In this document: piece by piece, positions 1-64,000 of the stretch
How the letters are laid out: every line of letters begins with the position of its first letter
How positions within the stretch are numbered: position 1 is the first letter of the stretch
Origin: Oxalobacteraceae bacterium OTU3CAMAD1
GTDB lineage: Bacteria; Pseudomonadota; Gammaproteobacteria; Burkholderiales; Burkholderiaceae_D
Assembly: GCA_024123915.1 (NCBI GenBank)
Contig: CP099650.1
Span: forward strand, 372,001-436,000
Direction: 5' to 3'
DNA: 64,000 nucleotides
Notes under the pieces: generated by a model
The model's database searches: none
Seen by the model: only the letters and a program-made list of their open reading frames with translations
What the model was told of the DNA's origin: nothing
Translations under genes and position numbers: made by a program

Positions 1-1162
1 CTACAAGGAAAGCACGTTCGACGGCAACTACACCGAGGCGACCTCGCTGGCGGCCGACAACCGCACGCTCAACCGCCAGGCGACGTGGCGCCAGCTGCCG
101 TCGCGCGACGTCTCGGTGCAGGCCGAGGTCGAAGGCAAGTTCGACACCGCAGGCTTGGGCCACACGGTGCTGGTCGGCGCCGAGGCTTCGCGCCTGTGGA
201 TGAACACGGAAATCCTGCGCTCGGCCAACACCCCGATCGACATCTACAACCCCGTCTATGGCACGCCGGCGACGGCGCTGACCAACCGCACCTCCAGCTC
301 GGACGAGCGCCAGCGCGTCAAGGCGGTGTTCGCGCAAGACCAGATCAGCCTGTCGCCGCAATGGAAGTTGCTCGGCGGCCTGCGCTGGGATGAAGTCAAC
401 CAGGACATCGACAACCGCGTGGCCAGGACGGCGACGTCGAAACAGCAAAGCGCCGTCTCGCCGCGCGCCGGGCTGACCTTCCTGCCCAACGAGTGGAGCT
501 CGCTCTATGTCTCGGCCGGCAAATCGTTCCGCGGCAACAGCGGCACCGACATCAACGGCAGCCCGTTCGACCCGCAGCGCTCGACGTCGTACGAAGCGGG
601 CTGGAAACTGCAAACCCTGGACCAGCGCCTGGGCGCCAACTTCGCCGTCTACGACATCGCCAAGACCAACGTGCTGACGGCCAGCGACGTGCCCGGCTAT
701 TCGGTCGCGGCCGGCAAGATCAAGAGCAGCGGCTTCGAGGCCGACGTCTACGGCCAGATCGACGCCAACTGGCGCGTCAGCGGCAATTTCTCGTGGGATG
801 ACGCCCGCGTGGACAAAGACCGGACCCTGGCCCCGGGTACGCGCGTGATGAACGTGCCGAAGGTCAGCGCCGGCCTGCTGGCCATCCGCGAAGCCGTCCT
901 GGACAACGGCGGCCGCTACGGCGTCGGTGGCGGCGTCAACTACGTCGGCGACCGCTCCGGCAACACCGCCGACACCTACACCTTGCCGGCCTACACCACG
1001 GCCAAGCTGGTGAGCTACTGGCAAATCAGCAAGAAGGTGCGGCTGTCGCTGGACGTGCACAACCTGTTCAACCGCAACTACTACACCGCCTCGTGGGGCA
1101 ACCTGTATGTCATCCCCGGCGCCGAGCGCAGCATCGTCACGCGCCTGAAGGTTGATCTGTAA
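1..1162 (+). CDS. TonB-dependent siderophore-type receptor, C-terminal part
   Basis: The frame is open from the first base of the window, so this is the 3' part (about 386 codons) of a longer gene. The visible protein alternates short hydrophobic strands and polar loops, as in a 22-strand outer-membrane barrel. It has the family phrases around SWGNLYVIPGAERS near the end, GLRWDEVNQD and FNRNYYTASW. This is the typical C-terminal barrel of FhuA/FpvA-like ferri-siderophore receptors, which import iron chelates using TonB energy. The plug domain and TonB box lie outside the window. The last residue is Leu rather than the usual aromatic residue. The substrate cannot be judged from this part. Confidence 0.88.
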   Translation, partial: YKESTFDGNYTEATSLAADNRTLNRQATWRQLPSRDVSVQAEVEGKFDTAGLGHTVLVGAEASRLWMNTEILRSANTPIDIYNPVYGTPATALTNRTSSSDERQRVKAVFAQDQISLSPQWKLLGGLRWDEVNQDIDNRVARTATSKQQSAVSPRAGLTFLPNEWSSLYVSAGKSFRGNSGTDINGSPFDPQRSTSYEAGWKLQTLDQRLGANFAVYDIAKTNVLTASDVPGYSVAAGKIKSSGFEADVYGQIDANWRVSGNFSWDDARVDKDRTLAPGTRVMNVPKVSAGLLAIREAVLDNGGRYGVGGGVNYVGDRSGNTADTYTLPAYTTAKLVSYWQISKKVRLSLDVHNLFNRNYYTASWGNLYVIPGAERSIVTRLKVDL

Positions 1163-1321
1163 AGCGTCGATCCGCTAGCGTCGAACCACCGGGCCGGCGG
1201 CGCCGCACCCCCCATCAGCGGTGCGTCGCCGCCGCGCCGCTTCTGCTAAGGTTTCGGTCTGGGCGCGGCGCGGATTCCCCATTTCCGCCGCGCGCTTTCC
1301 CATCAGTGCGGAGGAGGCAAC

Positions 1322-1636
1322 ATGGAACGATTCCTGATCGTCTATCGTGGCGCTCCCGGCGGTACGTCGGAGGCCTCGGAACACCACCCCGGGCGATGGT
1401 CGGCCTGGTTCGATACGCTGGGCGCGGCCGTCATCGACCGTGGCAACCTGACCCACAACAGCGTTGAAGTGACCAGCCGGCTGCTCGGTCCCAAATTGTC
1501 CGGCAGCACGCTGGCTGGCTATTGTCTGGTGGCGGCGGCCGACTTCAACGACGCGGTCCGGCTCGCCGAAGAATGCCCTATTTTCGATGAACACGGTTGG
1601 GTGGAGATCGCGCGGCTTACGGACGCACCCGCCTGA
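1322..1636 (+). CDS. YCII-related (DGPF-like) small protein
   Basis: This 104-aa protein begins MERFLIVYRG and carries the pattern of the YCII/DGPF ferredoxin-like fold, with a GPKLSGSTLAGYCLVAAADFNDA-type core (strand, then a helix of the DxxxAxxLA type) and a C-terminal WVEIARL strand. Members are small dimeric alpha/beta-barrel proteins of mostly unknown function. A strong Shine-Dalgarno (GGAGGAG) lies just before the ATG. Its TGA overlaps the ATG of the diguanylate cyclase that follows (TGATG), so the two are probably co-translated. No catalytic role can be assigned. Confidence 0.6.
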   Translation: MERFLIVYRGAPGGTSEASEHHPGRWSAWFDTLGAAVIDRGNLTHNSVEVTSRLLGPKLSGSTLAGYCLVAAADFNDAVRLAEECPIFDEHGWVEIARLTDAPA

Positions 1637-2991
1637 TGCGCGGGAACGACGCACACATTCCTCCCTTCATGCGCTATGTGACGGGCATGCTGATGGTCGC
1701 CACCATCGGCTTGCTCATTTGGCATCACTACGGCATGGAACGTGTCATCGAGATATCCGACCGAAAAAACACCGCGCTGCAAGTCACGGACGACCGCGGC
1801 AGCGGCGGCGGCAGCGTCGCAACGCTCGAGCGCGGGAACGGCCTGTTGCGCCTGCGCTGCCAGCTGACGCGCAAGATCGATTGGCCCAACTGCAAATACA
1901 TGTTCCTCATCAGTCAAACCGCCAAGGGCATGGACTTGTCGGAGTTCGACTCGGTCAGCGTCGACGTGCGCTACGCCGGCCCGGGGCGCCACGCGCTGCG
2001 CGTCATGCTGGTGAATTTCGAACCGCAAGTGTCGACCTTGGCCGACTGGATGTCGCAAAAGGTCAACGAGCTGGAATTCCAGGTGCCCGACCAGGGCGTC
2101 ACCGAGATTCCGCTGAACGTGTTCCACACCGCTCCCTGGTGGATCGACTACAAGCAAGTGCCGCTGGAGCAGTCCGGCATGCGCATCGACAACGTCACGC
2201 GGGTCGAGCTGCTGACGGGCGCGCAAACCGAGGCCGGCGAGCACGTCATCGATTTGCGCTCGCTGCGTTTCCATGGAAAATGGATCAGCCAGGGCCGCCT
2301 GTACCTGCTGCTGATGGGCGCGTGGATATTGTGCGCGGTCGGCTGGCCGCTGATGGCGTCGCTGCAGTTGCGGCGCCAGCTGCGCCACAGCAGCAAGCGG
2401 CTCAATCTGCTGAGCGAGGTTAACCGGGCTCTGCAGCTGGAGGCGCGCGAGCTGGTCGAGCAGGTCAACACCGATCCGCTGACCGGCGCGCTGAACCGGC
2501 AGGGCCTGCGCGCGGCGCTGATGAGTACGCCGGCCATCCTGGCCGCGCCGATGTCGGTGGTGTTCACCGACATCGACCATTTCAAGCACATCAACGACCA
2601 GCACGGCCACGACGCCGGCGACGCCGTGCTGCGCCAGTTCGCCGCCGAGATCACGGCGGGGATACGCTCCAGCGACAAGCTGGTGCGCTGGGGCGGCGAG
2701 GAGTTCCTGATCATCTGCTCGGGCACCAGCGCCGAGCAGGCGCGCGTGCTGGCGGAGAAATTGCGCACCGGCTTGAAAAACGCCCGCTGGTCGACCGGAC
2801 CCGGCATCACCGCGTCGTTCGGCGTTGCCGAGCTCACGCCCAACGACGACATCGGCGACGCCATCAAGCGCGCCGACGAAGCCCTGTACGCGGCCAAGGG
2901 CGCCGGCCGCGACCGGGTGGTGGTGGACATGACCTCGAACGGCACGGTGCCGGAAGGAAAGTTCCGCAAGTCCCTGAGCACGCTACGCTAG
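1636..2991 (+). CDS. Membrane-bound diguanylate cyclase with periplasmic sensor domain
   Basis: This 451-aa protein should make cyclic-di-GMP from two GTP at the inner membrane. A first membrane segment (about 13-32) is followed by a periplasmic beta-rich domain of about 170 residues, a second membrane segment (about 219-240), a short coiled coil and a GGDEF domain with an intact GGEEF active site at residues 353-357. The start at 1636 overlaps the stop of the preceding gene as TGATG; an upstream in-frame start at 1597 would lie inside that gene. The periplasmic domain resembles the one in the AraC-type membrane regulator at 23658 (see findings). No RxxD inhibitory site was obvious before GGEEF. 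Confidence 0.88.
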   Translation: MRGNDAHIPPFMRYVTGMLMVATIGLLIWHHYGMERVIEISDRKNTALQVTDDRGSGGGSVATLERGNGLLRLRCQLTRKIDWPNCKYMFLISQTAKGMDLSEFDSVSVDVRYAGPGRHALRVMLVNFEPQVSTLADWMSQKVNELEFQVPDQGVTEIPLNVFHTAPWWIDYKQVPLEQSGMRIDNVTRVELLTGAQTEAGEHVIDLRSLRFHGKWISQGRLYLLLMGAWILCAVGWPLMASLQLRRQLRHSSKRLNLLSEVNRALQLEARELVEQVNTDPLTGALNRQGLRAALMSTPAILAAPMSVVFTDIDHFKHINDQHGHDAGDAVLRQFAAEITAGIRSSDKLVRWGGEEFLIICSGTSAEQARVLAEKLRTGLKNARWSTGPGITASFGVAELTPNDDIGDAIKRADEALYAAKGAGRDRVVVDMTSNGTVPEGKFRKSLSTLR

Positions 2992-3162
2992 CGATCGCAG
3001 GCTCAATCCCAGCAATGCGGCGATGCCCCAATGCCATGGGGACCCGTCGTGCGGATAAACGGTGCTCACCGCAAAACCGGCCAATCCTTATTGCAATTCA
3101 GTTGCGTTTACGGCGGTATGTCCCTAGAATGCCTGCAACGCATACATTGCAAATGGAGGACT

Positions 3163-3984
3163 ATGGAAGCCGCCCTGCTGCCGATTCCGGGCTTATCGCT
3201 CATGTTCATGCTGGGGTTGCGGCATGGTTTTGACCCCGACCATATCGCCATCATCGACAGCATGGCCTACCGCGCCCTGAGCGAGCGGCCGCGCCTGGCG
3301 CCCTGGACCGGCACCTTGTTCGCGCTGGGCCACGGCTTGGCGGTGACGGCCATCGCCGTCGCGCTGGGCGCGTTCGCCGGCGGCATCGAACTGCCGACCT
3401 TGTTGCGGACCATCCTGGACTGGCTGCCGACCTTGCTGCTGATCCTGGTCGGCACGCTCAACCTGCGCGACTTGCTGCAACAGCAGGTGTACCGGCCCAA
3501 GGGCTGGAAAACCCTCTTGATGCCCCGGCAACTGCGTAACAGCTCGCATCCGCTGACGATCTTCGGCACCGGCGTGCTGTTCGCGCTGGTGTTCGACACC
3601 GCCACGCAGGCGGCCGCGTGGGGCTATGCCGCGACCGCCAACGCCGGCAGCGCCACCGCCCTGGTCGCCGGCCTGGCCTTCACGGCCGGCATGGTCGTCA
3701 CCGACAGCGCCGACGGCCGCCTGATGGTGCGGTTGCTGCGCAGCACCTCCGGCCAGGCCGCCGCCACTGCCGCCGCGTACCGGCGCAGGATAGGCTGGAC
3801 CGTGGTGCTGATGTCGTACGGCATGGCGCTGTACCAGATCGCGACCGCGCTGCGACCCGATATCGAACTCGACGAGTTGGCGTTCACCGTCGTCGGCTGC
3901 GCCCTGTTCGCCTCCCTGCTGATCGCCTGCGCTGTCCTCGTCCGCAAACGCGCCGCCGTCGCCTATCCCATCACCAAGGAGTAA
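3163..3984 (+). CDS. NiCoT-family nickel/cobalt transporter
   Basis: This 273-aa multi-spanning membrane protein carries the HX4DH-type signature near its N-terminus (RHGFDPDHIAIID), the metal-selectivity motif of HoxN/NixA/NicO-related permeases that import Ni2+ or Co2+. The start at 3163 has GGAGGA six bases upstream; longer in-frame versions (from 3031 or 3118) lack a site and would add a non-hydrophobic tail. The stop is two bases before the ATG of the COG0523 GTPase, so the two form an operon. The pairing suggests uptake plus intracellular delivery of a transition metal. Which metal cannot be read from the sequence. Confidence 0.82.
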   Translation: MEAALLPIPGLSLMFMLGLRHGFDPDHIAIIDSMAYRALSERPRLAPWTGTLFALGHGLAVTAIAVALGAFAGGIELPTLLRTILDWLPTLLLILVGTLNLRDLLQQQVYRPKGWKTLLMPRQLRNSSHPLTIFGTGVLFALVFDTATQAAAWGYAATANAGSATALVAGLAFTAGMVVTDSADGRLMVRLLRSTSGQAAATAAAYRRRIGWTVVLMSYGMALYQIATALRPDIELDELAFTVVGCALFASLLIACAVLVRKRAAVAYPITKE

Positions 3985-3986
3985 CC

Positions 3987-5003
3987 ATGTCCCTTCATGC
4001 CCGCATCGCCGCCCAGGTTCCCGTCACCTTGCTCACCGGTTTCCTCGGGGCCGGGAAAACCACGCTGCTCAACCGCATCCTCAGCGAGGAACACAATCAA
4101 CGCATCGCCGTGATCGAGAATGAATTCGGCGAGGCCGGCGTCGACAGCGAGCTGCTGGTCAACAGCGAGGAGCAGGTCGTCGAAATGAACAACGGCTGCA
4201 TCTGCTGCACCGTACGGGGCGACCTGGTGCGGATTCTCGGCCAGTTGGCCGAACGCCGCGACGCCGGCGAGATCCGCTTCGACCGCGTCATCATCGAGAC
4301 CACCGGCTTGGCCGATCCGGCGCCCGTCGCGCAAACCTTCTTTGTCGACGAAACCATCGGCAGCTACTACCGGCTCGACGCCATCGTCACCGTCGTCGAC
4401 GCGCTGCACGCCCAGCAACAGCTCGATGCCCACCACGAAGCCCAGGAACAGGTCGGTTTCGCCGACCGCATCCTGCTGTCCAAAACCGATCTGGTCACGC
4501 CGGCGGCGGCCGAGGCACTGGTGACCCGCCTGCAAAGCATCAACGCACGGGCGCCGATCTCTGCTGTACACTTTGGCCGCGCGGAAATCGACCGGCTGCT
4601 CCATGTCGGCGGTTTCAGCCTGGACGCCATCCTCGCGATCGAGCCCGACTTTCTCGACGACGTGACGCACGAACATGACGACGATATTTCCTCGTTCGTG
4701 TTCCGCGCCTCGCGTCCGATCAGGGCCGGCAAGCTCGAAGCCTTCCTGTCGATGATGCTGACCGACTACGGCAACGACATGCTGCGCTACAAGGGCGTGC
4801 TGGACGTCGCCGGCGTGCCGGCGCGCGTAGTGTTCCAGGGCGTGCACATGATGATGGGAACCAATCTCGGCGCGCCGTGGCGCGACGGCGAAGCGCGTGA
4901 GAGCCTGATGGTCTTTATCGGCCGCAAGCTGCCCAAGGAGCAGTTCCTGGCCGGCCTCGAGCAATGTTTAACCAAGGAAGTGGCAACGCATGAAATCAGA
5001 TGA
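3987..5003 (+). CDS. COG0523 / CobW-family GTP-dependent metallochaperone
   Basis: This 338-aa G3E-family GTPase has the P-loop GFLGAGKT (18-25), the hallmark CICC metal site (71-74, the CxCC of COG0523), an ETTGLADP switch region and a CobW C-terminal domain from about residue 230. A short acidic/His stretch (HEHDDD) precedes that domain. The family (YeiR, YjiA, ZigA, CobW) loads Zn2+, Co2+ or Ni2+ into client proteins using GTP. It follows the NiCoT permease by two bases, so delivery of the imported metal is the simplest reading. No Zur box or cobalamin riboswitch was recognised upstream of the operon, so the subfamily stays open. Confidence 0.88.
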   Translation: MSLHARIAAQVPVTLLTGFLGAGKTTLLNRILSEEHNQRIAVIENEFGEAGVDSELLVNSEEQVVEMNNGCICCTVRGDLVRILGQLAERRDAGEIRFDRVIIETTGLADPAPVAQTFFVDETIGSYYRLDAIVTVVDALHAQQQLDAHHEAQEQVGFADRILLSKTDLVTPAAAEALVTRLQSINARAPISAVHFGRAEIDRLLHVGGFSLDAILAIEPDFLDDVTHEHDDDISSFVFRASRPIRAGKLEAFLSMMLTDYGNDMLRYKGVLDVAGVPARVVFQGVHMMMGTNLGAPWRDGEARESLMVFIGRKLPKEQFLAGLEQCLTKEVATHEIR

Positions 5004-5211
5004 CGTAAGGACGTTCCGCGTGGAAGCGGGCGCCGGCGTGCGGGGTTCGGATCGGGCCGCCGCTCGGCGATGAAATCGGTCTTTTTGCCACGTCCAGCAA
5101 GGCGCCGCCAGAACGCGTCGATGTGAATCCATTCCGCTTGATATCGTTCCCTTGTGCCAACGGCGCCCAGCCTCTACACTCGAAACAACTCCACAGCCGC
5201 CCCGGCCCCGC
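5004..5211. promoter_or_regulatory. Intergenic region with candidate sigma70 promoter for the antiporter
   Basis: No gene is visible between the COG0523 stop and the antiporter start. TTGTGC (5152-5157), a 17-base spacer and TACACT (5175-5180) form a reasonable -35/-10 pair 32 bases before the antiporter ATG. This is a match by eye only. Confidence 0.35.
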
Positions 5212-6951
5212 ATGTCCGCCCATCATCTACGCGAAGCGCTCCTCTTCCTGGCCCTGGCCGGCATCCTGGTGCCGGTGCTGCAACGGCTGCGCGTCAATCA
5301 GATGCTGGGATTCCTGGTGGCCGGGATCTTGTTCGGCCCCCACGGCATCAGCGACTGGGCCGGCGGAGCGCCCTGGCTGGCGCTGGTGACCTTCCAGGAC
5401 GTCGGGCGCATCAAGTCGCTTGCCGAGCTGGGCATCGTGTTCCTCATGTTTATGATCGGGCTGGAGCTGTCGCCGACGCGGCTGTGGTCCCTGCGGCGCG
5501 ACGTGTTCGGCACCGGCGTGGCCCAGGTCGGCGTCACCGCCTGCGTGATCGGCTTGTTCGCCTACGTGTTCGGCAATCCGCCCGCCGCCGCCATGGCGAT
5601 CGGGCTGACCCTGGCCATGTCCAGCACGGCCGTGGCGATGGAGCTGATGAGCAAGCAGCACGCGCTGAAAACCGCGCTGGGCCAGAAGTGCTTCGCGATC
5701 CTGATGTTGCAGGACCTGGCCGTGGTGCCGGCGCTGATTTTGGTCGAGGGCTTGGCCGGCAACGGCAGCCAGGCACTGGGCTGGACCTTGCTGATCGCTG
5801 TCGCCAAGGCCGCCGCCACCATCACCTTGCTGTATCTCGTGGGACGGCGCGTCGCCAAGCCGCTGCTGTCCTCGGCCGCCGTCCAGCGCCAGCCGGACGT
5901 GTTCGTCGCGCTGATCCTGCTGATGGTGCTGGGCATCGCGGCGTTGACGGCGGCCAGCGGCTTGTCGCTGGCGCTGGGCGCGTTGCTGGCGGGCCTGCTG
6001 CTGGCCGACACCGAGTTCCAGTACGAAGTGGAGATCATCGTCGAGCCGTTCAAAGGCTTGCTGATGGGCTTGTTCTTCATGGCGGTGGGGATGGAGGTCG
6101 ACCTGCGGCTGGTGGCCGAATTCCCGCTGCTGCTGCCGGCCTCGGTGCTGGGACTGCTCGTCATCAAGACTGCGGTGGTGGCGGTGTTGCTGGGCAGGCT
6201 GGGCTGGGCCACGGCCGTGCAGGGCGGCCTGTTGCTTGGCCAGGGCGGCGAGTTCGCCTTCATCATCCTCGCCTACGCGGTCAGCACGCGGCTGCTGACG
6301 CCGGAGGCCAGCCAATTCCTGCTGCTGGTGGTCAGCCTGAGCATGCTGATCGCGCCCGGCGCCGCCGCCCTGGGCGCGGCCCTGGCCAGACGCGACCGCG
6401 CCGGGCGCGCGGCGGCGGCGTCGGACAATCTAGAGCCGCCCGCCACCGACCTTAAGGGACACGTCATCATCGGCGGCTTCGGCCGGGTGGGCCGCTTGAT
6501 CGCCGATGTACTCGACAAGCAGGGGATCAAGTACCTCGCGGTGGAACGCGACCGCCACCTGGTCGACGACGCCAGAAGCCAGCGCCACGACGCGCGCGTT
6601 TTCTCGGGCGACGCCTCGCTGCCGGAACTGTTGCGGCGGCTGGGTGTCAACGAGGCCGCTTGCGTGGTGCTGACCATGGACGATCCGCACGCGGCACTGC
6701 ACGCGGTGGGCGCGCTGCGCCGGCACTATCCTGCGCTGTGCCTGCTGGCGCGGGCGCGCGATGAAAAGCACGCGCGCGCGCTGAAGAAGGCCGGCGCCAC
6801 CGAGGTGGTGTCGGAAGCGGTCGAGTCCGGATTACAGCTTGCCAGTTTCGCGCTCGGCGCGGCCGGCATGACGATGGCGGCGGCTGCCTTCCACATCGGC
6901 CAGGAGCGCGCCGACGTGCTGGCCCGGATCGACGATCGACCGTCCTTCTAG
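5212..6951 (+). CDS. KefB/KefC-type monovalent cation:proton antiporter (CPA2) with TrkA-N domain
   Basis: This 579-aa inner-membrane protein has a 12-13-helix CPA2 exchanger domain (about 1-385; family phrases FLVAGILFGPHGI, LGIVFLMFMIGLELSP and AMSSTAVAMELM), then a cytoplasmic Rossmann RCK/TrkA-N domain (about 415-560) with the nucleotide-binding GGFGRVGR motif. It should exchange K+ (or Na+) for H+, gated by a nucleotide or glutathione-type ligand. It resembles KefB/KefC, but no KefG/KefF quinone reductase partner is adjacent. The ATG at 5212 matches the usual family N-terminus; the site before it is weak. Its stop overlaps the stop of the convergent c-di-GMP gene by three bases. Confidence 0.88.
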   Translation: MSAHHLREALLFLALAGILVPVLQRLRVNQMLGFLVAGILFGPHGISDWAGGAPWLALVTFQDVGRIKSLAELGIVFLMFMIGLELSPTRLWSLRRDVFGTGVAQVGVTACVIGLFAYVFGNPPAAAMAIGLTLAMSSTAVAMELMSKQHALKTALGQKCFAILMLQDLAVVPALILVEGLAGNGSQALGWTLLIAVAKAAATITLLYLVGRRVAKPLLSSAAVQRQPDVFVALILLMVLGIAALTAASGLSLALGALLAGLLLADTEFQYEVEIIVEPFKGLLMGLFFMAVGMEVDLRLVAEFPLLLPASVLGLLVIKTAVVAVLLGRLGWATAVQGGLLLGQGGEFAFIILAYAVSTRLLTPEASQFLLLVVSLSMLIAPGAAALGAALARRDRAGRAAAASDNLEPPATDLKGHVIIGGFGRVGRLIADVLDKQGIKYLAVERDRHLVDDARSQRHDARVFSGDASLPELLRRLGVNEAACVVLTMDDPHAALHAVGALRRHYPALCLLARARDEKHARALKKAGATEVVSEAVESGLQLASFALGAAGMTMAAAAFHIGQERADVLARIDDRPSF

Positions 6952-9848
6952 GCCGGCCTGGCGGACGCCAGGGTCGGCGGGCGCCGGTCCTGGGTGGGCA
7001 GGCGCCGGTCCTGCACCAGCAGTTGCTGGAACGCTTCGCTGCCGAGCGGACGGCTGTAGTGATAGCCCTGCATCATGTCGCAGCCCTCGTCGCGCAGGAA
7101 ATCGAGTTGCGCCGTGTTTTCGACGCCTTCGGCGATCACCTCCAGCCGCAGGCTGTGCGCCAGGGTGACGATGGCGCGCACGATGGCCTCGTCGTCGGCG
7201 TCGTTGCTCAGCTCTCGCACGAAGGACTGGTCGATCTTGAGCACGTCGATGGGGAAGCGCCGCAGGTACGACAGGCTCGAGTAGCCGGTGCCGAAATCGT
7301 CGATCGAGATCTGCACGCCGAGCGCCTTCAGATTGCGCAGCACCTCGATCGCGTACTCGACATCGTGCATGACCGTGCCCTCGGTCAGCTCCAGCTCCAG
7401 CAACGCCGGGATCATGCCGGTTTCTTGCAGCAGGTCGGCGATCGATTGCACCAGCGTTTTCTGCGTGAACTGGCGCGGCGACAGGTTGACGGCCACCCTC
7501 AGCCCGGTCCAGCCGGCCTTGTGCCACGCCATCGTCTGCAGGCAGGCGGTGCGCAGCACCCAGGCGCCGATCGGCACAATCAGTCCCATGTCCTCGGCCA
7601 GGCCGATGAAGCGGGCCGGCGCGATCATGCCCTGGGTCGGATGGTTCCAGCGCAGCAGCGCCTCCATGCCGATGATCTTGCCGCTCTTCAAACAGAGCTG
7701 GGGCTGGTAGTGCAGCACGAACTCGTCGCGCTCGAGCGCGCGCCGCAGGTCGGTTTCGATCTTGAGCCGGTCCAGGGTGCGCTCGTTCATCTCCGCCGTA
7801 TAGAACTGGAAGGCGTTGCGGCCCAGTTCCTTGGCGCGGTACATCGCGATGTCGGCGAAGCGGGATAGGCCGTCGGCGTTGTCGGCGTCGGTCGGATAGG
7901 TGGCCACCCCCACGCTGCAGGTGATGAAGAATTCGTGCCCCTCGATCATGATGGGCTGCCCGACCGCTTCCATGATGCGCGTGAGGACGGCGACGCCGGT
8001 GCCATCCTCGGGATTTTCTGGCAACACCAGCATGAATTCGTCGCCGCCGACGCGCGCCACCGTGTCGGTCTCCCGCACGCAGGCAGACAGCCGCTCGGCC
8101 ACGATCTTCAACAGCGTGTCGCCGGCCTCGTGGCCCAAGGTGTCGTTGACGAATTTAAAGCGGTCCAGGTCGAGGAAGGCGACCCAGAACGCGCCGTTCC
8201 TGCGCCGCGCGCCGGCGATGGCGTCGTTCAGGCGGTCGCGCAGCAAATTGCGGTTGGCCAGGCCGGTCAGGCTGTCATGCGTGGCCTGGTATTCAATCTC
8301 GGCCTCGTAACCCATCGCCGCCGAGATGTCGTACTGGGCGACGACGAAGTGGCTGACGGCGCCATCCTGGTCCTGCACCGGCGCGACGAACAGGTCGCTC
8401 CAATAGCCGCTGCCGTCCTTGCGGTGGTTGCGCACCAGCGCGTGGCCCTCGCTTTGCTCGCGCAGCGCGGTCTGGATTTGCTCGATATTGCCCTGGTATT
8501 GGCCGCCGCCGTGCAGGAAATCGAGCCGCTGCCCCAGCACTTCCTGCGCGCTGAAGCCGGTAAGGCGTTCGAACGCCGGGTTGACGTATTCGATCGGGTG
8601 CTCCGGCGCCTGGGCGCCGCACAGGATGATGGCGTTGGCCGACACTTCGATCACGCGCTCGCGCAGGCGCAAGCCTTGCTCGGTCTGCACGCGCTGGGCC
8701 AGGTCCTCGGCCAGCCGCAAGTTGGCGAACTCCAGTGTGGAGGTGCGCGCGCGTGTGGCCCGCTCGACCATGGCGAGGCGTGTCACCAGCGCGTAGATAT
8801 AGGCGGTCGCCAGCAGGGTGGACAGCAAACCGCCCATCAGCGCGTACAAAGAACCGTTGTGGCCGTCGGCGAAGAAGGTACCGGTTTGGCTCACCTCCAC
8901 CCGCAAGGTCTGGCCTGCCAGCGCGAACGACGATACCACCGGCGCCGGGCGGTCGTAGAACAACCACGACGACAGCCAGTGCGGGCCGTTCGGCGACGCC
9001 GCCACCGCGCCGCCGACGTCGCCGTGGCTGGCGATCAGCCGGGACGGGATGCCAGGGGAGGCGGAAAACAGGCGGATGCCGATGCCGTCCAGCGCCGGGA
9101 AGCCGCGCGCCTCGAGCACCGGGTCGAACAGGCGGTCGACGCGCAGCTCGGCGACCAGCTCGCCGACGACGGCGCGCTGGCGCTCGGCGGCGGTGTCGAG
9201 CGGCGCGCCGCGCCAAAACACCGGCGCCAGCACGCGGAAGCCCTCGAACCGGCCGTTGGCGAACAGCAGCGGCAGCACGGCGGTGCCGGCGCTGCCGCCG
9301 CGTTGGCGCGATACCTGGCGGGCGTCGGCCAGCTCGGCCATCGGCGCCGTGTCCAGTCCCACGTGGTCTTCGTTGCCGAACAGCGGCTCCAGGTAGTCGA
9401 CCACCAGGTAGCTGTCGCGGATGCCGGCGCGGCGCACGCGGCCGTCGACCAGTTCGGTCAGCGTGAAACCGGGGAAGCGTTCGCGCATGGCGGCCTCGTA
9501 GCCGGCGCGCTCGCGGTGCTGGATCAGGCGCTGGAAACCGAGCGCCTGGATTTGCGGCGAGTGCTCGCGCAGCGGCAGGCTCAATTGGTGGAATTGCTCG
9601 CGGGTGAGCAGGCCGAACGTGGCGTACAGCTGCCGCAGCGCGTCGATCTGCTCGACCGCGTCGCGCACGCCGCCGGCCACGGCGTTGATGCGCAATTTGG
9701 CGTTTTGCTCGAATTGCACGGTTTGCCGGGCCGCCTCGACGCGCCGGACGCTGACGAACAGCAGCGAGGTCAGCGTCAGGCCGACGAACAGGGTGATCAG
9801 GGCGGACAGCGACACGGATATGCGTACGCGCGTGATGAGCTTTTGCAT
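6948..9848 (-). CDS. CHASE-PAS-GGDEF-EAL c-di-GMP signalling protein
   Basis: This 966-aa protein has a membrane segment (about 13-33), a periplasmic CHASE domain (about 75-290), a second membrane segment (about 330-352), a PAS domain (about 390-505), GGDEF with intact GGDEF at 601-605, and EAL with EALLR at 729-733 plus the DDFGTGYSS loop. Both catalytic halves look complete, so it could make and degrade c-di-GMP; in many such hybrids one half is regulatory. CHASE domains sense small extracellular ligands. It is transcribed towards the antiporter gene. The C-terminal tail contains a small repeated segment (two copies of a QDRR.PT unit). No histidine kinase part is present. Confidence 0.92.
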   Translation of the reverse strand: MQKLITRVRISVSLSALITLFVGLTLTSLLFVSVRRVEAARQTVQFEQNAKLRINAVAGGVRDAVEQIDALRQLYATFGLLTREQFHQLSLPLREHSPQIQALGFQRLIQHRERAGYEAAMRERFPGFTLTELVDGRVRRAGIRDSYLVVDYLEPLFGNEDHVGLDTAPMAELADARQVSRQRGGSAGTAVLPLLFANGRFEGFRVLAPVFWRGAPLDTAAERQRAVVGELVAELRVDRLFDPVLEARGFPALDGIGIRLFSASPGIPSRLIASHGDVGGAVAASPNGPHWLSSWLFYDRPAPVVSSFALAGQTLRVEVSQTGTFFADGHNGSLYALMGGLLSTLLATAYIYALVTRLAMVERATRARTSTLEFANLRLAEDLAQRVQTEQGLRLRERVIEVSANAIILCGAQAPEHPIEYVNPAFERLTGFSAQEVLGQRLDFLHGGGQYQGNIEQIQTALREQSEGHALVRNHRKDGSGYWSDLFVAPVQDQDGAVSHFVVAQYDISAAMGYEAEIEYQATHDSLTGLANRNLLRDRLNDAIAGARRRNGAFWVAFLDLDRFKFVNDTLGHEAGDTLLKIVAERLSACVRETDTVARVGGDEFMLVLPENPEDGTGVAVLTRIMEAVGQPIMIEGHEFFITCSVGVATYPTDADNADGLSRFADIAMYRAKELGRNAFQFYTAEMNERTLDRLKIETDLRRALERDEFVLHYQPQLCLKSGKIIGMEALLRWNHPTQGMIAPARFIGLAEDMGLIVPIGAWVLRTACLQTMAWHKAGWTGLRVAVNLSPRQFTQKTLVQSIADLLQETGMIPALLELELTEGTVMHDVEYAIEVLRNLKALGVQISIDDFGTGYSSLSYLRRFPIDVLKIDQSFVRELSNDADDEAIVRAIVTLAHSLRLEVIAEGVENTAQLDFLRDEGCDMMQGYHYSRPLGSEAFQQLLVQDRRLPTQDRRPPTLASARPA

Positions 9849-9947
9849 TGCGGCTCCTGGTCGCGGTCGGCCGGCTCGGCGGGTCCGCGGAAATGGTGAA
9901 AAATCGAACGAAGCGTTGGAACCAAGCGTTGAAACCAGGTGCGGAAG

Positions 9948-11126
9948 CTAAGCAACTGAGACTAGTTGTTTGAGACTGTCGCCGCTGCGGCGGTGGGGCA
10001 TTTGCCGTGGCAGGCGGATGGTGAAAGTAACGCCGTCATCGGCGTTGGAGGCGACCGTGATCTTGCCGTCGTGCGCGCTGACGATTTCTTTGACCACATA
10101 CAGGCCCAAGCCCAGGTTCTGCATGCGCGCGCCCACCCGTTCGCTGGCAGGCCGGATGGCGAACCGTTTGATCGGATCGAACAAGGTGCGCAGCTTGGCA
10201 GGGGACAAGACGTCGGCCTCGTTGCGCACCTCGTACACCACTTCGTCGGCCAGGCCGTACACGGCGACGCGGATGACGCTGCCGGAGGTGCTGTGCTGGA
10301 TCGCGTTGGAGATCAGGTTCGAGAACGCCTGCCCCATGCGCTGGCCGTCCCATGCGCCCACCATGTCGCCTTCCGCCTTGAAGTCGAACTGGCGGTCGGG
10401 ATGGAAGATTCGTGCCTCGTCCATCGTATGGACGCAAATTTCCAGCAGATCGACCGTGCGCGGATCGATCGGGATGCCGTCGCCCAGGTGGGTGGTGGAA
10501 AAATCGAGCAGGTCGCGCACGATCGCGTCCATCCGCTTGGAGCTATTGAGAATGCGCAGTCCCACCTTGAGCGCCTTGGACGGCAGCGTCTGATCCATCA
10601 ACAGCACCTGCGCGCCCATGCTGACCGCGCCCAGCGGGGTGCGCACGTCGTGCCCGAGGATGGCCAGGAACAGGTTCTGGGCTTCGCGCAGCATGCGCGA
10701 ATAGCGCGCCATGGACTCGGTCTGGGCCTGATCGATCGCCTCGTTAAACCGGATCACATCCACCAGGCTTTCCGGCGTCGTGTCACCGGCGTCGCGGGCC
10801 CACAGGCGCAGCACGCTGGAGCGCAGCGCCCGGTACTCGGCCATCACCTGCTCGCCCGAAAACCCGGCCGCGACGCGCTCCTCCGCGTGGGTTTCGGCGG
10901 CCGTGTTGACGCCGGTGCCGAGGGCCAGTCCCTTGGACTTGGCGATGCTTTCATGCTCGGCCTGCGGCGTTTCCAGATCGGCCGCGATCACGCGCAGCAC
11001 GTCGGCCGCATGGTCGCGCAGTTCGCCCCTGGTCGCGTCCTCAAGCGGCGCCAGCGACGCCGCAAACTCTTCCCATTCTTTTAGTATGGGCTCGAGATTG
11101 GACAGGATAAACGCGGCTAGTTTCAT
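9948..11126 (-). CDS. Sensor histidine kinase with RsbRD-type N-terminal domain
   Basis: This 392-aa soluble kinase has no membrane segments. Residues about 8-120 look like the RsbRD N-terminal helical domain. This is followed by a HisKA dimerisation domain with the phospho-acceptor His at 159 in GHDVRTPL, and a HATPase domain with the N box (FSNLISNAIQHS) and the G box (LGLGLYVVKEIV). It should autophosphorylate and signal to the response regulator encoded just upstream. Its ATG overlaps the TGA of that gene (ATGA), which points to translational coupling. The input signal is cytoplasmic and unknown. Confidence 0.9.
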   Translation of the reverse strand: MKLAAFILSNLEPILKEWEEFAASLAPLEDATRGELRDHAADVLRVIAADLETPQAEHESIAKSKGLALGTGVNTAAETHAEERVAAGFSGEQVMAEYRALRSSVLRLWARDAGDTTPESLVDVIRFNEAIDQAQTESMARYSRMLREAQNLFLAILGHDVRTPLGAVSMGAQVLLMDQTLPSKALKVGLRILNSSKRMDAIVRDLLDFSTTHLGDGIPIDPRTVDLLEICVHTMDEARIFHPDRQFDFKAEGDMVGAWDGQRMGQAFSNLISNAIQHSTSGSVIRVAVYGLADEVVYEVRNEADVLSPAKLRTLFDPIKRFAIRPASERVGARMQNLGLGLYVVKEIVSAHDGKITVASNADDGVTFTIRLPRQMPHRRSGDSLKQLVSVA

Positions 11127-11512
11127 GGTGAGACCAGCGCCGGCGTCAAGCGGGGCGACGCTTCGCCCTGCAACAGCTTCTTCACTTCCGACAGCAACGA
11201 CTCGGCCATGAAGGGTTTGCAGAGAAAAGCGTCGTAGCTGTCTCCGTGCGCGACCTGGTTGCGCAGCGACCCGCTCATGAGCAGGATCGGCAGCATGCCC
11301 CGCGTATAAGACCTGCGCAGCTCCTCGCTGAGCTCCACGCCGGTGCGACCCGGCATGATGCAGTCCGAAATCAACAGATCCGGCTTGCGGCGCATGATTT
11401 TCGTCAGCGCCTCCTCGGCGTCGTGGGCCAACTGCACTTCGTAGCCGGAACTCTCCAGCACCATCAGGCAGGCCTCGGCCAAATCCATGTCATCTTCGAC
11501 CACTAAAATCAT
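11123..11512 (-). CDS. Single-domain response regulator
   Basis: This 129-aa receiver domain has the acidic pocket (E6, D7, D8), phospho-acceptor Asp at 50 (LLISDCIMPG) and the conserved Lys at 99 (LCKPF). It has no output domain, so it probably acts by protein contact or as a phosphate shuttle for the kinase encoded next. The start at 11512 is chosen because MILVVEDD is the standard N-terminus and GGAG lies six bases before it; the longer frame from 11599 adds 29 residues unlike any receiver. The promoter region carries two overlapping palindromes (11599-11623). Confidence 0.88.
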   Translation of the reverse strand: MILVVEDDMDLAEACLMVLESSGYEVQLAHDAEEALTKIMRRKPDLLISDCIMPGRTGVELSEELRRSYTRGMLPILLMSGSLRNQVAHGDSYDAFLCKPFMAESLLSEVKKLLQGEASPRLTPALVSP

Positions 11513-11598
11513 CGCTATCTCCGGTGTTTTGCCTTTGGCACCGAAGACTGATCGGCAGGGGGAAAAGCTGACCCCTTGCGCAGTGTCAATTATTTCCA

Positions 11599-11623
11599 TA
11601 CGGAACTCCGTACGGTACCGTAC
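11599..11623. promoter_or_regulatory. Two overlapping perfect palindromes, candidate operator
   Basis: TACGGAACTCCGTA (11599-11612; 6-bp arms) overlaps GTACGGTACCGTAC (11610-11623; fully palindromic) by three bases. The site lies about 90 bases upstream of the response-regulator start and 144 bases from the MFS start. The form recalls TetR-type operators, but no such regulator is encoded in the window. Confidence 0.45.
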
Positions 11624-11766
11624 ATTGCCTAAAGTGAATTTTTTGAGGCTGCCGGCCGTCGTCCGAGCGGTTGGCGCATCGTCCGTCGTCTATACTCGTG
11701 CCTTTCCAGGGGGCGGACCGCTCCCGCCGCGACCGTTTCGCGCTAACCGCCCAGCCGCCTTCCGCA

Positions 11767-13062
11767 ATGATCAAAATCTCCGGTAACGAGACCCCCGCCC
11801 GCATTCGCCGCGGCCAAACCCTGTCGCTGGTGCTGCTGGTGGTGTGTGGCGTCATCAACTACCTCGACCGCGCGACCCTCGCCGTGGCCAACGAATACAT
11901 CCGCGCCGACCTCGGCCTCTCGCTCGGTCAGATGGGCTTGCTGTTGTCGGCGTTCTCGTGGAGCTACGCGCTGTGCCAGCTGCCGGTGGGCGCGCTGGTC
12001 GACAAGATCGGGCCGCGCTGGCTGCTCGGCATCGGCCTGGTGGTGTGGTCGCTGGCGCAGGCGGCCGGCGGGCTGGCCTCGACCTTCGGCTGGTTCGTGA
12101 TCGCCCGCATCGCGCTGGGCATCGGCGAGGCGCCGCAGTTCCCGGCGGCGGCGCGGGTGGTCAGCAACTGGTTCCCGCCGCGCTCGCGCGGCACGCCGAC
12201 CGGCGTCTACAACTCGGCCTCGCCGCTGGGCGTGGCGCTGGCGCCGCTGTTGCTGGCGCCGCTGATCGCCGCCACCAGCTGGCACTGGGCCTTCTTCGTC
12301 ACCGGCGCCATGGGCCTGGTGGCGGCCGTGGTCTGGGTGGCGCTGTACCGCGATCCGGTGCCGGCGCAGCTGAGCGCCGACGAGCGCGCCTATCTGGAGC
12401 CCAGCGCGACCGGGGAGGCGGCCACCAAGACCAAAACCGGCTTCGCCGCCTGGTGCGCGCTGTTCCGCCACCGCACGACGTGGGGCATGATGCTCGGGTT
12501 CTTCGGCTCGGTGTACCTGAACTGGGTGTACCTGACCTGGCTGCCGGGCTATCTGCGCACCGAGCGGCACATGGATCTGGCGGGCGCCGGCCTGGCGTCG
12601 TCGATTCCGTTCATCTGCGGCTTCGCCGGCGCCCTGATCGCCGGCTGGGCCTCCGACCGCGTCGCCAGCCGGGCCAAGTCCCAGATGTCCGGCCGCCGCA
12701 ACGCGGTGGTGGTCGCCACCCTGGGCATGGTGGTGTTCACGGTGCCGGCCGCGCTGGTCGACAGCAACGTCCTGGCCGTCGCCTGCATCTCGATGGTCAT
12801 CTTCCTCGCCAACGCCTCGTCGGCGTGCGCCTGGTCGCTCGCCACCGTGGCGGCGCCGCCCAGCCGCATCGCCTCGCTCGGCGCGTTGCAGAACTTCGGC
12901 GGCTTCCTCGGCGGCGCGTTGGCGCCCATCCTGACCGGCTACATCGCGCAGACCTGGTCCTTCGTGCCGGCGCTGCTGACCGGCGCCGGCATCGCCTTCG
13001 TCGGCGCCATGTCGTACCTCTTCCTGGTGGTGCGGCCGATCCCGGAGGACGACAAGGGTTAA
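11767..13062 (+). CDS. MFS transporter, anion:cation symporter (ACS) type
   Basis: This 431-aa protein has 12 predicted membrane helices and the ACS/phthalate-permease family pattern: INYLDRATLAVA in helix 1, the GPRWLLGIGL loop, GIGEAPQFPAAARVVSNWFPPRSRGTP-like helix 4-5 region (here split by a loop) and a cytoplasmic centre. Family members import hexuronates, galactonate, glucarate or related organic anions with H+. No sugar-acid catabolic gene is adjacent, so the substrate is open. The ATG at 11767 gives the usual short N-terminal tail; the frame also runs upstream to 11671 but without a better site. Confidence 0.85.
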   Translation: MIKISGNETPARIRRGQTLSLVLLVVCGVINYLDRATLAVANEYIRADLGLSLGQMGLLLSAFSWSYALCQLPVGALVDKIGPRWLLGIGLVVWSLAQAAGGLASTFGWFVIARIALGIGEAPQFPAAARVVSNWFPPRSRGTPTGVYNSASPLGVALAPLLLAPLIAATSWHWAFFVTGAMGLVAAVVWVALYRDPVPAQLSADERAYLEPSATGEAATKTKTGFAAWCALFRHRTTWGMMLGFFGSVYLNWVYLTWLPGYLRTERHMDLAGAGLASSIPFICGFAGALIAGWASDRVASRAKSQMSGRRNAVVVATLGMVVFTVPAALVDSNVLAVACISMVIFLANASSACAWSLATVAAPPSRIASLGALQNFGGFLGGALAPILTGYIAQTWSFVPALLTGAGIAFVGAMSYLFLVVRPIPEDDKG

Positions 13063-13082
13063 GCACGGGCCAAAAACGCCGC

Positions 13083-13134
13083 TTGCACCGAACCACACGA
13101 TACATATACAATCCATATACACTTCGTATATAGG
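13083..13134 (+). promoter_or_regulatory. Promoter with dyad/direct-repeat operator before the parD-like gene
   Basis: TTGCAC (13083-13088), a 16-base spacer and TATACA (13105-13110) form a promoter-like pair. Over and after the -10 lie two related units, ACATATACAA (13102-13111) and CCATATACAC (13113-13122). The second also forms an inverted repeat with GTATATAGG (13126-13134). Such an AT-rich repeated element on the promoter of a small RHH-like gene suggests autoregulation, as in type II antitoxin operons. Confidence 0.5.
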
Positions 13135-13141
13135 ACAAAAT

Positions 13142-13363
13142 ATGGGCATCGTAAACATCGACGACAATCTGCACGACCAGATCCGCAAGGCCAGCGGCGT
13201 GGGCTGCCGCTCGATCAACGCGCAGGCGGCGTTCTGGATCAAGATCGGCATGTTGTGCGAAATGAATCCTACGCTCAGCTTCAACGAGATCGTCGCCGGG
13301 GAGTTGCGCGCGGCGGGCGTCGGGGTCGATGTCGACACCCAGTTCCGGAGCGCGCTGGGATGA
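13142..13363 (+). CDS. ParD-like antitoxin-family protein
   Basis: This 73-aa protein (MGIVNIDDNLHDQIRKASG...) has the ribbon-helix-helix pattern of the ParD_like family: a short N-terminal strand, then a SINAQAAFWIKIGM helix and an NEIVAGEL tail. Known ParD proteins bind DNA as dimers and neutralise ParE. No ParE-like gene follows; its TGA overlaps the ATG of a methionine aminopeptidase (ATGA). This pairing, rather than a toxin, is the notable point. The short helix-rich C-terminus could be the partner-contact part. DNA binding to the repeat element upstream is an inference. Confidence 0.7.
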   Translation: MGIVNIDDNLHDQIRKASGVGCRSINAQAAFWIKIGMLCEMNPTLSFNEIVAGELRAAGVGVDVDTQFRSALG

Positions 13364-14127
13364 CCAAGCGACCGGAAGAAATCGCGCTGATGGCGGAGTC
13401 GGGCAAGCTGCTGGCCAGCGTGTTCGGCCATCTGGACGGGTTCAGCCTGATCGGCATGTCCACCATGCAGGTCAACGACATGGTCGACGGCTTCATCGTC
13501 AATGAACTGCGCGCGCGTCCGGCCAGCAAGGGGCAGTACGGGTTCGCCTATTCACTCAACTCCTCCCGCAACAACGTGGTGTGCCACGGCGTGCCGTCCA
13601 CCACCGACATCCTGCGGGACGGCGATATCGTCAATTTCGATATCACCTTGGAGAAGAACGGCTTCATCGCCGATTCCAGCAAAACCTATCTCGTCGGCGA
13701 AGTCTCGCCGCTGGCCAAGCGGCTGGTGGAAGTGACCTACGAGGCGATGTGGAAGGGCATCAAGGCCGTGCGCCCGGGCGCCAGGCTGGGCGACGTGGGC
13801 CACGCCATCGAGCGCCACGCGCGGCGCAACGGCTATTCGGTCGTGCGGGAGTATTGCGGGCACGGCATCGGCCGCGAAATGCACGAAGCGCCGCAGGTGC
13901 TGCATTGGGGTAAGCCGCAGACGGGACTGATGCTACAGGAAGGCATGGTCTTCACCATCGAGCCAATGCTCAACCAGGGCCGCCGCACCGTGCATACCGA
14001 GGATGACGGCTGGACCGTCGTGACCACGGACGGCAAACTGTCCGCGCAGTTCGAGCATACGGTGGCGGTCACGCGCAACGGCGTGCGGGTGCTGACCCTG
14101 CGTCCCGAGGAACGGGCGTTGAACTGA
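13360..14127 (+). CDS. map: Type I methionine aminopeptidase coupled to ParD-like protein
   Basis: This 255-aa enzyme should remove N-terminal Met from nascent proteins. The pita-bread fold residues are all present: H76 (VCHGVP), metal ligands D94 and D105, H168 (CGHGIG), E201 (FTIEPM) and E232 (FEHT), with H175 as the second active-site His. The housekeeping map usually lies beside rpsB, so this is probably an extra copy; the genome outside the window would show that. It overlaps the parD-like gene by four bases, so its dosage is tied to that protein. No zinc-finger N-terminal extension is present. Confidence 0.88.
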   Translation: MTKRPEEIALMAESGKLLASVFGHLDGFSLIGMSTMQVNDMVDGFIVNELRARPASKGQYGFAYSLNSSRNNVVCHGVPSTTDILRDGDIVNFDITLEKNGFIADSSKTYLVGEVSPLAKRLVEVTYEAMWKGIKAVRPGARLGDVGHAIERHARRNGYSVVREYCGHGIGREMHEAPQVLHWGKPQTGLMLQEGMVFTIEPMLNQGRRTVHTEDDGWTVVTTDGKLSAQFEHTVAVTRNGVRVLTLRPEERALN

Positions 14128-14191
14128 ACCGCGTCGCTGGAGAGCCCGTCTTGCGGCGGAATCTCCGGCGCATGATCGCGCTTACTTCCGC

Positions 14192-14566
14192 TTACTTGAT
14201 GGAGAAGCGGACGTTGCTGGTGGCCTTGTCCGGAAACACGATCGCCGCCACCACCTTGTTGCCCGCCTCGAGCTTGACGCCGTCCTTGGCGACCAGGGTG
14301 TTGGCGCCGCCCGGCGTCAGCGGGAACACCGTCTTTTCCGTTCCCTTGAGCACGGTCAAGGTGCCGCTGCCGCCGGCCATCGGCAAATCCTTGCCGTGGT
14401 CGTCCACGTAAATCGTGGTTTTGCCTTCCTTGTTGACCAGCTCGAACGACAGGTCGCCGGCGGTTTTCACGATGCCGCCATGCTTGGCTTCGCTCTCGTG
14501 CGCCTGCACGGCGTTGGACCCGGCGATCGCCAGCGCAACGGCCAGCACGGTCATGATTTTCTTCAT
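14192..14566 (-). CDS. Periplasmic protein at the end of the RND efflux operon
   Basis: This 124-aa protein starts with a clear Sec signal peptide (cleavage after VQA, about residue 22), followed by a short HESEAKHGG segment and an all-beta domain. The mature N-terminal His/Glu cluster could bind a divalent metal. It is the last gene of the czc-like cluster, 63 bases after czcA, with GGAG six bases before its ATG. No named family is recognised with confidence. A periplasmic metal-buffer role is inferred from location and the His cluster only. Confidence 0.65.
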   Translation of the reverse strand: MKKIMTVLAVALAIAGSNAVQAHESEAKHGGIVKTAGDLSFELVNKEGKTTIYVDDHGKDLPMAGGSGTLTVLKGTEKTVFPLTPGGANTLVAKDGVKLEAGNKVVAAIVFPDKATSNVRFSIK

Positions 14567-14629
14567 TTTTTACTCCAGCTATCGAATGTGGCGGCTATCA
14601 GGGGCGCCGCCAGGTGAGCCCCAATCATT

Positions 14630-17600
14630 TTAATAACTGTCGCCGTCCTGGCGCGCGACCAGGCGCTCCAGCGGCGCCTTGCCGACCAGCCAGAAGATCA
14701 GCGGCGTCAGCAGCGTATCGAGCAAGGTCGAGCTGATCAGTCCACCGAAGATGACGACCGCGACCGGGTGCAGGATTTCCTTGCCGGGCGCGTCCGCCGC
14801 CAGCAGCAGCGGCACCAGCGCGAAGGCCGCCACCAGCGCGGTCATCAGCACCGGGGTCAGGCGCTCGAGCGAACCGCGTCGTATCATCGGCCAGCCGAAG
14901 GTCTCGCCCTCGAACTTGCACAGGTTGACGTAGTGGCTGATTTTCAGGATACCGTTGCGCGTGGCGATACCGGCCAGCGTGATGAAGCCGACCATCGACG
15001 CCACCGACAGCGAGACGCCGGCGATCCACATCGCGGCCACGCTGCCGACCAGCGCCAGCGGAATATTGCCCATGATGACCAGCGCCAGCACGCCGGAGCG
15101 GTAGCGCGTGTACAGCACCAGGTAGATCAGCAACAGCGACGCCAGCGACAGGCCGACGATCAGGCGCTGCGCCCGCTCCTGCGCCTGGAACTGGCCTTCG
15201 ATGCTGATGAAGTAGCCGCCCGGCAGCGCCGTCTTCGCGACCGCTTGCCGCACGTCGCCGATGATGCGCGACATGTTCGAGCCGTCGGTATTGGCGTAGA
15301 CGACGATGCGGCGGCGGCCGTTCTCGCGGCCGATCTGGTTGGGACCGTCGCTTTCCTCTATGGCCGCGATGCTGGACAACGGTATCGGGCCGGGGGGGCT
15401 GTCCAGCATCAGGCGCTCGAGGTCTTGCGGCGTGCGGTCAACGTCGGCCAGCCGCACCACCAGATCGAAGCGGCGCGCGCCGTCGATGACCTGCGTTACG
15501 CGCGTTCCCTCCGACATGGCTTCGATGGCGGCGAGCACCTGGCCCGTGGCGAGGCCGGCCTGCGCGGCCTTGCGGTAGTCGACCCGCACCGTGATTTGCG
15601 GAATCAGCACCTGCCGCTCGACGGACAGGTCGACCAGGCCCGTCACGCCGGCGAGGCGCGCGCGCAAGGCGTCGGCCAGGCCGCGCAGGGTGTCGAGGTC
15701 GTCTCCATAGATCTTCACCGCCACCTGCGCGCGCACGCCGGACAGCAAATGGTCCAGCCGGTGCGAAATCGGCTGGCCGATCGCCACCGACGCGGGGATC
15801 GACGACAACTGGGCGCGTATCGCGGCCATGACCTGCTCGCGCGTGCGTTCGGAAGGTTCCAGGTCGACATCGAGCTCGGAGGAGTGCACGCCTTCCGCAT
15901 GCTCGTCCAGCTCGGCGCGGCCGGTTCGGCGGCCCACGTTGATCACCTCTGGCACGGCCTGGATCAGCGTCTCGGCCAGCGCGCCGAGGCGGTTGGCCTC
16001 GGCCAGCGAGGTACCCGGCGTGAAGGTCATCCCCATGACCAGCGACCCCTCGTTGAAGGCCGGCAGGAAAGCACGCGGGAAGAACGGCACCGACGCCGCC
16101 GCCACGATGACGGCGATCACGGCCGCCGCCAGCAGCGGACGCACCCTTGGCAGCGACCAGTCCAGCAAGCGGCCGTCCCACGCCTTGAGGCGACGCACCA
16201 GCGGGCTGTCGTCATGCCGCAGTGCCTTCATTTTAGGCAGCAAGTACATGGCCAGCACCGGCGTGACCGTCATCGACACCAGCATGGACGCCAGGATCGA
16301 AGCGATATAAGCGATGCCGAGCGGCGCGAACAGCCGGCCCTCGATGCCGGGCAGGGCGAACAGCGGCACGAACACCAGCACCACGATGATGGTCGCGTAG
16401 ACGATGCCCGAGCGCACCTCCACCGAGGCGCGCCAGATGGTTTCCAGCACCGACGTGCCTTCGGCGCGCTGCTTGAGCCGTCGCACGATGTTCTCGACAT
16501 CGACCACGGCGTCGTCGACCAGTTCGCCGATGGCGATCGCCAGCCCGCCCAGGGTCATCACGTTGATGGACTGGCCGAGCAGATGGAAGGCCAGCGCCGT
16601 GACGCCCAGCGACAACGGAATGGCGACTAGCGAGATGGCCGTGGTGCGGGCGCTGAGCAGGAAGGCGAACAGCACCACTGCGACCAGGATGGCGCCGTCG
16701 CGCAGCGCCTCGACCACGTTGCCGATGGATGACTCGATGAAGTCCGCCTGCCGGAACAACACCACCGGCGCGGCCAGTCCGGCCGGCAAGCCCTGCTTGA
16801 GTTCAGCGAGGGCGGTCTCGATGTCCTGCGTCAGACGCACGGTGTCGCCGGTCGGCTGTTTCTGCACGCTCAGGATGACGGCCGGGCGGCCGTTCATGCC
16901 GGCGTCGCCGCGCTTGAAGGCGGGCGCGTAGCGGACGTTCGCCACTTGCTCCAGCAACACCGGCGCACCGTTGCGGTAGGCCACCGCCAGCCCCTTGACG
17001 TCGTCCAGGCGGTTGGTGCGGCCCAGGTTGCGGATCAGGTATTCGCGGTTGTTCAAATCGATGAAGCCGCCGCTGGTGTTGCTGGCGAAGCCCTGCAAGG
17101 CGCCGGTGACCTGCGGCAGCGATACGCCGAACTGGGCCATGCGCGCCGTGTCCGGCTCCACGCGCAGCTGGCGCACCTCGCCGCCGATCGGAATGACCTG
17201 CGACACGCCGGGTATCGACAGTAGCCGTGGCCGCAGTACGAAGTCGGCGTACTCCCTGGCCTTCATCGGATCGGTCTTTTGCAGATCGATGGGCAGCGCG
17301 ATCAGCATGATCTCGCCCATGATCGACGATACCGGCCCCATCACCGGCGCCAGCTGGCCGGGTAACTGCTCCTTGACCAGCGCCAGCCGTTCCGCCACCA
17401 GCTGGCGGTTGCGGTAGATGTCCGTGCCCCAGTCGAACTCGGCGTAGACGATGGACAGTCCCACGCCCGACACGGAACGCACCCGCGTCACGCCCGGCAT
17501 GCCGTTCAAGGTGTTTTCGATGGGGAACGAGACGATCTGCTCGACCTCCTCCGGCGCCATGCCGCCGGCCTCGGTGAGCACCGTCACCACCGGCTTGTTG

Positions 17601-17725
17601 AGGTCGGGGAAAACGTCGACCGGCGTGCGCGAGGCCGTCACGGCGCCGTACAGCATCAGCATGGCCGCCGCCGCCAGCACCAGCAGCCGGTTGTTCAGAC
17701 TAAAACGTACGATAGCGTTGAACAT
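14630..17725 (-). CDS. Heavy-metal efflux RND pump, CzcA/CusA family
   Basis: This 1031-aa inner-membrane transporter drives metal ions out using the proton gradient, together with the adaptor and outer-membrane channel encoded upstream. It has 12 membrane helices, two large periplasmic loops and the family N-terminus ([15 protein letters not shown]). The helix-4 signature reads [15 protein letters not shown]. That differs from the DFG...VDGAVVMVEN form of the classical Co/Zn/Cd pump CzcA and from the Cu/Ag pump form, so the cation is uncertain. It begins seven bases after the adaptor stop. Length fits the family (about 1030-1070). Confidence 0.93.
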
Positions 17726-17732
17726 GGCGGCC

Positions 17733-18848
17733 CTAGCGGATCTGGTTGATCAGCGAACCGCCCGACACCACCACCCGGTTCTCCGGACTCAGGCCCTTCG
17801 TGATGACCACCGTGCGCGCGTCCAGCGGCTGCGCCTCGACCGGCTGGGCGATGAAGCGCATGGCGCCGGACTTGATCCACACCACCGTCTCGTTGGCGGG
17901 ATTGCGCGCCAGCGCCTGGGCCGGCAGGGCGATTCCCTTGACCGAGGTGCGCAGTTTGACCAGCACCGTCACCGGCTGCCCGACGGCCAGCGGCAGGGCC
18001 GGGCCTTGGGCGCGGAAGGTGATCGGCACTGCGCCGTCGCGCAGGCTGCGGGCGCCGCCGAGCACGCTCAGGCGCGCCGTGGGTGCGGCGGGCAGGCTGG
18101 CGCTGTCGATGCGGCCGGCGAGCGCCACGTCGGTCGACAGCGCCTCCACCAGCAGCCGGGCGGGATCGACGATCTCGAACAGGATGTCGCGTATGTCGAC
18201 GATCTGCCCGGCGAGCACCTGCGCCGAGGCGACGATGCCATCGGCCGGGGCCACCAGCGCCTCGCTGCCGCGCACCGAGGCACCGATGGCCTTCTCACGG
18301 CCGGCGATGCTGGCCAGCTCGGCCTTGGCGGCGTCGATTTCCCTGGCCGGCACCGTACCTTCCAGCGACTCCAGGCGGACGACCTTGCGCTCGGCCAGCG
18401 CGCGCATGGCGCGCAGGTCGGCCAGCGCAGCCTCCTGGCTGCCGCGCTCGAACGCGCTGGACACCGGCCGCAGCCGCGCCAGCACCTGGCCCTTGCGCAC
18501 GGCCTGGCCCGCCACTGGGAAACCCTGCGGGACGGCTTCGATGCGGCCGGCGAACGGCGCCTGCACGCGGCCGCCGGCGTTGGGGTCGATGACCACGCGG
18601 CCGTTGAGCTGCGCGGTGAGCGGATGCGCGGCCTCGGTCACTTTCAACGTGCGGATTTCCATGCGGCGCTGCGCCAGCTTGGGCACGTGGACGCTGCCGT
18701 CCGGCAAACGCGCCAGGCCGCTGGTGGCGGGTGTGGCCTGGCCGTCGAGATGCTCGCCGTTGGGGCCGTGCGCGCCGGGAGAGGCGAACGCCGGCATGGC
18801 GGTGAGGATGGCGGCGGCCGCCAGGACGGTGAGTAGTTTGTTCATCAT
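17733..18848 (-). CDS. RND efflux periplasmic adaptor (CzcB-like membrane fusion protein)
   Basis: This 371-aa protein has a signal peptide (about 1-22), the segment [13 protein letters not shown] at the mature N-terminus, then barrel-sandwich, coiled-coil hairpin (about 150-200, [18 protein letters not shown] heptads) and beta-barrel domains of the HlyD/CzcB family. It should bridge the inner-membrane pump and the TolC-like channel. The start at 18848 (tandem ATGATG) overlaps the stop of the preceding gene; GGGGA lies upstream. The His-bearing N-terminal segment is almost identical in the neighbouring 186-aa protein. Confidence 0.9.
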
Positions 18849-19405
18849 GCATTTCCCCGGGTGAATGGGCGGCGGCGCGCACGGGCGACGATGAAGGCCG
18901 GCACGGCCAGCGCCGGGATCGCTAACAGCCACCACCAGCGCCAGCGGCCGCCGTGATCGTCGTGATCGTCATGGGCGGCGGCGGTGACCTCCAGGGTGCC
19001 TTCCAGCAGATCGCTTTCGCCGCCGGCCACGAAAGTGAACAGCAGCGCGTGCTTGCCCGGCGCGGCCAGGGCTTTAAGGAACTTTTCGTCGTCGATGGCG
19101 TAGTCGCCGATGTCGTTATGGAACTTGGCTTGCGCCTTCATATCCTTGTATTGCACCTCAAGTTTGCCGTTGAGCACCGGTTCGTTGGTGTCGTAGCGGT
19201 CGATCAGGATCGACAGTTCGCCGCCGGACAGGTTGCCCACCAGCTCGAATAGTTCGCTGAATGTTTCGACCCTTGGCGCGGTGCCGGTGGCCGAACTCGT
19301 GGCGGGACCGTCGAGGTGCTCGCCGTTGGGGCCGTGGGCGCCGGGGGCCGCCAGCGCCGGCAGCGCCAAGGCCAGTAACAACAGGGCGGATAAAAGTCGC
19401 TTCAT
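18845..19405 (-). CDS. Membrane-anchored periplasmic protein between czcC and czcB
   Basis: This 186-aa protein has a signal peptide (about 1-19), then [13 protein letters not shown] exactly as in the adaptor, a beta-sandwich-like domain (about 45-145), a His/Asp patch (AHDDHDDHGG), one C-terminal membrane helix (about 160-177) and a basic tail. It looks like a periplasmic metal-handling domain tethered to the inner membrane. Its ATG overlaps the stop of the channel gene (ATGA) and its own stop overlaps the adaptor start, so the three are tightly co-translated. No named family was recognised. Confidence 0.7.
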   Translation of the reverse strand: MKRLLSALLLLALALPALAAPGAHGPNGEHLDGPATSSATGTAPRVETFSELFELVGNLSGGELSILIDRYDTNEPVLNGKLEVQYKDMKAQAKFHNDIGDYAIDDEKFLKALAAPGKHALLFTFVAGGESDLLEGTLEVTAAAHDDHDDHGGRWRWWWLLAIPALAVPAFIVARARRRPFTRGNA

Positions 19406-20631
19406 GGCAGTATTCCTAAGACTTGATTGAGTTGGGCATGAGCCATTCCGAGCGCGACGCGCTGCTGGCGCACCGCGACGTCGGCCTCATGGCTCAAGGT
19501 GCGCGAGCGCAGCAGTTCGGCCAGGCCGCGCTCGCCCTGCTTGAAGGCTTTTTCGAACAGGGCCGTGTGTTCGCGCATCAGCGCGGCCCTGGCCGTCGCC
19601 GTCTGCAACGCTTCCCGGGCGTACTCCAGTTGGCTGCGCGCCTGGGACTGCTCGATGGCGATGGATGCGCGTGCTTCGTTCAGTTCGGCGGCGGCGGTGG
19701 CAAACTGGGTCGCGGCCAGCGTCTCGGCCGGCCGGTTGCGCATGTTGCCGCCCAGCGGGATGTGCACGGCGATGCCGATGCTGCGGTCCGCGCTCGTGGT
19801 GGCGCTGTCCCGTTCGCGCCGCATCGACAGCGCCACAGTGGGCGCGCCCTGGACGCTTGCGGAGGCCAGGCCGACGGCGGCGCGGGCGCGTTGCTCGGAG
19901 GCTTCGGCCGCCCGCAGCCGCGCGTGGTCCGCCACCGCAGGTTGGGTCGGCGGCTCCTGCTCCGGCTCCAGCGAGGGAAGCTCGGCCACGCCGGTCAGCA
20001 GCTGGAAACGGGCCATCGCTTCGCGCAGGCGGCCCCGTGCCTGGCTGATTTCGCCCTGTGCGGCGAGCACTTCCTGGTCGGCCAGCAAGCCGTCGCTACG
20101 CGCCATGTCGCCGGCCGCGACACGGCGGCGCACTTCGTCGCGCAAATCTTCCAGATGATGCAGATGGCCTTCCTTCTCGGCCAGCAATTCGCGCGCGGCC
20201 GCCGTCTCCCACAGGCGGGCCCTTACCGCGCCGGCCACTTCAAGCCGGGCGCGGTGCAGTTGGGCCTGGACTTCGTCCGTGCTGCGCGCCGCTAGTTGCT
20301 GACGGGCGGATTGCTGCCCTGGCAGCAGCACCGGGGCGGCAACGGAGATTTCGGTTTCGTGCTGGGCGCGGTCGCCGGTCCAGCGGCCGGAGCGCTCGGA
20401 CAGGCCCAACGTCGGCGCGCCGGCCAGCCAGGACTGCGCCACGGCGCGGCCGGCGGAGGCCTCGTCCTGGCGCGCGTCCAGGGTTCTGGCGGCAACCGAA
20501 CGTTGCCAGGCCAGCTCGACTAGGGCGGCCAAGGTGGGGCCGGCGGCCGGGGCGATCGGCTCGGCCGTGGTCAACAATGGGAAAGACAGTACAACGCCGG
20601 CAATCAATGCCGGCCAGCGCACGGTGCGCAT
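19402..20631 (-). CDS. TolC-family outer-membrane efflux channel (CzcC-like)
   Basis: This 409-aa protein has a signal peptide and two repeated alpha-helical OEP domains with long Ala/Glu/Arg-rich coiled coils (for example about 100-200 and 300-395), typical of CzcC/TolC channels that complete tripartite metal efflux. The start at 20631 is preferred because AAGGAG lies at the right distance; the frame extends ten codons further upstream without a site. It follows the CzcI-like gene and precedes the anchored protein with a four-base overlap. Confidence 0.88.
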   Translation of the reverse strand: MRTVRWPALIAGVVLSFPLLTTAEPIAPAAGPTLAALVELAWQRSVAARTLDARQDEASAGRAVAQSWLAGAPTLGLSERSGRWTGDRAQHETEISVAAPVLLPGQQSARQQLAARSTDEVQAQLHRARLEVAGAVRARLWETAAARELLAEKEGHLHHLEDLRDEVRRRVAAGDMARSDGLLADQEVLAAQGEISQARGRLREAMARFQLLTGVAELPSLEPEQEPPTQPAVADHARLRAAEASEQRARAAVGLASASVQGAPTVALSMRRERDSATTSADRSIGIAVHIPLGGNMRNRPAETLAATQFATAAAELNEARASIAIEQSQARSQLEYAREALQTATARAALMREHTALFEKAFKQGERGLAELLRSRTLSHEADVAVRQQRVALGMAHAQLNQVLGILP

Positions 20632-20735
20632 GGCAACTCCTTCGGTGAATGAATTCTTCACCGAGGGGCGACGCGCATCAAGCGCGGCTGGTCATCGCAA
20701 TAAGTGTAAAGACGAGCGAAATCCCCCTCGGCAGC

Positions 20736-21092
20736 CTAGCCGAGGGTGGTTGCCGGAGGTCTGTGGGGACATTCCAGGAGCGGGTCCGGGATGCGGGTGG
20801 CGGCATCGGCCACCACGCTGCTCACCAGTTGTTCCGGCGCGACGGGAATGACTGGCATCGCAATATGCACCGGTTGGGGGGATGCCGGATGATCCAGCAT
20901 GTGATCGGCGGATTCGCCGGATTCGTCGTAGTGGACGGAGCCGTCGTCCTCATGATGATGGGCGACCTGCTCGTCATGCTCGATTTGGTGCGCGATGGTG
21001 GTGTTTCCTCCGCTCAGCAGATCGCCCCACTGCATGGCGAAGCCATACAGCGGAAGGCACATCAGCAGGCAGATACCAATGATTCGTCGCAC
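20736..21092 (-). CDS. CzcI-like His/Asp-rich small periplasmic protein, first gene of the efflux operon
   Basis: This 118-aa protein starts at a GTG with GAGGAA seven bases upstream. It has a signal peptide (about 1-19), then a mature region rich in His, Asp and Glu (IEHDEQVAHHHEDD and later HMLDHP), which should bind divalent metal. Short proteins of this kind (CzcI) open czc operons in Cupriavidus and relatives and modulate expression. The resemblance is in position, size and composition; sequence identity to CzcI was not checked. It ends about 105 bases before the channel gene. Confidence 0.65.
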   Translation of the reverse strand: MRRIIGICLLMCLPLYGFAMQWGDLLSGGNTTIAHQIEHDEQVAHHHEDDGSVHYDESGESADHMLDHPASPQPVHIAMPVIPVAPEQLVSSVVADAATRIPDPLLECPHRPPATTLG

Positions 21093-21115
21093 GGGGAATT
21101 CCTCGAAGTGAGTAA

Positions 21116-21134
21116 ATTATAGCAGCAGGCCTGC
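21116..21134 (-). promoter_or_regulatory. Promoter -10 and palindrome for the efflux operon
   Basis: On the minus strand a perfect TATAAT (21121 to 21116) lies 24 bases before the GTG of the CzcI-like gene. Just upstream of it is the palindrome GCAGGCCTGC (21125-21134), placed where a metal regulator could bind between -35 and -10. No good -35 was found. No metal regulator gene is adjacent. Confidence 0.4.
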
Positions 21135-21224
21135 CGACGTCGAGGCTTAGATTGACCTGTTACTATTTATGCCACGACCAGCAATTGCACGTAAAACATC
21201 GCTCGGAAGGAGTGCCAAATCGAC

Positions 21225-21812
21225 ATGATCATTGCGCCGAGAAGTGAATTGGAGGAGCGCCTGTGTCATATCGCGCGATCTTCTACATGGTTCATGGCGG
21301 CGTTGGGAACGGTGCGGGATTTGAAACTTCCGTCATGGTGCATCGGCGCGGGCGCGGTGCGCAATCTGGTGTGGGACGCCTTGCACGACTATTCGACGCC
21401 GTCGCAATTGCCCGACGTGGATGTCGCTTATTTTGACGCGTCCGATCTGGCGCCGGATACGGACGCGGACCTGCAGCGGCGCCTTCATGAAGCGACGCCC
21501 GGAATTCCTTGGGAAGTCACCAACCAGGCAGGAGTGCATCGATGGTTTGAAGCGTATTTCGGGCACGCGGTTGAGCCGCTTGCATCGCTTCCGGAAGCGG
21601 TCGCCTCGTGGCCGGAATATGCCACCTCCGTCGGTCTGTGCCTGAACCCGGATGACTCCATCGACGTGATCGCTCCGCACGGTTTGAACGATCTTTTCAA
21701 TTGCGTGGTGCGCCGCAATCCGACGCGGGTTAGCATGGAAACATATCGTCTGCGCGTCGAGCAGAAAAACTATGCGTTGCGCTGGCCGCGTGTGACGGTA
21801 GTACACGGTTAG
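21225..21812 (+). CDS. Nucleotidyltransferase-family protein (DUF925-like)
   Basis: This 195-aa protein carries GAGAVRNLVWD and LPDVDVAYFD, the GxxxxRN and DxD-like motifs of the bacterial DUF925/COG3575 nucleotidyltransferase family. It also has the family middle phrase WEVTNQAGVHRWF and the tail RVEQKNYALRWPRV. The two Asp of DVDVAYFD are the likely metal ligands. The substrate of this family is not known. It is divergent from the efflux operon, with GGAAGGAG about twelve bases upstream, a rather long spacing. Confidence 0.8.
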   Translation: MIIAPRSELEERLCHIARSSTWFMAALGTVRDLKLPSWCIGAGAVRNLVWDALHDYSTPSQLPDVDVAYFDASDLAPDTDADLQRRLHEATPGIPWEVTNQAGVHRWFEAYFGHAVEPLASLPEAVASWPEYATSVGLCLNPDDSIDVIAPHGLNDLFNCVVRRNPTRVSMETYRLRVEQKNYALRWPRVTVVHG

Positions 21813-21851
21813 CGTTTTCGATGGCGAACGGCCCAAGGGGAGGCCAGCACC

Positions 21852-22394
21852 CTACTTCCCATGCCCGGCAACCAGGGAAACCGTGGTCTTCACGCCATCG
21901 AGCCCTGTTTGGCCGGCGATGTTGTCCACTTCGATAACGTATTTACCTTCCGGGAGATCCAGCCTACCCACGGTTCTGGCCTTTCGGAAGGGGTCCGCCG
22001 CTGAGTAAATGATACAAAGCGAGTTGAACACCTTGTCCATCGTGACATTGCCGCTTATTTTTTCGCGCACCAGTACATGAATGGGAATGGGCCGCCCCAA
22101 TCCGGTTCTTTGTGCCAAGGGAATGTCCGCGTAATCGCGTTCGCAATTTGCATCGTAGCGCTCCCCCGCTACCTCATCGCTACGAATGGAAGCCGCCGAT
22201 GGAAATTCAAAACCAATCTCCAGGAAATATAGCTTACTTACCGGCACGTTGAATTCTTTGACAAGGCTCGCTCCCGCTTGTTGCAACGGGAGCGATTCAT
22301 CCTGAAACAGCGGCGGAAAAACACACAGACCCGAAGCAAACATTATCAAGCCGATGACCGGTTTCTGGCAGAGCGAATACGTGAGCGGGTTCAT
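21852..22394 (-). CDS. DUF5625-like exported protein
   Basis: This 180-aa protein has an N-terminal hydrophobic segment (about 13-30, IGLIMFASGLCVFPPLF) and then a beta-rich domain with a PIPIHVLV...GNVTMDKVF core and a C-terminal GKYVIEVDNIAG strand pair. It resembles proteins labelled DUF5625, which look like small immunoglobulin-type domains of unknown role. The base composition is lower in G+C than its neighbours, which may mean transfer. It is convergent with the nucleotidyltransferase gene. Function unknown. Confidence 0.5.
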   Translation of the reverse strand: MNPLTYSLCQKPVIGLIMFASGLCVFPPLFQDESLPLQQAGASLVKEFNVPVSKLYFLEIGFEFPSAASIRSDEVAGERYDANCERDYADIPLAQRTGLGRPIPIHVLVREKISGNVTMDKVFNSLCIIYSAADPFRKARTVGRLDLPEGKYVIEVDNIAGQTGLDGVKTTVSLVAGHGK

Positions 22395-22553
22395 TTGATC
22401 AACACTCCAAGTGGGTAGCCGGTAGGGCCGGCGTCTGCCATAGCTCCTGGCATCATCAGTTTCCGTGTGCTACCGAGCATATGCGACGTGGTGCCAAGGA
22501 TACAATGTCTTGCCGCACCGCGCCGGTGATGATGGACCAACCGACCTTGCCCA

Positions 22554-23570
22554 ATGACAGCTACCGCTATCTCGCCCGACGCCCGTTTTTTCATCGCCCT
22601 CAATGCCGGCTCCGGCCATTCCGAGACCGAGGAACGCCGCACGACCATCGAATCGGTGCTGCGCGATGCTGGCCGGCAGTTTGAGTTGACCATCGTCGAC
22701 CAGCCGGACACCATCGACGAGATCGCCGGCCAGCTTGCCAGGCAAGCGGCCGACGCCGGCGGCGTGCTGGTGGCGGCCGGCGGCGACGGCACCATCAACG
22801 CGGTGGCGCGCCAGGCAATCAAGCACGGCTGCGCGTTCGGCGTGCTGCCGCAGGGCACCTTCAATTATTTCGGCCGCACCCACGGCATCCCGGAAGACCT
22901 GAGCGAGGCCGTGCATGCGCTGCTCGCCGCGCGTGTGCACCAGGTGCAGGCGGGAATGGTCAACGATCACGTGTTTTTGGTCAACGCCAGCATCGGCCTG
23001 TATCCGAAGATGCTGGAGGAGCGCGAGCAGGACAAGAAGCAGTTCGGCCGCAGCCGGCTGGTGGCGGCGCTGTCGGCGCTGAAAACCGTCTTGAGCCCGC
23101 ATCGTCGCCTGCGCCTGGTGCTGCAAATCGACGGCAAGCTGCAGCGGCTGCGCACGGCCACATTCTTCGTCGGGAACAATCGCCTGCAAATGGAGCAGGT
23201 CGGCATTCCGCCGATGAGCGCCGCCCTGGAAGACGGCCGGTTGGCGGCGGTGGCGCCCCGCACCAAAGGCAAGCTGGGGATATTGTGGTTGCTGCTGCAC
23301 GGTGCGCTGGGCCGCATGGGACAGCTGGACCAGGCCGACGAGCTGACCACCTTCAGTTTCAAGCAGATGCAGGTGAGGGTAAGGGGACGCAGGTTGTCGC
23401 GCCGCCGCCAGGTCAAGGTGGCTCTGGATGGAGAAGTGAGCCATATGGACAACCCGCTGGAGTTTCGCGTGATGGAGGAGCAGTTGCTGCTTTTGAAGCC
23501 GGATGCGACATGGGCGAAGGATGTCGAGGCGCCCCAGGATGAGCCGCCTGCCCTGGTGAATATCCGGTAG
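22554..23570 (+). CDS. Diacylglycerol kinase-family lipid kinase
   Basis: This 338-aa protein has an N-terminal DAGK catalytic domain with GGDGT at 76-80 (nucleotide binding) and the family motif LPQGTFNYFGRTHGIP, and a C-terminal beta-sandwich domain ending in the VALDGEVSHM strand. Soluble enzymes of this family (YegS, DgkB, BmrU) phosphorylate diacylglycerol, phosphatidylglycerol or related lipids with ATP. The exact lipid cannot be told. No clear ribosome-binding site precedes the ATG. It reads towards the membrane regulator gene, 87 bases away. Confidence 0.85.
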   Translation: MTATAISPDARFFIALNAGSGHSETEERRTTIESVLRDAGRQFELTIVDQPDTIDEIAGQLARQAADAGGVLVAAGGDGTINAVARQAIKHGCAFGVLPQGTFNYFGRTHGIPEDLSEAVHALLAARVHQVQAGMVNDHVFLVNASIGLYPKMLEEREQDKKQFGRSRLVAALSALKTVLSPHRRLRLVLQIDGKLQRLRTATFFVGNNRLQMEQVGIPPMSAALEDGRLAAVAPRTKGKLGILWLLLHGALGRMGQLDQADELTTFSFKQMQVRVRGRRLSRRRQVKVALDGEVSHMDNPLEFRVMEEQLLLLKPDATWAKDVEAPQDEPPALVNIR

Positions 23571-23657
23571 CGCAGCCCCGACACTTCGCCTGTTATGATG
23601 CGGGAGACCGCACCCGTCAAGAGGTGCGGCGCCGAGACAATTCCATACCCTACCTCT

Positions 23658-24863
23658 ATGCAAGAGTTCTATAAAAAGGCGCTGCTGGCGCTGATCTGCC
23701 TGCTCGCCGTGGACGCATTGCTGGCCGTTGTTTTTGTTTATCGGGCCTTTCCGACACAGACGTTATCGCGCGCACACGACAATGGCTACGGCTGGCATGG
23801 CGGAACGTTTTCCGACGTGGTCAGCGACGGAGCGTCGTCAGTGCGCCTGCACGACACGTCGCCCGACCGGCTGCGCTTCGACTTCAAGCTGAAGGACGTC
23901 GCCAAGTATCCTTTTGCCGCCGGCGACCTCAAACTCCGCGACGACAAGGGACGGCCGATCCAGGAGGATTGGTCGAAGTTCGATACCATTTCCTTCGTTG
24001 CCAAATGTTCATTGTCCACTGCCATGACGTTCGAGGTGTCCACCTTCGACGAGAAATTCTCCAAGCAAGGCTACTACGAGACTTACCGTCCACCCAGAAC
24101 TTACTTTTTGTGTAATGAGCAGGGCATGCGGGTGACGCTCGACCTGGCCCGGCTGCTGATTCCCGACTGGTGGTATTCCACGATGAGGCAGGACTTGACT
24201 CGCCAGGGCGATAAACTGGAGAGGGTAGGGAAAATCATGTTCGGCACCAGCGCGGCCACTCCGCTCAATGTCGATGTCCAGATCGATATCAGCGAACTGA
24301 CATTGCATGGCCGCGATTACAGCTACTTGGCCGCGCTGCTGGTCATTGTCCTGGCTGGATCGCTGGCATTCGGTGTTTGGTTTTTTCTGGCCTATTCCCG
24401 CGCGCTGCTGGCCAGCGTGGATTCAAAAGTGAAAATAAATTTGCCGTTGGTGGCCTATCGCCAGCTAACGCTGGAACCGTACAAGGACAAGGAGAAGGCG
24501 TCGGTCCTGCGATACATCGCCAGCGCTTATACCGATCCCGAACTGGACCTGGAAACCGTGGTGGAAGCGACCGGCGCGAACCGCCATAAAATCAATGAAC
24601 TGCTGAAATCGGAACTGGGCATGACGTTCACCAGTTACCTGAATAAATTGCGGCTGACCGAGGCATCCAGGCTGTTGATTGAAAAAAACAGCGCCGCCGT
24701 GTCGGAAATCGCTTATCTGGTTGGCTACGGGAATATTCCTTATTTTAATAAGCTGTTCAAAGAGGAATATGGCTGCACGCCGAAGTCATTCCGCATGCTT
24801 GCCGCCCAGCAGCGGCAACAGGAGCAGCCCGTCGACAGCGCGCCGTCGGAACCAGGCGCCTGA
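23658..24863 (+). CDS. Membrane-bound AraC-type regulator with periplasmic sensor domain
   Basis: This 401-aa protein has a membrane helix near the N-terminus (about 7-26), a periplasmic beta-rich domain (about 35-225), a second helix (about 232-255) and a cytoplasmic AraC helix-turn-helix pair (about 300-385; SEIAYLVGYGNIPYFNKLFKEEYG is the second helix region, here 24 residues shown as its pattern only: SEIAYLVGYG then YFNKLFKEEYG). It is a one-component transmembrane transcription factor. The start at 23658 gives a short cytoplasmic tail before the helix; the frame runs up to 23595, and neither start has a clear site. The xyloglucanase gene downstream is a likely target. The sensor resembles that of the diguanylate cyclase at 1636. 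Confidence 0.82.
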   Translation: MQEFYKKALLALICLLAVDALLAVVFVYRAFPTQTLSRAHDNGYGWHGGTFSDVVSDGASSVRLHDTSPDRLRFDFKLKDVAKYPFAAGDLKLRDDKGRPIQEDWSKFDTISFVAKCSLSTAMTFEVSTFDEKFSKQGYYETYRPPRTYFLCNEQGMRVTLDLARLLIPDWWYSTMRQDLTRQGDKLERVGKIMFGTSAATPLNVDVQIDISELTLHGRDYSYLAALLVIVLAGSLAFGVWFFLAYSRALLASVDSKVKINLPLVAYRQLTLEPYKDKEKASVLRYIASAYTDPELDLETVVEATGANRHKINELLKSELGMTFTSYLNKLRLTEASRLLIEKNSAAVSEIAYLVGYGNIPYFNKLFKEEYGCTPKSFRMLAAQQRQQEQPVDSAPSEPGA

Positions 24864-25267
24864 ACCGCTGCATCCCTACCACTCGTCCTCCGCTCACGCA
24901 TCCTCACCGCTCAGCCTGGAACACCCCGGCTGAACCGCTACCGCCCCCTCCTGGCAACGCCCACTCTCCTGGCAATGCCCACTCTACGGGCGAGCCACGC
25001 CTGCCCGGCGATTGAACCGTGGCACGGCAGCCCGGTCCGCATGCCCGACCTGCTGTCAGCCGCCACGGCGGACTTTCACTGTGGCTAATTTTCCTTGCAA
25101 TTTCCGGCGTTTACAAGAAATCCGCCCGTCGCCAATACCGTTGCTCAAGGTGGCAACCTAGGCTTCATGCTGGCCGCTTCTTCCGGAAATCCAAACTGGC
25201 CGGTCACTAAAAAAATTACGGATTTCATAAAAAAGTAATTAAACATTTCATTCAGGAGACAACCAGC
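24864..25267. promoter_or_regulatory. Non-coding upstream region of the GH74 lipoprotein gene
   Basis: About 400 bases hold no credible gene. The first part contains an abutting duplication of 18 bases (24948-24965 and 24966-24983, one mismatch). The last 70 bases are AT-rich and run into a clear AGGAG before the GH74 ATG, so the promoter is probably there; no single -35/-10 pair stands out. Confidence 0.4.
24948..24983 (+). repeat. 18-bp tandem duplication
   Basis: CTCCTGGCAACGCCCACT (24948-24965) is followed without gap by the same 18 bases with one C-to-T change (24966-24983). It lies in non-coding DNA before the GH74 gene. Confidence 0.85.
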
Positions 25268-27586
25268 ATGAAAGCACTTAGTAACAGAATCGCCTTACTT
25301 GCCATCGGCGCCGCGGCATTCGTGACAGCTTGCGGCGGCGACTCGGGCAGCAAACCTGGCACGAACACGCCGGCTGTCATGACCAGCGCCAGCACGCTGG
25401 TGGGCCAGGCGACCAGTTGGAACAGCGTCAAGTGGGGCGGCGGCGGCTATGTCAGCGGCCTGATCTATCATCCGACGGCGCCCAACCTTTTGTACGCCCG
25501 CACGGACATCGGCGGCGCTTACCGCTGGAACCAGGGCACGTCGCAATGGGTGCCCATCACCGATGGCCTGGGTTTCAGCGAAGCCGAGGCGGCATTCCAC
25601 TACGTCGAAAGCATCGGCCTCGATCCCACCAACGACCAGCGCGTCTATCTGGTCGCCGGCGCTGGCGGCAACGGCCGGCTGTATACCTCCACCAACCAGG
25701 GCGCCAGCTGGACGTGGATCACCCTGCCGTTCATCGTGGACGGCAACAATATCGGGCGGGCGACCGGCGAGCGCCTGAGGCTCGATCCCACCAATCCATC
25801 GACGATGTTCTACGGTTCCCGCATGGCCGGCCTGTGGAAGAGCTCGGACTCGGGCCAAACCTGGGCGCAGGTCACGGGTTTGTCTTCGTACACGTCGAGC
25901 ACCATGTCGGTCGGCGTCGAGCAGATTATCTTCGACAACGGGAACGTGGGCGGCGGCCAGACGACCTGGAATATGTGGGCCGCAGTCGCGCCCGACTACG
26001 CCAGCGCGGCCGGCCTGACCTCGACCTTCTACCGGTCCAGCAACGGCGGCTTTTCATGGACGCCGGTGACAGTGCCGGCGGCGGTCGCCGGGTATTACAT
26101 CCCGCACTACGCGCGCGCCGCCGATGGCATGTACTACGTGGTGTTCAACAAGACCTCGGGCCCGGGCGGCGACGGTCCCGGCTACCTCTACAAGTTTGAC
26201 GGTCTTGGCGGCAACTGGACCCTACTGAGCAGCAGCACCATGGGCGGCTACGGCGGCGTGTCCGTCCACGGTTCCGGGGCGACCACGCGCATCGCGCTGG
26301 CGGTGACCAATGTCTACGGCGATACGGCCGACAAGAAGATCGTCCAGTTGTCCGACAATGCCGGCGGCACCTGGCGCGAAATCGAGGCCGCGATGCCCCA
26401 TACGCCGGCGGGCGAAGCGTACTGGGGCTGGAATGACGACATCGAGATCGATCCGAACAACCGCGACCACATCTTGAAAGTCAGCGGCAGCGGCGCCTTC
26501 GAGACGCTGAACGCCTCGTCGGCGACACCGACCTGGACCATGAAGGTGGCCAACCTCGAGGAGACCGCGACCCTGGGCATCGCCACCCCGCCGGCCGGCG
26601 CGACGTACAAGTTCGTCAACAGCTCGGGCGACATCGGCACCTGGGTCCAGACCGACCTCGCGGCCAAGCCGACCAAAGGCCCGGCCACCTCCTGGTCCGT
26701 TGGCAATTCGGCCGACATGAGCTGGTCCGATCCGCAATACATTGCCGGTGTCGGCACCTTGAACCAGCAAAAGACCGGCTTCGGATTCTGGTCTGGCGAC
26801 GGCGGCAACACGTGGGCGAACTTCGCCACCCTGCCTGCCGGCGGCGCCACCCCGTATGGCGAAGTGGCCAGCATCGCCGTCACCGCGCGCAACAAGGCGA
26901 TCTGGGCGCCGACCAATACGGTGCCGTCCTATACCACCAACAACGGCGCGAGCTGGACGGCGACCAATCTCCCCGCGCTGACAGTGCAGAGCTGGCAGCG
27001 CGCCTACCGGCTCGCGGCGGACCGCAAGAACCCGAACAAGGTCTATGCCTACGATTCGGGCGGCGTATTCTGGTCGGGAGAGCCAGGCAAGGTCTATGTC
27101 TCGACCAATGGCGGCCAAACCTTCACGCTGAGCCAGGGCTCGGTGTCGGCGGGGCTGCGCGCCAATCCGTGGAAAGCCACCTCGCTGGCCGTCAATCCGA
27201 ACGTCGAGGGCGACGTCTGGCTGGCCGACGGCAACACCGTGTACCACTCGGTCGACTCGGGCGCCACTTGGACCAAGCTCAACAACTTTGCCTCGATCTG
27301 GGGCGGCAGGAATCCCGCCACGGAGTATCCCGACGTGCAGGGTGCCAGCCACATTGCCCTGGGCAAGGCGGCCCCCGGCGCGCCGTACTCCGCCACGGTC
27401 TACGTGTCGGGTGTGATCAATGGCCAGTGGGGCGTGTGGGCTTCGGACAACGCGGGCAGCACCTGGACCCGCTTTAACGACGATGCACATCAGTTCGGCG
27501 GCATCCGCGCGATGGCGGCCGACTGGAACACCCACGGCCGGATCTACGTCAACGGCACCGGCCGCGGCTTGCAGTATTCCAACTGA
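25268..27586 (+). CDS. GH74 xyloglucanase-type lipoprotein
   Basis: This 772-aa protein has a lipoprotein signal (lipobox VTAC, Cys 22), a Gly/Ser/Pro linker, then a two-lobe seven-bladed beta-propeller of GH74 with many BNR-like turns (SxDxGxTW). The first lobe opens with the family phrase GGGGYVSG...YARTDIGGAYRW, whose D80 is the likely catalytic base; D455 in SSGDIGTW is the likely acid. GH74 enzymes cut the glucan backbone of xyloglucan. As a lipoprotein it is probably cell-attached. AGGAG lies eight bases before the ATG. It follows the membrane AraC regulator and is followed by a XylR-like regulator. Confidence 0.88.
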   Translation: MKALSNRIALLAIGAAAFVTACGGDSGSKPGTNTPAVMTSASTLVGQATSWNSVKWGGGGYVSGLIYHPTAPNLLYARTDIGGAYRWNQGTSQWVPITDGLGFSEAEAAFHYVESIGLDPTNDQRVYLVAGAGGNGRLYTSTNQGASWTWITLPFIVDGNNIGRATGERLRLDPTNPSTMFYGSRMAGLWKSSDSGQTWAQVTGLSSYTSSTMSVGVEQIIFDNGNVGGGQTTWNMWAAVAPDYASAAGLTSTFYRSSNGGFSWTPVTVPAAVAGYYIPHYARAADGMYYVVFNKTSGPGGDGPGYLYKFDGLGGNWTLLSSSTMGGYGGVSVHGSGATTRIALAVTNVYGDTADKKIVQLSDNAGGTWREIEAAMPHTPAGEAYWGWNDDIEIDPNNRDHILKVSGSGAFETLNASSATPTWTMKVANLEETATLGIATPPAGATYKFVNSSGDIGTWVQTDLAAKPTKGPATSWSVGNSADMSWSDPQYIAGVGTLNQQKTGFGFWSGDGGNTWANFATLPAGGATPYGEVASIAVTARNKAIWAPTNTVPSYTTNNGASWTATNLPALTVQSWQRAYRLAADRKNPNKVYAYDSGGVFWSGEPGKVYVSTNGGQTFTLSQGSVSAGLRANPWKATSLAVNPNVEGDVWLADGNTVYHSVDSGATWTKLNNFASIWGGRNPATEYPDVQGASHIALGKAAPGAPYSATVYVSGVINGQWGVWASDNAGSTWTRFNDDAHQFGGIRAMAADWNTHGRIYVNGTGRGLQYSN

Positions 27587-27611
27587 CCAACCCGCGTCAA
27601 TGTCAGCCCAT

Positions 27612-27645
27612 GACCGCCGCGGCACCGCAAGGATGCGCGGCGGTC
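27612..27645 (+). terminator. Stem-loop after the GH74 lipoprotein gene
   Basis: GACCGCCGCG (27612-27621) pairs perfectly with CGCGGCGGTC (27636-27645) around a 14-base loop, 25 bases after the stop. There is only a short T run after it, so it may be a weak terminator or an mRNA-protecting hairpin. Confidence 0.45.
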
Positions 27646-27695
27646 CTTTGCAAACCAGGACCGGGCTGGAACCGACTGAGCGAGCACTCAAGTAA

Positions 27696-28925
27696 ATGAA
27701 GACCACGAAGGTACGCCGGATCGCGTTGTTATTTAACGCAAACAATATATTCGATTACGAAGTCATGGCAGGCATCGCCGTCTATCTTGGAAGAACGCGC
27801 ACTGCCGTGGATCTCTTCCTGGAGGAAGATTTCCGACTGCGGCTGTCAGGTATCGAGCGATGGCAGGGCGACGGCATCATCGCCAATTTGGACGATCCGG
27901 CCGTGGCGGAAGCTTTGTCGCGCTGCGGCGTACCGGTGGTGGTGGCGGTCGGCGGTTCCTATGCCGACCCTGCCAATTACCCGGCCGGGATGCCCTACGT
28001 GGCGACCGACAATTTCAAGCTGATCGAACTGGCACACAAGCATCTGGTCGATGTTGGCCTGCAGCGTTTCGCCATGTTCAGCGTTCCCGCCACAGCGGAA
28101 AACCGCTGGGCGCAGGAACGCGAAAACGCCTTCCGCAGCCTGACGCGGGAAGGGCAGCCGGAACCGGAAATTTTCCGTGGTTGCGAAACCAGCGCCGATT
28201 CGTGGGACGAGGCGGTCCAGGGCCAGATCGACTGGTTGCGCAGCTTGCCTAAACCGGTCGGCATCGTCGTCGTGACGGATGCGCGCGCGCGCCAGTTACT
28301 GCAGGCCTGTCTCATCGCCGGCATCGAAGTGCCGGCACAGGTGGCGATTATCGGCATCGACAACGATCCGCTGGTGCGCAGGCTTAGCCGCATACCGCTC
28401 AGTTCCGTGATTCAGGGCACGCAGGAGATGGGTCGCGCGGCAGCCCATCTGCTGGTGCAGTTGCTGAACGGGGTACCGCTGCCGGACACGCGGATCGTGG
28501 TGCCGCCAGCCGGCATCAACGTGCTCGCGTCCAGCCAGTACGAACTGGTCAGGCATCCGCACGTGATGCGGGCGCGCCACTTCATCCGCCTGTATGCCTG
28601 CCGGGGCATCAAGACCGAGCAGGTGGCCGATCATGTGGGGGTGTCGCGCTCCTGGCTCGAAGCCTACTTCCGCCAGGAGCTGGGATGCAGCGTGCACGAC
28701 ATGATCCTGAGCGTCAAACTCAATGCCGCCAAGGCGGGCCTGGAAAGCAGCGATTGCCGCATCGAGGACGTGGCCTTGTTCAGCGGCTTCACATCCGTCG
28801 AATACTTGCACGTCGTGTTCAAGCGCGAACTTGGCTGCACGCCGCGCGCCTACCGCCAGCGCGTGCTCAGCGAGCGCGGACAAATCGCCGGAGCCCTTGA
28901 CCCGGGCCCCGGCGCGACGACATAG
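27696..28925 (+). CDS. XylR-like regulator: periplasmic-binding-protein fold plus AraC DNA-binding domain
   Basis: This 409-aa cytoplasmic regulator has a LacI-type sugar-binding fold (about 6-285; the N-terminus RIALLFNANNIFDYEV and the late phrase VAIIGIDNDPLVRRL are typical) fused to an AraC HTH domain (about 300-395; DVALFSGFTSVEYLHVVFKRE-type second helix, given here as DVALFSGF and EYLHVVFKRE). This is the layout of E. coli XylR, which activates xylose genes. Xylose is released from xyloglucan, and GH74 genes flank it on both sides. Control of these genes by a xylose-like sugar is inferred from that context. Confidence 0.85.
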   Translation: MKTTKVRRIALLFNANNIFDYEVMAGIAVYLGRTRTAVDLFLEEDFRLRLSGIERWQGDGIIANLDDPAVAEALSRCGVPVVVAVGGSYADPANYPAGMPYVATDNFKLIELAHKHLVDVGLQRFAMFSVPATAENRWAQERENAFRSLTREGQPEPEIFRGCETSADSWDEAVQGQIDWLRSLPKPVGIVVVTDARARQLLQACLIAGIEVPAQVAIIGIDNDPLVRRLSRIPLSSVIQGTQEMGRAAAHLLVQLLNGVPLPDTRIVVPPAGINVLASSQYELVRHPHVMRARHFIRLYACRGIKTEQVADHVGVSRSWLEAYFRQELGCSVHDMILSVKLNAAKAGLESSDCRIEDVALFSGFTSVEYLHVVFKRELGCTPRAYRQRVLSERGQIAGALDPGPGATT

Positions 28926-28972
28926 ACGCGGCGCCGGAGGCGGCCTTCGCGCCCCGCGCTTTTGCAATGCGC

Positions 28973-31483
28973 CTACTTGCAGATGTCGCCGGTGACAGCC
29001 GGTACCGGGCCGGGATTGTCCTGCCCCCCATTGTTGAAGACAAAGCCGAACGAGGCCATTTGGTTAGGATAGATGTCGCGGTTCCAGGCTTCGCTGTTGG
29101 TTGCCGTGTAGGTTGGCGCGGTGCCGCTGACCGCCGCGTTCCAGCCACCTTCCACGGCCGAATTGTCGGCATAGGTCCACTTCACTGTCCAGCCGTTGAT
29201 GACCGACGTGCCCTGGTTGGTAATGCGGATCTCGGCGATGCCGCCGCCGCCCCACGTGCTGGTCACGACGTACTTGCATTCGGCCTGTTTTGGCGGCGGC
29301 ACATACGCCTGCGGCGTCACCTGGACGTTGCCGGACGGGTCGATCTTGCCGTAGACAATGCCGCGTCCGTTAGCGGCCATGTACACCGTGCCGTAGGTGT
29401 TCATGTCCCCGGTCACAAAGCGGCCGCCGATCATGCCGGAATATTGATGGGCATCGTCGTTGATACGGTCCCAGCTCACGCCCTGGTCGATCGAGCGCAT
29501 CAGGCCGCGTTTGGTGTTCACCGAGCCCCACATGTACAGGGTCGGATAGCCGGCATCAGGCGCTGCCTTGCCCAGGCCCAGCCCGCTGCAGGAACTGATC
29601 GAACCCGCTTTGGTGAAGGTGGCGCCGGAATCGGTCGAGTGCATAACGCCATTCGATTCAAGGCACATCCACAGGTCGCCCTCGCGTCCCGGCGTGGCGC
29701 GCACGAAGTCCGAGCCGCCGCCGGGCAGTTGGGCCATGGGGCTGAACGACACGCCGCCATCGTTGCTCGCATGCAGCGTGCCCGTGCCACGATCGTAGGC
29801 ATAGAACTTGGCCGGGTTGACTGCGTCGGCCACCGGGCGCGCATTATTCAAGTCCAATCCGGCGACAGCGGTCCAATTGGCGCCGAAATCGGTCGAGCGG
29901 TAGGTGGTGGTCGAATTTTCCGGGCTGTGCAGCAGCACGAAGCCATCGGCCGACAGCGCCAGGTTGCCTCGCGTAGCCATCTTGCTCGGTGCTTTTTCCC
30001 AGCTCGCGCCCTGGGTGGTCGAAGTGTAGAGCTCGTTGCCAACCCGCGCCATCACGTGCGTGGCCTGGGCGGCCACGGCAAGGCCGGTGGTGGAACCCAT
30101 CGACGGGGTATGGCGCTGGACGTACTGGGACGGGTCGGTATGAATGAAGCCGTCGTAATCGCCGATGATCGACACCAGCGGCCCGCCCGGAATGCTCTCG
30201 GCCTGGTAGGCGCCGCTCTCTTCGATACCCTTGACGTCGAACTTCCAGACGCTCTTGGGCGCGTCGATGTCGGTGGTCTTGTACAGGCCATTGCCCGACA
30301 CCACCCAGGCAGTCTTCGGATCGAAGGGATCGAACTCGATCGAACCGGCCCAGTGGATCGAGGCGCTGTTGGCGTAGGGGACGCCGTTCGTATCGATCGC
30401 CATGCCCCGGTCCATCAGATCGGTCCAGGTGCGGCCGGCGTCGATGGAGGTGAGGATGCGGTCGCCCCACATCGGGGCCGGCTGCGACGTCTGGAACGCC
30501 CAGATACTGAAGGTCGCGGCGACCAGGCGCTTGGGATTGCTCGGGTCGACACTGATGCCGCTGAACGGCGAGGTCAGGCCGGCCGGCGTGATGTTGGTCC
30601 ACGCGCCGCCGATGGTGTTGTATTCCCAGATCGCGCCGGTGTTCAGCGGCTCGCTTTCCGACTGTCCGTGCGGCCCGGCGCCGTTGGCGTAGGTCAGGTA
30701 CAGGCGGCCCTTGGGGGTGATCGCCGCGCGCTGCGGCATCAGGCCCGCCGGCGCGCCCGCCACCGGGGCGAAGGTGGCGCCGCCGTCCTTGCTGAGATAC
30801 AGGTTCGGTCCGACCGAGCCGTAACGCGAGACGCCGACGTAGATGCGCTTGGCGGTTCCGTCCTTGACGCTGGTTGGATCGAGCAGCACGAAGCTGATGC
30901 CGTTGCCGTTCGCCGTCTCGGTGATGTTCAGGCCGTTCACCCGGTTCCAGGTCGCGCCCGAATCGACGCTTTTGAACAGCCCATGCTTGCGCGTGCCGAC
31001 GAACAGGACATTGCCCGAACCCGGATCGACCTGCAGCTTCTCGCCATTGGCGCGGCCCATGCCGTTGCCGTGCGATGTGAACTGGGCCGTGACGTCGGTG
31101 ACGGTGAAGGTTTTGCCGTAGTCGGTCGAGCGCATGATCGCGCTCTTGCCGTTGCTGAAGTATTCGGTGCCGGCCAGCATGTAGACATTGGCCGCGTTGC
31201 GCGGGTCGATCGCCAACGACTCAACGCCCATCAGGCCCTGCTGATCGTCGGATAGCCAGTCATTCATGCCCACCCAGCGCTCGTTGCGGGCATCGTAGCG
31301 GTAGGCGCCACCGACGTCGGTGCGCACAAATACCACCCCTCGCTCGCTCTTGCTGGCAACCACGCCGGAAACGAAGCCGGCGCCGCCCATTGCAACGGTG
31401 TCCCAGCGATACGTTTCGGCTCCGGCCCCTTGGGCCACCAGCCAACCTGCCGCCAGTGCCAATATAGTTTTCTTTACATGCAT
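28973..31483 (-). CDS. Secreted GH74 xyloglucanase with C-terminal CBM2
   Basis: This 836-aa protein has a signal peptide (about 1-22), a GH74 two-lobe propeller (about 25-715; D56 in VRTDVGGAYR and D442 in IIGDYDGF are the likely catalytic pair), a Pro/Gln linker and a CBM2 cellulose-binding module (about 736-835) with the usual flanking Cys residues and WTVKWTY, WNAAVSG and WNRDIYP aromatic motifs. It should be exported and cut xyloglucan on plant cell walls. The start at 31483 is chosen for the signal peptide and a GGGGGAGA site; the frame also extends to 31606. It converges on the XylR-like gene. Confidence 0.92.
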   Translation of the reverse strand: MHVKKTILALAAGWLVAQGAGAETYRWDTVAMGGAGFVSGVVASKSERGVVFVRTDVGGAYRYDARNERWVGMNDWLSDDQQGLMGVESLAIDPRNAANVYMLAGTEYFSNGKSAIMRSTDYGKTFTVTDVTAQFTSHGNGMGRANGEKLQVDPGSGNVLFVGTRKHGLFKSVDSGATWNRVNGLNITETANGNGISFVLLDPTSVKDGTAKRIYVGVSRYGSVGPNLYLSKDGGATFAPVAGAPAGLMPQRAAITPKGRLYLTYANGAGPHGQSESEPLNTGAIWEYNTIGGAWTNITPAGLTSPFSGISVDPSNPKRLVAATFSIWAFQTSQPAPMWGDRILTSIDAGRTWTDLMDRGMAIDTNGVPYANSASIHWAGSIEFDPFDPKTAWVVSGNGLYKTTDIDAPKSVWKFDVKGIEESGAYQAESIPGGPLVSIIGDYDGFIHTDPSQYVQRHTPSMGSTTGLAVAAQATHVMARVGNELYTSTTQGASWEKAPSKMATRGNLALSADGFVLLHSPENSTTTYRSTDFGANWTAVAGLDLNNARPVADAVNPAKFYAYDRGTGTLHASNDGGVSFSPMAQLPGGGSDFVRATPGREGDLWMCLESNGVMHSTDSGATFTKAGSISSCSGLGLGKAAPDAGYPTLYMWGSVNTKRGLMRSIDQGVSWDRINDDAHQYSGMIGGRFVTGDMNTYGTVYMAANGRGIVYGKIDPSGNVQVTPQAYVPPPKQAECKYVVTSTWGGGGIAEIRITNQGTSVINGWTVKWTYADNSAVEGGWNAAVSGTAPTYTATNSEAWNRDIYPNQMASFGFVFNNGGQDNPGPVPAVTGDICK

Positions 31484-31686
31484 ACCCGTCTCCCCCGGTT
31501 TTTGAATTGTTGCGGTGATAACGACGTCATCCAATTCGCCCCGCGAAACGACCCCTCTCTGTGTTGAAATCGTCTTCTTTGGCAATCCGATTATGTATCC
31601 ATGCAAGGCTATTGAACATTGTGAAACTCACCAATTCTCAAACTCAAATTCAGTAAGAGATGCGGCAACTGCGGCGGCAACTGCGT

Positions 31687-32589
31687 TCACTCCGGCGTAG
31701 TGTTGCTGAACAGCTCTGTGGTCCAGTCGGTAAACGCGCGCATCGCCGGCGAGAGAAAGCGATGATGGGGGTAGAGCAGTGATACCGGCACCGGCGCCGG
31801 CCGTTTGTCGGCCAGCACCTCGACCAATTCTCCGGTCCGCAAATGGTCGGTCACCAGGATCTCGGCCAGCTGCATCAAGCCGTGGCCGTCGAGGCACAGT
31901 TTGATGTACAGCTCGGTCTCGTTGACCGCCACCGTGCCGGGGACCGGAACAGCGATGCTGACGCCCTCTTCGACGAAACGCAGATCGCTCCCGCGCCGCG
32001 TCGTGCTGGAAAAGTAATGGACCGCTCGATGTCGTTGCAGATCCTCCAGCACCTCCGGAACGCCTTGTTCGGCCAGGTAGGACGGCGCCGCGCAGGTGAT
32101 CCAGCACAGCTCGCCCAGGCGGCGCGCGACCAGGGTCGAGTCGTCGAGGCTGCCGGTGCGGATGACGCAATCGACGTTCTCCTGGATCAGGTCCACCTGG
32201 CGGTCATTTACGCCGATCATCAGGTAGATATCCGGGTACCGCTGCTGGAATTGCCACAACTGCGGCAGGATCACGGCATGCGCGATGCCGCCAGGCATGT
32301 CCACACGCAGGCGTCCTTGCGGGCGCTCGACGGAACCTTGCAGGCTCGATTCGGTGTCGTCGATCAGGTCGAGTATTTCGCGGCAACGGTGGAAGTAGCG
32401 CTCGCCTTCCGGCGTCAGGCTGAGGTTTCTGGTGGAGCGATTTAGCAGGCGCGTCTGCAAATGTTTTTCCAGCCGCTTGATGATGCCAGTGACCGACGAT
32501 GCGGGCATGCCCAGGGTCTCCGCCGCGCGAACAAAACTCCTGCTCTCGACCACGCGTAGGAATACCTGCATTGCTTGTACGCGATCCAT
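31687..32589 (-). CDS. LysR-family transcriptional regulator
   Basis: This 300-aa protein has an N-terminal winged helix-turn-helix (SFVRAAETLGMPASSVTGIIKR, shown as AAETLGMPASSVTG core) and a LysR substrate-binding domain (about 88-295) of the CrgA/AaeR-like group. It is divergent from the amidohydrolase gene, 148 bases apart, which fits a LysR regulator controlling its neighbour and itself. The ATG at 32589 matches the family start (MDRVQAMQVF); an upstream GTG at 32622 adds eleven residues. Confidence 0.88.
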   Translation of the reverse strand: MDRVQAMQVFLRVVESRSFVRAAETLGMPASSVTGIIKRLEKHLQTRLLNRSTRNLSLTPEGERYFHRCREILDLIDDTESSLQGSVERPQGRLRVDMPGGIAHAVILPQLWQFQQRYPDIYLMIGVNDRQVDLIQENVDCVIRTGSLDDSTLVARRLGELCWITCAAPSYLAEQGVPEVLEDLQRHRAVHYFSSTTRRGSDLRFVEEGVSIAVPVPGTVAVNETELYIKLCLDGHGLMQLAEILVTDHLRTGELVEVLADKRPAPVPVSLLYPHHRFLSPAMRAFTDWTTELFSNTTPE

Positions 32590-32737
32590 GTCTTGTCCGT
32601 TTGGCGGTAAAGGAAACGGCACTATAACCCAGCATTGTTCGACTTTTCTGCATGGTGAAAACGCCCGGCGCTACTTTTTCCACGTGGCCGCCCTCGCTAG
32701 ACTGCTTGCACACCATTACGTACAGTAGGAATCAACA

Positions 32738-34126
32738 ATGTCCGATCAAGACCGTCAACTGCTCGCGCCGCTGGCGCCGGCCCCACATCAGATCCTCATT
32801 CGAGGCGCTACGATCATCAGCATGGATGGCGATGTCGGCAATTTGCCCAAGGGCGACATCCTGATTGCCGATGGCGCAATTGCCGCCATCGGCTTACATC
32901 TGGAGGCCGACGGCGCCGAAGTGATTGATGCGGCCAATATGATCGCCATTCCGGGCATGGTCGATACCCATCGTCACTCCTGGGAAGGACAGCTGCGCCG
33001 CATCAACCCCAATGCGGCAACGCTCGAGGACTATTGCAACGCCACGCATTTCTCGTTCGCCAAATACTACCGGCCGCGCGACATCTACGTGGGCAACCTG
33101 CTCACCGCGTTGGGCTGCATCGATGCCGGCATCACGACGGTGATCGACAACTCCCACAACAGCCGCACGGCGGCGCACTCCGACGCGGCGGTCGAGGCAC
33201 TGCTCGATGCCGGCATCCGCGCGGTGCACGCGTCCGGGCCGCCGGTAGCGGGCGTTTGGGATGAGGCGCATTGGCCGGGCAATCTCGCACGCCTGCAGGC
33301 CAAGTATTTCACCGATCCCAACAGCCTGGTGACGCTGGCCATGATGGCGCAGCTTCAACCCGACCAGTGGGCCGTCGCACGGGGACTGGGTATTCCCATC
33401 GTGACCGAGTTTTTTGGCGGTGTCATGGCAACCGAGCTCGAACGCCTGCACCAGCAGGGGCTGCTCGGCAGCGACAACATCTTCAACCACTGCACCTGCC
33501 TGCCGGATTCCGGCTGGCAAATTTTGCACGAGGCGGGTGTGCGCGTCAATGTATGCCCGCGATCGGATGCCCACTACGGTATCGAGAATGGCATGTACGC
33601 CTGGCAGGCGGCGCTCCACCACGGCATACGCCCCGGCCTGAGTGTCGACAACGAGACCTCGTATAGCGGCGACATGTTCATGGAAATGCGCGTGGGTTTC
33701 TACCTGCAACGGGTCATGGCGCATAGCCAGCGTGTTCATGGTCATCACCATGCGCCGGCGCCGACCAATGCGTTCCGGTTGCTGGAGGCCGCCACAATCG
33801 ACGGCGCCGCCTGCGCGGGACTGGAACAGCGCATCGGCAGCCTGACGCCGGGCAAGCAGGCCGACGTGGTACTGATCCGAACCGGCGACCTCAACATCTA
33901 CCCGCTCAACAACGCCATCGGCACCGTGGTGCACGCGGCCGAGCGCAGCAATATCGATACCGTCATCATCGGCGGACGCGTGCGCAAACGCGGTGGCGTC
34001 GTGCTGGGCGTGGATCAGGCGACACTGCGCGCCGCGATCGACGAATCCTGCGCCCATCTGTTCAACGCCGCCGGGTACCAGCCCGATCTGTTTGCCGAAT
34101 CGTTCGCGCCGATTCACCTTGCGTAA
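32738..34126 (+). CDS. Amidohydrolase-family protein (TRZ/ATZ/cytosine-deaminase-like)
   Basis: This 462-aa enzyme has the beta-sandwich plus TIM-barrel layout of metal-dependent deaminases and chlorohydrolases. Visible metal ligands are H78 and H80 (DTHRHSWEG), H251 (NHCTCL) and D304 (SVDNETS). At the barrel strand where most relatives have a His, the sequence reads IPIVTEFFGG (about 219-228), without one. It should hydrolyse a ring C-N or side-group bond in a nitrogen heterocycle; the substrate is unknown. It is divergent from a LysR gene and convergent with an amidase gene, a combination seen in degradation loci. AGGA lies eight bases before the ATG. Confidence 0.82.
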   Translation: MSDQDRQLLAPLAPAPHQILIRGATIISMDGDVGNLPKGDILIADGAIAAIGLHLEADGAEVIDAANMIAIPGMVDTHRHSWEGQLRRINPNAATLEDYCNATHFSFAKYYRPRDIYVGNLLTALGCIDAGITTVIDNSHNSRTAAHSDAAVEALLDAGIRAVHASGPPVAGVWDEAHWPGNLARLQAKYFTDPNSLVTLAMMAQLQPDQWAVARGLGIPIVTEFFGGVMATELERLHQQGLLGSDNIFNHCTCLPDSGWQILHEAGVRVNVCPRSDAHYGIENGMYAWQAALHHGIRPGLSVDNETSYSGDMFMEMRVGFYLQRVMAHSQRVHGHHHAPAPTNAFRLLEAATIDGAACAGLEQRIGSLTPGKQADVVLIRTGDLNIYPLNNAIGTVVHAAERSNIDTVIIGGRVRKRGGVVLGVDQATLRAAIDESCAHLFNAAGYQPDLFAESFAPIHLA

Positions 34127-34188
34127 GCTCCCCTCGGCGTTGCACCATCTACTTTTTTGGCATGATTCCGACGGTGCTGCGCTTCACC

Positions 34189-35622
34189 TTAGCCGAGTGA
34201 CGGCGCGATGCGTCGTCCGACAACGTTCTCAATCGCCGCCGCCGCGTGCAGTACCAAGTCGTCACTGCCCGGTTCCGCGAACACCGTCGCACCAAAAGGC
34301 AGCCCCACTTCATCCTCGCCAACGGCAACGGCCACAACCGGTGCGCCAGCCTTCCCCGTGCATTTTGCGGCGACAGCCATGGGGGCCAACAGCACATCGG
34401 CCGCTCCCGCGTGTAAAGCGCCTCGTATGCCTTCTTCGAGGCTCAGTTCGATATCACGCTGACGGTCCGCGACGTACTGCTCCGCGCTGGTGCCAGACGT
34501 GGCATTCGCCGCTTCCAGCAACGACTGGCCGTACGGTATCGCTTCCGGATGGACGCGATTCCACTCGATGATGTCTTGCAGCGACGCAATGCCGCAGGGA
34601 CGATGCTCGCGCAGTAAACTGTTCAGGCTTTCCTTGAACTCAGTGCGGAACACACTGGAACGCAACTCGCTCAATTGCCGGGCGGCTGGCAGGTCGCATG
34701 GGTCGATGATGAGGGCTCCGGCGTCCGCCAGCGATGACAGGACCCGCTCGAATGCCCGGCCCGCTTCGGCGCCGACGACGTCCGCCATGTATTTGCGCGG
34801 CACACCTATCCGCATACCCCGGATCGACCCGCCGGTATGCGCGCACTGTGCGAACTCGCGCAGCGTCGCCAGATCGTTCACATCCGGGCCGGCCATCGCC
34901 TGATACACCAGCATGGCGTCATCGACAGTAATGGTCAGTGGGCCGGGGGAGTCCTGGCTGGGCACAAGCGGAATGACGCCGTAGCGGCTGACTCGCCCGA
35001 CGCTGGGTTTGAAGCCGACGATAGAAGTGTGAATGGCCGGCGCCTGGATCGAATTCTGTGTTTCGCTGCCAATCGCAAATGCACACAAGCGCGCGGCGAC
35101 GGCTGCCGCGGAGCCGACACTTGAGCCGAGCCCCCTGCCATAGCGCAGGCCAAATGGATGGCGCACGACGCCACCCGCGCCACTAAACTCGGCAGGCATG
35201 GTGTCGGAGACAAAGTCCGCGAACTCGGTCAGATTCGTTTTGCCAAGCAAGACCGCGCCGGCTTCCCTCAGGCGCTTCACCAGGGTAGCTTCGTAAGGCG
35301 GAATGAAGCCCGCCAGCGCTTTGCATCCCGCAGACGCGGCACTGCCATCGGCGGTGAACACATTATCCTTGACCAGGAATGGCACCCCATGCAGGGGACC
35401 GCGCCAGCGGCCTGCCGCCAGATCGGCATCGGCAAAACCCGCCTGCTCGAGGGCGAGCGGCGACACACTGCGCACGCAGTTGAGGCCCTGCGCGCCTGCA
35501 TTGAATTGCTCGATGCGCTGCAGGTACCAGGCTGTTACGTCGGTGGACGTTACCTTATGTGCAGCGATTGCCTCGCCGATGGACCTCGCCGTGCCCACGG
35601 AAAGCAGCGACGAAAGATCCAT
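34189..35622 (-). CDS. Amidase-signature-family amidase
   Basis: This 477-aa enzyme has the Ser-cisSer-Lys triad of the family: K85 (FLVKDN), Ser in GSSVGS (about 166-171) and the nucleophile Ser about 191 in SETQNSIQAP. In most members the last motif is TDTGGSIRxP; here Gln-Asn replaces Gly-Gly in the oxyanion loop. It should cleave a carboxamide, perhaps downstream of a ring-opening step. It starts seven bases after the RidA stop, so the two are one operon. The ATG at 35622 is used; a TTG lies one codon upstream. Confidence 0.85.
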   Translation of the reverse strand: MDLSSLLSVGTARSIGEAIAAHKVTSTDVTAWYLQRIEQFNAGAQGLNCVRSVSPLALEQAGFADADLAAGRWRGPLHGVPFLVKDNVFTADGSAASAGCKALAGFIPPYEATLVKRLREAGAVLLGKTNLTEFADFVSDTMPAEFSGAGGVVRHPFGLRYGRGLGSSVGSAAAVAARLCAFAIGSETQNSIQAPAIHTSIVGFKPSVGRVSRYGVIPLVPSQDSPGPLTITVDDAMLVYQAMAGPDVNDLATLREFAQCAHTGGSIRGMRIGVPRKYMADVVGAEAGRAFERVLSSLADAGALIIDPCDLPAARQLSELRSSVFRTEFKESLNSLLREHRPCGIASLQDIIEWNRVHPEAIPYGQSLLEAANATSGTSAEQYVADRQRDIELSLEEGIRGALHAGAADVLLAPMAVAAKCTGKAGAPVVAVAVGEDEVGLPFGATVFAEPGSDDLVLHAAAAIENVVGRRIAPSLG

Positions 35623-35628
35623 CAAGCG

Positions 35629-36075
35629 TCAGTCGCGATCGGCCAAAACCGCCCGGAACGTCACTTCCACCAGTTGCGCAGGAAATGCTAGGCGGGAAAT
35701 GCCGATGATATTGCTTGCGCACTGGGGCTGCTCGCAGCCATACATTGCTTTTCGTACCTTGGCGCCAGCGGTGAAGGCGGCATCGACGTCGAGCACATAT
35801 AAGGTCTCTTCGACCACGTCGTCCAGGGTTGCGCCATAGCGGGCCAGCAACTCGATGGCGTTCACATAGGTCTGGTGCAATTGCGCTTCCATGTTGGAGA
35901 AGTCGACGGGCTTGCCCAATGCATCGAGCTCGGCCGGCGCGACCAGCGCGCCTTCGCCATCATGACTCAGTTGGCCGGAGATATAGATCGTATCCTTGAC
36001 CTTCACGGCCTGAACATAACCGAAGGCTTTTTCCCAGGCGACGCCCAGATTCTCGCAATTTTTTTCTACTGACAT
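35629..36075 (-). CDS. RidA / YjgF-YER057c-family protein
   Basis: This 148-aa protein has the chorismate-mutase-like fold of RidA, with the family phrases IYISGQLSHDG, TYVNAIELLARYGATLDDVVE (shown in part as ELLARYGATLDDVVE), LYVLDVDA and LAFPAQLVEVTFRA. RidA members hydrolyse reactive enamine/imine intermediates; clustered versions belong to nitrogenous-compound degradation. It precedes the amidase by six bases and is likely co-transcribed with the LysR gene upstream or read from its own promoter. The start at 36075 is the standard N-terminus; the frame runs further up to 36294 without homology. Confidence 0.85.
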   Translation of the reverse strand: MSVEKNCENLGVAWEKAFGYVQAVKVKDTIYISGQLSHDGEGALVAPAELDALGKPVDFSNMEAQLHQTYVNAIELLARYGATLDDVVEETLYVLDVDAAFTAGAKVRKAMYGCEQPQCASNIIGISRLAFPAQLVEVTFRAVLADRD

Positions 36076-36208
36076 ATTGTTCGCTTTCTTGAGTGGGCCG
36101 TGGCAGGCGTTCTGCCTTACACCGATCAACGAAGAATAACGTTCCAATAGAGGCGCCGCCTCCCTCAAAAGGCAAATGTGCGCATTCCCTTTAAGATACG
36201 CGACTTCA

Positions 36209-37078
36209 TCAACGGGCTGGAATGGCGGAGTTCGACAGCATGGTATCGGCGATATCCAGCAGCGCCCGCAGGCGATCCATATGCCGCAGGTCATGGTGGT
36301 AACCTACCCAGATATCCCTGCCCGGCGGCGGCTCGGGTGTCTCGATGCACTGTAACCCTGGTGTCGCATCGCCAAGTGGCCTCGGCAGGACTGCCACACC
36401 CATACCTTGCGCGCACATACGTGCCTGGACCGCGCGGCTGGTGCTGGTGAAGACACGCCGCGACAGCGGGAACCGATCAAGCAGCCAGGCGACATCGGGA
36501 AAGTGCGACTGCGCCGAATTCATGAGAATGAGTCCGACCGAAGCCGGATCCGTTTGCATCGCGCGCGCGGATTCGTCCGAACCGTAGAGGCCGTACGGAA
36601 TGCTCATCAGGCGGCGCTGAACGATGTCCGGTTCCGTGAAGGGCACAATACGGAAGGCCACATCGGCCTCGCGACGCGACAGATCGAGCAGCCGGTAGCT
36701 GGCGATCACCTCGGGCACGATAGCTGGATAGCGGCGCGTCAATTCAGCCAGCACCGGCGCCAGAACATAGCCGGCAAACCACTCCGCCGAAGATATCCTT
36801 AGCACGCCTTCGAGGCGTTCGTGGTTGCCCGCCAACCGTCGTTCCATGGCCAGTCCGGAATTTTCCATGGATTCCGCCAGCGCCAGCACCGCGTCCCCGG
36901 TGTCCGTCAGTACCAGCCCATCCTTGGTCCTGCGGAAGAGCGCCTGCTCCGCCTCGTCTTCGAGCGCCTTGATCCGCCGACCCACGGTCGGATGACTTAC
37001 CCCCAGTCTGCGGGCCGCCTCGCCCAGAGAACCTGAGCGGACCACCGCCAAGAAAATTCGGACGTCGCTCCATTCCAT
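36209..37078 (-). CDS. LysR-family transcriptional regulator
   Basis: This 289-aa protein begins MEWSDVRIFLAVVRSGSLGE, with the HTH core AARRLGVSHPTVGRRIKALE and a substrate-binding domain (about 88-285). It is divergent from the SnoaL-like/DHA2 pair (37222 onward) and upstream of ridA-amidase on the same strand, so it could control either. The start at 37078 is the usual LysR beginning; the frame extends to 37177 without similarity. Confidence 0.88.
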   Translation of the reverse strand: MEWSDVRIFLAVVRSGSLGEAARRLGVSHPTVGRRIKALEDEAEQALFRRTKDGLVLTDTGDAVLALAESMENSGLAMERRLAGNHERLEGVLRISSAEWFAGYVLAPVLAELTRRYPAIVPEVIASYRLLDLSRREADVAFRIVPFTEPDIVQRRLMSIPYGLYGSDESARAMQTDPASVGLILMNSAQSHFPDVAWLLDRFPLSRRVFTSTSRAVQARMCAQGMGVAVLPRPLGDATPGLQCIETPEPPPGRDIWVGYHHDLRHMDRLRALLDIADTMLSNSAIPAR

Positions 37079-37221
37079 GTGTAAAAACCCGTTCAAAAAT
37101 GTACGCCGAATATACAGGAATGGCAGTTCACCGACAAATCTGTTTGCAGCATCATGGCGCCTATCGAGCTGGCCCATGCTGGGTCGGCATTTTCAAATGC
37201 TATTCCACAAGGAGATTTCCC

Positions 37222-37695
37222 ATGTCAAAAGAACTTGAGGCGCGCCTGGACGCCATCGAAAGCCGTTTCGCCATCGATGCACTCATCGCCAATTACGCGG
37301 AAGCGTTCGACACAATGAACATGGCCCTGCTAGCCACCCTTTGGCACCCCGACTCGCGGTTATTGCTTGGACAGAACGGCAACTCCGAGGGCCTGGAGGC
37401 CATCCTGGCACAGGCCGAAGTCAACATGAAACGCATGCCGCACATGCACCACTGGATGGCCAACGCGCTGATTACCGTGGAAGGCGATCGCGCCCATGGA
37501 ACGGTAGCGGCGGACTGCATTTTCTACGACGTCGACCAAGGCCCGTTGCAGGTAAGCGGTCAGTACAAGGATATCTATGATCGGCGGGACGGCCGCTGGG
37601 CATTCGTCGAGCGCAGGTTCACGATGCACTATGCAACGCCACTGAAAGATTGGGCCCCGGTCGCGGGCACGGAGCGCTTCGGTCTGCCGGCATGA
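37222..37695 (+). CDS. SnoaL-like / NTF2-fold protein
   Basis: This 157-aa protein shows the SnoaL_4-type pattern: an N-terminal helix pair (ESRFAIDALIANYAEAFD), TLWHPDSRLLLG, MHHWMANALITVEGDRA and a final DRRDGRWAFVERRF strand. Such cone-shaped folds serve as small isomerases, hydratases or ligand binders. AAGGAG lies seven bases before the ATG. Its stop overlaps the ATG of the DHA2 pump gene (ATGA). Substrate unknown; the pairing suggests a role with the compound exported by the pump. Confidence 0.75.
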   Translation: MSKELEARLDAIESRFAIDALIANYAEAFDTMNMALLATLWHPDSRLLLGQNGNSEGLEAILAQAEVNMKRMPHMHHWMANALITVEGDRAHGTVAADCIFYDVDQGPLQVSGQYKDIYDRRDGRWAFVERRFTMHYATPLKDWAPVAGTERFGLPA

Positions 37696-39128
37696 CCCGC
37701 GCGTTCTCCACTAAAAACATGCACACGACGACGTCCGCCGCCCGCCGCTGGTTGGCATTTGCGGTGTTACTGGTGGGGGCATTTTTGCCTCCACTGGACT
37801 TTTTCATCGTGAACGTCGCCCTGCCGTCCATCCAGGGTTCGCTTCACGCCAGCGCTGCGGAACTACAACTGGTTATTTCCGGATACGCCTCGGCCTACGC
37901 GGTCTTCCTCATCACCGGTGGCCGGCTCGGTGACCTGTTCGGTCGACGCAAGATCTTCCTGATTGGCATCAGCGGCTTCGGACTGACCTCGGTATTGTGC
38001 GGTCTGGCCACTTCACCGGCCTTGCTGATCGTCGGTCGTATCCTTCAAGGCCTGAGTTCGGCCGCCATGGCGCCACAAGGCCTGGCGTCGATTCACGCGC
38101 TGTTTCCGGAGCACGAGCGTGCACGCGCGCTGGGACTGTACGGCGCCGCTGTCGGACTGGCAGCTGTGGCCGCGCAAGCGCTCGGCGGTGCCTTGATCAC
38201 CACAAACTTCTTTCACCTGGAATGGCGCATTATTTTTCTGATTAACCTGCCGGTGGTCGCTGCCGTGCTCATTTTCGGCTTCCCACTGCTGCCTGACGTA
38301 CGCGGCGATCACCCGGCGCCGCTCGACAAAATCGGGGCGCTGCTGTGTGCTTTCACGCTCGCCTTGTTGATTGTTCCGCTGGTCGAGGGACGGGAGTTGG
38401 GTTGGCCGTGGTGGACCTGCGCGATGCTCATCGCGTCCCCTCTCGCTGGCGTTTGCTTCTGGGAATACGAAAAGGCCTATGCCCGTCGGGGCGGGGTCCC
38501 GCTCGTCAGCGTTGAGCTGGTCAACTTGCCCGGGCTGATGAGTGGCCTCATAGGCGTTCTCTTCTTCTATGTCGTCTCTGCCTTTTTCCTGGTCTTCTCC
38601 GTTTATCTTCAATCGGCAATCGGGCTGAGTCCTCTGGAAACGGGGTTGGTCTTTCTGCCCTTCGGCATAGGCGCCTTCATTGGCCCGCTGACGACGCCGC
38701 TGGCCATCCGCGTTGTCGGGAGGTTCGTTCCCGCCATCGGCATGATGCTCGAAGTCGCCGGCTGCGTGATCCTGGCCGTCATCGTGGCTTGCGCGCCTGG
38801 CCGAATGCCCGCCCATATTCCGCTGGTCATTGCAGTCGGGTTATTGGGCTTCGGTCAGGGATGGGCGCTGCCAACGCTCGTGCGCGCTGTCATCAATCGG
38901 GCGCCGCCGACCGGTTCCGGAATGATTGCCGGCATAACGAACTCAGCCTTGCAGATCAGCGCGGCGCTTGGCGTCGCGGTGATGGGGGGCATCTTCTTCA
39001 CCGTGGCAGGGGCGTCGCCCGATTCGGTCTCGATGGCCGACGCGTTAGCCGCCGCCATGCTGTGCGTGGCCGCCAGTCTCTCCATCTCTGCGGTCTTTTC
39101 CATCGTGGCGTCCAGACCGGGGCGATAG
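37692..39128 (+). CDS. MFS drug-efflux transporter, DHA2 (EmrB/QacA) type
   Basis: This 478-aa protein has 13-14 predicted membrane helices and DHA2 motifs: LDFFIVNVALPSIQ in helix 1, GGRLGDLFGRRKIF (motif A) and the GAAVGLAAVAAQALGGAL-type motif C. It should export hydrophobic or cationic compounds with H+ antiport. It overlaps the SnoaL-like gene by four bases. A divergent LysR regulator upstream is the likely controller. No EmrA-like adaptor is encoded, so it probably acts alone in the inner membrane. Confidence 0.88.
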   Translation: MTRAFSTKNMHTTTSAARRWLAFAVLLVGAFLPPLDFFIVNVALPSIQGSLHASAAELQLVISGYASAYAVFLITGGRLGDLFGRRKIFLIGISGFGLTSVLCGLATSPALLIVGRILQGLSSAAMAPQGLASIHALFPEHERARALGLYGAAVGLAAVAAQALGGALITTNFFHLEWRIIFLINLPVVAAVLIFGFPLLPDVRGDHPAPLDKIGALLCAFTLALLIVPLVEGRELGWPWWTCAMLIASPLAGVCFWEYEKAYARRGGVPLVSVELVNLPGLMSGLIGVLFFYVVSAFFLVFSVYLQSAIGLSPLETGLVFLPFGIGAFIGPLTTPLAIRVVGRFVPAIGMMLEVAGCVILAVIVACAPGRMPAHIPLVIAVGLLGFGQGWALPTLVRAVINRAPPTGSGMIAGITNSALQISAALGVAVMGGIFFTVAGASPDSVSMADALAAAMLCVAASLSISAVFSIVASRPGR

Positions 39129-39168
39129 ATAATGTTGCCATTCGCCCCCGTGAAGCGGGGGTTGGCGG

Positions 39169-40134
39169 TCAGTAATCCCAGATCACCGGCACCCAACGGA
39201 AGGCATCGCCGTCGACGGCCACTCGGCTGACGGAGGGGAACGGCAAGTGGGAGGCCACCAGCAGCCCGCCGTTCTCCGCCAGTTCCCGGAACAGGCCGAT
39301 CCGAACGCGAGCCGCCTCCTCCGGGTCGTGTTCGAAGCCGTTTTGCCACTCCGGATGCTCGAACCCGACCGGGAACATGGCGTCGCCGGCAAACATCAGC
39401 CGTTCACCATCGGATTCAAGGTCGACCACGCTGTGGCCGGGTGTGTGGCCGCCGGTGAGACGCACAACCACTCCCGGCGCGACTTCGTACGTGTCGTCGA
39501 AAATCCGAATTCGGTCGCGGTATTCATCATGGAAGCTGGCGGCCGTTGAGCGCAGCACGTCCGGCACGGGCTTCGGCATATCCGTGTGGGAGAAATCGGG
39601 CGACGTCCAGAACTTGACCTCGGCGGCGGCCACGTGGATGCGCACGTCAGGACGCAGCCGGTTTTTCACGTCATCGACGAGCATCCCGCCGACGTGGTCC
39701 ATGTGCATGTGGGTAATGATCACGTCGGTCACGGATTCCAGGCTGATGCCGGCGGCCTCCAGGCGCTGCGGAAACTGCCCGGCGCGCGGGAAGCCCGGGA
39801 ACTGACCTCCCAACCCCGCGTCGATGAGGATGGTCTGGTCGCCGCTGCGCACCACCATCACGTTCAACGGCCAGTCGAACGTCTGTTGCGGCATGAAATG
39901 ATCGTCCAGCCAGATTGCCAGGTCGGCTTCGGCGACATTGGTGGCCATCGTCGCTGTGGGTAACGGCAGCACCCCGTCGCTGATGACCAGCACGTCCAGC
40001 TTGCCGAGCTTTAGCGCATAACGCGACGGCACCAGCTCCTGTGGAGCATTGATTAAACCCATGTCGGTATGCGTATCGCGTTTGATCGGGCTCTTTTTTG
40101 TTGGCGCCTGAATATTGCTGACCATTTGATTCAT
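39169..40134 (-). CDS. MBL-fold metallo-hydrolase
   Basis: This 321-aa enzyme has the metallo-beta-lactamase site HMHMDH (H142, H144, D146, H147), GHTPGHS as the next ligand loop and FAGD as the bridging Asp. Its overall layout is that of lactonase/aryldialkylphosphatase-like hydrolases; the PLNVMVVR...LIDAGLG front part is typical. The ATG at 40134 is preferred to that at 40140 because AGGAG directly abuts the latter. It follows the FAD oxidoreductase gene on the same strand. Substrate unknown. Confidence 0.82.
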   Translation of the reverse strand: MNQMVSNIQAPTKKSPIKRDTHTDMGLINAPQELVPSRYALKLGKLDVLVISDGVLPLPTATMATNVAEADLAIWLDDHFMPQQTFDWPLNVMVVRSGDQTILIDAGLGGQFPGFPRAGQFPQRLEAAGISLESVTDVIITHMHMDHVGGMLVDDVKNRLRPDVRIHVAAAEVKFWTSPDFSHTDMPKPVPDVLRSTAASFHDEYRDRIRIFDDTYEVAPGVVVRLTGGHTPGHSVVDLESDGERLMFAGDAMFPVGFEHPEWQNGFEHDPEEAARVRIGLFRELAENGGLLVASHLPFPSVSRVAVDGDAFRWVPVIWDY

Positions 40135-40206
40135 GTTCATCTCCTGTGAATGTTGCGAATGGTTTGATACGTGTTGAAACGAGCTCCGCTAATGCGGGCG
40201 ACAGGT

Positions 40207-41412
40207 TCAGAGGTCGGTGACCCGCTCCGGATCGGCCGACGCCAGCGCGGCGGCGCGCTCGGCCTTTGGTGGATAGATCCAGACGGTATTGATCTCCCGC
40301 TTCGTCTTCTTGGCAACCTCGCCGACCATCTCCACCTTGCGGTCCCAGCCGCGCGTGAACAGCGCACCAGCTTCGCCGAGGTCCAGACAGGTGACGTAGG
40401 CCTTCTGGTGGTAGGGTTTGGTCGGCACGCCGAGCAACTCGGCCGCGGCGTTATTGCCGGCAAAAGCGCCCATCCGAGTGGCGTGCTGGCAGGACATCAA
40501 TGCATAGTTACCTTCGTCGTCGCAGGCGGCGCGGGCGGCGTCGCCGGTGGCGAAGACGCTTGGAACACCCGGCACGCGCAGGTCGCGATCGACCAGCAGC
40601 CGTCCGGAATTGTCGCGTTCGGCGGTGATGTGCTCGGTCAGCGGGGCGGCGCGAATGCCGGCCGCCCAAATGACGGTCTCGGTCCCTATGTGTTCGCCGC
40701 TGGACAAGGTGACGCCCGATTTGTCGAGCGAGGCGACGCCGACGCCGAGGCGGGTTTCCACGCCGAGCTTGCGCAGCGCGTCGTCGATGACGGGGCGGGA
40801 ATCGGGGCCCATGTCGGGTGCGATCGCATTGTTGCGGTCGACGATGATGACGCGGGTCTGGACATCGTTGCCGAGGATGCCGCGCAGCCGCGCCGGGATT
40901 TCAGTCGCCGCCTCGATGCCGGTGAAGCCGCCGCCGACCACAACGACCGTGTTGCGCCCGTTCGTGGCGGGACGCCCGGCCAGGCCGTGCAGGTGCTTGT
41001 CTAGGGCGACCGCGTCGTCGAGCGAATCGACGCTGAAGCTGTGCTCGGCGAGACCGGGTATGTTCGGACGAAACAGCCGGCTACCCGAAGCGACGACCAA
41101 GCGGTCGTAGGAGAGCGACTTGCGTCCCCCTTCCCGGGTCGCGATGCCTACGGTGCGGGAGCTGGCGTCGATCGTCTCGGCACTGCCTTGCACATACACA
41201 ACGTCGGTGGCATTGAACACCTCCAACAGCGATGCGGTGAGGGTTTCGGGATTTGGTTCGTAGAGCCGGGGGCGGACCACCAGCGTCGGTTCTGGAGAGA
41301 CCAGCGCGATTTCCAGTTCCTCCGGTGTAACGCCCCGGATATCGCGCAGGCGGGCGGCGGAAAGCGCGGCGTACATGCCGGCGAAGCCGGCCCCTATGAT
41401 GACGAGTCGCAT
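40207..41412 (-). CDS. NDH-2-like FAD-dependent pyridine nucleotide oxidoreductase
   Basis: This 401-aa flavoprotein has two Rossmann dinucleotide sites (IIGAGFAGMYAA at the N-terminus; VVVGGGFTGIEAA in the middle) and the late FAD phrase SVFATGDAA. It resembles type II NADH dehydrogenases and related quinone reductases but has no clear C-terminal membrane anchor. The start at 41412 has AAGGAG eight bases upstream; the frame extends eleven codons further up. It sits between the AraC regulator and the MBL hydrolase on one strand, so the three may form an operon. Confidence 0.82.
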   Translation of the reverse strand: MRLVIIGAGFAGMYAALSAARLRDIRGVTPEELEIALVSPEPTLVVRPRLYEPNPETLTASLLEVFNATDVVYVQGSAETIDASSRTVGIATREGGRKSLSYDRLVVASGSRLFRPNIPGLAEHSFSVDSLDDAVALDKHLHGLAGRPATNGRNTVVVVGGGFTGIEAATEIPARLRGILGNDVQTRVIIVDRNNAIAPDMGPDSRPVIDDALRKLGVETRLGVGVASLDKSGVTLSSGEHIGTETVIWAAGIRAAPLTEHITAERDNSGRLLVDRDLRVPGVPSVFATGDAARAACDDEGNYALMSCQHATRMGAFAGNNAAAELLGVPTKPYHQKAYVTCLDLGEAGALFTRGWDRKVEMVGEVAKKTKREINTVWIYPPKAERAAALASADPERVTDL

Positions 41413-41508
41413 GTGACTTACTCCTTTGGTGATGGGCACAGCCATAATGTAGCTAGCCGCGCACGCGAGCGCTCCATCGCGATTGACCTGATTGCAGCGC
41501 GATTGCTG

Positions 41509-42441
41509 CTAACGCGCGCGCCGACGCCATTCGCTCGGCGTTTCGCCGGTGAGCTTGCGAAACCCGGCGGCAAAGGCGGTTTGCGAGGCATAGCCCAGCG
41601 CCGCCGCGACCGACATGACGGATGCGTCGGTGTCGCGCAGCATGGTCATGGCTTGCTCGAGCCGGTGCTGGCGCAGCCACGCATGCGGCGCAAGCCCGGT
41701 GCTTTCCTTGAAGGCGCGACAGAAGTGAAACCGCGACAGGCCGGCCTCGGCTGCGAGCGCCGCGAGCGAAACGTCGGCGTCGCTGTCCGAACGCAGGCGT
41801 TCGATCGCGCGAAGCAGGGCCTTGGGCGCCAGCCCGCCCCTGGTCGGCTGTAGCGTTGCCGGCGAGCCGATGTGCGCGGCCAGCAGACGCGTGGCCAGCA
41901 GGTCGATCAGTTGCTGCCTGAACAGCGTATCAAGTGCCTCATTGCCTTCCAGGAAATCGGACACGCTCAAGAGCAAGCGCGAGGTGATGGGATCGGGCTG
42001 CGCGGTGCGCTCGAGCAGTTCGACCGGAGCGGCGATCCCGGCCTCGTTGGCGATGCGCGCGAGCGATGAATGCGGAAGATAGAGCGTAACAATATCGACA
42101 GGTTTCGGGATATCCCATCGGGAGCTGGAGGCTTGCGGAATGATGATCACCGTCCCGGGGCGAAGCGTTCCAATCGCCGTCGATCTTCCCGACCGGCGTT
42201 GCATGCGCTGCACGGTGCCGTTGTAAGCCATGATGACGTGGTGGATCATGGGTCCGACGACGTCGTGCAACGGATCATGTTTCCAATGGGCGATTCCGGC
42301 GCCGGACTGGTCCAAGGTGATGCGCAATGGCGTGGTTGCGAGCACACGCGCCATCTCCTTGTCGGCGGGACGGGCATCGGCAATTGGCAAGTCGCTCTCG
42401 CGCGCCTCGAAATAATCGCGTGAGATCGGTGAGGTTTTCAT
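41509..42441 (-). CDS. AraC-family transcriptional regulator (AraC_binding_2-like sensor)
   Basis: This 310-aa regulator has an N-terminal cupin-like sensor (about 30-180; RPGTVIIIPQASSSRWDI region) and an AraC HTH domain (about 205-305) with LAALAAEAGLSRFHFCRAFK and VAAALGYASQTAFAAGFRK helices. It lies immediately upstream, on the same strand, of the oxidoreductase and hydrolase genes and probably controls them. The final RRRAR tail is common in this group. Confidence 0.86.
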   Translation of the reverse strand: MKTSPISRDYFEARESDLPIADARPADKEMARVLATTPLRITLDQSGAGIAHWKHDPLHDVVGPMIHHVIMAYNGTVQRMQRRSGRSTAIGTLRPGTVIIIPQASSSRWDIPKPVDIVTLYLPHSSLARIANEAGIAAPVELLERTAQPDPITSRLLLSVSDFLEGNEALDTLFRQQLIDLLATRLLAAHIGSPATLQPTRGGLAPKALLRAIERLRSDSDADVSLAALAAEAGLSRFHFCRAFKESTGLAPHAWLRQHRLEQAMTMLRDTDASVMSVAAALGYASQTAFAAGFRKLTGETPSEWRRRAR

Positions 42442-42547
42442 GCTTCGGGCCTGTCAGGGTAATGGGAGACGCCCCGTGCGTCTCCCATACCTTTAAGACG
42501 GCAGCCGCGACCGGTTTGTGACAGGTTGCCGGTCTATCTTGTTCGGC

Positions 42548-42584
42548 AAAAAAACGCCAACCGGTTGAATGGGTTGGCGTTTTT
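42548..42584. terminator. Strong bidirectional Rho-independent terminator
   Basis: A run of A leads into ACGCCAACC, an eight- to nine-base loop, then GGTTGGCGT and a T run. Both strands therefore show a GC-rich stem followed by T residues. On the minus strand it would end transcripts coming from the 344-aa gene. Confidence 0.8.
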
Positions 42585-42777
42585 ACGAAACACTCAGCCT
42601 TGACTTGAAACAATAAAGTTGGTCGAGATTGCCGAATGCGATGAACAGCAGCCCGAAAAAGAAGTCACTTTTTTTAACCTCATCTAGCTCATAGGCTCAG
42701 ACGCCGAACCCAACGACGACCTGCAACGATCACTGCAGTTCTGCCGCGCTCGATTGCTGGAAGCGGAAAGTGGTCAT
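42583..42777 (-). other. 64-codon frame with two in-frame TGA codons (speculative)
   Basis: A minus-strand ATG at 42777 with AAGGA eight bases upstream opens MTTFRFQQSSAAELQ. It then meets TGA (42732-42730), ten codons on another TGA (42699-42697), and continues 37 codons, including the segment AYELDEVKKSDFFFGLLFIA, to a TAA (42585) that touches the terminator stem. It may be a 15-residue peptide followed by untranslated RNA, a decayed small gene, or a TGA-recoded frame. No selenocysteine gene is in the window to support the last. Confidence 0.2.
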
Positions 42778-42910
42778 GGGGTCGATCCTTCAGCTGTGGG
42801 TGAATGGCGGGCGCCATCCCAATGATGGCGCTACCAACCGACATGATCAATGATCCGTAAGGAACGCCGCCTGTCGGTTGCGCGGCAGGCGGCCGCTTCG
42901 TACGGGTTCG

Positions 42911-43945
42911 CTACGACGGCGGATTGTAGGTATTCAGTTGCCCCCAGTAGGTCAGGCTCTGGCAGTAGCCGTTCGACACGTTCGAATCCGAACCGGTGCA
43001 TCCGAACCGCGGCACGCAACTCAGAACCTGGATCGGCATGTCCGCCGCGATGGTGCCGCTCACCGCCGGGTATTGCGCCGCGATGTCGGCGCCCGCCAGC
43101 GCCGCGAAGTAGCTCGTGTACGACCCGGTATACCATACCCGTGGCTGTACTTCCTCGGGCACGTCCAAGCCCTGCTTGATGGCGGCGTTGATGCAACTGT
43201 CCACATCGAACGTCTCGTCCAGCGCCATCAACATGATCCATAAGTTGAACAGGAACCAAGTGGCGGCCGCCGTGCTGTCGCCGCCTTGTGCGACCAATGT
43301 GTTGATATTGGCGGTAAACGTTCCGTTCACGATGGCGCTTTGCAATACCAGCGCCGTGGCAGGCCCCGCGTTGGACGCGCCGATCGCATCCAGCGCTGCC
43401 TGGGTGGGCGGATAGCCGTCAATGAAAGTAGCCAGATAAGTCGCCGACAACCAGTCCTGCAACTGGCCGTTATAGGTCGCGAGGTCCGTGGTGAGCTGGT
43501 TGACGTTGACCTGTGCCGCGCCCGCTTGGTTGATTTGGTCTGTTAATGTCGCCAAACAAAATGTTCCCCACCAGCTCGAATTCATTGCCGGGTTGACCTG
43601 CTGCACCGCTTGCAGGATCGCCGCCGCCGTCGCGGATTGTGCGATGCCATTGAAGAAGGCGTCGTTGTAGCCGTTGTAGTTGCCCTGGTAGCTGTAACTG
43701 GTCGAATCGAGCCCATCCCATTGGGTTGGCTGTTGGGCGACCGGATCGTTCGGCAGCGACGTGACCAGCAGGTTGACGATCCCGCCCCGATGCGCATTTT
43801 GCCAGTCCATGGACCCGTAATAGGGCATCGCATCGATCAAGGTCGTCAGCGGGTCGGTATTCCCCCCGGCCGGAGCGACCAGCGGCACGATGCCATTCAG
43901 GGACGCGGCAAGCTGTGCCTGGAGCTGCTGGAAACCGGTACTCAT
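42911..43945 (-). CDS. Unrecognised 344-aa protein, second gene of a coupled pair
   Basis: No family is recognised. The protein has no signal peptide. It is rich in Asn, Gln, Ala, Thr and aromatic residues (YSYQGNYNGYNDAFFNG), with a central helical part (about 115-225), a hydrophobic segment AATWFLFNLWIMLMALDE (about 230-247) and a C-terminal part with several Cys (SCVPRFGCTGSD and NGYCQS). The ATG overlaps the TGA of the 1278-aa gene (ATGA), with AAGGAA six bases upstream inside that gene, so both proteins are made together. It may be the partner or accessory component of the large protein. Composition differs from its core-gene neighbours. Confidence 0.75.
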   Translation of the reverse strand: MSTGFQQLQAQLAASLNGIVPLVAPAGGNTDPLTTLIDAMPYYGSMDWQNAHRGGIVNLLVTSLPNDPVAQQPTQWDGLDSTSYSYQGNYNGYNDAFFNGIAQSATAAAILQAVQQVNPAMNSSWWGTFCLATLTDQINQAGAAQVNVNQLTTDLATYNGQLQDWLSATYLATFIDGYPPTQAALDAIGASNAGPATALVLQSAIVNGTFTANINTLVAQGGDSTAAATWFLFNLWIMLMALDETFDVDSCINAAIKQGLDVPEEVQPRVWYTGSYTSYFAALAGADIAAQYPAVSGTIAADMPIQVLSCVPRFGCTGSDSNVSNGYCQSLTYWGQLNTYNPPS

Positions 43946-46900
43946 GACAGTTCCTTCGCGGCGGCGACGACGATCTGGAAGGACGTCGTCGCGTTGCCCA
44001 ATGCATTCGATACCGCCAGCGAGAACGCGGCGTTGAACGCCGTCGCGACCGTTCCATTCGGCGAAAACGTGCAGGTGTCGCTGTCGAAATTCAGGAACGG
44101 CGGCAGCGTCCCGGTGAGAACGAAGGTCAGCTTCGGACTGGGCATGACGCTGAAACTCGGGGAGAACGCCTCGTTCTGCGACGGTTTATCGTTCACCGGG
44201 AGACAGATATCCTTCATTATGATGTACGAGGACGACGGGGCGATACCGGACATGGTGAGCGTGAACTGCGCGCCCGCCGCTGTCGAATAGCCCAGGCTAC
44301 TACCCGAAGCCGCCAGCCAGCCTGTCGCCCCCGCCGCGCTGTAATTGCCGGCACTGTCCGGAACGACCGGTTGCAACATCAACTGCAGGGTGGCCAGGTT
44401 CTGTCCATCTGGCGCCAGCGCCGCATTGCCGACCGGACTGGACAGCCATTTTTGCGTGGTCACCGTGACGCTGCCACCGGCAACCGTCGCCGTTCCCGTG
44501 GGCGTCCCGGGCATGAACACGACCGTGTCGTCGCTGAGCAGCGTCAGGCACAGCGGGACGACCGAATTCGAGCCGCTGTACGAGACCTTGGCAAAAATGC
44601 CTGACAAGCCCTGGCTGTCCGTCTGGGTGAAGAACACCCATCCCGGAAGCGTGCTCGACGTGCCGCTGGCGATCGTGCCGTCCGCATTGCAGCCATAGAA
44701 GCTTCCATTGAGGCTGAGCGTGAATCCAAGCAGCGTCAAACCGTCAACCGTGTACGGGATCACGTAATCGATGCTGCTCGCCCTTGCCGCGACCGTCAGC
44801 CCCGCGGGCTGGGCGTAGTCGTTGACAAATTCCTGCACCGGGTCGGGCGGTTTCTGGAACATTTCGTAGAGCGCAAGCGCGATACCGGCCACGGCCGCGA
44901 CGATCGCCAGGGGACCGGCCACGGAACAGATGCCGGCGATCACGCCGCCCTCGACCGCGAAGGCGCCGGCCATGGCGATCAGCGTCAGGCAGCCCGCAGC
45001 GATATTGAGCCCATCCATCGCCTTGCTGATGGTGCTCTCCCCCTCCACAAGGTTGTAGATGCTGAAACTGATCCCGGCCAGGATGAGAATTGGGCCGAGG
45101 CGCGCGGCGATGAATTCGTCCAGATTCCTGCCCAGGATGCGGGCAGCCACCGAGACCTCGGCGGCGACGTCGGCGTCGGCGTCGCCGATCATCATCATTT
45201 CCGTGATCGCCGGATCTTGCGTCAATCCGATCGATCCTTTCGTGTCTCCCAGCCATCTTGCCGCGCTGTTACCGATGCGTGCCAAGGCAGTGTCCAGGAC
45301 ATCCGCTTCGCCGCTGTTGAGGATATTGGCGATGGCGCCCGCACGCTGGCCCACGGACAGGCCCTCGGCGCCGAAGATCGCATAGATCCGCACGCCCCGT
45401 TTGACGATCGCGCCGACGATCTGCAAACCTAGCTGCACGGCATTGGTGATCAGCTCCGCCTTTTCGGCATCGCTCATCTTGTCCCAGCTCTTGAACGCCA
45501 TGATCATCTGATAGGCGCTGAGCCCGGCGAGACCGGTGAACAGCAGCGATCCGAAGACGGAAGCCACCTTGGAAAACTGTGGATACGCGGCGATAAACTT
45601 CGGCAGGAATCCATTCGCAATACTCGGCAGCGACATCACGTCCTGGAACGCACTCGCAAGATCGTTGATGATATCGAGGCTGTGTTTCAGGATACTGTCG
45701 AAATCGCTGTCGTTGATCAGCGTTTGCAGTTCGGCCGCCGCGGCCTGGATTTGTGCGTCCTCGTTCGCAATGTTCTGGTTGACGAAGGTCTGGAGATATT
45801 CCTTGATGATCGAAAAGGTATTCGGATCGGCATTGAATCCGAACATCGACGGCAGAACGTTGGTTGCCAGGAAGACGTTCAGCGTTTGCGTGTACCGCTT
45901 CGCAAACACACCGGAAGGGTCGAGTGCCGTCAGCACCGCCGCGTTGAGCTGGAATAGCCTCGGCAATGCGGTCGCATCGCCGTTACCGCTGCCCGGGCTC
46001 ATTTGCAGCGCGATATTGGCGAGTATGGAAGGCGCCGTATTGTAGGTGTAGTAGTAGAACGCCCAGTACAGGTTGTTTGTCGTGGCGTAGGTCTGCGCAT
46101 CCGTGACATCGTCGATCAGGTTTTGGATCAACTGCGGATTCGTCGGATCGGGAACGACGTTCGCATTGATGTCGGCGATGGCCGCGGCCGCCACCTGATT
46201 GATGATCGGGGTGTACGTCGCGCTATTGCTTTGCTGATCGCCGAGATAATCGTTTATCGACGGGAACAGCTGCTGCCAGTGATATTGGAACAGGAGTTGT
46301 CCATGCGTGTAATACACCTTCGACGCCGCAACCTGTTCTTTCAGCCACGTTGCCGCGCGCGGCCCGTTCAGATACTGGCAATTGCTGTCGTTGCCGCCCG
46401 CGAGACCCTGCGTCATGACCGCCGTGGCCAGCGACTGGTACCAGGCTGAAGGATTTGCAACGCCCGGCACGGGCGAATTGGCGATGATGGCCAGTTCGCC
46501 CTCGAGCGTCGGCTGGGTGGAATTCGGGAACAGAAGATTATAAATGTCCGGCGAAACGAAACTGTTCATGATCGTCTGTAAGTCCGCCGTCACCGCCTGC
46601 TGTACCTGATCGTACCAATTTCCCGCAGCGTTTTGCACATAGCAATTCATCGCCAACAGTCCCGAAATCGTCAGAGCGGGCGGCGTGTCCTTCAAGCTTT
46701 GCAATGTCGCGGGACAATATCTTGGGGAACGCGTCAAGGCAGCAAGCGCGGTGTTCGTATCGAGGCGTTCGCACGGTACGCCATCCGCCGTTTCGAGCGG
46801 CAACCCGGCATCGGAAAACCGCAACACCCCCGCCGCCGGCAATCCGGTCGCGGCTTGCACCTCGGGCGCTAGGCCGCTCCACCGCAATTCGTTCGCGCCG

Positions 46901-47778
46901 ACGCGGGCAGCACGCAGCACAAGATCGCCGACGACCATCTTGCCGTCGAAAACGCCGAACGGCACCGCCGCATCGTCACGCAGAAAATACCCGGTGATCA
47001 ACTGGTTGGCGCGGGCGCCGGCGATGCCGACCAAGGTGTCGGATGCCTGGCCGCTACTCGTGATATCGATCGCGCCCGTGATGGTCGCCGCAGCCAGGTC
47101 TTCGGTGGCCATCAACCAGTACGGGTAGACCGATGTGGGACCGGTGGCCGGCATACCGGTGTCCGACGGCGGGGACGTCACCGTCTTGAACGTCAGGTTC
47201 CATTCGTTCGTCAAACCGAGCGAGGCGGAAAATGCGCCAACCGCGGGTGTCCACGGCAGCGAACCCGTTTCGTTATCGTCGAATTCGAACGTGAAGACGG
47301 GCGGCTGCATCGGTCGGCCCGGCGCCTCGGTATACTTGAGCAGCAAACGGCCTTTTACCCAGCAAGCCTGCTGCCATTGCGTGCAAGTCGGATCCCACGC
47401 CATGCCCGAGATGGCCGAGCCGTCGGTCGTGAACACGACGCCAGCATCGAGCGCCACGTCGCACAGGAACTGGGCCGTCACGCTGGCCTGGACGGACACC
47501 ATGGCCATGTCCCGGGCAACGACGCCCACGCCGCCGGCACCGTCGTGCCTCAGATGCAGCTGGCCGCTGCCGAAGGCGCCGCTCCAGAGCAGTATCTTGT
47601 CGTGTTCGTCGTAGCGCCAGTTGCTTCTCGGGACGGGGACATGATCCAGAAACAGCTGCCCCTCCGGGATGCCGTGAACATTCGCGCTGCACAACGTCAA
47701 GGTCTTGGGAATCTCGAGGTCCGCATTTCCCGTCGCGTCCATTTTCGACATACTGAAGTGGTAAAAAAAGTCGTTCAT
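43942..47778 (-). CDS. Unrecognised 1278-aa multidomain protein with hydrophobic core and Ig-like end
   Basis: No family is recognised. Seen in order: a beta-rich N-terminal part (about 1-340), a long helical part rich in Asn/Gln/Tyr (about 350-740), an amphipathic/hydrophobic stretch (about 745-770), further helices, then hydrophobic segments at about 895-911 and 925-973 (Gly/Ala/Val/Ile-rich), a KPPDP break, a beta-rich region (about 990-1170) and a final Ig-like domain (PPFLNFDSDT ... ALGNATTSFQIVV) resembling bacterial He_PIG modules. No signal peptide is present. AAGGGGAG lies eight bases before the ATG. The long helical body with a hydrophobic hairpin-like core recalls large pore-forming toxins, but this is shape only. 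Confidence 0.8.
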   Translation of the reverse strand: MNDFFYHFSMSKMDATGNADLEIPKTLTLCSANVHGIPEGQLFLDHVPVPRSNWRYDEHDKILLWSGAFGSGQLHLRHDGAGGVGVVARDMAMVSVQASVTAQFLCDVALDAGVVFTTDGSAISGMAWDPTCTQWQQACWVKGRLLLKYTEAPGRPMQPPVFTFEFDDNETGSLPWTPAVGAFSASLGLTNEWNLTFKTVTSPPSDTGMPATGPTSVYPYWLMATEDLAAATITGAIDITSSGQASDTLVGIAGARANQLITGYFLRDDAAVPFGVFDGKMVVGDLVLRAARVGANELRWSGLAPEVQAATGLPAAGVLRFSDAGLPLETADGVPCERLDTNTALAALTRSPRYCPATLQSLKDTPPALTISGLLAMNCYVQNAAGNWYDQVQQAVTADLQTIMNSFVSPDIYNLLFPNSTQPTLEGELAIIANSPVPGVANPSAWYQSLATAVMTQGLAGGNDSNCQYLNGPRAATWLKEQVAASKVYYTHGQLLFQYHWQQLFPSINDYLGDQQSNSATYTPIINQVAAAAIADINANVVPDPTNPQLIQNLIDDVTDAQTYATTNNLYWAFYYYTYNTAPSILANIALQMSPGSGNGDATALPRLFQLNAAVLTALDPSGVFAKRYTQTLNVFLATNVLPSMFGFNADPNTFSIIKEYLQTFVNQNIANEDAQIQAAAAELQTLINDSDFDSILKHSLDIINDLASAFQDVMSLPSIANGFLPKFIAAYPQFSKVASVFGSLLFTGLAGLSAYQMIMAFKSWDKMSDAEKAELITNAVQLGLQIVGAIVKRGVRIYAIFGAEGLSVGQRAGAIANILNSGEADVLDTALARIGNSAARWLGDTKGSIGLTQDPAITEMMMIGDADADVAAEVSVAARILGRNLDEFIAARLGPILILAGISFSIYNLVEGESTISKAMDGLNIAAGCLTLIAMAGAFAVEGGVIAGICSVAGPLAIVAAVAGIALALYEMFQKPPDPVQEFVNDYAQPAGLTVAARASSIDYVIPYTVDGLTLLGFTLSLNGSFYGCNADGTIASGTSSTLPGWVFFTQTDSQGLSGIFAKVSYSGSNSVVPLCLTLLSDDTVVFMPGTPTGTATVAGGSVTVTTQKWLSSPVGNAALAPDGQNLATLQLMLQPVVPDSAGNYSAAGATGWLAASGSSLGYSTAAGAQFTLTMSGIAPSSSYIIMKDICLPVNDKPSQNEAFSPSFSVMPSPKLTFVLTGTLPPFLNFDSDTCTFSPNGTVATAFNAAFSLAVSNALGNATTSFQIVVAAAKELS

Positions 47779-48431
47779 GTCTGTACTCCCCTTGTCATCG
47801 GTTTATCGGCGATCCCGGCCTGGCCACGGATCGTGAGCACGCGGAAGATCATCCGCATACAAGCAAGGGTAGATAGCGCTTGCCACGTAACACAAGTAAC
47901 AAGAGGGTAACTCAGCCTGGGTGGGAAGCAGGGCGGCGCACCGGCGCTGGGCGGCGGCGCCAGTACGTCGCCGCCGTCACGTGACGCTCGAGCGTGGTCG
48001 CACCACTGACGTCGTGCAGCCACCATCGACCAGCGGCACCGGCTTGCCCGGGCCATCCGTCAGCATGCCGACCGGCGAGACGACCGGGAACCGGGCGCTG
48101 AAGGCAGCTCCTGTAGGCCGCTCCATGCCCAAACTTGAGGCCGAGGTGACCGGAGCGAGATATCTTAGTACTTTGCGCCGCAGTCGCCGCCAAGTACGAG
48201 GTCATGGAGATCCTGTGCCGCGTCTTTAAAAAATTGGGGTTCGGGAGACCTTACGACAGGGTCGCGGCGTCCGCGAGAGCCTGGAGGAAGGGTCAATTCG
48301 AGAGGGCAATAAGCAAACGAACAGCATAAGGGTCGGTTCTAAATCTGACCACGCAAACGAAGACAATTACGGCGGCCAGAACTTGCGCTTCTATTAGCCG
48401 CCTACAAATATTAATGTCACGGACTCTGCGC
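47779..48431. other. Gap holding the promoter region of the large gene and a gene remnant
   Basis: No intact gene is visible in 653 bases. Near the large gene (about 47860-47910) the minus strand shows TTACTT, 18 bases, TATCTA as a weak promoter candidate, an inverted repeat GCAAG/CTTGC over it and the direct repeat GTAAC-ACAA-GTAAC. The middle holds a patatin-like remnant (47977-48190). The part next to glmS is lower in G+C and unexplained. Confidence 0.45.
47977..48190 (-). pseudogene. Remnant of a patatin-like phospholipase/hydrolase C-terminus
   Basis: A minus-strand frame, open from about 48190 to a TGA at 47979-47977, encodes ...TGAAFSARFPVVSPVG, then a short loop and PLVDGGC. SARFPxVSPxG followed by VDGGY(F)DN is the C-terminal signature of patatin-like acyl hydrolases, in which the Asp of DGG is catalytic. 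After DGGC the frame loses the family pattern within ten codons, and no start, GxSxG nucleophile or oxyanion motif is found upstream. This is therefore a decayed fragment. An ATG at 48126 would give at most a 49-residue product. Confidence 0.5.
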
Positions 48432-50261
48432 TTATTCCACCGTGACCGATTTAGCCAAATTCCTAGGCTTATCCACATCCGTGCCCCGCGCCAGCGCCGA
48501 GTGGTACGCCAGCAGCTGCAACGACACCACGTGCAGGATCGGCGACAGCAAACCATAGTGCTCCGGCAACCGGATCACGTGGATGCCTTCACCCGAGGTG
48601 ATGCGCGAATCGACGTCGGCGAACACATACAGCTGACCACCCCGCGCGCGTACTTCCTGCATGTTCGATTTCAGCTTCTCAATCAGCGCGTCGTTCGGCG
48701 CGATGGTGACGACCGGCATTTCCTCGGTGACCAGCGCCAGCGGGCCGTGCTTCAACTCCCCGGCTGGATACGCCTCGGCGTGGATATACGAAATCTCCTT
48801 GAGCTTGAGAGCGCCTTCGAGCGCGATCGGGTAGTGCATGCCGCGACCGAGGAACAACGCGTTTTCCTTGCGCGCGAAATCGTCGGCCCAGGCGATGATC
48901 AACGGCTCCAGCGCCAGCACGGCGGAGATGGCGACCGGCAGATGGCGCATCGCTTTCAGATGTCGCGCTTCCTCCTCGTCGGTGAGGCGGCCGTTGATTT
49001 GCGCCAGCGACAGCGTCAGCAGGAACAGCGCGGCCAGCTGGGTCGTGAAGGCCTTGGTCGAGGCGACGCCGACTTCCACGCCCGCACGCGTGATGTACGC
49101 CAGCTTGCATTCGCGCACCATGGCGCTGGTGGCGACGTTGCAGATGGTCAGCGTGTGCTCCATGCCGAGGCTGCGCGCGTGCTTGAGCGCGGCCAGGGTG
49201 TCGGCCGTTTCGCCGCTTTGCGAGATGGTGACGACCAGGGTGTTGGGATGCGGCACGCTGTCGCGGTAGCGGTATTCGCTGGCGATTTCGACGTTGACCG
49301 GGATCTTGGCGACGGATTCTATCCAGTATTTGGCGGTCAGGCCCGAGTAGTAGCTGGTGCCGCAGGCGAGGATGAGCACGCGGTCGATCTGCTTGAAGAC
49401 GTTGTAGGCGCCGTCGCCGAAGAGCTCCGGCATGATGCCGGTGACGCCTTCGAGCGTGTCGCCGATGACGCGCGGCTGCTCGAAGATTTCCTTTTGCATG
49501 TAGTGACGGTACGGACCCAGCTCGGCCGCGCCGGTGTGCGCGAGCACGGTTTTGACTTCGCGCTGCACCGGCTTGCCGTTGACGTCGACGATCCAGGTGC
49601 GGCCCAGTTGCAGGTCGACCACGTCGCCTTCTTCCAGGTAGATGATCTGGTCGGTGGTGCCGGCCAGCGCCATGGCGTCGGAGGCGACGAAGTTTTCGCC
49701 CTGGCCGATGCCGACGATCAGCGGCGAGCCCTGGCGGGCGGCGACTACGCGGTGCGGCTCTTCGCGGCTGAAGACGGCGATGGCGTAGGCGCCATGCAGG
49801 CGTTTGACGGCGTGCTGGACGGTGTCGAACAGGTCGCCGTTGTACATGTGGTCGACCAGGTGGGCGATCACTTCGGTGTCGGTCTGGCTTTGGAAGACGT
49901 AGCCGAGCGCGGTCAGTTCGGCGCGCAGTTCGTCGTGGTTTTCAATGATGCCGTTGTGGACCAGGGCGATGCGCGCCTGGTCGGCCGATGGCGAGAAGTG
50001 CGGGTGGGCGTTGTGCGAGGCGGGCGCGCCGTGCGTGGCCCAGCGCGTGTGGGCGATGCCGGTGAAGCCTTTCATGTGCGCTTCGTCGATCTGCTTTTCC
50101 AGGTCGGCCACGCGCGAGGTGCTGCGCGAGCGTTGCAGTTGGCCGTCGACGTGCAGGGCGACGCCGCAGGAGTCGTAGCCGCGGTATTCCAGGCGCTTGA
50201 GGCCTTCGATCAGGATCGGGGTGATGTTGCGTTGCGCTACCGCGCCGACGATGCCGCACAT
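48432..50261 (-). CDS. glmS: Glutamine-fructose-6-phosphate aminotransferase (isomerising)
   Basis: This 609-aa enzyme makes glucosamine-6-phosphate from fructose-6-phosphate and glutamine, the first step to UDP-GlcNAc for peptidoglycan and LPS. The N-terminal nucleophile Cys follows Met1 ([10 protein letters not shown]). The glutaminase domain (about 1-240) has HTRWATHG, and two SIS sugar-isomerase domains follow, with SQSGETADT (about 350) and the C-terminal [15 protein letters not shown]. Full length for the family. GAGG lies seven bases before the ATG. glmU, the later pathway gene, lies 1.1 kb away on the same strand. No glmS ribozyme or GlmY/GlmZ-type sites were recognised upstream. Confidence 0.97.
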
Positions 50262-50309
50262 AGAAAACCTCTTTTGTTAAGTTAGGAGGCCATCGTAGAG
50301 CAGCCTCTG

Positions 50310-50383
50310 TGAAATATGCTTTCTTATTGGCTCGGCTTCTGAAATAATCTTTCATCACTTCGATATCGTGAAATATTATTTCA
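50310..50383. promoter_or_regulatory. Three phased TGAAA-N5-TTTC palindromes between glmS and an Lrp-type gene
   Basis: TGAAA-N5-TTTCT at 50310-50324, TGAAA-N5-TTTCA at 50340-50354 and TGAAA-N5-TTTCA at 50369-50383 (the last extends to a full TGAAATA-T-TATTTCA palindrome). Centres are 30 and 29 bases apart, close to three helical turns, so a multimeric regulator could bind one face. The Lrp-type protein encoded immediately downstream is the obvious candidate, controlling itself and glmS. Confidence 0.65.
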
Positions 50384-50401
50384 TTTAGGCGGGAAAATTT
50401 T

Positions 50402-50854
50402 ATGGATGAGATAGATCGTCGCATTCTCAATGTGCTGCAGGTTGATGCGTCACAAACCAATAGCGAGCTGGCGCTGGCGGTCCATGTGTCGCCGCCGACT
50501 TGTCTGCGCAGGGTCAAGCATTTGACGGAAACCGGGGTTATCCAGCGGCAGGTGGCGATTGTCGCGCCGGAGAAGGTGGGGCCGAGCTTGACGGCGATTG
50601 TGGAGATTTCGCTGGATGTGCAGGCGGCCGAGCGCATGGCGGAGTTCGAGGCGCATGTGGCGGGGGAGGATGCGGTGCTGCAGTGTTATCGGGTGGCGCC
50701 CGGGCCGGATTTCGTGCTGATCGTGCAGGTGGCGGATATGCCTGCTTATCATGCGCTGGCGCATCGGTTGTTTGCGACGCAGACCAACGTGCGAAACGTG
50801 AAGGCTTACTTTTCTACGTTTCGGAGTAAGTTTGAGACGCGGATTGCGGTTTAG
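50402..50854 (+). CDS. Lrp/AsnC-family transcriptional regulator
   Basis: This 150-aa protein has an N-terminal HTH (MDEIDRRILNVLQVDA; ELALAVHVSPPTCLRRVKHL) and a C-terminal RAM effector domain (about 65-145). Lrp-type proteins form octamers that wrap DNA at phased sites. It is divergent from glmS, 141 bases apart, with three phased palindromes between them. The ligand is probably an amino acid; which one is unknown. A GGCGGG stretch precedes the ATG by about ten bases. Confidence 0.9.
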   Translation: MDEIDRRILNVLQVDASQTNSELALAVHVSPPTCLRRVKHLTETGVIQRQVAIVAPEKVGPSLTAIVEISLDVQAAERMAEFEAHVAGEDAVLQCYRVAPGPDFVLIVQVADMPAYHALAHRLFATQTNVRNVKAYFSTFRSKFETRIAV

Positions 50855-50875
50855 GCGGATTTGGAGCCACCCTGG

Positions 50876-50980
50876 AGACACGTAGGGCGGATTAGCGCAG
50901 CGTAATCCGCCAATGTATGCGTTTCGACAGATCACGCATTGGCCGATTACGGCGTTCCGCCTAATCCGCCCTACGTGTCT
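50876..50980. repeat. Long inverted repeat (20-bp perfect outer arms)
   Basis: AGACACGTAGGGCGGATTAG (50876-50895) is the exact reverse complement of 50961-50980. Inner parts (GCGTAATCCGCCAATG against CATTGGCCGATTACGGC) continue the pairing imperfectly. The GTAGGGCGGATTAGCGCAGCGTAATCCGCC-type unit (given here in two parts: GTAGGGCGGATTAGCGCAG and CGTAATCCGCC) is a dispersed repeat known from many proteobacterial genomes. It lies between the convergent ends of the lrp-type gene and glmU. Confidence 0.85.
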
Positions 50981-51103
50981 TACCTTATCCTCTGCTTATC
51001 CCTTATTTGTGCACAGGTTTGTTCACAAGTCATTATCGGCTGCTGGACTTTTCCCGCAGTTTGCACAGTTTGTTCAGAGGCTTTTCACCCGCTTATACCC
51101 AGC

Positions 51104-51364
51104 CTTATCCACAATTAAAAGTTATCCTGCGTTACTCACATGATTTCCCACAGGCTTATCCACAATATGGCCGATATCACGACGGAGTGCGGCTTTGCGG
51201 ATCGTCGGTGCTCACCGGGTCGAAGTTGTTCATCAGATTTCCCCTGCTTATACCTGGCTTCTTCAGGGCTTATCAGCAGGCTTCTCCACATCTTTATCCA
51301 CAAATAAAAAAGCCGGGATAGTTATCCCGGCTTGTTCTGGTGGATGTCCACACGTTTATCCACA
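51104..51364 (+). repeat. Cluster of four perfect DnaA-box-like 9-mers
   Basis: TTATCCACA occurs at 51104-51112, 51156-51164, 51294-51302 and 51356-51364, all on the plus strand. Near-matches include TTCTCCACA (51282-51290) and TTGTTCACA (about 51019). This is the consensus high-affinity DnaA site. The surrounding DNA is AT-richer than the genome. Isolated single copies inside coding sequences (48469, 57748 and, reversed, 63540) show the background. Confidence 0.7.
51303..51333 (-). terminator. Rho-independent terminator of glmU
   Basis: AAGCCGGGATA pairs with TATCCCGGCTT (11-bp stem, plus-strand arms 51310-51320 and 51323-51333); on the minus strand it is followed by TTTTTATTTG. It starts about 37 bases after the glmU stop. 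It lies inside the DnaA-box cluster. Confidence 0.85.
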
Positions 51365-51369
51365 ACACC

Positions 51370-52734
51370 TCATTTTGGCTTTTTGACCGGGCGGCTCCAG
51401 TTGTCGATCGTGACCTGGCGCGGACGGGAAATCGTCAGCTTGCCGGCGGGCGCATCCTTGCTCAGGGTGGTGCCTGCGCCCAGGGTTGCGCCCTTGCCGA
51501 CCGTGACCGGGGCGATCAGCTGGCTGTCGCTGCCGATGAAGGCGTCGTCTTCGATGACGGTGCGCGATTTGTTCACGCCGTCATAGTTACAGGTAATCGT
51601 ACCGGCGCCGATGTTGACGCGCGAGCCGATGGTGGCGTCGCCGATGTAGGCCAAGTGGTTGGCCTTGCTGTGGGCGGCGACCTGGCCGTTCTTGATTTCG
51701 ACGAAGTTGCCGACGTGGACGTCCTCGGCCAGCACCGTGCCCGGACGCAAACGCGCATATGGGCCGATGATCGAGACTTCGCCCACCACCGCCTCTTCGA
51801 TATGGCAGAAGGGCTTGATCTGGGCGCCGGCCAGGATGCGGGCGTTGACGATGACGTTGTGGGCGGCGACGCGCACGCCGTCGCCCAGTTCGACCTTGCC
51901 TTCGAATACGCAGCCGACGTCGATGGTGACGTCGCGGCCGCAGATCAGCTCACCGCGCACATCGATGCGCGCCGGGTCCATCAAGGTCACGCCCTGTTCC
52001 AGCAGCTTGACGGCGATGTTGCGCTGGTGGATGCGCTCGAGCTCGGCCAGCTGCACTTTGCTGTTGACGCCGGCCACTTCCCATTGCGCCGACGGTTGCG
52101 CCGAGACCACCCGCACGCCGTCCGCCACGGCTTGCGCGACAATGTCGGTCAGGTAGTACTCGCCCTGGGCGTTGTTGTTCTTGAGCGCGCCCAGCCAGCG
52201 TTTCAGGTGCGCGGTCGGCGCGACCATGATGCCGCTGTTGATTTCCTTGATGGCGCGCTCGAACTCGGTGGCATCCTTCTGCTCGACGATGCGGACGATT
52301 TCGCCATTCTCACGGACGATGCGGCCCAGGCCGAATGGGTCGTCCTGCTCGACCGTCAGGATGCCCAGCTTGTCGTTGCCGGCCACGTCCACCAGCGCCT
52401 GCAGCGAGGCGGACGTGGTCAGCGGCACGTCGCCGTACAGGATCAAGGTCGGCACGCTGTCGTCCAGCTCCGGCAGCGCCTGCATGACGGCGTGGCCGGT
52501 GCCCAGCTGCGGCTCCTGCAGCGCGGTGGCGACCTTTTCCGGCTGCTTGGCCAGCAGTTCCTGCACGGCAGCGCCCCCATGTCCGTAAATAACGCATAAT
52601 CGGCTTGCAGACAGGCTGCGCGCGGTATCGAGCACATGCGAGAGCAATGGCTTGCCGGCCAGTGGATGCAAAACCTTAGGCAGCGCGGATTGCATGCGTT
52701 TGCCCATACCTGCGGCGAGAATAACGACGTTCAT
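51370..52734 (-). CDS. glmU: Bifunctional GlcN-1-P acetyltransferase / GlcNAc-1-P uridylyltransferase
   Basis: This 454-aa enzyme makes UDP-GlcNAc. The N-terminal pyrophosphorylase domain (about 1-228) begins [23 protein letters not shown] (nucleotide-binding LAAGMGKRM and [11 protein letters not shown]), with YGDVPLTT. The C-terminal left-handed beta-helix acetyltransferase (about 250-450) has the hexapeptide repeats and [21 protein letters not shown] CoA/active-site loop (NYDGVNK seen). The start at 52734 is the family N-terminus; the frame extends far upstream to 53595, but that part overlaps the opposite gene and is non-homologous. It starts only 27 bases from the divergent lipoprotein ATG. 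Confidence 0.97.
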
Positions 52735-52761
52735 AAGAAGCCAGATAGAGTGAGTGAGTAA

Positions 52762-53658
52762 ATGCAAAAGTCTAACATGTCCCAAAACGGCAGCCGAACG
52801 ATAAGCCGCCTTTTCCTGATTGCGCTCATGACCGTGCTGGCCGCGTGTAGTTCGCTGCGCCTGGCCTATAACAATGGCGACACCTTGCTGTACTGGTGGC
52901 TGGACGGCTACGTCGATCTGACCTCCGATCAAAAAGGCGTGGTGCAGAAGGAGATCGACAAGCTTTTCAGCTGGCACCGCAAGACCCAGTTGAACGACTA
53001 CGTGCAGATCCTGCAAACGGGACAGAAGCAATTGGCCGGCAACCTGACCGCAGCCGACCTGCAAGCCGACTACGACGATATCAAAAACCGCACGCAGAAG
53101 CTGCTGCTGAAGGCGGCGCCGGAGCTGGCCGGCCTGGCCACTTCGCTGGAGCCGGACCAGATCGAGAACCTGGAGAAGAAGTTCGCCTCCAACCTCGACG
53201 ACTTCCGCAAGAAGAACATGAAGGGCAGCAAGGAAGACCAGCAAAAATTCCGCTACAAAAAATCGATGGAGCAGTTCGAGCTGTGGTTCGGCAAGTTCTC
53301 GAAGACGCAGGAAGAAGAGATCCGCAAGGCTTCCGATGCCCGGCCGCTGGACAACGAAATCTGGCTCAACGAGCGCAAGCGCCGTCAAAACGCGATCCTG
53401 ACCCTGGTGCGCAAAGTGCAGCAGGAGAAGTTGAGCAAGGAGGCGACCATTCCGCTGATCAACACGCTGATCAAGGATTCCTTCAACCGTCTGGACAACT
53501 CGGAGCACAAACAGTTCTTCGAGGCTTCCGAGCAGGGCAGCCTGCAGCTGATTTTGACGGTGGTGAAGATCGCCACGCCGGAACAGAAGGCGCACGCGCA
53601 GAAGCGCATGCAGGGCTGGATCGACGACTTCCGCAGCTTGGCGGCGGAGGCCCGCTGA
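52762..53658 (+). CDS. DUF6279-like lipoprotein
   Basis: This 298-aa protein has a lipoprotein signal (lipobox LAAC, Cys 29) followed by [24 protein letters not shown] ([16 protein letters not shown] pattern) and a long charged helical body. This is the DUF6279 form of outer- or inner-membrane-attached helical lipoproteins. Function unknown. Start could also be 52777 (fifth codon on). It is divergent from glmU with almost no intergenic space and followed 65 bases later by rsmD. Confidence 0.82.
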
Positions 53659-53723
53659 CCAGCGCCAGCAAGCCCGTATGGTATAGTGGCCCCTGTTGAA
53701 TCAATGACTTAGAACACAGCCAC

Positions 53724-54380
53724 ATGCCAAAGAAGCCAGCAAGCAAAGCCGCAAAACCCGCAAAAGTACCGGTCCACGGTCCCCAGCACAGCAACCAGGT
53801 GCGCATCATCGGCGGGGCGTGGAAACGCACTCCGCTGCCGGTATTGAGCGCGCAGGGTTTGCGGCCGACGCCGGACCGCGTGCGCGAGACGGTGTTCAAC
53901 TGGATCAACCATCAGCGCGACGCCAACTGGGCCGAGGCGCAGGTGCTGGATCTGTTCGCCGGCAGCGGCGCGCTCGGCTTCGAGGCGGCCAGCCGTGGCG
54001 CCAAGTCGGTCATGATGATCGACTCCAACGTGCCAGTCGTGCGACAGCTCGACGAAATCAAGACCAAGCTTAAGGCGGACAACGTGCAGATCATGCGCGG
54101 CGACGCATTGGCGGTGGCGCAATCTGCCGCCGCGCGCGGCCAGAAATTCGACCTGATTTTCCTCGATCCACCGTATCAGCAAGAGTTTTTGGAGCGCTGC
54201 CTGCCGCAGTGCACAAGAATCTTGAAAGAGGGCGGCCTGGTCTACGCCGAGTCCGGCGCGGCGCTGGAATTCGAAGCGGACGCGACGCCGGATTGGATGG
54301 CGCCATGGGAAGTGATCCGCGCCGACAAGGCGGGAATGGTATTCTTCCATTTGCTCAAGTTGAAGGCATTAGTGGCTTAG
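53724..54380 (+). CDS. rsmD: 16S rRNA (guanine(966)-N(2))-methyltransferase RsmD
   Basis: This 218-aa SAM-dependent enzyme methylates G966 of 16S rRNA in assembled small subunits. It has a basic Lys/Ala-rich tail (about 1-25), the RsmD opening RIIGGAWKRTPL, LRPTPDRVRETVFNWI, the SAM motif DLFAGSGALGFEA and the catalytic DPPY. The N-terminal tail is longer than in E. coli. It precedes coaD by 107 bases; the two are neighbours in many bacteria. Confidence 0.95.
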   Translation: MPKKPASKAAKPAKVPVHGPQHSNQVRIIGGAWKRTPLPVLSAQGLRPTPDRVRETVFNWINHQRDANWAEAQVLDLFAGSGALGFEAASRGAKSVMMIDSNVPVVRQLDEIKTKLKADNVQIMRGDALAVAQSAAARGQKFDLIFLDPPYQQEFLERCLPQCTRILKEGGLVYAESGAALEFEADATPDWMAPWEVIRADKAGMVFFHLLKLKALVA

Positions 54381-54451
54381 TAACAACTAAGTTGCAACCA
54401 ATTCTGTGCAAACTGCCCGATATTAAGGCAAACATCGTTTTTCAGGCATAA

Positions 54452-55246
<795 letters not shown>

Positions 55247-55251
55247 TCGCC

Positions 55252-55845
55252 ATGCGACGCCGACAACTCATCAAGAGCTTGGTGGCTGGCGCCGTAGGGG
55301 CCGCCTGCGTCCAGCTGCCCGCGTTTGCGACCGTCGAGGTGGCAGGCGCCAAGTTCGACGACATCGCCACCGTGGCCGGCAAGGAGCTCAAGCTCAACGG
55401 CGCCGGGCTGCGCACCAAGGTCATCTTCAAGGTGTATGCGGCCGGTCTGTACCTGGCCGAAAAGAAAACCACCGTCCCCGACGTGCTCGGCGCGACCGGC
55501 CCGCGCCGCGTCAGCATCGTCATGCTGCGCGATGTCAGCTCGGATGATTTCGGCAAGTCCTTCATGGAAGGCTTGAGTTCGAACACCGACAAGATCGAAC
55601 GCACCCGCATCCTGCCGCAGACGATGAAGTTCGGCGAAGTGTTCGCGCAGATCCAGACGCTGAAAAAAGGCGACCAGATGCTGCTCGACTGGATACCGGG
55701 CGAGGGCACCCAGTGCTATCTGAACGGTAAAAAGTTGGGGGAGTTGATGCCGGATGTTGCGTTCTATAACGCCGTGCTGCGTATCTGGCTGGGCGACAAG
55801 CCGGTGGACAGCTCGCTCAAACCCGCCCTGCTGGGCGAGCGGTAA
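55252..55845 (+). CDS. Chalcone isomerase-family exported protein
   Basis: This 197-aa protein has a twin-arginine-like N-terminus (MRRRQLIKSL, then a hydrophobic run ending PAFA, about residue 25) and a chalcone_isomerase-type domain: LNGAGLRTKVIFKVYAAGLYL (LNGAGLR and KVYAAGLYL), VSIVMLRDVS and GTQCYLNGKKLGEL. The fold binds fatty acids or heme-like ligands in bacteria; plant-type flavanone activity is not expected. The start at 55252 comes five bases after the ferredoxin stop; a longer frame inside that gene is rejected. Export is inferred from the signal. Confidence 0.85.
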   Translation: MRRRQLIKSLVAGAVGAACVQLPAFATVEVAGAKFDDIATVAGKELKLNGAGLRTKVIFKVYAAGLYLAEKKTTVPDVLGATGPRRVSIVMLRDVSSDDFGKSFMEGLSSNTDKIERTRILPQTMKFGEVFAQIQTLKKGDQMLLDWIPGEGTQCYLNGKKLGELMPDVAFYNAVLRIWLGDKPVDSSLKPALLGER

Positions 55846-55890
55846 AACCAAACCCGCATCCTTTTAGCGATACGCTAGCCTTACCGCTTA

Positions 55891-55920
55891 GGGGTCTGAC
55901 CCCATACGGGGTCAGACCCC
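55891..55920. repeat. GGGGTC hairpin repeat, copy 1
   Basis: GGGGTCTGACCCC (55891-55903), loop ATAC, GGGGTCAGACCCC (55908-55920): a perfect 13-bp stem. It lies between two convergent genes and could stop transcripts from both sides. The same GGGGTC...GACCCC design recurs at 57406. Confidence 0.85.
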
Positions 55921-55944
55921 GGTTGGCCGTGCGGGTTTAGAAAA

Positions 55945-56226
55945 TCAGGCGCGCGAAGCCATCGCGCGCAGCTCGGCGGCATGGCTCGCACCGCATTCGC
56001 TGGTGTTGAGCATGCGCTTGAGCATCATCGCATCGCGCATCTGACGGCGTTGCAGGCGTTCTTCCTTGGTCAACTTCGGTTTTACGATCAGCATGGCCGC
56101 GCGCGCGACGCCGCGCAGCAGCGGTTTGAACAAAACCAGCAGACCCACGGTGACAACGGCGACCAGCGCCAGCTGTATAGCGGTGATGAACGAAAGAGCT
56201 TGCAGTACTGAGATGATGGTAGACAT
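55945..56226 (-). CDS. Small inner-membrane protein, unknown
   Basis: This 93-aa protein has one strong membrane helix (about 12-38, ITAIQLALVAVVTVGLLVLF) and then a basic cytoplasmic tail (VKPKLTKEERLQRRQMRD) and a C-terminal helix. No family is recognised. The start at 56226 (MSTIISVLQA) is chosen; an ATG five codons upstream is possible. It is divergent from the LysR gene, and its end faces the chalcone-isomerase-like gene across a GGGGTC hairpin. Confidence 0.65.
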   Translation of the reverse strand: MSTIISVLQALSFITAIQLALVAVVTVGLLVLFKPLLRGVARAAMLIVKPKLTKEERLQRRQMRDAMMLKRMLNTSECGASHAAELRAMASRA

Positions 56227-56335
56227 GATAGACCGGTGCATTTAGAATCAAGTTAACTATAGTGCAGCGCAACATAAGTATCCAATTTACTTCCACGATA
56301 ACAATTATTCGTTTGGTGAATGGCGAAGTTTATCC

Positions 56336-56364
56336 TTGACGAGAAATCCGTATTTCTCGATACT
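56336..56364 (+). promoter_or_regulatory. Sigma70-type promoter with palindrome filling the spacer
   Basis: TTGACG (56336-56341), 17-base spacer, GATACT (56359-56364), 33 bases before the LysR ATG. The spacer is almost wholly occupied by the perfect palindrome CGAGAAAT-CCGT-ATTTCTCG (56340-56359), so a bound regulator would directly block RNA polymerase. Confidence 0.6.
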
Positions 56365-56397
56365 GTCTTATCCTATTTTCATACTACCTGAGCCAAC

Positions 56398-57366
56398 ATG
56401 AGCTTTTTGACGCTGGACTTGAATTTGTTACGCGTCTTCGACGCCGTGATGACAGAACAAAATCTGACACGCGCGGCCGGCCATCTGGCCATGACCCAGC
56501 CCGCCGTCTCGAACGCGATCAAGCGTCTGCGCGAGAGCCTGGGCGACGAATTGCTGATACGCACCGCCTACGGCGTCAAGCCGACGCCGCGCGCCGAATC
56601 GCTGTGGCCGTCCGTGCGCAGCGCGCTGGCCAGCCTGGAGGCTGCCGTGGCGCCGGAGACCTTCGACGTTTCCGCCGCCCACGCGACCTTCCGCATGGCG
56701 ATGGCCGACGCCACCGCCGCCTTCTGGCTGCCGTCGCTGATGCGTTCAATCGAAGTGGAAGCGCCCGGCGTGAACGTGCGCATGGTGCCATTGACCACGC
56801 GCGAACCGCGGCCGATGCTGCTGCGGGGCGATATCGACCTGGCGGTTGGCTTCTTCCCTGGTGTGGCGGCGCAGCTGTCGTACGAGACGGGTTCGCCGAT
56901 CCGCCATGAGCGACTGTATTCCGGACATTACGTTTGCGTGATGCGGCGCGACCATCCGCTGGCCAAGGTCGAGCTGAACCTGGATAACTATTGCAAGGCC
57001 AATCACCTGTTGGTGAGTTTCTCGGGCCGCGCGCATGGTCTGGTCGACGAGGCGCTGGCGCAAATCCAGCGCGAGCGGCGGATTTTGCTGACCGTGAACC
57101 AGTTCTTCACGGCGGGGAGGGTGGTGGCGAACTCGGATCTGATCACCGTGTTGCCGCGTCACTTGATCGCCTCGACGGGCATGACCGACGCGTTGATCGC
57201 CAAGGAATTGCCGTTCCAGCTGCCGGCGGTCCACCTGGACATGCTGTGGCACGAGCGCGATGCGCGCAGCCCGGCGCACAAGTGGCTGCGTATGCATCTG
57301 GAAGGCATGAATCAGGTGGCGGCGCGGACCGCGCCGGGCAGCTCGCCGAAGAAAGACACCGCCTGA
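56398..57366 (+). CDS. LysR-family transcriptional regulator (NodD/LeuO-like group)
   Basis: This 322-aa protein begins LDLNLLRVFDAVMTEQNLT, with the HTH AAGHLAMTQPAVSNAIKRLR and a long substrate-binding domain (about 95-305); the LLRVFDAV...QPAVSNAI form marks the PcpR/NodD/LeuO-like group, often acting on aromatic-compound or stress genes. Targets are not adjacent in an obvious way. Its promoter carries a palindrome in the spacer, so autorepression is likely. Confidence 0.9.
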   Translation: MSFLTLDLNLLRVFDAVMTEQNLTRAAGHLAMTQPAVSNAIKRLRESLGDELLIRTAYGVKPTPRAESLWPSVRSALASLEAAVAPETFDVSAAHATFRMAMADATAAFWLPSLMRSIEVEAPGVNVRMVPLTTREPRPMLLRGDIDLAVGFFPGVAAQLSYETGSPIRHERLYSGHYVCVMRRDHPLAKVELNLDNYCKANHLLVSFSGRAHGLVDEALAQIQRERRILLTVNQFFTAGRVVANSDLITVLPRHLIASTGMTDALIAKELPFQLPAVHLDMLWHERDARSPAHKWLRMHLEGMNQVAARTAPGSSPKKDTA

Positions 57367-57405
57367 TTGCTCGCTCGGGCGTTTAACCCGCAAGGCGGCG
57401 CACAG

Positions 57406-57432
57406 GGGTCGTACCCTGCGGGTACGACCCCG
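57406..57432. repeat. GGGGTC hairpin repeat, copy 2
   Basis: GGGGTCGTACCC (57406-57417), loop TGC, GGGTACGACCCC (57421-57432): a perfect 12-bp stem between the convergent LysR and chemoreceptor genes. It shares the GGGGTC/GACCCC ends with the copy at 55891 but differs in the centre. Confidence 0.85.
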
Positions 57433-57482
57433 CCTTTCGGGGTTACCGCGCGGCTCAATCCACGGCTAACCCGCCCAGTCGA

Positions 57483-59051
57483 TCAGTGCTTGGTGCTGGA
57501 GCGGTATCCGATCCGGAAACCACCCCAATGCTTGCCGTTGACATAAATCGGCGCCGACAGGTCGTGCATCACTTCCCCCGTATCGCGCTTATACGTCTGC
57601 AACAAAAACGGCTTGATGTTCGAGCCGCAACGCTTGCCCGTGCGATCGCTGAAAATCCGCTTGGTGCGATTGTTGACGATATCGACGTCATAATTCCCAG
57701 TCAACGGCTGCGAAAACTTCTTGTTGTGGGTGGGGAAATAGCCGTTGTTATCCACAGCACCCGCGTAAGCCAGCTGCGGCATGGACACCAGCAGCGCCTC
57801 CTGCAATGAAGGCAGCACGCGATCCGTAAAATCATCGAACCTCGTCTTATGCTTGGGAGGATCGGTATTCGGAATCGGCGTATAAGTCCGGTCGAACAAC
57901 GCATCCCGGGTAATCTTGCCCGACGACAGCGCCGCTTCGAAAATCCTGCCCACTTCCTGCGCCGCCTGCTGCGCGGCATGCCGGATCGCATCGTGCGACG
58001 TGGCGATCGACGACTCGCCCAGCGCGCCCGTGATGACCTCGGCCCGCTCGGCCAGCGCCATCGCCGAACTAGCGGCGCGCGGCAATTCCTTCTCCGTGGA
58101 TAACAGACTGTCGCGGATGCTGGCGATCGCCGCCGCGATTTCCTCGGTGGTGGCGACATGCTCGCGCGACGCCCGGGCGATCTGGCCGATCTCGTCTTCC
58201 GAGACGCCGGAGGAACGCTCGATATTGCCCAGCAACCCGTGCACCTTCTCCACATTGCCGGCCGCTTCGCTGACCTGCACCGCCAGCGACGTCATGCCGG
58301 TGGCGGCTTGTTCCGCTTGCTGGTTGATCTCGCGCACCATGGTGCTGATCTCGTCGGTCGCTTCCTTGGTGCGCAACGCCAACTGGCGCACCTCGCTGGC
58401 GACGACGGCAAAACCGCGTCCCTGTTCACCGGCGCGCGCCGCCTCGATGGCGGCATTCAGCGCCAACAGGTTGGTACGGGCGGAAATCTCGCTGATCGCC
58501 TCGGTGAAACCGTAGATCTTGCGGGAATTGGTTTGGAGGCTGGTCATGACGGACGCGGCCGTCTGGGCGTCCTGGCGCGCGGTGCGGATGCGTTGCAGGC
58601 CGTTGTCCGCCTCGCTGCGGCCGGCGACGGTCTCGCCACGCACCTGGGCGGCGATTTTGGCGGCGCGCTCGGCGTTGGCGGCGATGCGCTCGGTGGTCGC
58701 GGCGTTTTGCGCCGAGCTCTGGACAATGCCGCCGGCGGTGCCGACATCGAGCTCGATCTTCTTCTTAACGGAATCGACGAAGTAGGAGGTTTCCGCCGCG
58801 CCGATCATGATGGCATCGATTTCAGCGCCGACGGTCTGGGCGAAGCGGCGCACGCCGCCCTCGTCGTTGTCCTGGCGCGCCGCCCACCAGGAGATCAGCG
58901 CGCCGGCCAGCGCCGCCGGCGCCGCCGTGTAGATCAACGAGGCTTTGTCGCCCGCAGCCAGATTGAACAAGTACGCCAAGCAAGTCCCGCCAGCCGTAGC
59001 GCCCAACAACCATAATCCACGTTGCACCAACTTATGCTGCAAAAGCTTCAT
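57483..59051 (-). CDS. Methyl-accepting chemotaxis protein with C-terminal sensory domain
   Basis: This 522-aa receptor has two N-terminal membrane helices (about 10-28 and 38-58) with almost no periplasmic part, and no HAMP is obvious. The signalling domain (about 80-370) has the hairpin tip [33 protein letters not shown] (core [16 protein letters not shown]). A C-terminal domain of about 140 residues follows ([15 protein letters not shown] ... [13 protein letters not shown]), like the cytoplasmic Cache-type/PilJ-like end seen in some receptors. Sensing is therefore probably cytoplasmic, after the signalling hairpin rather than before it. Confidence 0.9.
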
Positions 59052-59108
59052 TTGTCCCCCGTTGAACCCGACGCTATGGTGCGTAGCGACTAATTTATTT
59101 CCTACATA

Positions 59109-59564
59109 CTACTTTATAGGTAACTTGGTGGTATTCTTGACTTCTTCCATCACGGCATAAGTGTGGGTTTCCCGCACACCTTTTTGGAGCAGGGTTTTAC
59201 CCAGGAATTCGCGGTAGGCGGCCATGTCCTTGACCCGGGCTTTGACCAGGTAGTCGAAACCGCCGGCGACCATGTGGCATTCCAGCACTTCCGGAATGAC
59301 CTGGACGCTGTGTTTGAAGGCGTCGAACACTTCGGGCGTCGTGCGATCGAGCACGACTTCGATGAAGACGAGCAATGAAACGTCAAGCAGCTGGGGATTC
59401 AGTTGCGCGGTGTAGCCCATGATGTAGCCGGACTCGTGCAACTTGCGCACGCGCTCCAGGCAAGCGGCCGGTGACAGATTTACCCGCGCCGCCAGCTCCA
59501 CGTTGCTGATGCGACCATCGCTCTGCAACTCCATCAAGATTTTTTTGCTGATCTTGTCTAACAT
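59109..59564 (-). CDS. Lrp/AsnC-family regulator, PutR/BkdR-like
   Basis: This 151-aa regulator begins MLDKISKKILMELQSDGRIS, with the HTH ELAARVNLSPAACLERVRKL and a RAM domain (about 65-140). It is divergent from putA, 234 bases apart, as PutR is in proteobacteria whose PutA lacks a DNA-binding domain; proline-responsive activation of putA is inferred. The ATG at 59564 has GGAG upstream; the frame extends to 59666 without homology. The palindrome CCAAATAAATATTATTTGG lies 13 bases upstream. Confidence 0.88.
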   Translation of the reverse strand: MLDKISKKILMELQSDGRISNVELAARVNLSPAACLERVRKLHESGYIMGYTAQLNPQLLDVSLLVFIEVVLDRTTPEVFDAFKHSVQVIPEVLECHMVAGGFDYLVKARVKDMAAYREFLGKTLLQKGVRETHTYAVMEEVKNTTKLPIK

Positions 59565-59576
59565 TTCCGGGGACTC

Positions 59577-59595
59577 CCAAATAAATATTATTTGG
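59577..59595. promoter_or_regulatory. 19-bp palindrome upstream of the PutR-like gene
   Basis: CCAAATAAATATTATTTGG has 8-bp perfect arms around ATA. It lies 13 bases before the regulator's ATG, so binding would repress that gene. A second dyad, TCGAATC (59674-59680) with GATTCGA (59694-59700), lies nearer putA. Both are in the divergent control region. Confidence 0.6.
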
Positions 59596-59798
59596 TTAAA
59601 TTGTCTCACTAAAAACAATCTATTGCTAGCCCCCTGTAATACCAGAATTAATCCAGAAGAATTCACTTTACAATCGAATCATCAGCAGTTCACGATTCGA
59701 GACCACGATTCAACCTCAATTCACGCTCTCAAGCTACCCGCTTGCAGAGCGTGTTTTTGTAAGTGGACGCTCCTAAATTTCTATTCTGAGAGTCATTC

Positions 59799-62700
59799 AT
59801 GCAAGCAGCAGATCCGACCGTTTTCACCCCCTTCGCAGCGTTACAAGCAGAAATCCTGCGCGACCCGATTCCATTGCGCGCAGCAGTGACGGCGGCCTAC
59901 CGGCGCGACGAAGTGAGCGCGGTTCAGTGGTTGTTGGATCAGATCAAAAACAACGACGCCAATAGCTTGCAACAGGCGCAGCAACTGGCGCATAAACTGG
60001 TCAGCTCGGTACGCGAACAGCGCACCCGCGCCTCCGGCGTCGACGCCCTGATGCACGAGTTCTCGCTATCGTCGGAAGAGGGTGTCGCGCTGATGTGCCT
60101 GGCCGAAGCACTGTTGCGTATTCCCGACAATGCCACCGCCGACCGCCTGATCGCCGACAAAATCAGCAAGGGCGACTGGCGCAAGCACCTGGGCGAGTCG
60201 CCGTCGCTGTTCGTCAACGCGGCCACGTGGGGTCTGCTCATCACCGGCAAACTGGTCAGCACCAACAGCGAGACCGGCCTGGGCTCGGCCTTGACCAAGC
60301 TTATTTCCAAAGGCGGCGAGCCGCTGATCCGCAAAGGGGTCGACCTGGCGATGCGCATGCTGGGCAATCAGTTCGTCACCGGCCAGACCATCGACGAAGC
60401 CATCAAGAATGGCCAGGGCAACGAGGCGCGCGGTTATCGTTATTCATATGACATGTTGGGCGAGGCGGCGCTGACCGAGGCCGACGCCAAGAACTACTAT
60501 GCCTCCTACGAGACGGCGATCCACGCGATCGGCAAGGCTTCGAACGGGCGCGGCATCAAGAACGGTCCCGGTATTTCGGTCAAGCTGTCGGCGCTGCACC
60601 CGCGTTACAGCCGCGCCCAGCGCGCGCGCGTGATGGAGGAATTGCTGCCGCGTATGCGTCAACTGGTGCTGCTGGCCAAGCACTACAACATCGGCCTGAA
60701 CATCGATGCGGAAGAGGCCGACCGCCTGGAACTGTCGCTGGACCTGATGGAGGCGCTGGCTTACGACCCGGAACTGGCCGGCTTCGAAGGCATCGGCTTC
60801 GTCGTGCAGGCGTATCAGAAGCGCTGCCCGTTCGCGATCGATTTCCTGATCGACCTGGCCAAGCGCAGCGGCCGCAAATTCATGGTGCGCCTGGTCAAGG
60901 GCGCGTATTGGGATGCGGAGATCAAGCGCGCCCAGGTGGACGGCATGAGCGGCTATCCGGTCTACACGCGCAAGGTCTACACCGACGTTTCCTATCTGGT
61001 GTGCGCGCAAAAGCTGCTCGGCGCAACCGACGTAATCTATCCCCAGTTCGCCACGCACAACGCGCAAACCTTGTCGACCATCTACACCTGGGCCAAGCGC
61101 GACGGCGTGACCGACTACGAATTCCAGTGCCTTCACGGCATGGGCGAATCGCTGTACGACCAGGTCGTCGGCAAGGACAACCTGGACAAGCCGTGCCGTA
61201 TTTACGCGCCGGTCGGCACGCATGAAACCTTGCTGGCCTACCTGGTGCGCCGCCTGCTGGAGAACGGCGCCAACTCGTCGTTCGTCAACCAGATCGTCGA
61301 CGAGGCGATTCCGATCGAATCGCTGATCAAGGACCCGGTCGCCCAGGCGCGCGAGCAGGGCGGCCAGCCGCACGCCGGCATTCCGCTGCCGCAAGCGATG
61401 TTTGGCGCTGAGCGCAAGAACTCGGCAGGCTTCGACCTGGCCAACGAGGACGTGCTGCGCGAGATTTCGGCGGCGCTGGCCGTGCCGCGCACCTGGTACG
61501 CGTCGCCGCTGCTGGCGGGCGGCGTCAGCGTCGGCCAGCCGGTGCAGGATGTCAGCAATCCGGCCCAGCATAGCGATATCGTCGGCAAACTGGTCGAAGC
61601 GACCACCACCGACGTCGACAGCGCGCTGATCAGCGCCAGCAATTTTGCGATGGATTGGCAGACCACCCAGCCGTCCGAACGCGCCGCCGCGTTAAACCGC
61701 GCCGCCGACCTGTTCGAAGCGAACGCGATGGAACTGATGACCCTGGCGATCCGCGAAGCGGGCAAGTCGTTGCCGAACGCGATCGCCGAGCTGCGCGAAG
61801 CGGTCGATTTCCTGCGTTACTACGCGGCCGAAGTCGCCGGTTCGACCAATACCCTGGCCTTGGGTCCGGTCACCTGCATCAGCCCGTGGAACTTCCCGCT
61901 CGCGATTTTCACCGGCCAGGTCGCCGCCTCGCTGGCGGCGGGCAACGTGGTGCTGGCCAAGCCGGCCGAGCAAACGCCGCTGATCGCGCACCGCGCGGTC
62001 GAGCTGCTGCACGAAGCGGGCATTCCGCGCGCCGCGCTGCAATTCCTGCCTGGCCGTGGCGAAGTGGTCGGCGCCGCGCTGACCGCCGATCCGCGTGTGA
62101 AAGGTGTGATCTTCACCGGCTCGACCGAAGTGGCGCAGCTGATCAACCGCACCTTGGCCAAGCGTGCGGCCGCCGAGAACATCGAGATTCCGCTGATCGC
62201 CGAGACCGGTGGTCAAAACGCGATGATCGTCGATTCGTCGGCCTTGCCGGAACAGGTTGTTCAGGATGCGATTTCGTCCGCCTTCGACAGTGCCGGCCAG
62301 CGTTGCTCGGCGCTGCGCGTGCTGTTCCTGCAGGAAGATATCGCCGACAAAACCATCAAAATGCTCAAAGGCGCGATGCTGGAGCTGAAAGTCGGCTGTC
62401 CGGACCGCCTGGTGACCGATATCGGCCCGGTCATCGACGCCGAAGCGCAGCAAAACCTGCTGGCGCACATTAACAAGCTCAAGGGCACAGCGGTGAATTA
62501 CTTCTCGCTGGATCTGCCATCAAGCGTGATTACCGCCGGTACTTTTGTTCCGCCGACGGTACTGGAGATCCGTTCACTGTCGGAACTGACGCAAGAAGTC
62601 TTCGGCCCGGTTCTGCACGTGATCCGCTACAAGCGGGCCGATCTGCCGAAACTGGTCCAGCAAATCAACGAAAGCGGTTTTGGCCTGACCCTGGGCATAC

Positions 62701-63461
62701 ATTCGCGCATCGATGAAACGATCGACTACATCAGCTCGAACGCGCATGTCGGCAATATCTACGTGAATCGCAACATCGTCGGCGCGGTTGTGGGCGTGCA
62801 GCCATTTGGTGGCGAAGGCAAATCCGGCACCGGCCCGAAAGCCGGCGGTCCGCTGTACTTGAAGCGTCTGCAGCGCGGTGCAACAGCAACGCCGCAACAC
62901 CAGCACGACCGCCAGGCGACGCCCGCGCTGGACGCCCTGACCGCCTGGGCGCAAAAGCACGGCCGCGATGGCATCGCCAAGCTGGCCGATCAGTACAGCC
63001 GCACGACGATGCTGGGCAGCCTGACCGCCTTGCCGGGCCCGACCGGCGAGCGCAACACGCTGGCGTTGGTGCCACGTGGCGCGGTGGTTTGTGCCGCAGG
63101 CACCCAGGACGGCCTGCTGAACCAGCTGGCCGCCGTACTCGCCACCGGAAATATTGCCCTGCTCGCAGGCGAGACGGCCAAGCTGGTGCCAGGAGATCTG
63201 CCGGCGACAGTGAAGGACCGCATCAAGCCAGTGGCCGATTTAAACGGTTTCGAAGGCGATTTCCAGATCGCCCTGGTGGAATCGATGCTGGCCGGCAGCT
63301 TGTACAGCCAACTGGCGGCCCGTAGCGGGGCGCTGGTGAGCCTGATCGACACGAACGAGGATGGGGCCATCCCCCTGTGGCGTTTGCTTGCTGAGCGGGC
63401 TCTGTGCGTCAACACGACCGCTGCGGGCGGCAACGCCAGCCTGATGACGCTCGAAGCGTAA
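59799..63461 (+). CDS. putA: Bifunctional proline dehydrogenase / L-glutamate gamma-semialdehyde dehydrogenase
   Basis: This 1220-aa enzyme oxidises proline to glutamate in two steps with FAD and NAD+. There is no ribbon-helix-helix at the N-terminus, so it is not an autogenous repressor like E. coli PutA. A helical arm (about 1-160) is followed by the PRODH barrel (about 170-480; GISVKLSALHPRYS, RLVKGAYWDAEIKRAQ), the P5CDH domain (about 570-1030; ISPWNFPLAIFTGQ, AETGGQNAM and catalytic C836 in GQRCSAL) and a C-terminal aldehyde-dehydrogenase-like cap (about 1060-1220). It is divergent from a PutR-like gene and ends at a strong terminator. Confidence 0.97.
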   Translation: MQAADPTVFTPFAALQAEILRDPIPLRAAVTAAYRRDEVSAVQWLLDQIKNNDANSLQQAQQLAHKLVSSVREQRTRASGVDALMHEFSLSSEEGVALMCLAEALLRIPDNATADRLIADKISKGDWRKHLGESPSLFVNAATWGLLITGKLVSTNSETGLGSALTKLISKGGEPLIRKGVDLAMRMLGNQFVTGQTIDEAIKNGQGNEARGYRYSYDMLGEAALTEADAKNYYASYETAIHAIGKASNGRGIKNGPGISVKLSALHPRYSRAQRARVMEELLPRMRQLVLLAKHYNIGLNIDAEEADRLELSLDLMEALAYDPELAGFEGIGFVVQAYQKRCPFAIDFLIDLAKRSGRKFMVRLVKGAYWDAEIKRAQVDGMSGYPVYTRKVYTDVSYLVCAQKLLGATDVIYPQFATHNAQTLSTIYTWAKRDGVTDYEFQCLHGMGESLYDQVVGKDNLDKPCRIYAPVGTHETLLAYLVRRLLENGANSSFVNQIVDEAIPIESLIKDPVAQAREQGGQPHAGIPLPQAMFGAERKNSAGFDLANEDVLREISAALAVPRTWYASPLLAGGVSVGQPVQDVSNPAQHSDIVGKLVEATTTDVDSALISASNFAMDWQTTQPSERAAALNRAADLFEANAMELMTLAIREAGKSLPNAIAELREAVDFLRYYAAEVAGSTNTLALGPVTCISPWNFPLAIFTGQVAASLAAGNVVLAKPAEQTPLIAHRAVELLHEAGIPRAALQFLPGRGEVVGAALTADPRVKGVIFTGSTEVAQLINRTLAKRAAAENIEIPLIAETGGQNAMIVDSSALPEQVVQDAISSAFDSAGQRCSALRVLFLQEDIADKTIKMLKGAMLELKVGCPDRLVTDIGPVIDAEAQQNLLAHINKLKGTAVNYFSLDLPSSVITAGTFVPPTVLEIRSLSELTQEVFGPVLHVIRYKRADLPKLVQQINESGFGLTLGIHSRIDETIDYISSNAHVGNIYVNRNIVGAVVGVQPFGGEGKSGTGPKAGGPLYLKRLQRGATATPQHQHDRQATPALDALTAWAQKHGRDGIAKLADQYSRTTMLGSLTALPGPTGERNTLALVPRGAVVCAAGTQDGLLNQLAAVLATGNIALLAGETAKLVPGDLPATVKDRIKPVADLNGFEGDFQIALVESMLAGSLYSQLAARSGALVSLIDTNEDGAIPLWRLLAERALCVNTTAAGGNASLMTLEA

Positions 63462-63481
63462 GAAACCAAGCTGTGAATACG

Positions 63482-63512
63482 AAGGGCCGGGATAAAACCC
63501 GGCCCTTTTTAC
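63482..63512 (+). terminator. Rho-independent terminator of putA
   Basis: AAGGGCCGGG (63482-63491), loop ATAAAA, CCCGGCCCTT (63498-63507), then TTTTT on the plus strand, 20 bases after the putA stop and just before the convergent nucleosidase stop. Confidence 0.88.
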
Positions 63513-63523
63513 ATCCGTTGCTT

Positions 63524-64000
63524 TTACGGCTTGCAGAAGTTGTGGATAACCTCGAACGCGTAGCGCGATGCTACGGTTTTGATGAAATGCATGAAGTCGA
63601 CGGCGGCGTCGTCATTGGCATTGTCCGAGATCGTTCTGATCACCGCGAACGGGATGCCAAGCTCAAAACACACTTGCGCGACGGCTGCACCTTCCATTTC
63701 CACTGCTAATAATTCAGGCAATCCGGCTTTGATGGCCTGGATTTGCGCCAATTTTCCGATGAACTGGTCGCCGCTGGCGATCAATCCACGATGCACACGC
63801 GTGGTTTTCGCGGCTGCGATGGCCAATCTTTCCGTCAAGGCGACGTCGGTGGCGAAGTGAGATAGCCCCGTTAGCGGGATTTCAAACTGCGGAAACAGTG
63901 GGCTGGCATCGAAATCATGCTGAACCAACGCTTCCGCGACGACGATATCGCCCACTTTGACGTTTCTATCCCCGCTTCCAGCGACGCCGGTGAAGACGAT
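63524..64000 (-). CDS. mtnN: 5'-methylthioadenosine/S-adenosylhomocysteine nucleosidase, C-terminal part
   Basis: The gene runs off the window at its 5' end; 158 codons are visible. The phrases IVFTGVAGSGDRNVKVGDIVVAE, LVQHDFD, VEMEGAAVAQVC (catalytic Glu region) and RTISDNAND (catalytic Asp) are those of MTA/SAH nucleosidase, which cleaves MTA, SAH and 5'-deoxyadenosine to adenine and a thioribose. The N-terminal third with the GIxxAMxxE motif is missing. The first ATG-like codon in the visible part (63955) is internal. A GAGSG-type loop (VAGSGDRN) differs slightly from the usual VAGG. Confidence 0.9.
   Translation of the reverse strand: MVFTGVAGSGDRNVKVGDIVVAEALVQHDFDASPLFPQFEIPLTGLSHFATDVALTERLAIAAAKTTRVHRGLIASGDQFIGKLAQIQAIKAGLPELLAVEMEGAAVAQVCFELGIPFAVIRTISDNANDDAAVDFMHFIKTVASRYAFEVIHNFCKP

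What the first reader, a model, noticed from the sequence alone, without database searches (positions are those of the whole stretch)
42911..47778. Coupled pair of unrecognised genes, 1278 and 344 aa, with a pore-forming-like core
The large protein has a beta-rich head, a long helical body, hydrophobic segments of about 17 and 49 residues with Gly/Ala pattern, a Pro break, and an Ig-like end, but no signal peptide. The second protein follows by ATGA overlap with its own site inside the first. The pair sits alone, with gene decay on one side and a strong terminator on the other. A two-component toxin or membrane-active complex is the most economical guess. It is the best candidate in the window for an undescribed system.
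Basis: partly seen in the sequence, partly recalled or inferred. Interest (0 to 1): 0.75.

Follow-up and report, generated by a model that had tools for sequence, protein, structure and literature searches.

The report
Lectin-bearing two-gene membrane-protein pair
Two adjacent genes encode an undescribed pair of proteins, found together in very different bacteria, that looks like a sugar-binding, membrane-entering machine whose smaller part is usually attached to a self-cutting Hedgehog-type domain but here seems to be encoded already cut.

Summary
In detail: two genes (1278 and 344 aa) overlap by ATGA, each behind a ribosome-binding site, and neither matches a known family over its length. 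The pair is real: 50 relatives of the large protein were found (39-55% identity, 47 of them over at least 98% of it, several phyla); the second gene is adjacent in 18 of 18 loci with room; one relative fuses both; their divergence is correlated (r 0.85).

Best reading: a horizontally moved, two-component, lectin-docked, membrane-inserting (toxin-like) complex, here 'pre-cut'. Anatomy and pairing are shown; membrane action, cleavage, target and export are inferred.

The parts
43942..47778 (-). Gene 1: large protein, 1278 aa (called BIG)
   Evidence: 50 relatives besides itself; alignment
42911..43945 (-). Gene 2: 344-aa partner (called SM), equal to the N-domain of the longer Hint-bearing protein of most relatives
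43942..43945 (-). ATGA stop/start overlap of the two genes
47786..47793 (-). Ribosome-binding site of gene 1 (AAGGGGAG)
   Evidence: sequence
43952..43957 (-). Ribosome-binding site of gene 2 inside gene 1 (GAAGGA)
   Evidence: sequence
46789..47778 (-). BIG residues 1-330: beta-rich head
   Evidence: AF2 model, 10-residue means mostly 80-93
45325..46758 (-). BIG residues 341-818: helical body
   Evidence: AF2 model
44851..45324 (-). BIG residues 819-976: helices, hydrophobic from 889 on, candidate membrane-inserting region; pLDDT under 50 for 819-904, 913-965 and 967-969
44245..44787 (-). BIG residues 998-1178: beta-trefoil with invariant Q1109-x-W1111
43966..44178 (-). BIG residues 1201-1271: Ig-like end (He_PIG, under the cut-off here, over it in relative P0042)
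42545..42590 (-). Intrinsic terminator after gene 2
42601..42624 (+). Tn7-type element end (TGACTTGAAACAATAAAGTTGGTC), pointing towards the pair; identical to the sequence 15 nt behind the glmS stop codon in relative L029
48432..50261 (-). glmS; homology to relatives stops at or within 9 bases of its stop codon

Best explanation
The pair is a horizontally spread two-component protein complex of a toxin-like kind. BIG, an acidic protein without a signal peptide, would leave the cell by lysis or an unknown route, dock on a target surface through its C-terminal beta-trefoil (lectin-type) and Ig-like domains, and insert its conserved hydrophobic Gly/Ala-rich helices (within 819-976) into the target membrane. 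SM, made with it by translational coupling, binds BIG; it may guard the hydrophobic region or be the passenger or pore partner. In most relatives SM is the N-domain of a longer protein and would be freed by its Hint domain through cleavage before Cys1; in the window it is encoded already trimmed. Shown: gene structure, pairing, fusion in one relative, Hint residues in relatives, beta-trefoil fold (predicted model), hydrophobic block, mobile location. Inferred: complex formation, Hint cleavage, lectin function, membrane insertion, target, export.
Confidence: 0.5

Rival explanations
1. An AB-type delivery toxin: BIG is the binding and translocating part, and the freed N-domain (SM) is the cargo that acts inside the target cell.
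For: Lectin fold plus hydrophobic region in BIG; a separate small domain ahead of a self-cutting Hint in relatives.
Against: No catalytic-looking near-invariant residues in the N-domain. Lysine depletion, known from some A chains (recalled), was mixed: K density is lower in N than in Hint+tail in 43 of 66 rows and K+R density in 63 of 66, but D+E is lower too in 65 of 66, and the lysine share K/(K+R) is lower in only 6 of 66.
Confidence: 0.2
2. Not a toxin: a cell-surface or matrix assembly in which the trefoil and Ig-like domains bind polysaccharide, and Hint links or trims a surface subunit.
For: He_PIG and trefoil domains are common in surface proteins (recalled); most named hosts are environmental bacteria (names; habitat recalled).
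Against: No signal-like segment in 48 of 48 aligned BIG sequences by a simple hydropathy test; conserved long hydrophobic block; sparse, mobile distribution.
Confidence: 0.15
3. A cell-internal defence module (abortive infection by membrane damage) carried in a Tn7 hotspot.
For: Tn7 attachment sites often carry defence cargo (recalled); hydrophobic block; no secretion signal; a weak PADLOC match of SM to PDC-S02 (E 0.014).
Against: That match is weak and partial; among five relatives scanned the only PADLOC matches were of the Hint part to a homing-endonuclease model; no third gene widely shared; a beta-trefoil is odd for a cytosolic sensor.
Confidence: 0.1
4. SM in the window is a degenerate, non-functional truncation of the Hint protein (overlaps with the other readings of BIG).
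For: Hint and tail are absent here, while 15 of 17 loci that can be judged have Hint.
Against: No Hint remnant in the 3' flank (the Hint-bearing query matches only the N-domain); a 95% identical 344-aa copy on another contig ends at the same residue (P0003); Hint-less forms also occur in P0004 and twice in tandem in Bradyrhizobium L012.
Confidence: 0.1

Closest known systems
Beta-trefoil (ricin-B-type) modules of toxins: botulinum haemagglutinin, BinA, MTX holotoxin, Cry78Aa
   Different: Identity 12-16% in those rows; no Pfam lectin match; the rest of BIG showed no resemblance to them here; sugar binding untested
Hint/intein/Hedgehog autoprocessing domains (PF05203, PF14623; PI-SceI)
   Same: Hint-bearing relatives of SM keep Cys1 and T/S-x-x-H and match family profiles
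   Different: The window's own SM lacks the domain; relatives show no intein-type HN/QN junction, so N-cleavage rather than splicing is expected
Multi-component pore-forming toxins (ClyA-like two/three-component toxins; binary toxins)
   Same: Gene pair, hydrophobic helices in a soluble-looking protein
   Different: No sequence match and no convincing fold match (for SM, AhlC and MakE appear only at Foldseek E 2.1 and worse)
Polymorphic toxins with pre-toxin Hint
   Same: Hint within a presumed effector
   Different: The region after Hint is alignable, not variable; no immunity-like third gene widely shared
Fungal AB-like chimerolectin CCTX2 (PMC13324453; abstract and found passages read)
   Same: Beta-trefoils plus a domain of unknown function
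   Different: Four trefoils in a single chain; the paper calls its homologues specific to fungi; I ran no sequence comparison with it

Membership tests
Beta-trefoil lectin domain (BIG 998-1178) | beta-trefoil fold | tested here: met
Beta-trefoil lectin domain (BIG 998-1178) | QxW motif of ricin-B lectins (motif recalled) | tested here: met
   Q1109 and W1111 invariant in 53 rows; one such motif only, where classical members have up to three (recalled)
Beta-trefoil lectin domain (BIG 998-1178) | carbohydrate binding | not testable with these tools
   -
Hint-processed proteins (relatives of SM) | Hint Cys1 and T/S-x-x-H | tested here: met
   Cys 66 of 66; Thr 64 or Ser 2; His 66 (the one other letter in that column I take to be the Hint-less L012 row); 5 of 9 Hint-bearing proteins scanned pass a Pfam cut-off
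Hint-processed proteins (relatives of SM) | presence of the Hint domain in the window's own SM | tested here: not met
   SM ends before Cys1; no remnant downstream
Splicing intein | C-terminal Asn plus nucleophile junction | tested here: not met
   no [HQ]N[CSTA] at 100-190 residues after Cys1 in 66 of 66 rows; only this motif was tested
Alpha-pore-forming toxin | hydrophobic insertion helices in a soluble protein | tested here: met
   889-976 hydrophobic in BIG and in the mean of 48 relatives; solubility itself not testable
Alpha-pore-forming toxin | fold of a known pore-forming family | tested here: inconclusive
   most of 819-969 modelled under pLDDT 50; the hit list is filled by the trefoil
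Alpha-pore-forming toxin | pore formation or lysis | not testable with these tools
   -
Polymorphic toxin | variable C-terminal toxin domain and adjacent immunity gene | tested here: not met
   region after Hint alignable across 13 proteins; clustering of neighbours showed no third gene in more than 2 loci except an MFS gene in 3 (its ORF picking was rough and missed one known partner, L008)
Tn7-type cargo at attTn7 | insertion behind glmS | tested here: met
   17 of 23 relatives matched the end of glmS and none went on past 48424; 6 gave no match there. In the closest relative read, G018, order resumes 1.6 kb behind glmS at window 36215
Tn7-type cargo at attTn7 | Tn7-type terminal repeats | tested here: inconclusive
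   for: 24-nt end at 42601-42624 identical to the glmS-proximal end in L029; A[AT]TAAAGT within 100 nt of glmS in 10 of 23 relatives, 0 of 253 control windows. Against: no such repeat at the window's own glmS-proximal end and no matching 5-base target duplication seen by eye
Tn7-type cargo at attTn7 | transposition genes in the genome | tested here: inconclusive
   no TnsA-N or TniQ match in the own genome, but the controls did not ring either

The most novel reading that the evidence does not exclude
An undescribed class of bacterial two-component membrane-penetrating toxin, spread over at least six phyla by horizontal transfer, in which a Hedgehog-type Hint domain matures the small subunit (perhaps leaving a modified C-terminus), with natural 'pre-cut' versions such as the window's showing that the released N-domain is the working part.
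Probability: 0.3. Interest if true: 0.85.

Novelty: new variant of a known kind. Interest (0 to 1): 0.62.

Why it matters
It would add a widely shared protein machine with no described member that I could find to the two-component, lectin-docked systems, and give a bacterial case where Hedgehog-like self-cutting prepares a partner of a membrane-entering protein. The natural contrast between Hint-bearing and pre-cut partners makes the role of the cleavage directly testable.

Tried and rejected
Profile scans of BIG and SM against Pfam and NCBIfam gave nothing over a curated cut-off; weak ones were He_PIG (E 0.0025), Sigma54_CBD (0.21) and DUF5419 (0.12). PHROGs and PADLOC gave only weak matches (best PHROG E 0.047; PADLOC PDC-S02 E 0.014 for SM). 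Searches of the PDB sequences with single proteins gave nothing convincing. Foldseek and VIA found no convincing match for the SM model, nor did the viral library; this does not show a new fold. For BIG, Foldseek's first row was TbpB (E 2.8e-3, TM under 0.2), not among the rows that VIA listed.

Viral origin: no relative found in viral contigs or in 50,697 phage records. Plasmids: BIG in 2 of 72,556 records; the partner in 3, the third (Aeromonas caviae) over the Hint part only. Lysine depletion of SM as a sign of delivery to eukaryotic cytosol: mixed, dropped. Base composition of 42600-48431 is slightly lower than the window's (60.6 against 63.2% G+C) and does not by itself show transfer. No Rfam match. 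No promoter-like site listed.

Papers: the listings (each showing only the best-ranked papers) showed no description of this pair; six accession or locus-tag terms were found in 0 papers, five of them as printed and one a guessed neighbour accession. Only PMC13324453 was opened (outline, abstract, found passages); the rest were seen as listings. Most subscription papers are not in that library, so this is no proof that the pair is unpublished.

Bias to keep in mind: the partner search used an 801-aa Hint-bearing query and so could only return proteins of about 440-1400 aa; the search with SM (about 190-600 aa) returned two. The share of Hint-bearing partners is therefore taken from loci, not from those lists.

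Full report
WHAT IS THERE. On the minus strand, gene 1 (43942-47778, BIG, 1278 aa) and gene 2 (42911-43945, SM, 344 aa) overlap by ATGA, each behind a plausible ribosome-binding site. A strong terminator hairpin with a T-run lies behind gene 2. The pair stands between glmS (48432-50261) and an ORF that looks like an AraC-type regulator (41509-42441; name recalled, not searched).

KNOWN-FAMILY CHECK. Pfam and NCBIfam gave nothing over a cut-off, PADLOC and PHROGs only weak matches. He_PIG matches residues 1201-1271 weakly (E 0.0025) and passes the cut-off in relative P0042. Single-sequence searches of solved structures found nothing relevant.

RELATIVES OF BIG. The protein search listed 51 proteins including the query; the other 50 are 39 to 55% identical, 47 of them over at least 98% of the query; 48 were aligned, the query included. 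Source names include Bacteroidota, Amycolatopsis, Planobispora, Umezawaea, Deinococcus, Pantoea and Albimonas. A scan of 84,980 species genomes with three peptide patterns, hence a lower bound, returned 16 loci, adding Methylococcaceae, Bradyrhizobium, Spirulina, Corallococcus, Pseudomonas, Microbulbifer, Magnetococcales and SAR324. Two plasmids carry it. In the window's own genus 2 of 74 genomes have a match, this one and G050 with a distant form (about 22-26% identity). In a tree of 32 chosen rows Deinococcus groups with Pantoea (100/100) and the cyanobacterium Gloeothece with two Bacteroidota (93/97), while the five actinobacterial rows form one clade; the window groups with two unnamed sequences. 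This fits repeated horizontal transfer.

THE PARTNER. In 14 of the 16 genome loci (L011 and L020 are cut by contig ends), in both plasmids, in the window and in G050, a relative of SM is directly adjacent: 18 of 18. In L013 only its first 84 codons are on the contig; in L015 the order is BIG, partner, BIG; L007 and L009 are near copies. Gaps run from a 4-base overlap to 216 bases in the 17 loci measured. In 14 of the 50 BIG rows a partner has the same longest-contig length (one of these, Pantoea, is already counted), which suggests a common contig. P0009 is a 2214-aa fusion of BIG, the SM domain and Hint. Divergence of BIG and of the SM domain is correlated (26 pairs r 0.94; 22 core pairs r 0.85, 0 of 2000 permutations as high; 12 of the pairs rest on equal contig length alone). 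No third gene is widely shared. The module is two genes.

HINT. In 15 of the 17 loci that can be judged (L013 cannot) the partner carries a Hint domain after the SM domain, giving about 720-840 aa where complete. Of nine such proteins scanned, five pass the cut-off of PF05203 or PF14623, and the family profile matches the Hint of PI-SceI, E 8.5e-10. Cys1 is present in 66 of 66 aligned Hint-bearing rows, preceded by Ser in 63 and Cys in 3; the T/S-x-x-H motif is kept; no HN/QN-type junction was found. Cleavage before Cys1 without splicing is the natural inference. The window's SM ends ...NTYNPPS, where relatives read for instance NPPSSS|CFGKG or NPPPAS|CFGKG, so it stops within about three residues of the expected cut; no trace of Hint follows. 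P0003, 95% identical and 344 aa, ends at the same residue; P0004 and the two tandem copies in Bradyrhizobium L012 also lack Hint, ending at slightly different points. L012 is not sister to the window in the tree, so the Hint-less form probably arose more than once. I read the window's gene as a naturally pre-cut version; this is inference.

LOCATION. 17 of 23 relatives matched the end of glmS and none continued past 48424; the other six gave no match in 38000-48500. The first 60 nt behind glmS differ between relatives by eye, and 10 of 23 have A[AT]TAAAGT within 100 nt of glmS, against 0 of 253 control windows further on. These resemble Tn7 TnsB sites (recalled). A 24-nt sequence found 15 nt behind the glmS stop codon in L029 occurs exactly once in the window, at 42601-42624, pointing towards the pair. 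In the closest relative read, G018 (glmS 99% identical), homology resumes 1.6 kb behind glmS at window 36215 and then runs roughly in order to the window's left end. So relative to G018 the window has about 12.2 kb extra (36.2-48.4 kb), with the pair in its glmS-side half and the Tn7-type end between the halves; whether 36.2-42.6 kb came with the same event is not known. Of 12 relatives read for about 20 kb, 0 have BIG there; besides G018, two have partial matches to other parts of the window and nine have none over 150 bases. Against a simple Tn7 reading: no repeat at the window's glmS-proximal end and no TnsA-N or TniQ match in the genome, by searches whose controls also stayed silent.

MECHANISM. 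Most likely a two-component, lectin-docked, membrane-inserting complex with SM as partner (0.5). Rivals: SM as delivered cargo (0.2), surface or matrix assembly (0.15), internal defence (0.1), decayed partner (0.1; overlaps with the others). Shown are anatomy, pairing, mobility and the Hint relationship; membrane action, cleavage, target and export are not.

VERDICT. Observation confirmed, interpretation partly supported and sharpened. No paper describing the pair was found; it is built from known kinds of domain in a new arrangement.

Noticed in passing
L028-L050, first 100 nt after glmS; L052-L063: The region behind glmS looks like a Tn7-type insertion hotspot in this genus: the first 60 nt differ between relatives by eye, and 10 of 23 have TnsB-like repeats.
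   Followed up: partly
window 36215-42600: Together with the pair's segment this stretch is missing behind glmS in the closest relative read, G018; its genes (regulators, a transporter-like and a hydrolase-like ORF) were not studied.
   Followed up: partly
L015:3539-13774: Corallococcus carries two BIG copies with one Hint partner between them.
   Followed up: no
L012:13853-15953: Bradyrhizobium has two tandem Hint-less partner genes (75% identical, dN/dS 0.63) behind one BIG.
   Followed up: partly
P0082 (protein search hit): One partner protein (943 aa) has an extra segment in the middle of its N-domain and a further precomputed domain, PF18885.
   Followed up: no
L021:19908-22863: In Gloeothece the pair lies near type III-B CRISPR-associated genes on a large plasmid.
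   Followed up: no
L022:7875-17664: In Pantoea sp. At-9b the pair is flanked by a transposase and a tyrosine recombinase on a plasmid.
   Followed up: no
window 48195-48335: A short degenerate coding fragment between glmS and the pair resembles an ORF behind glmS in relative L033; perhaps a remnant of another insert.
   Followed up: partly
L023:7302-13617: A second genome of the genus (G050) carries a very distant version of the pair with a full Hint partner.
   Followed up: partly
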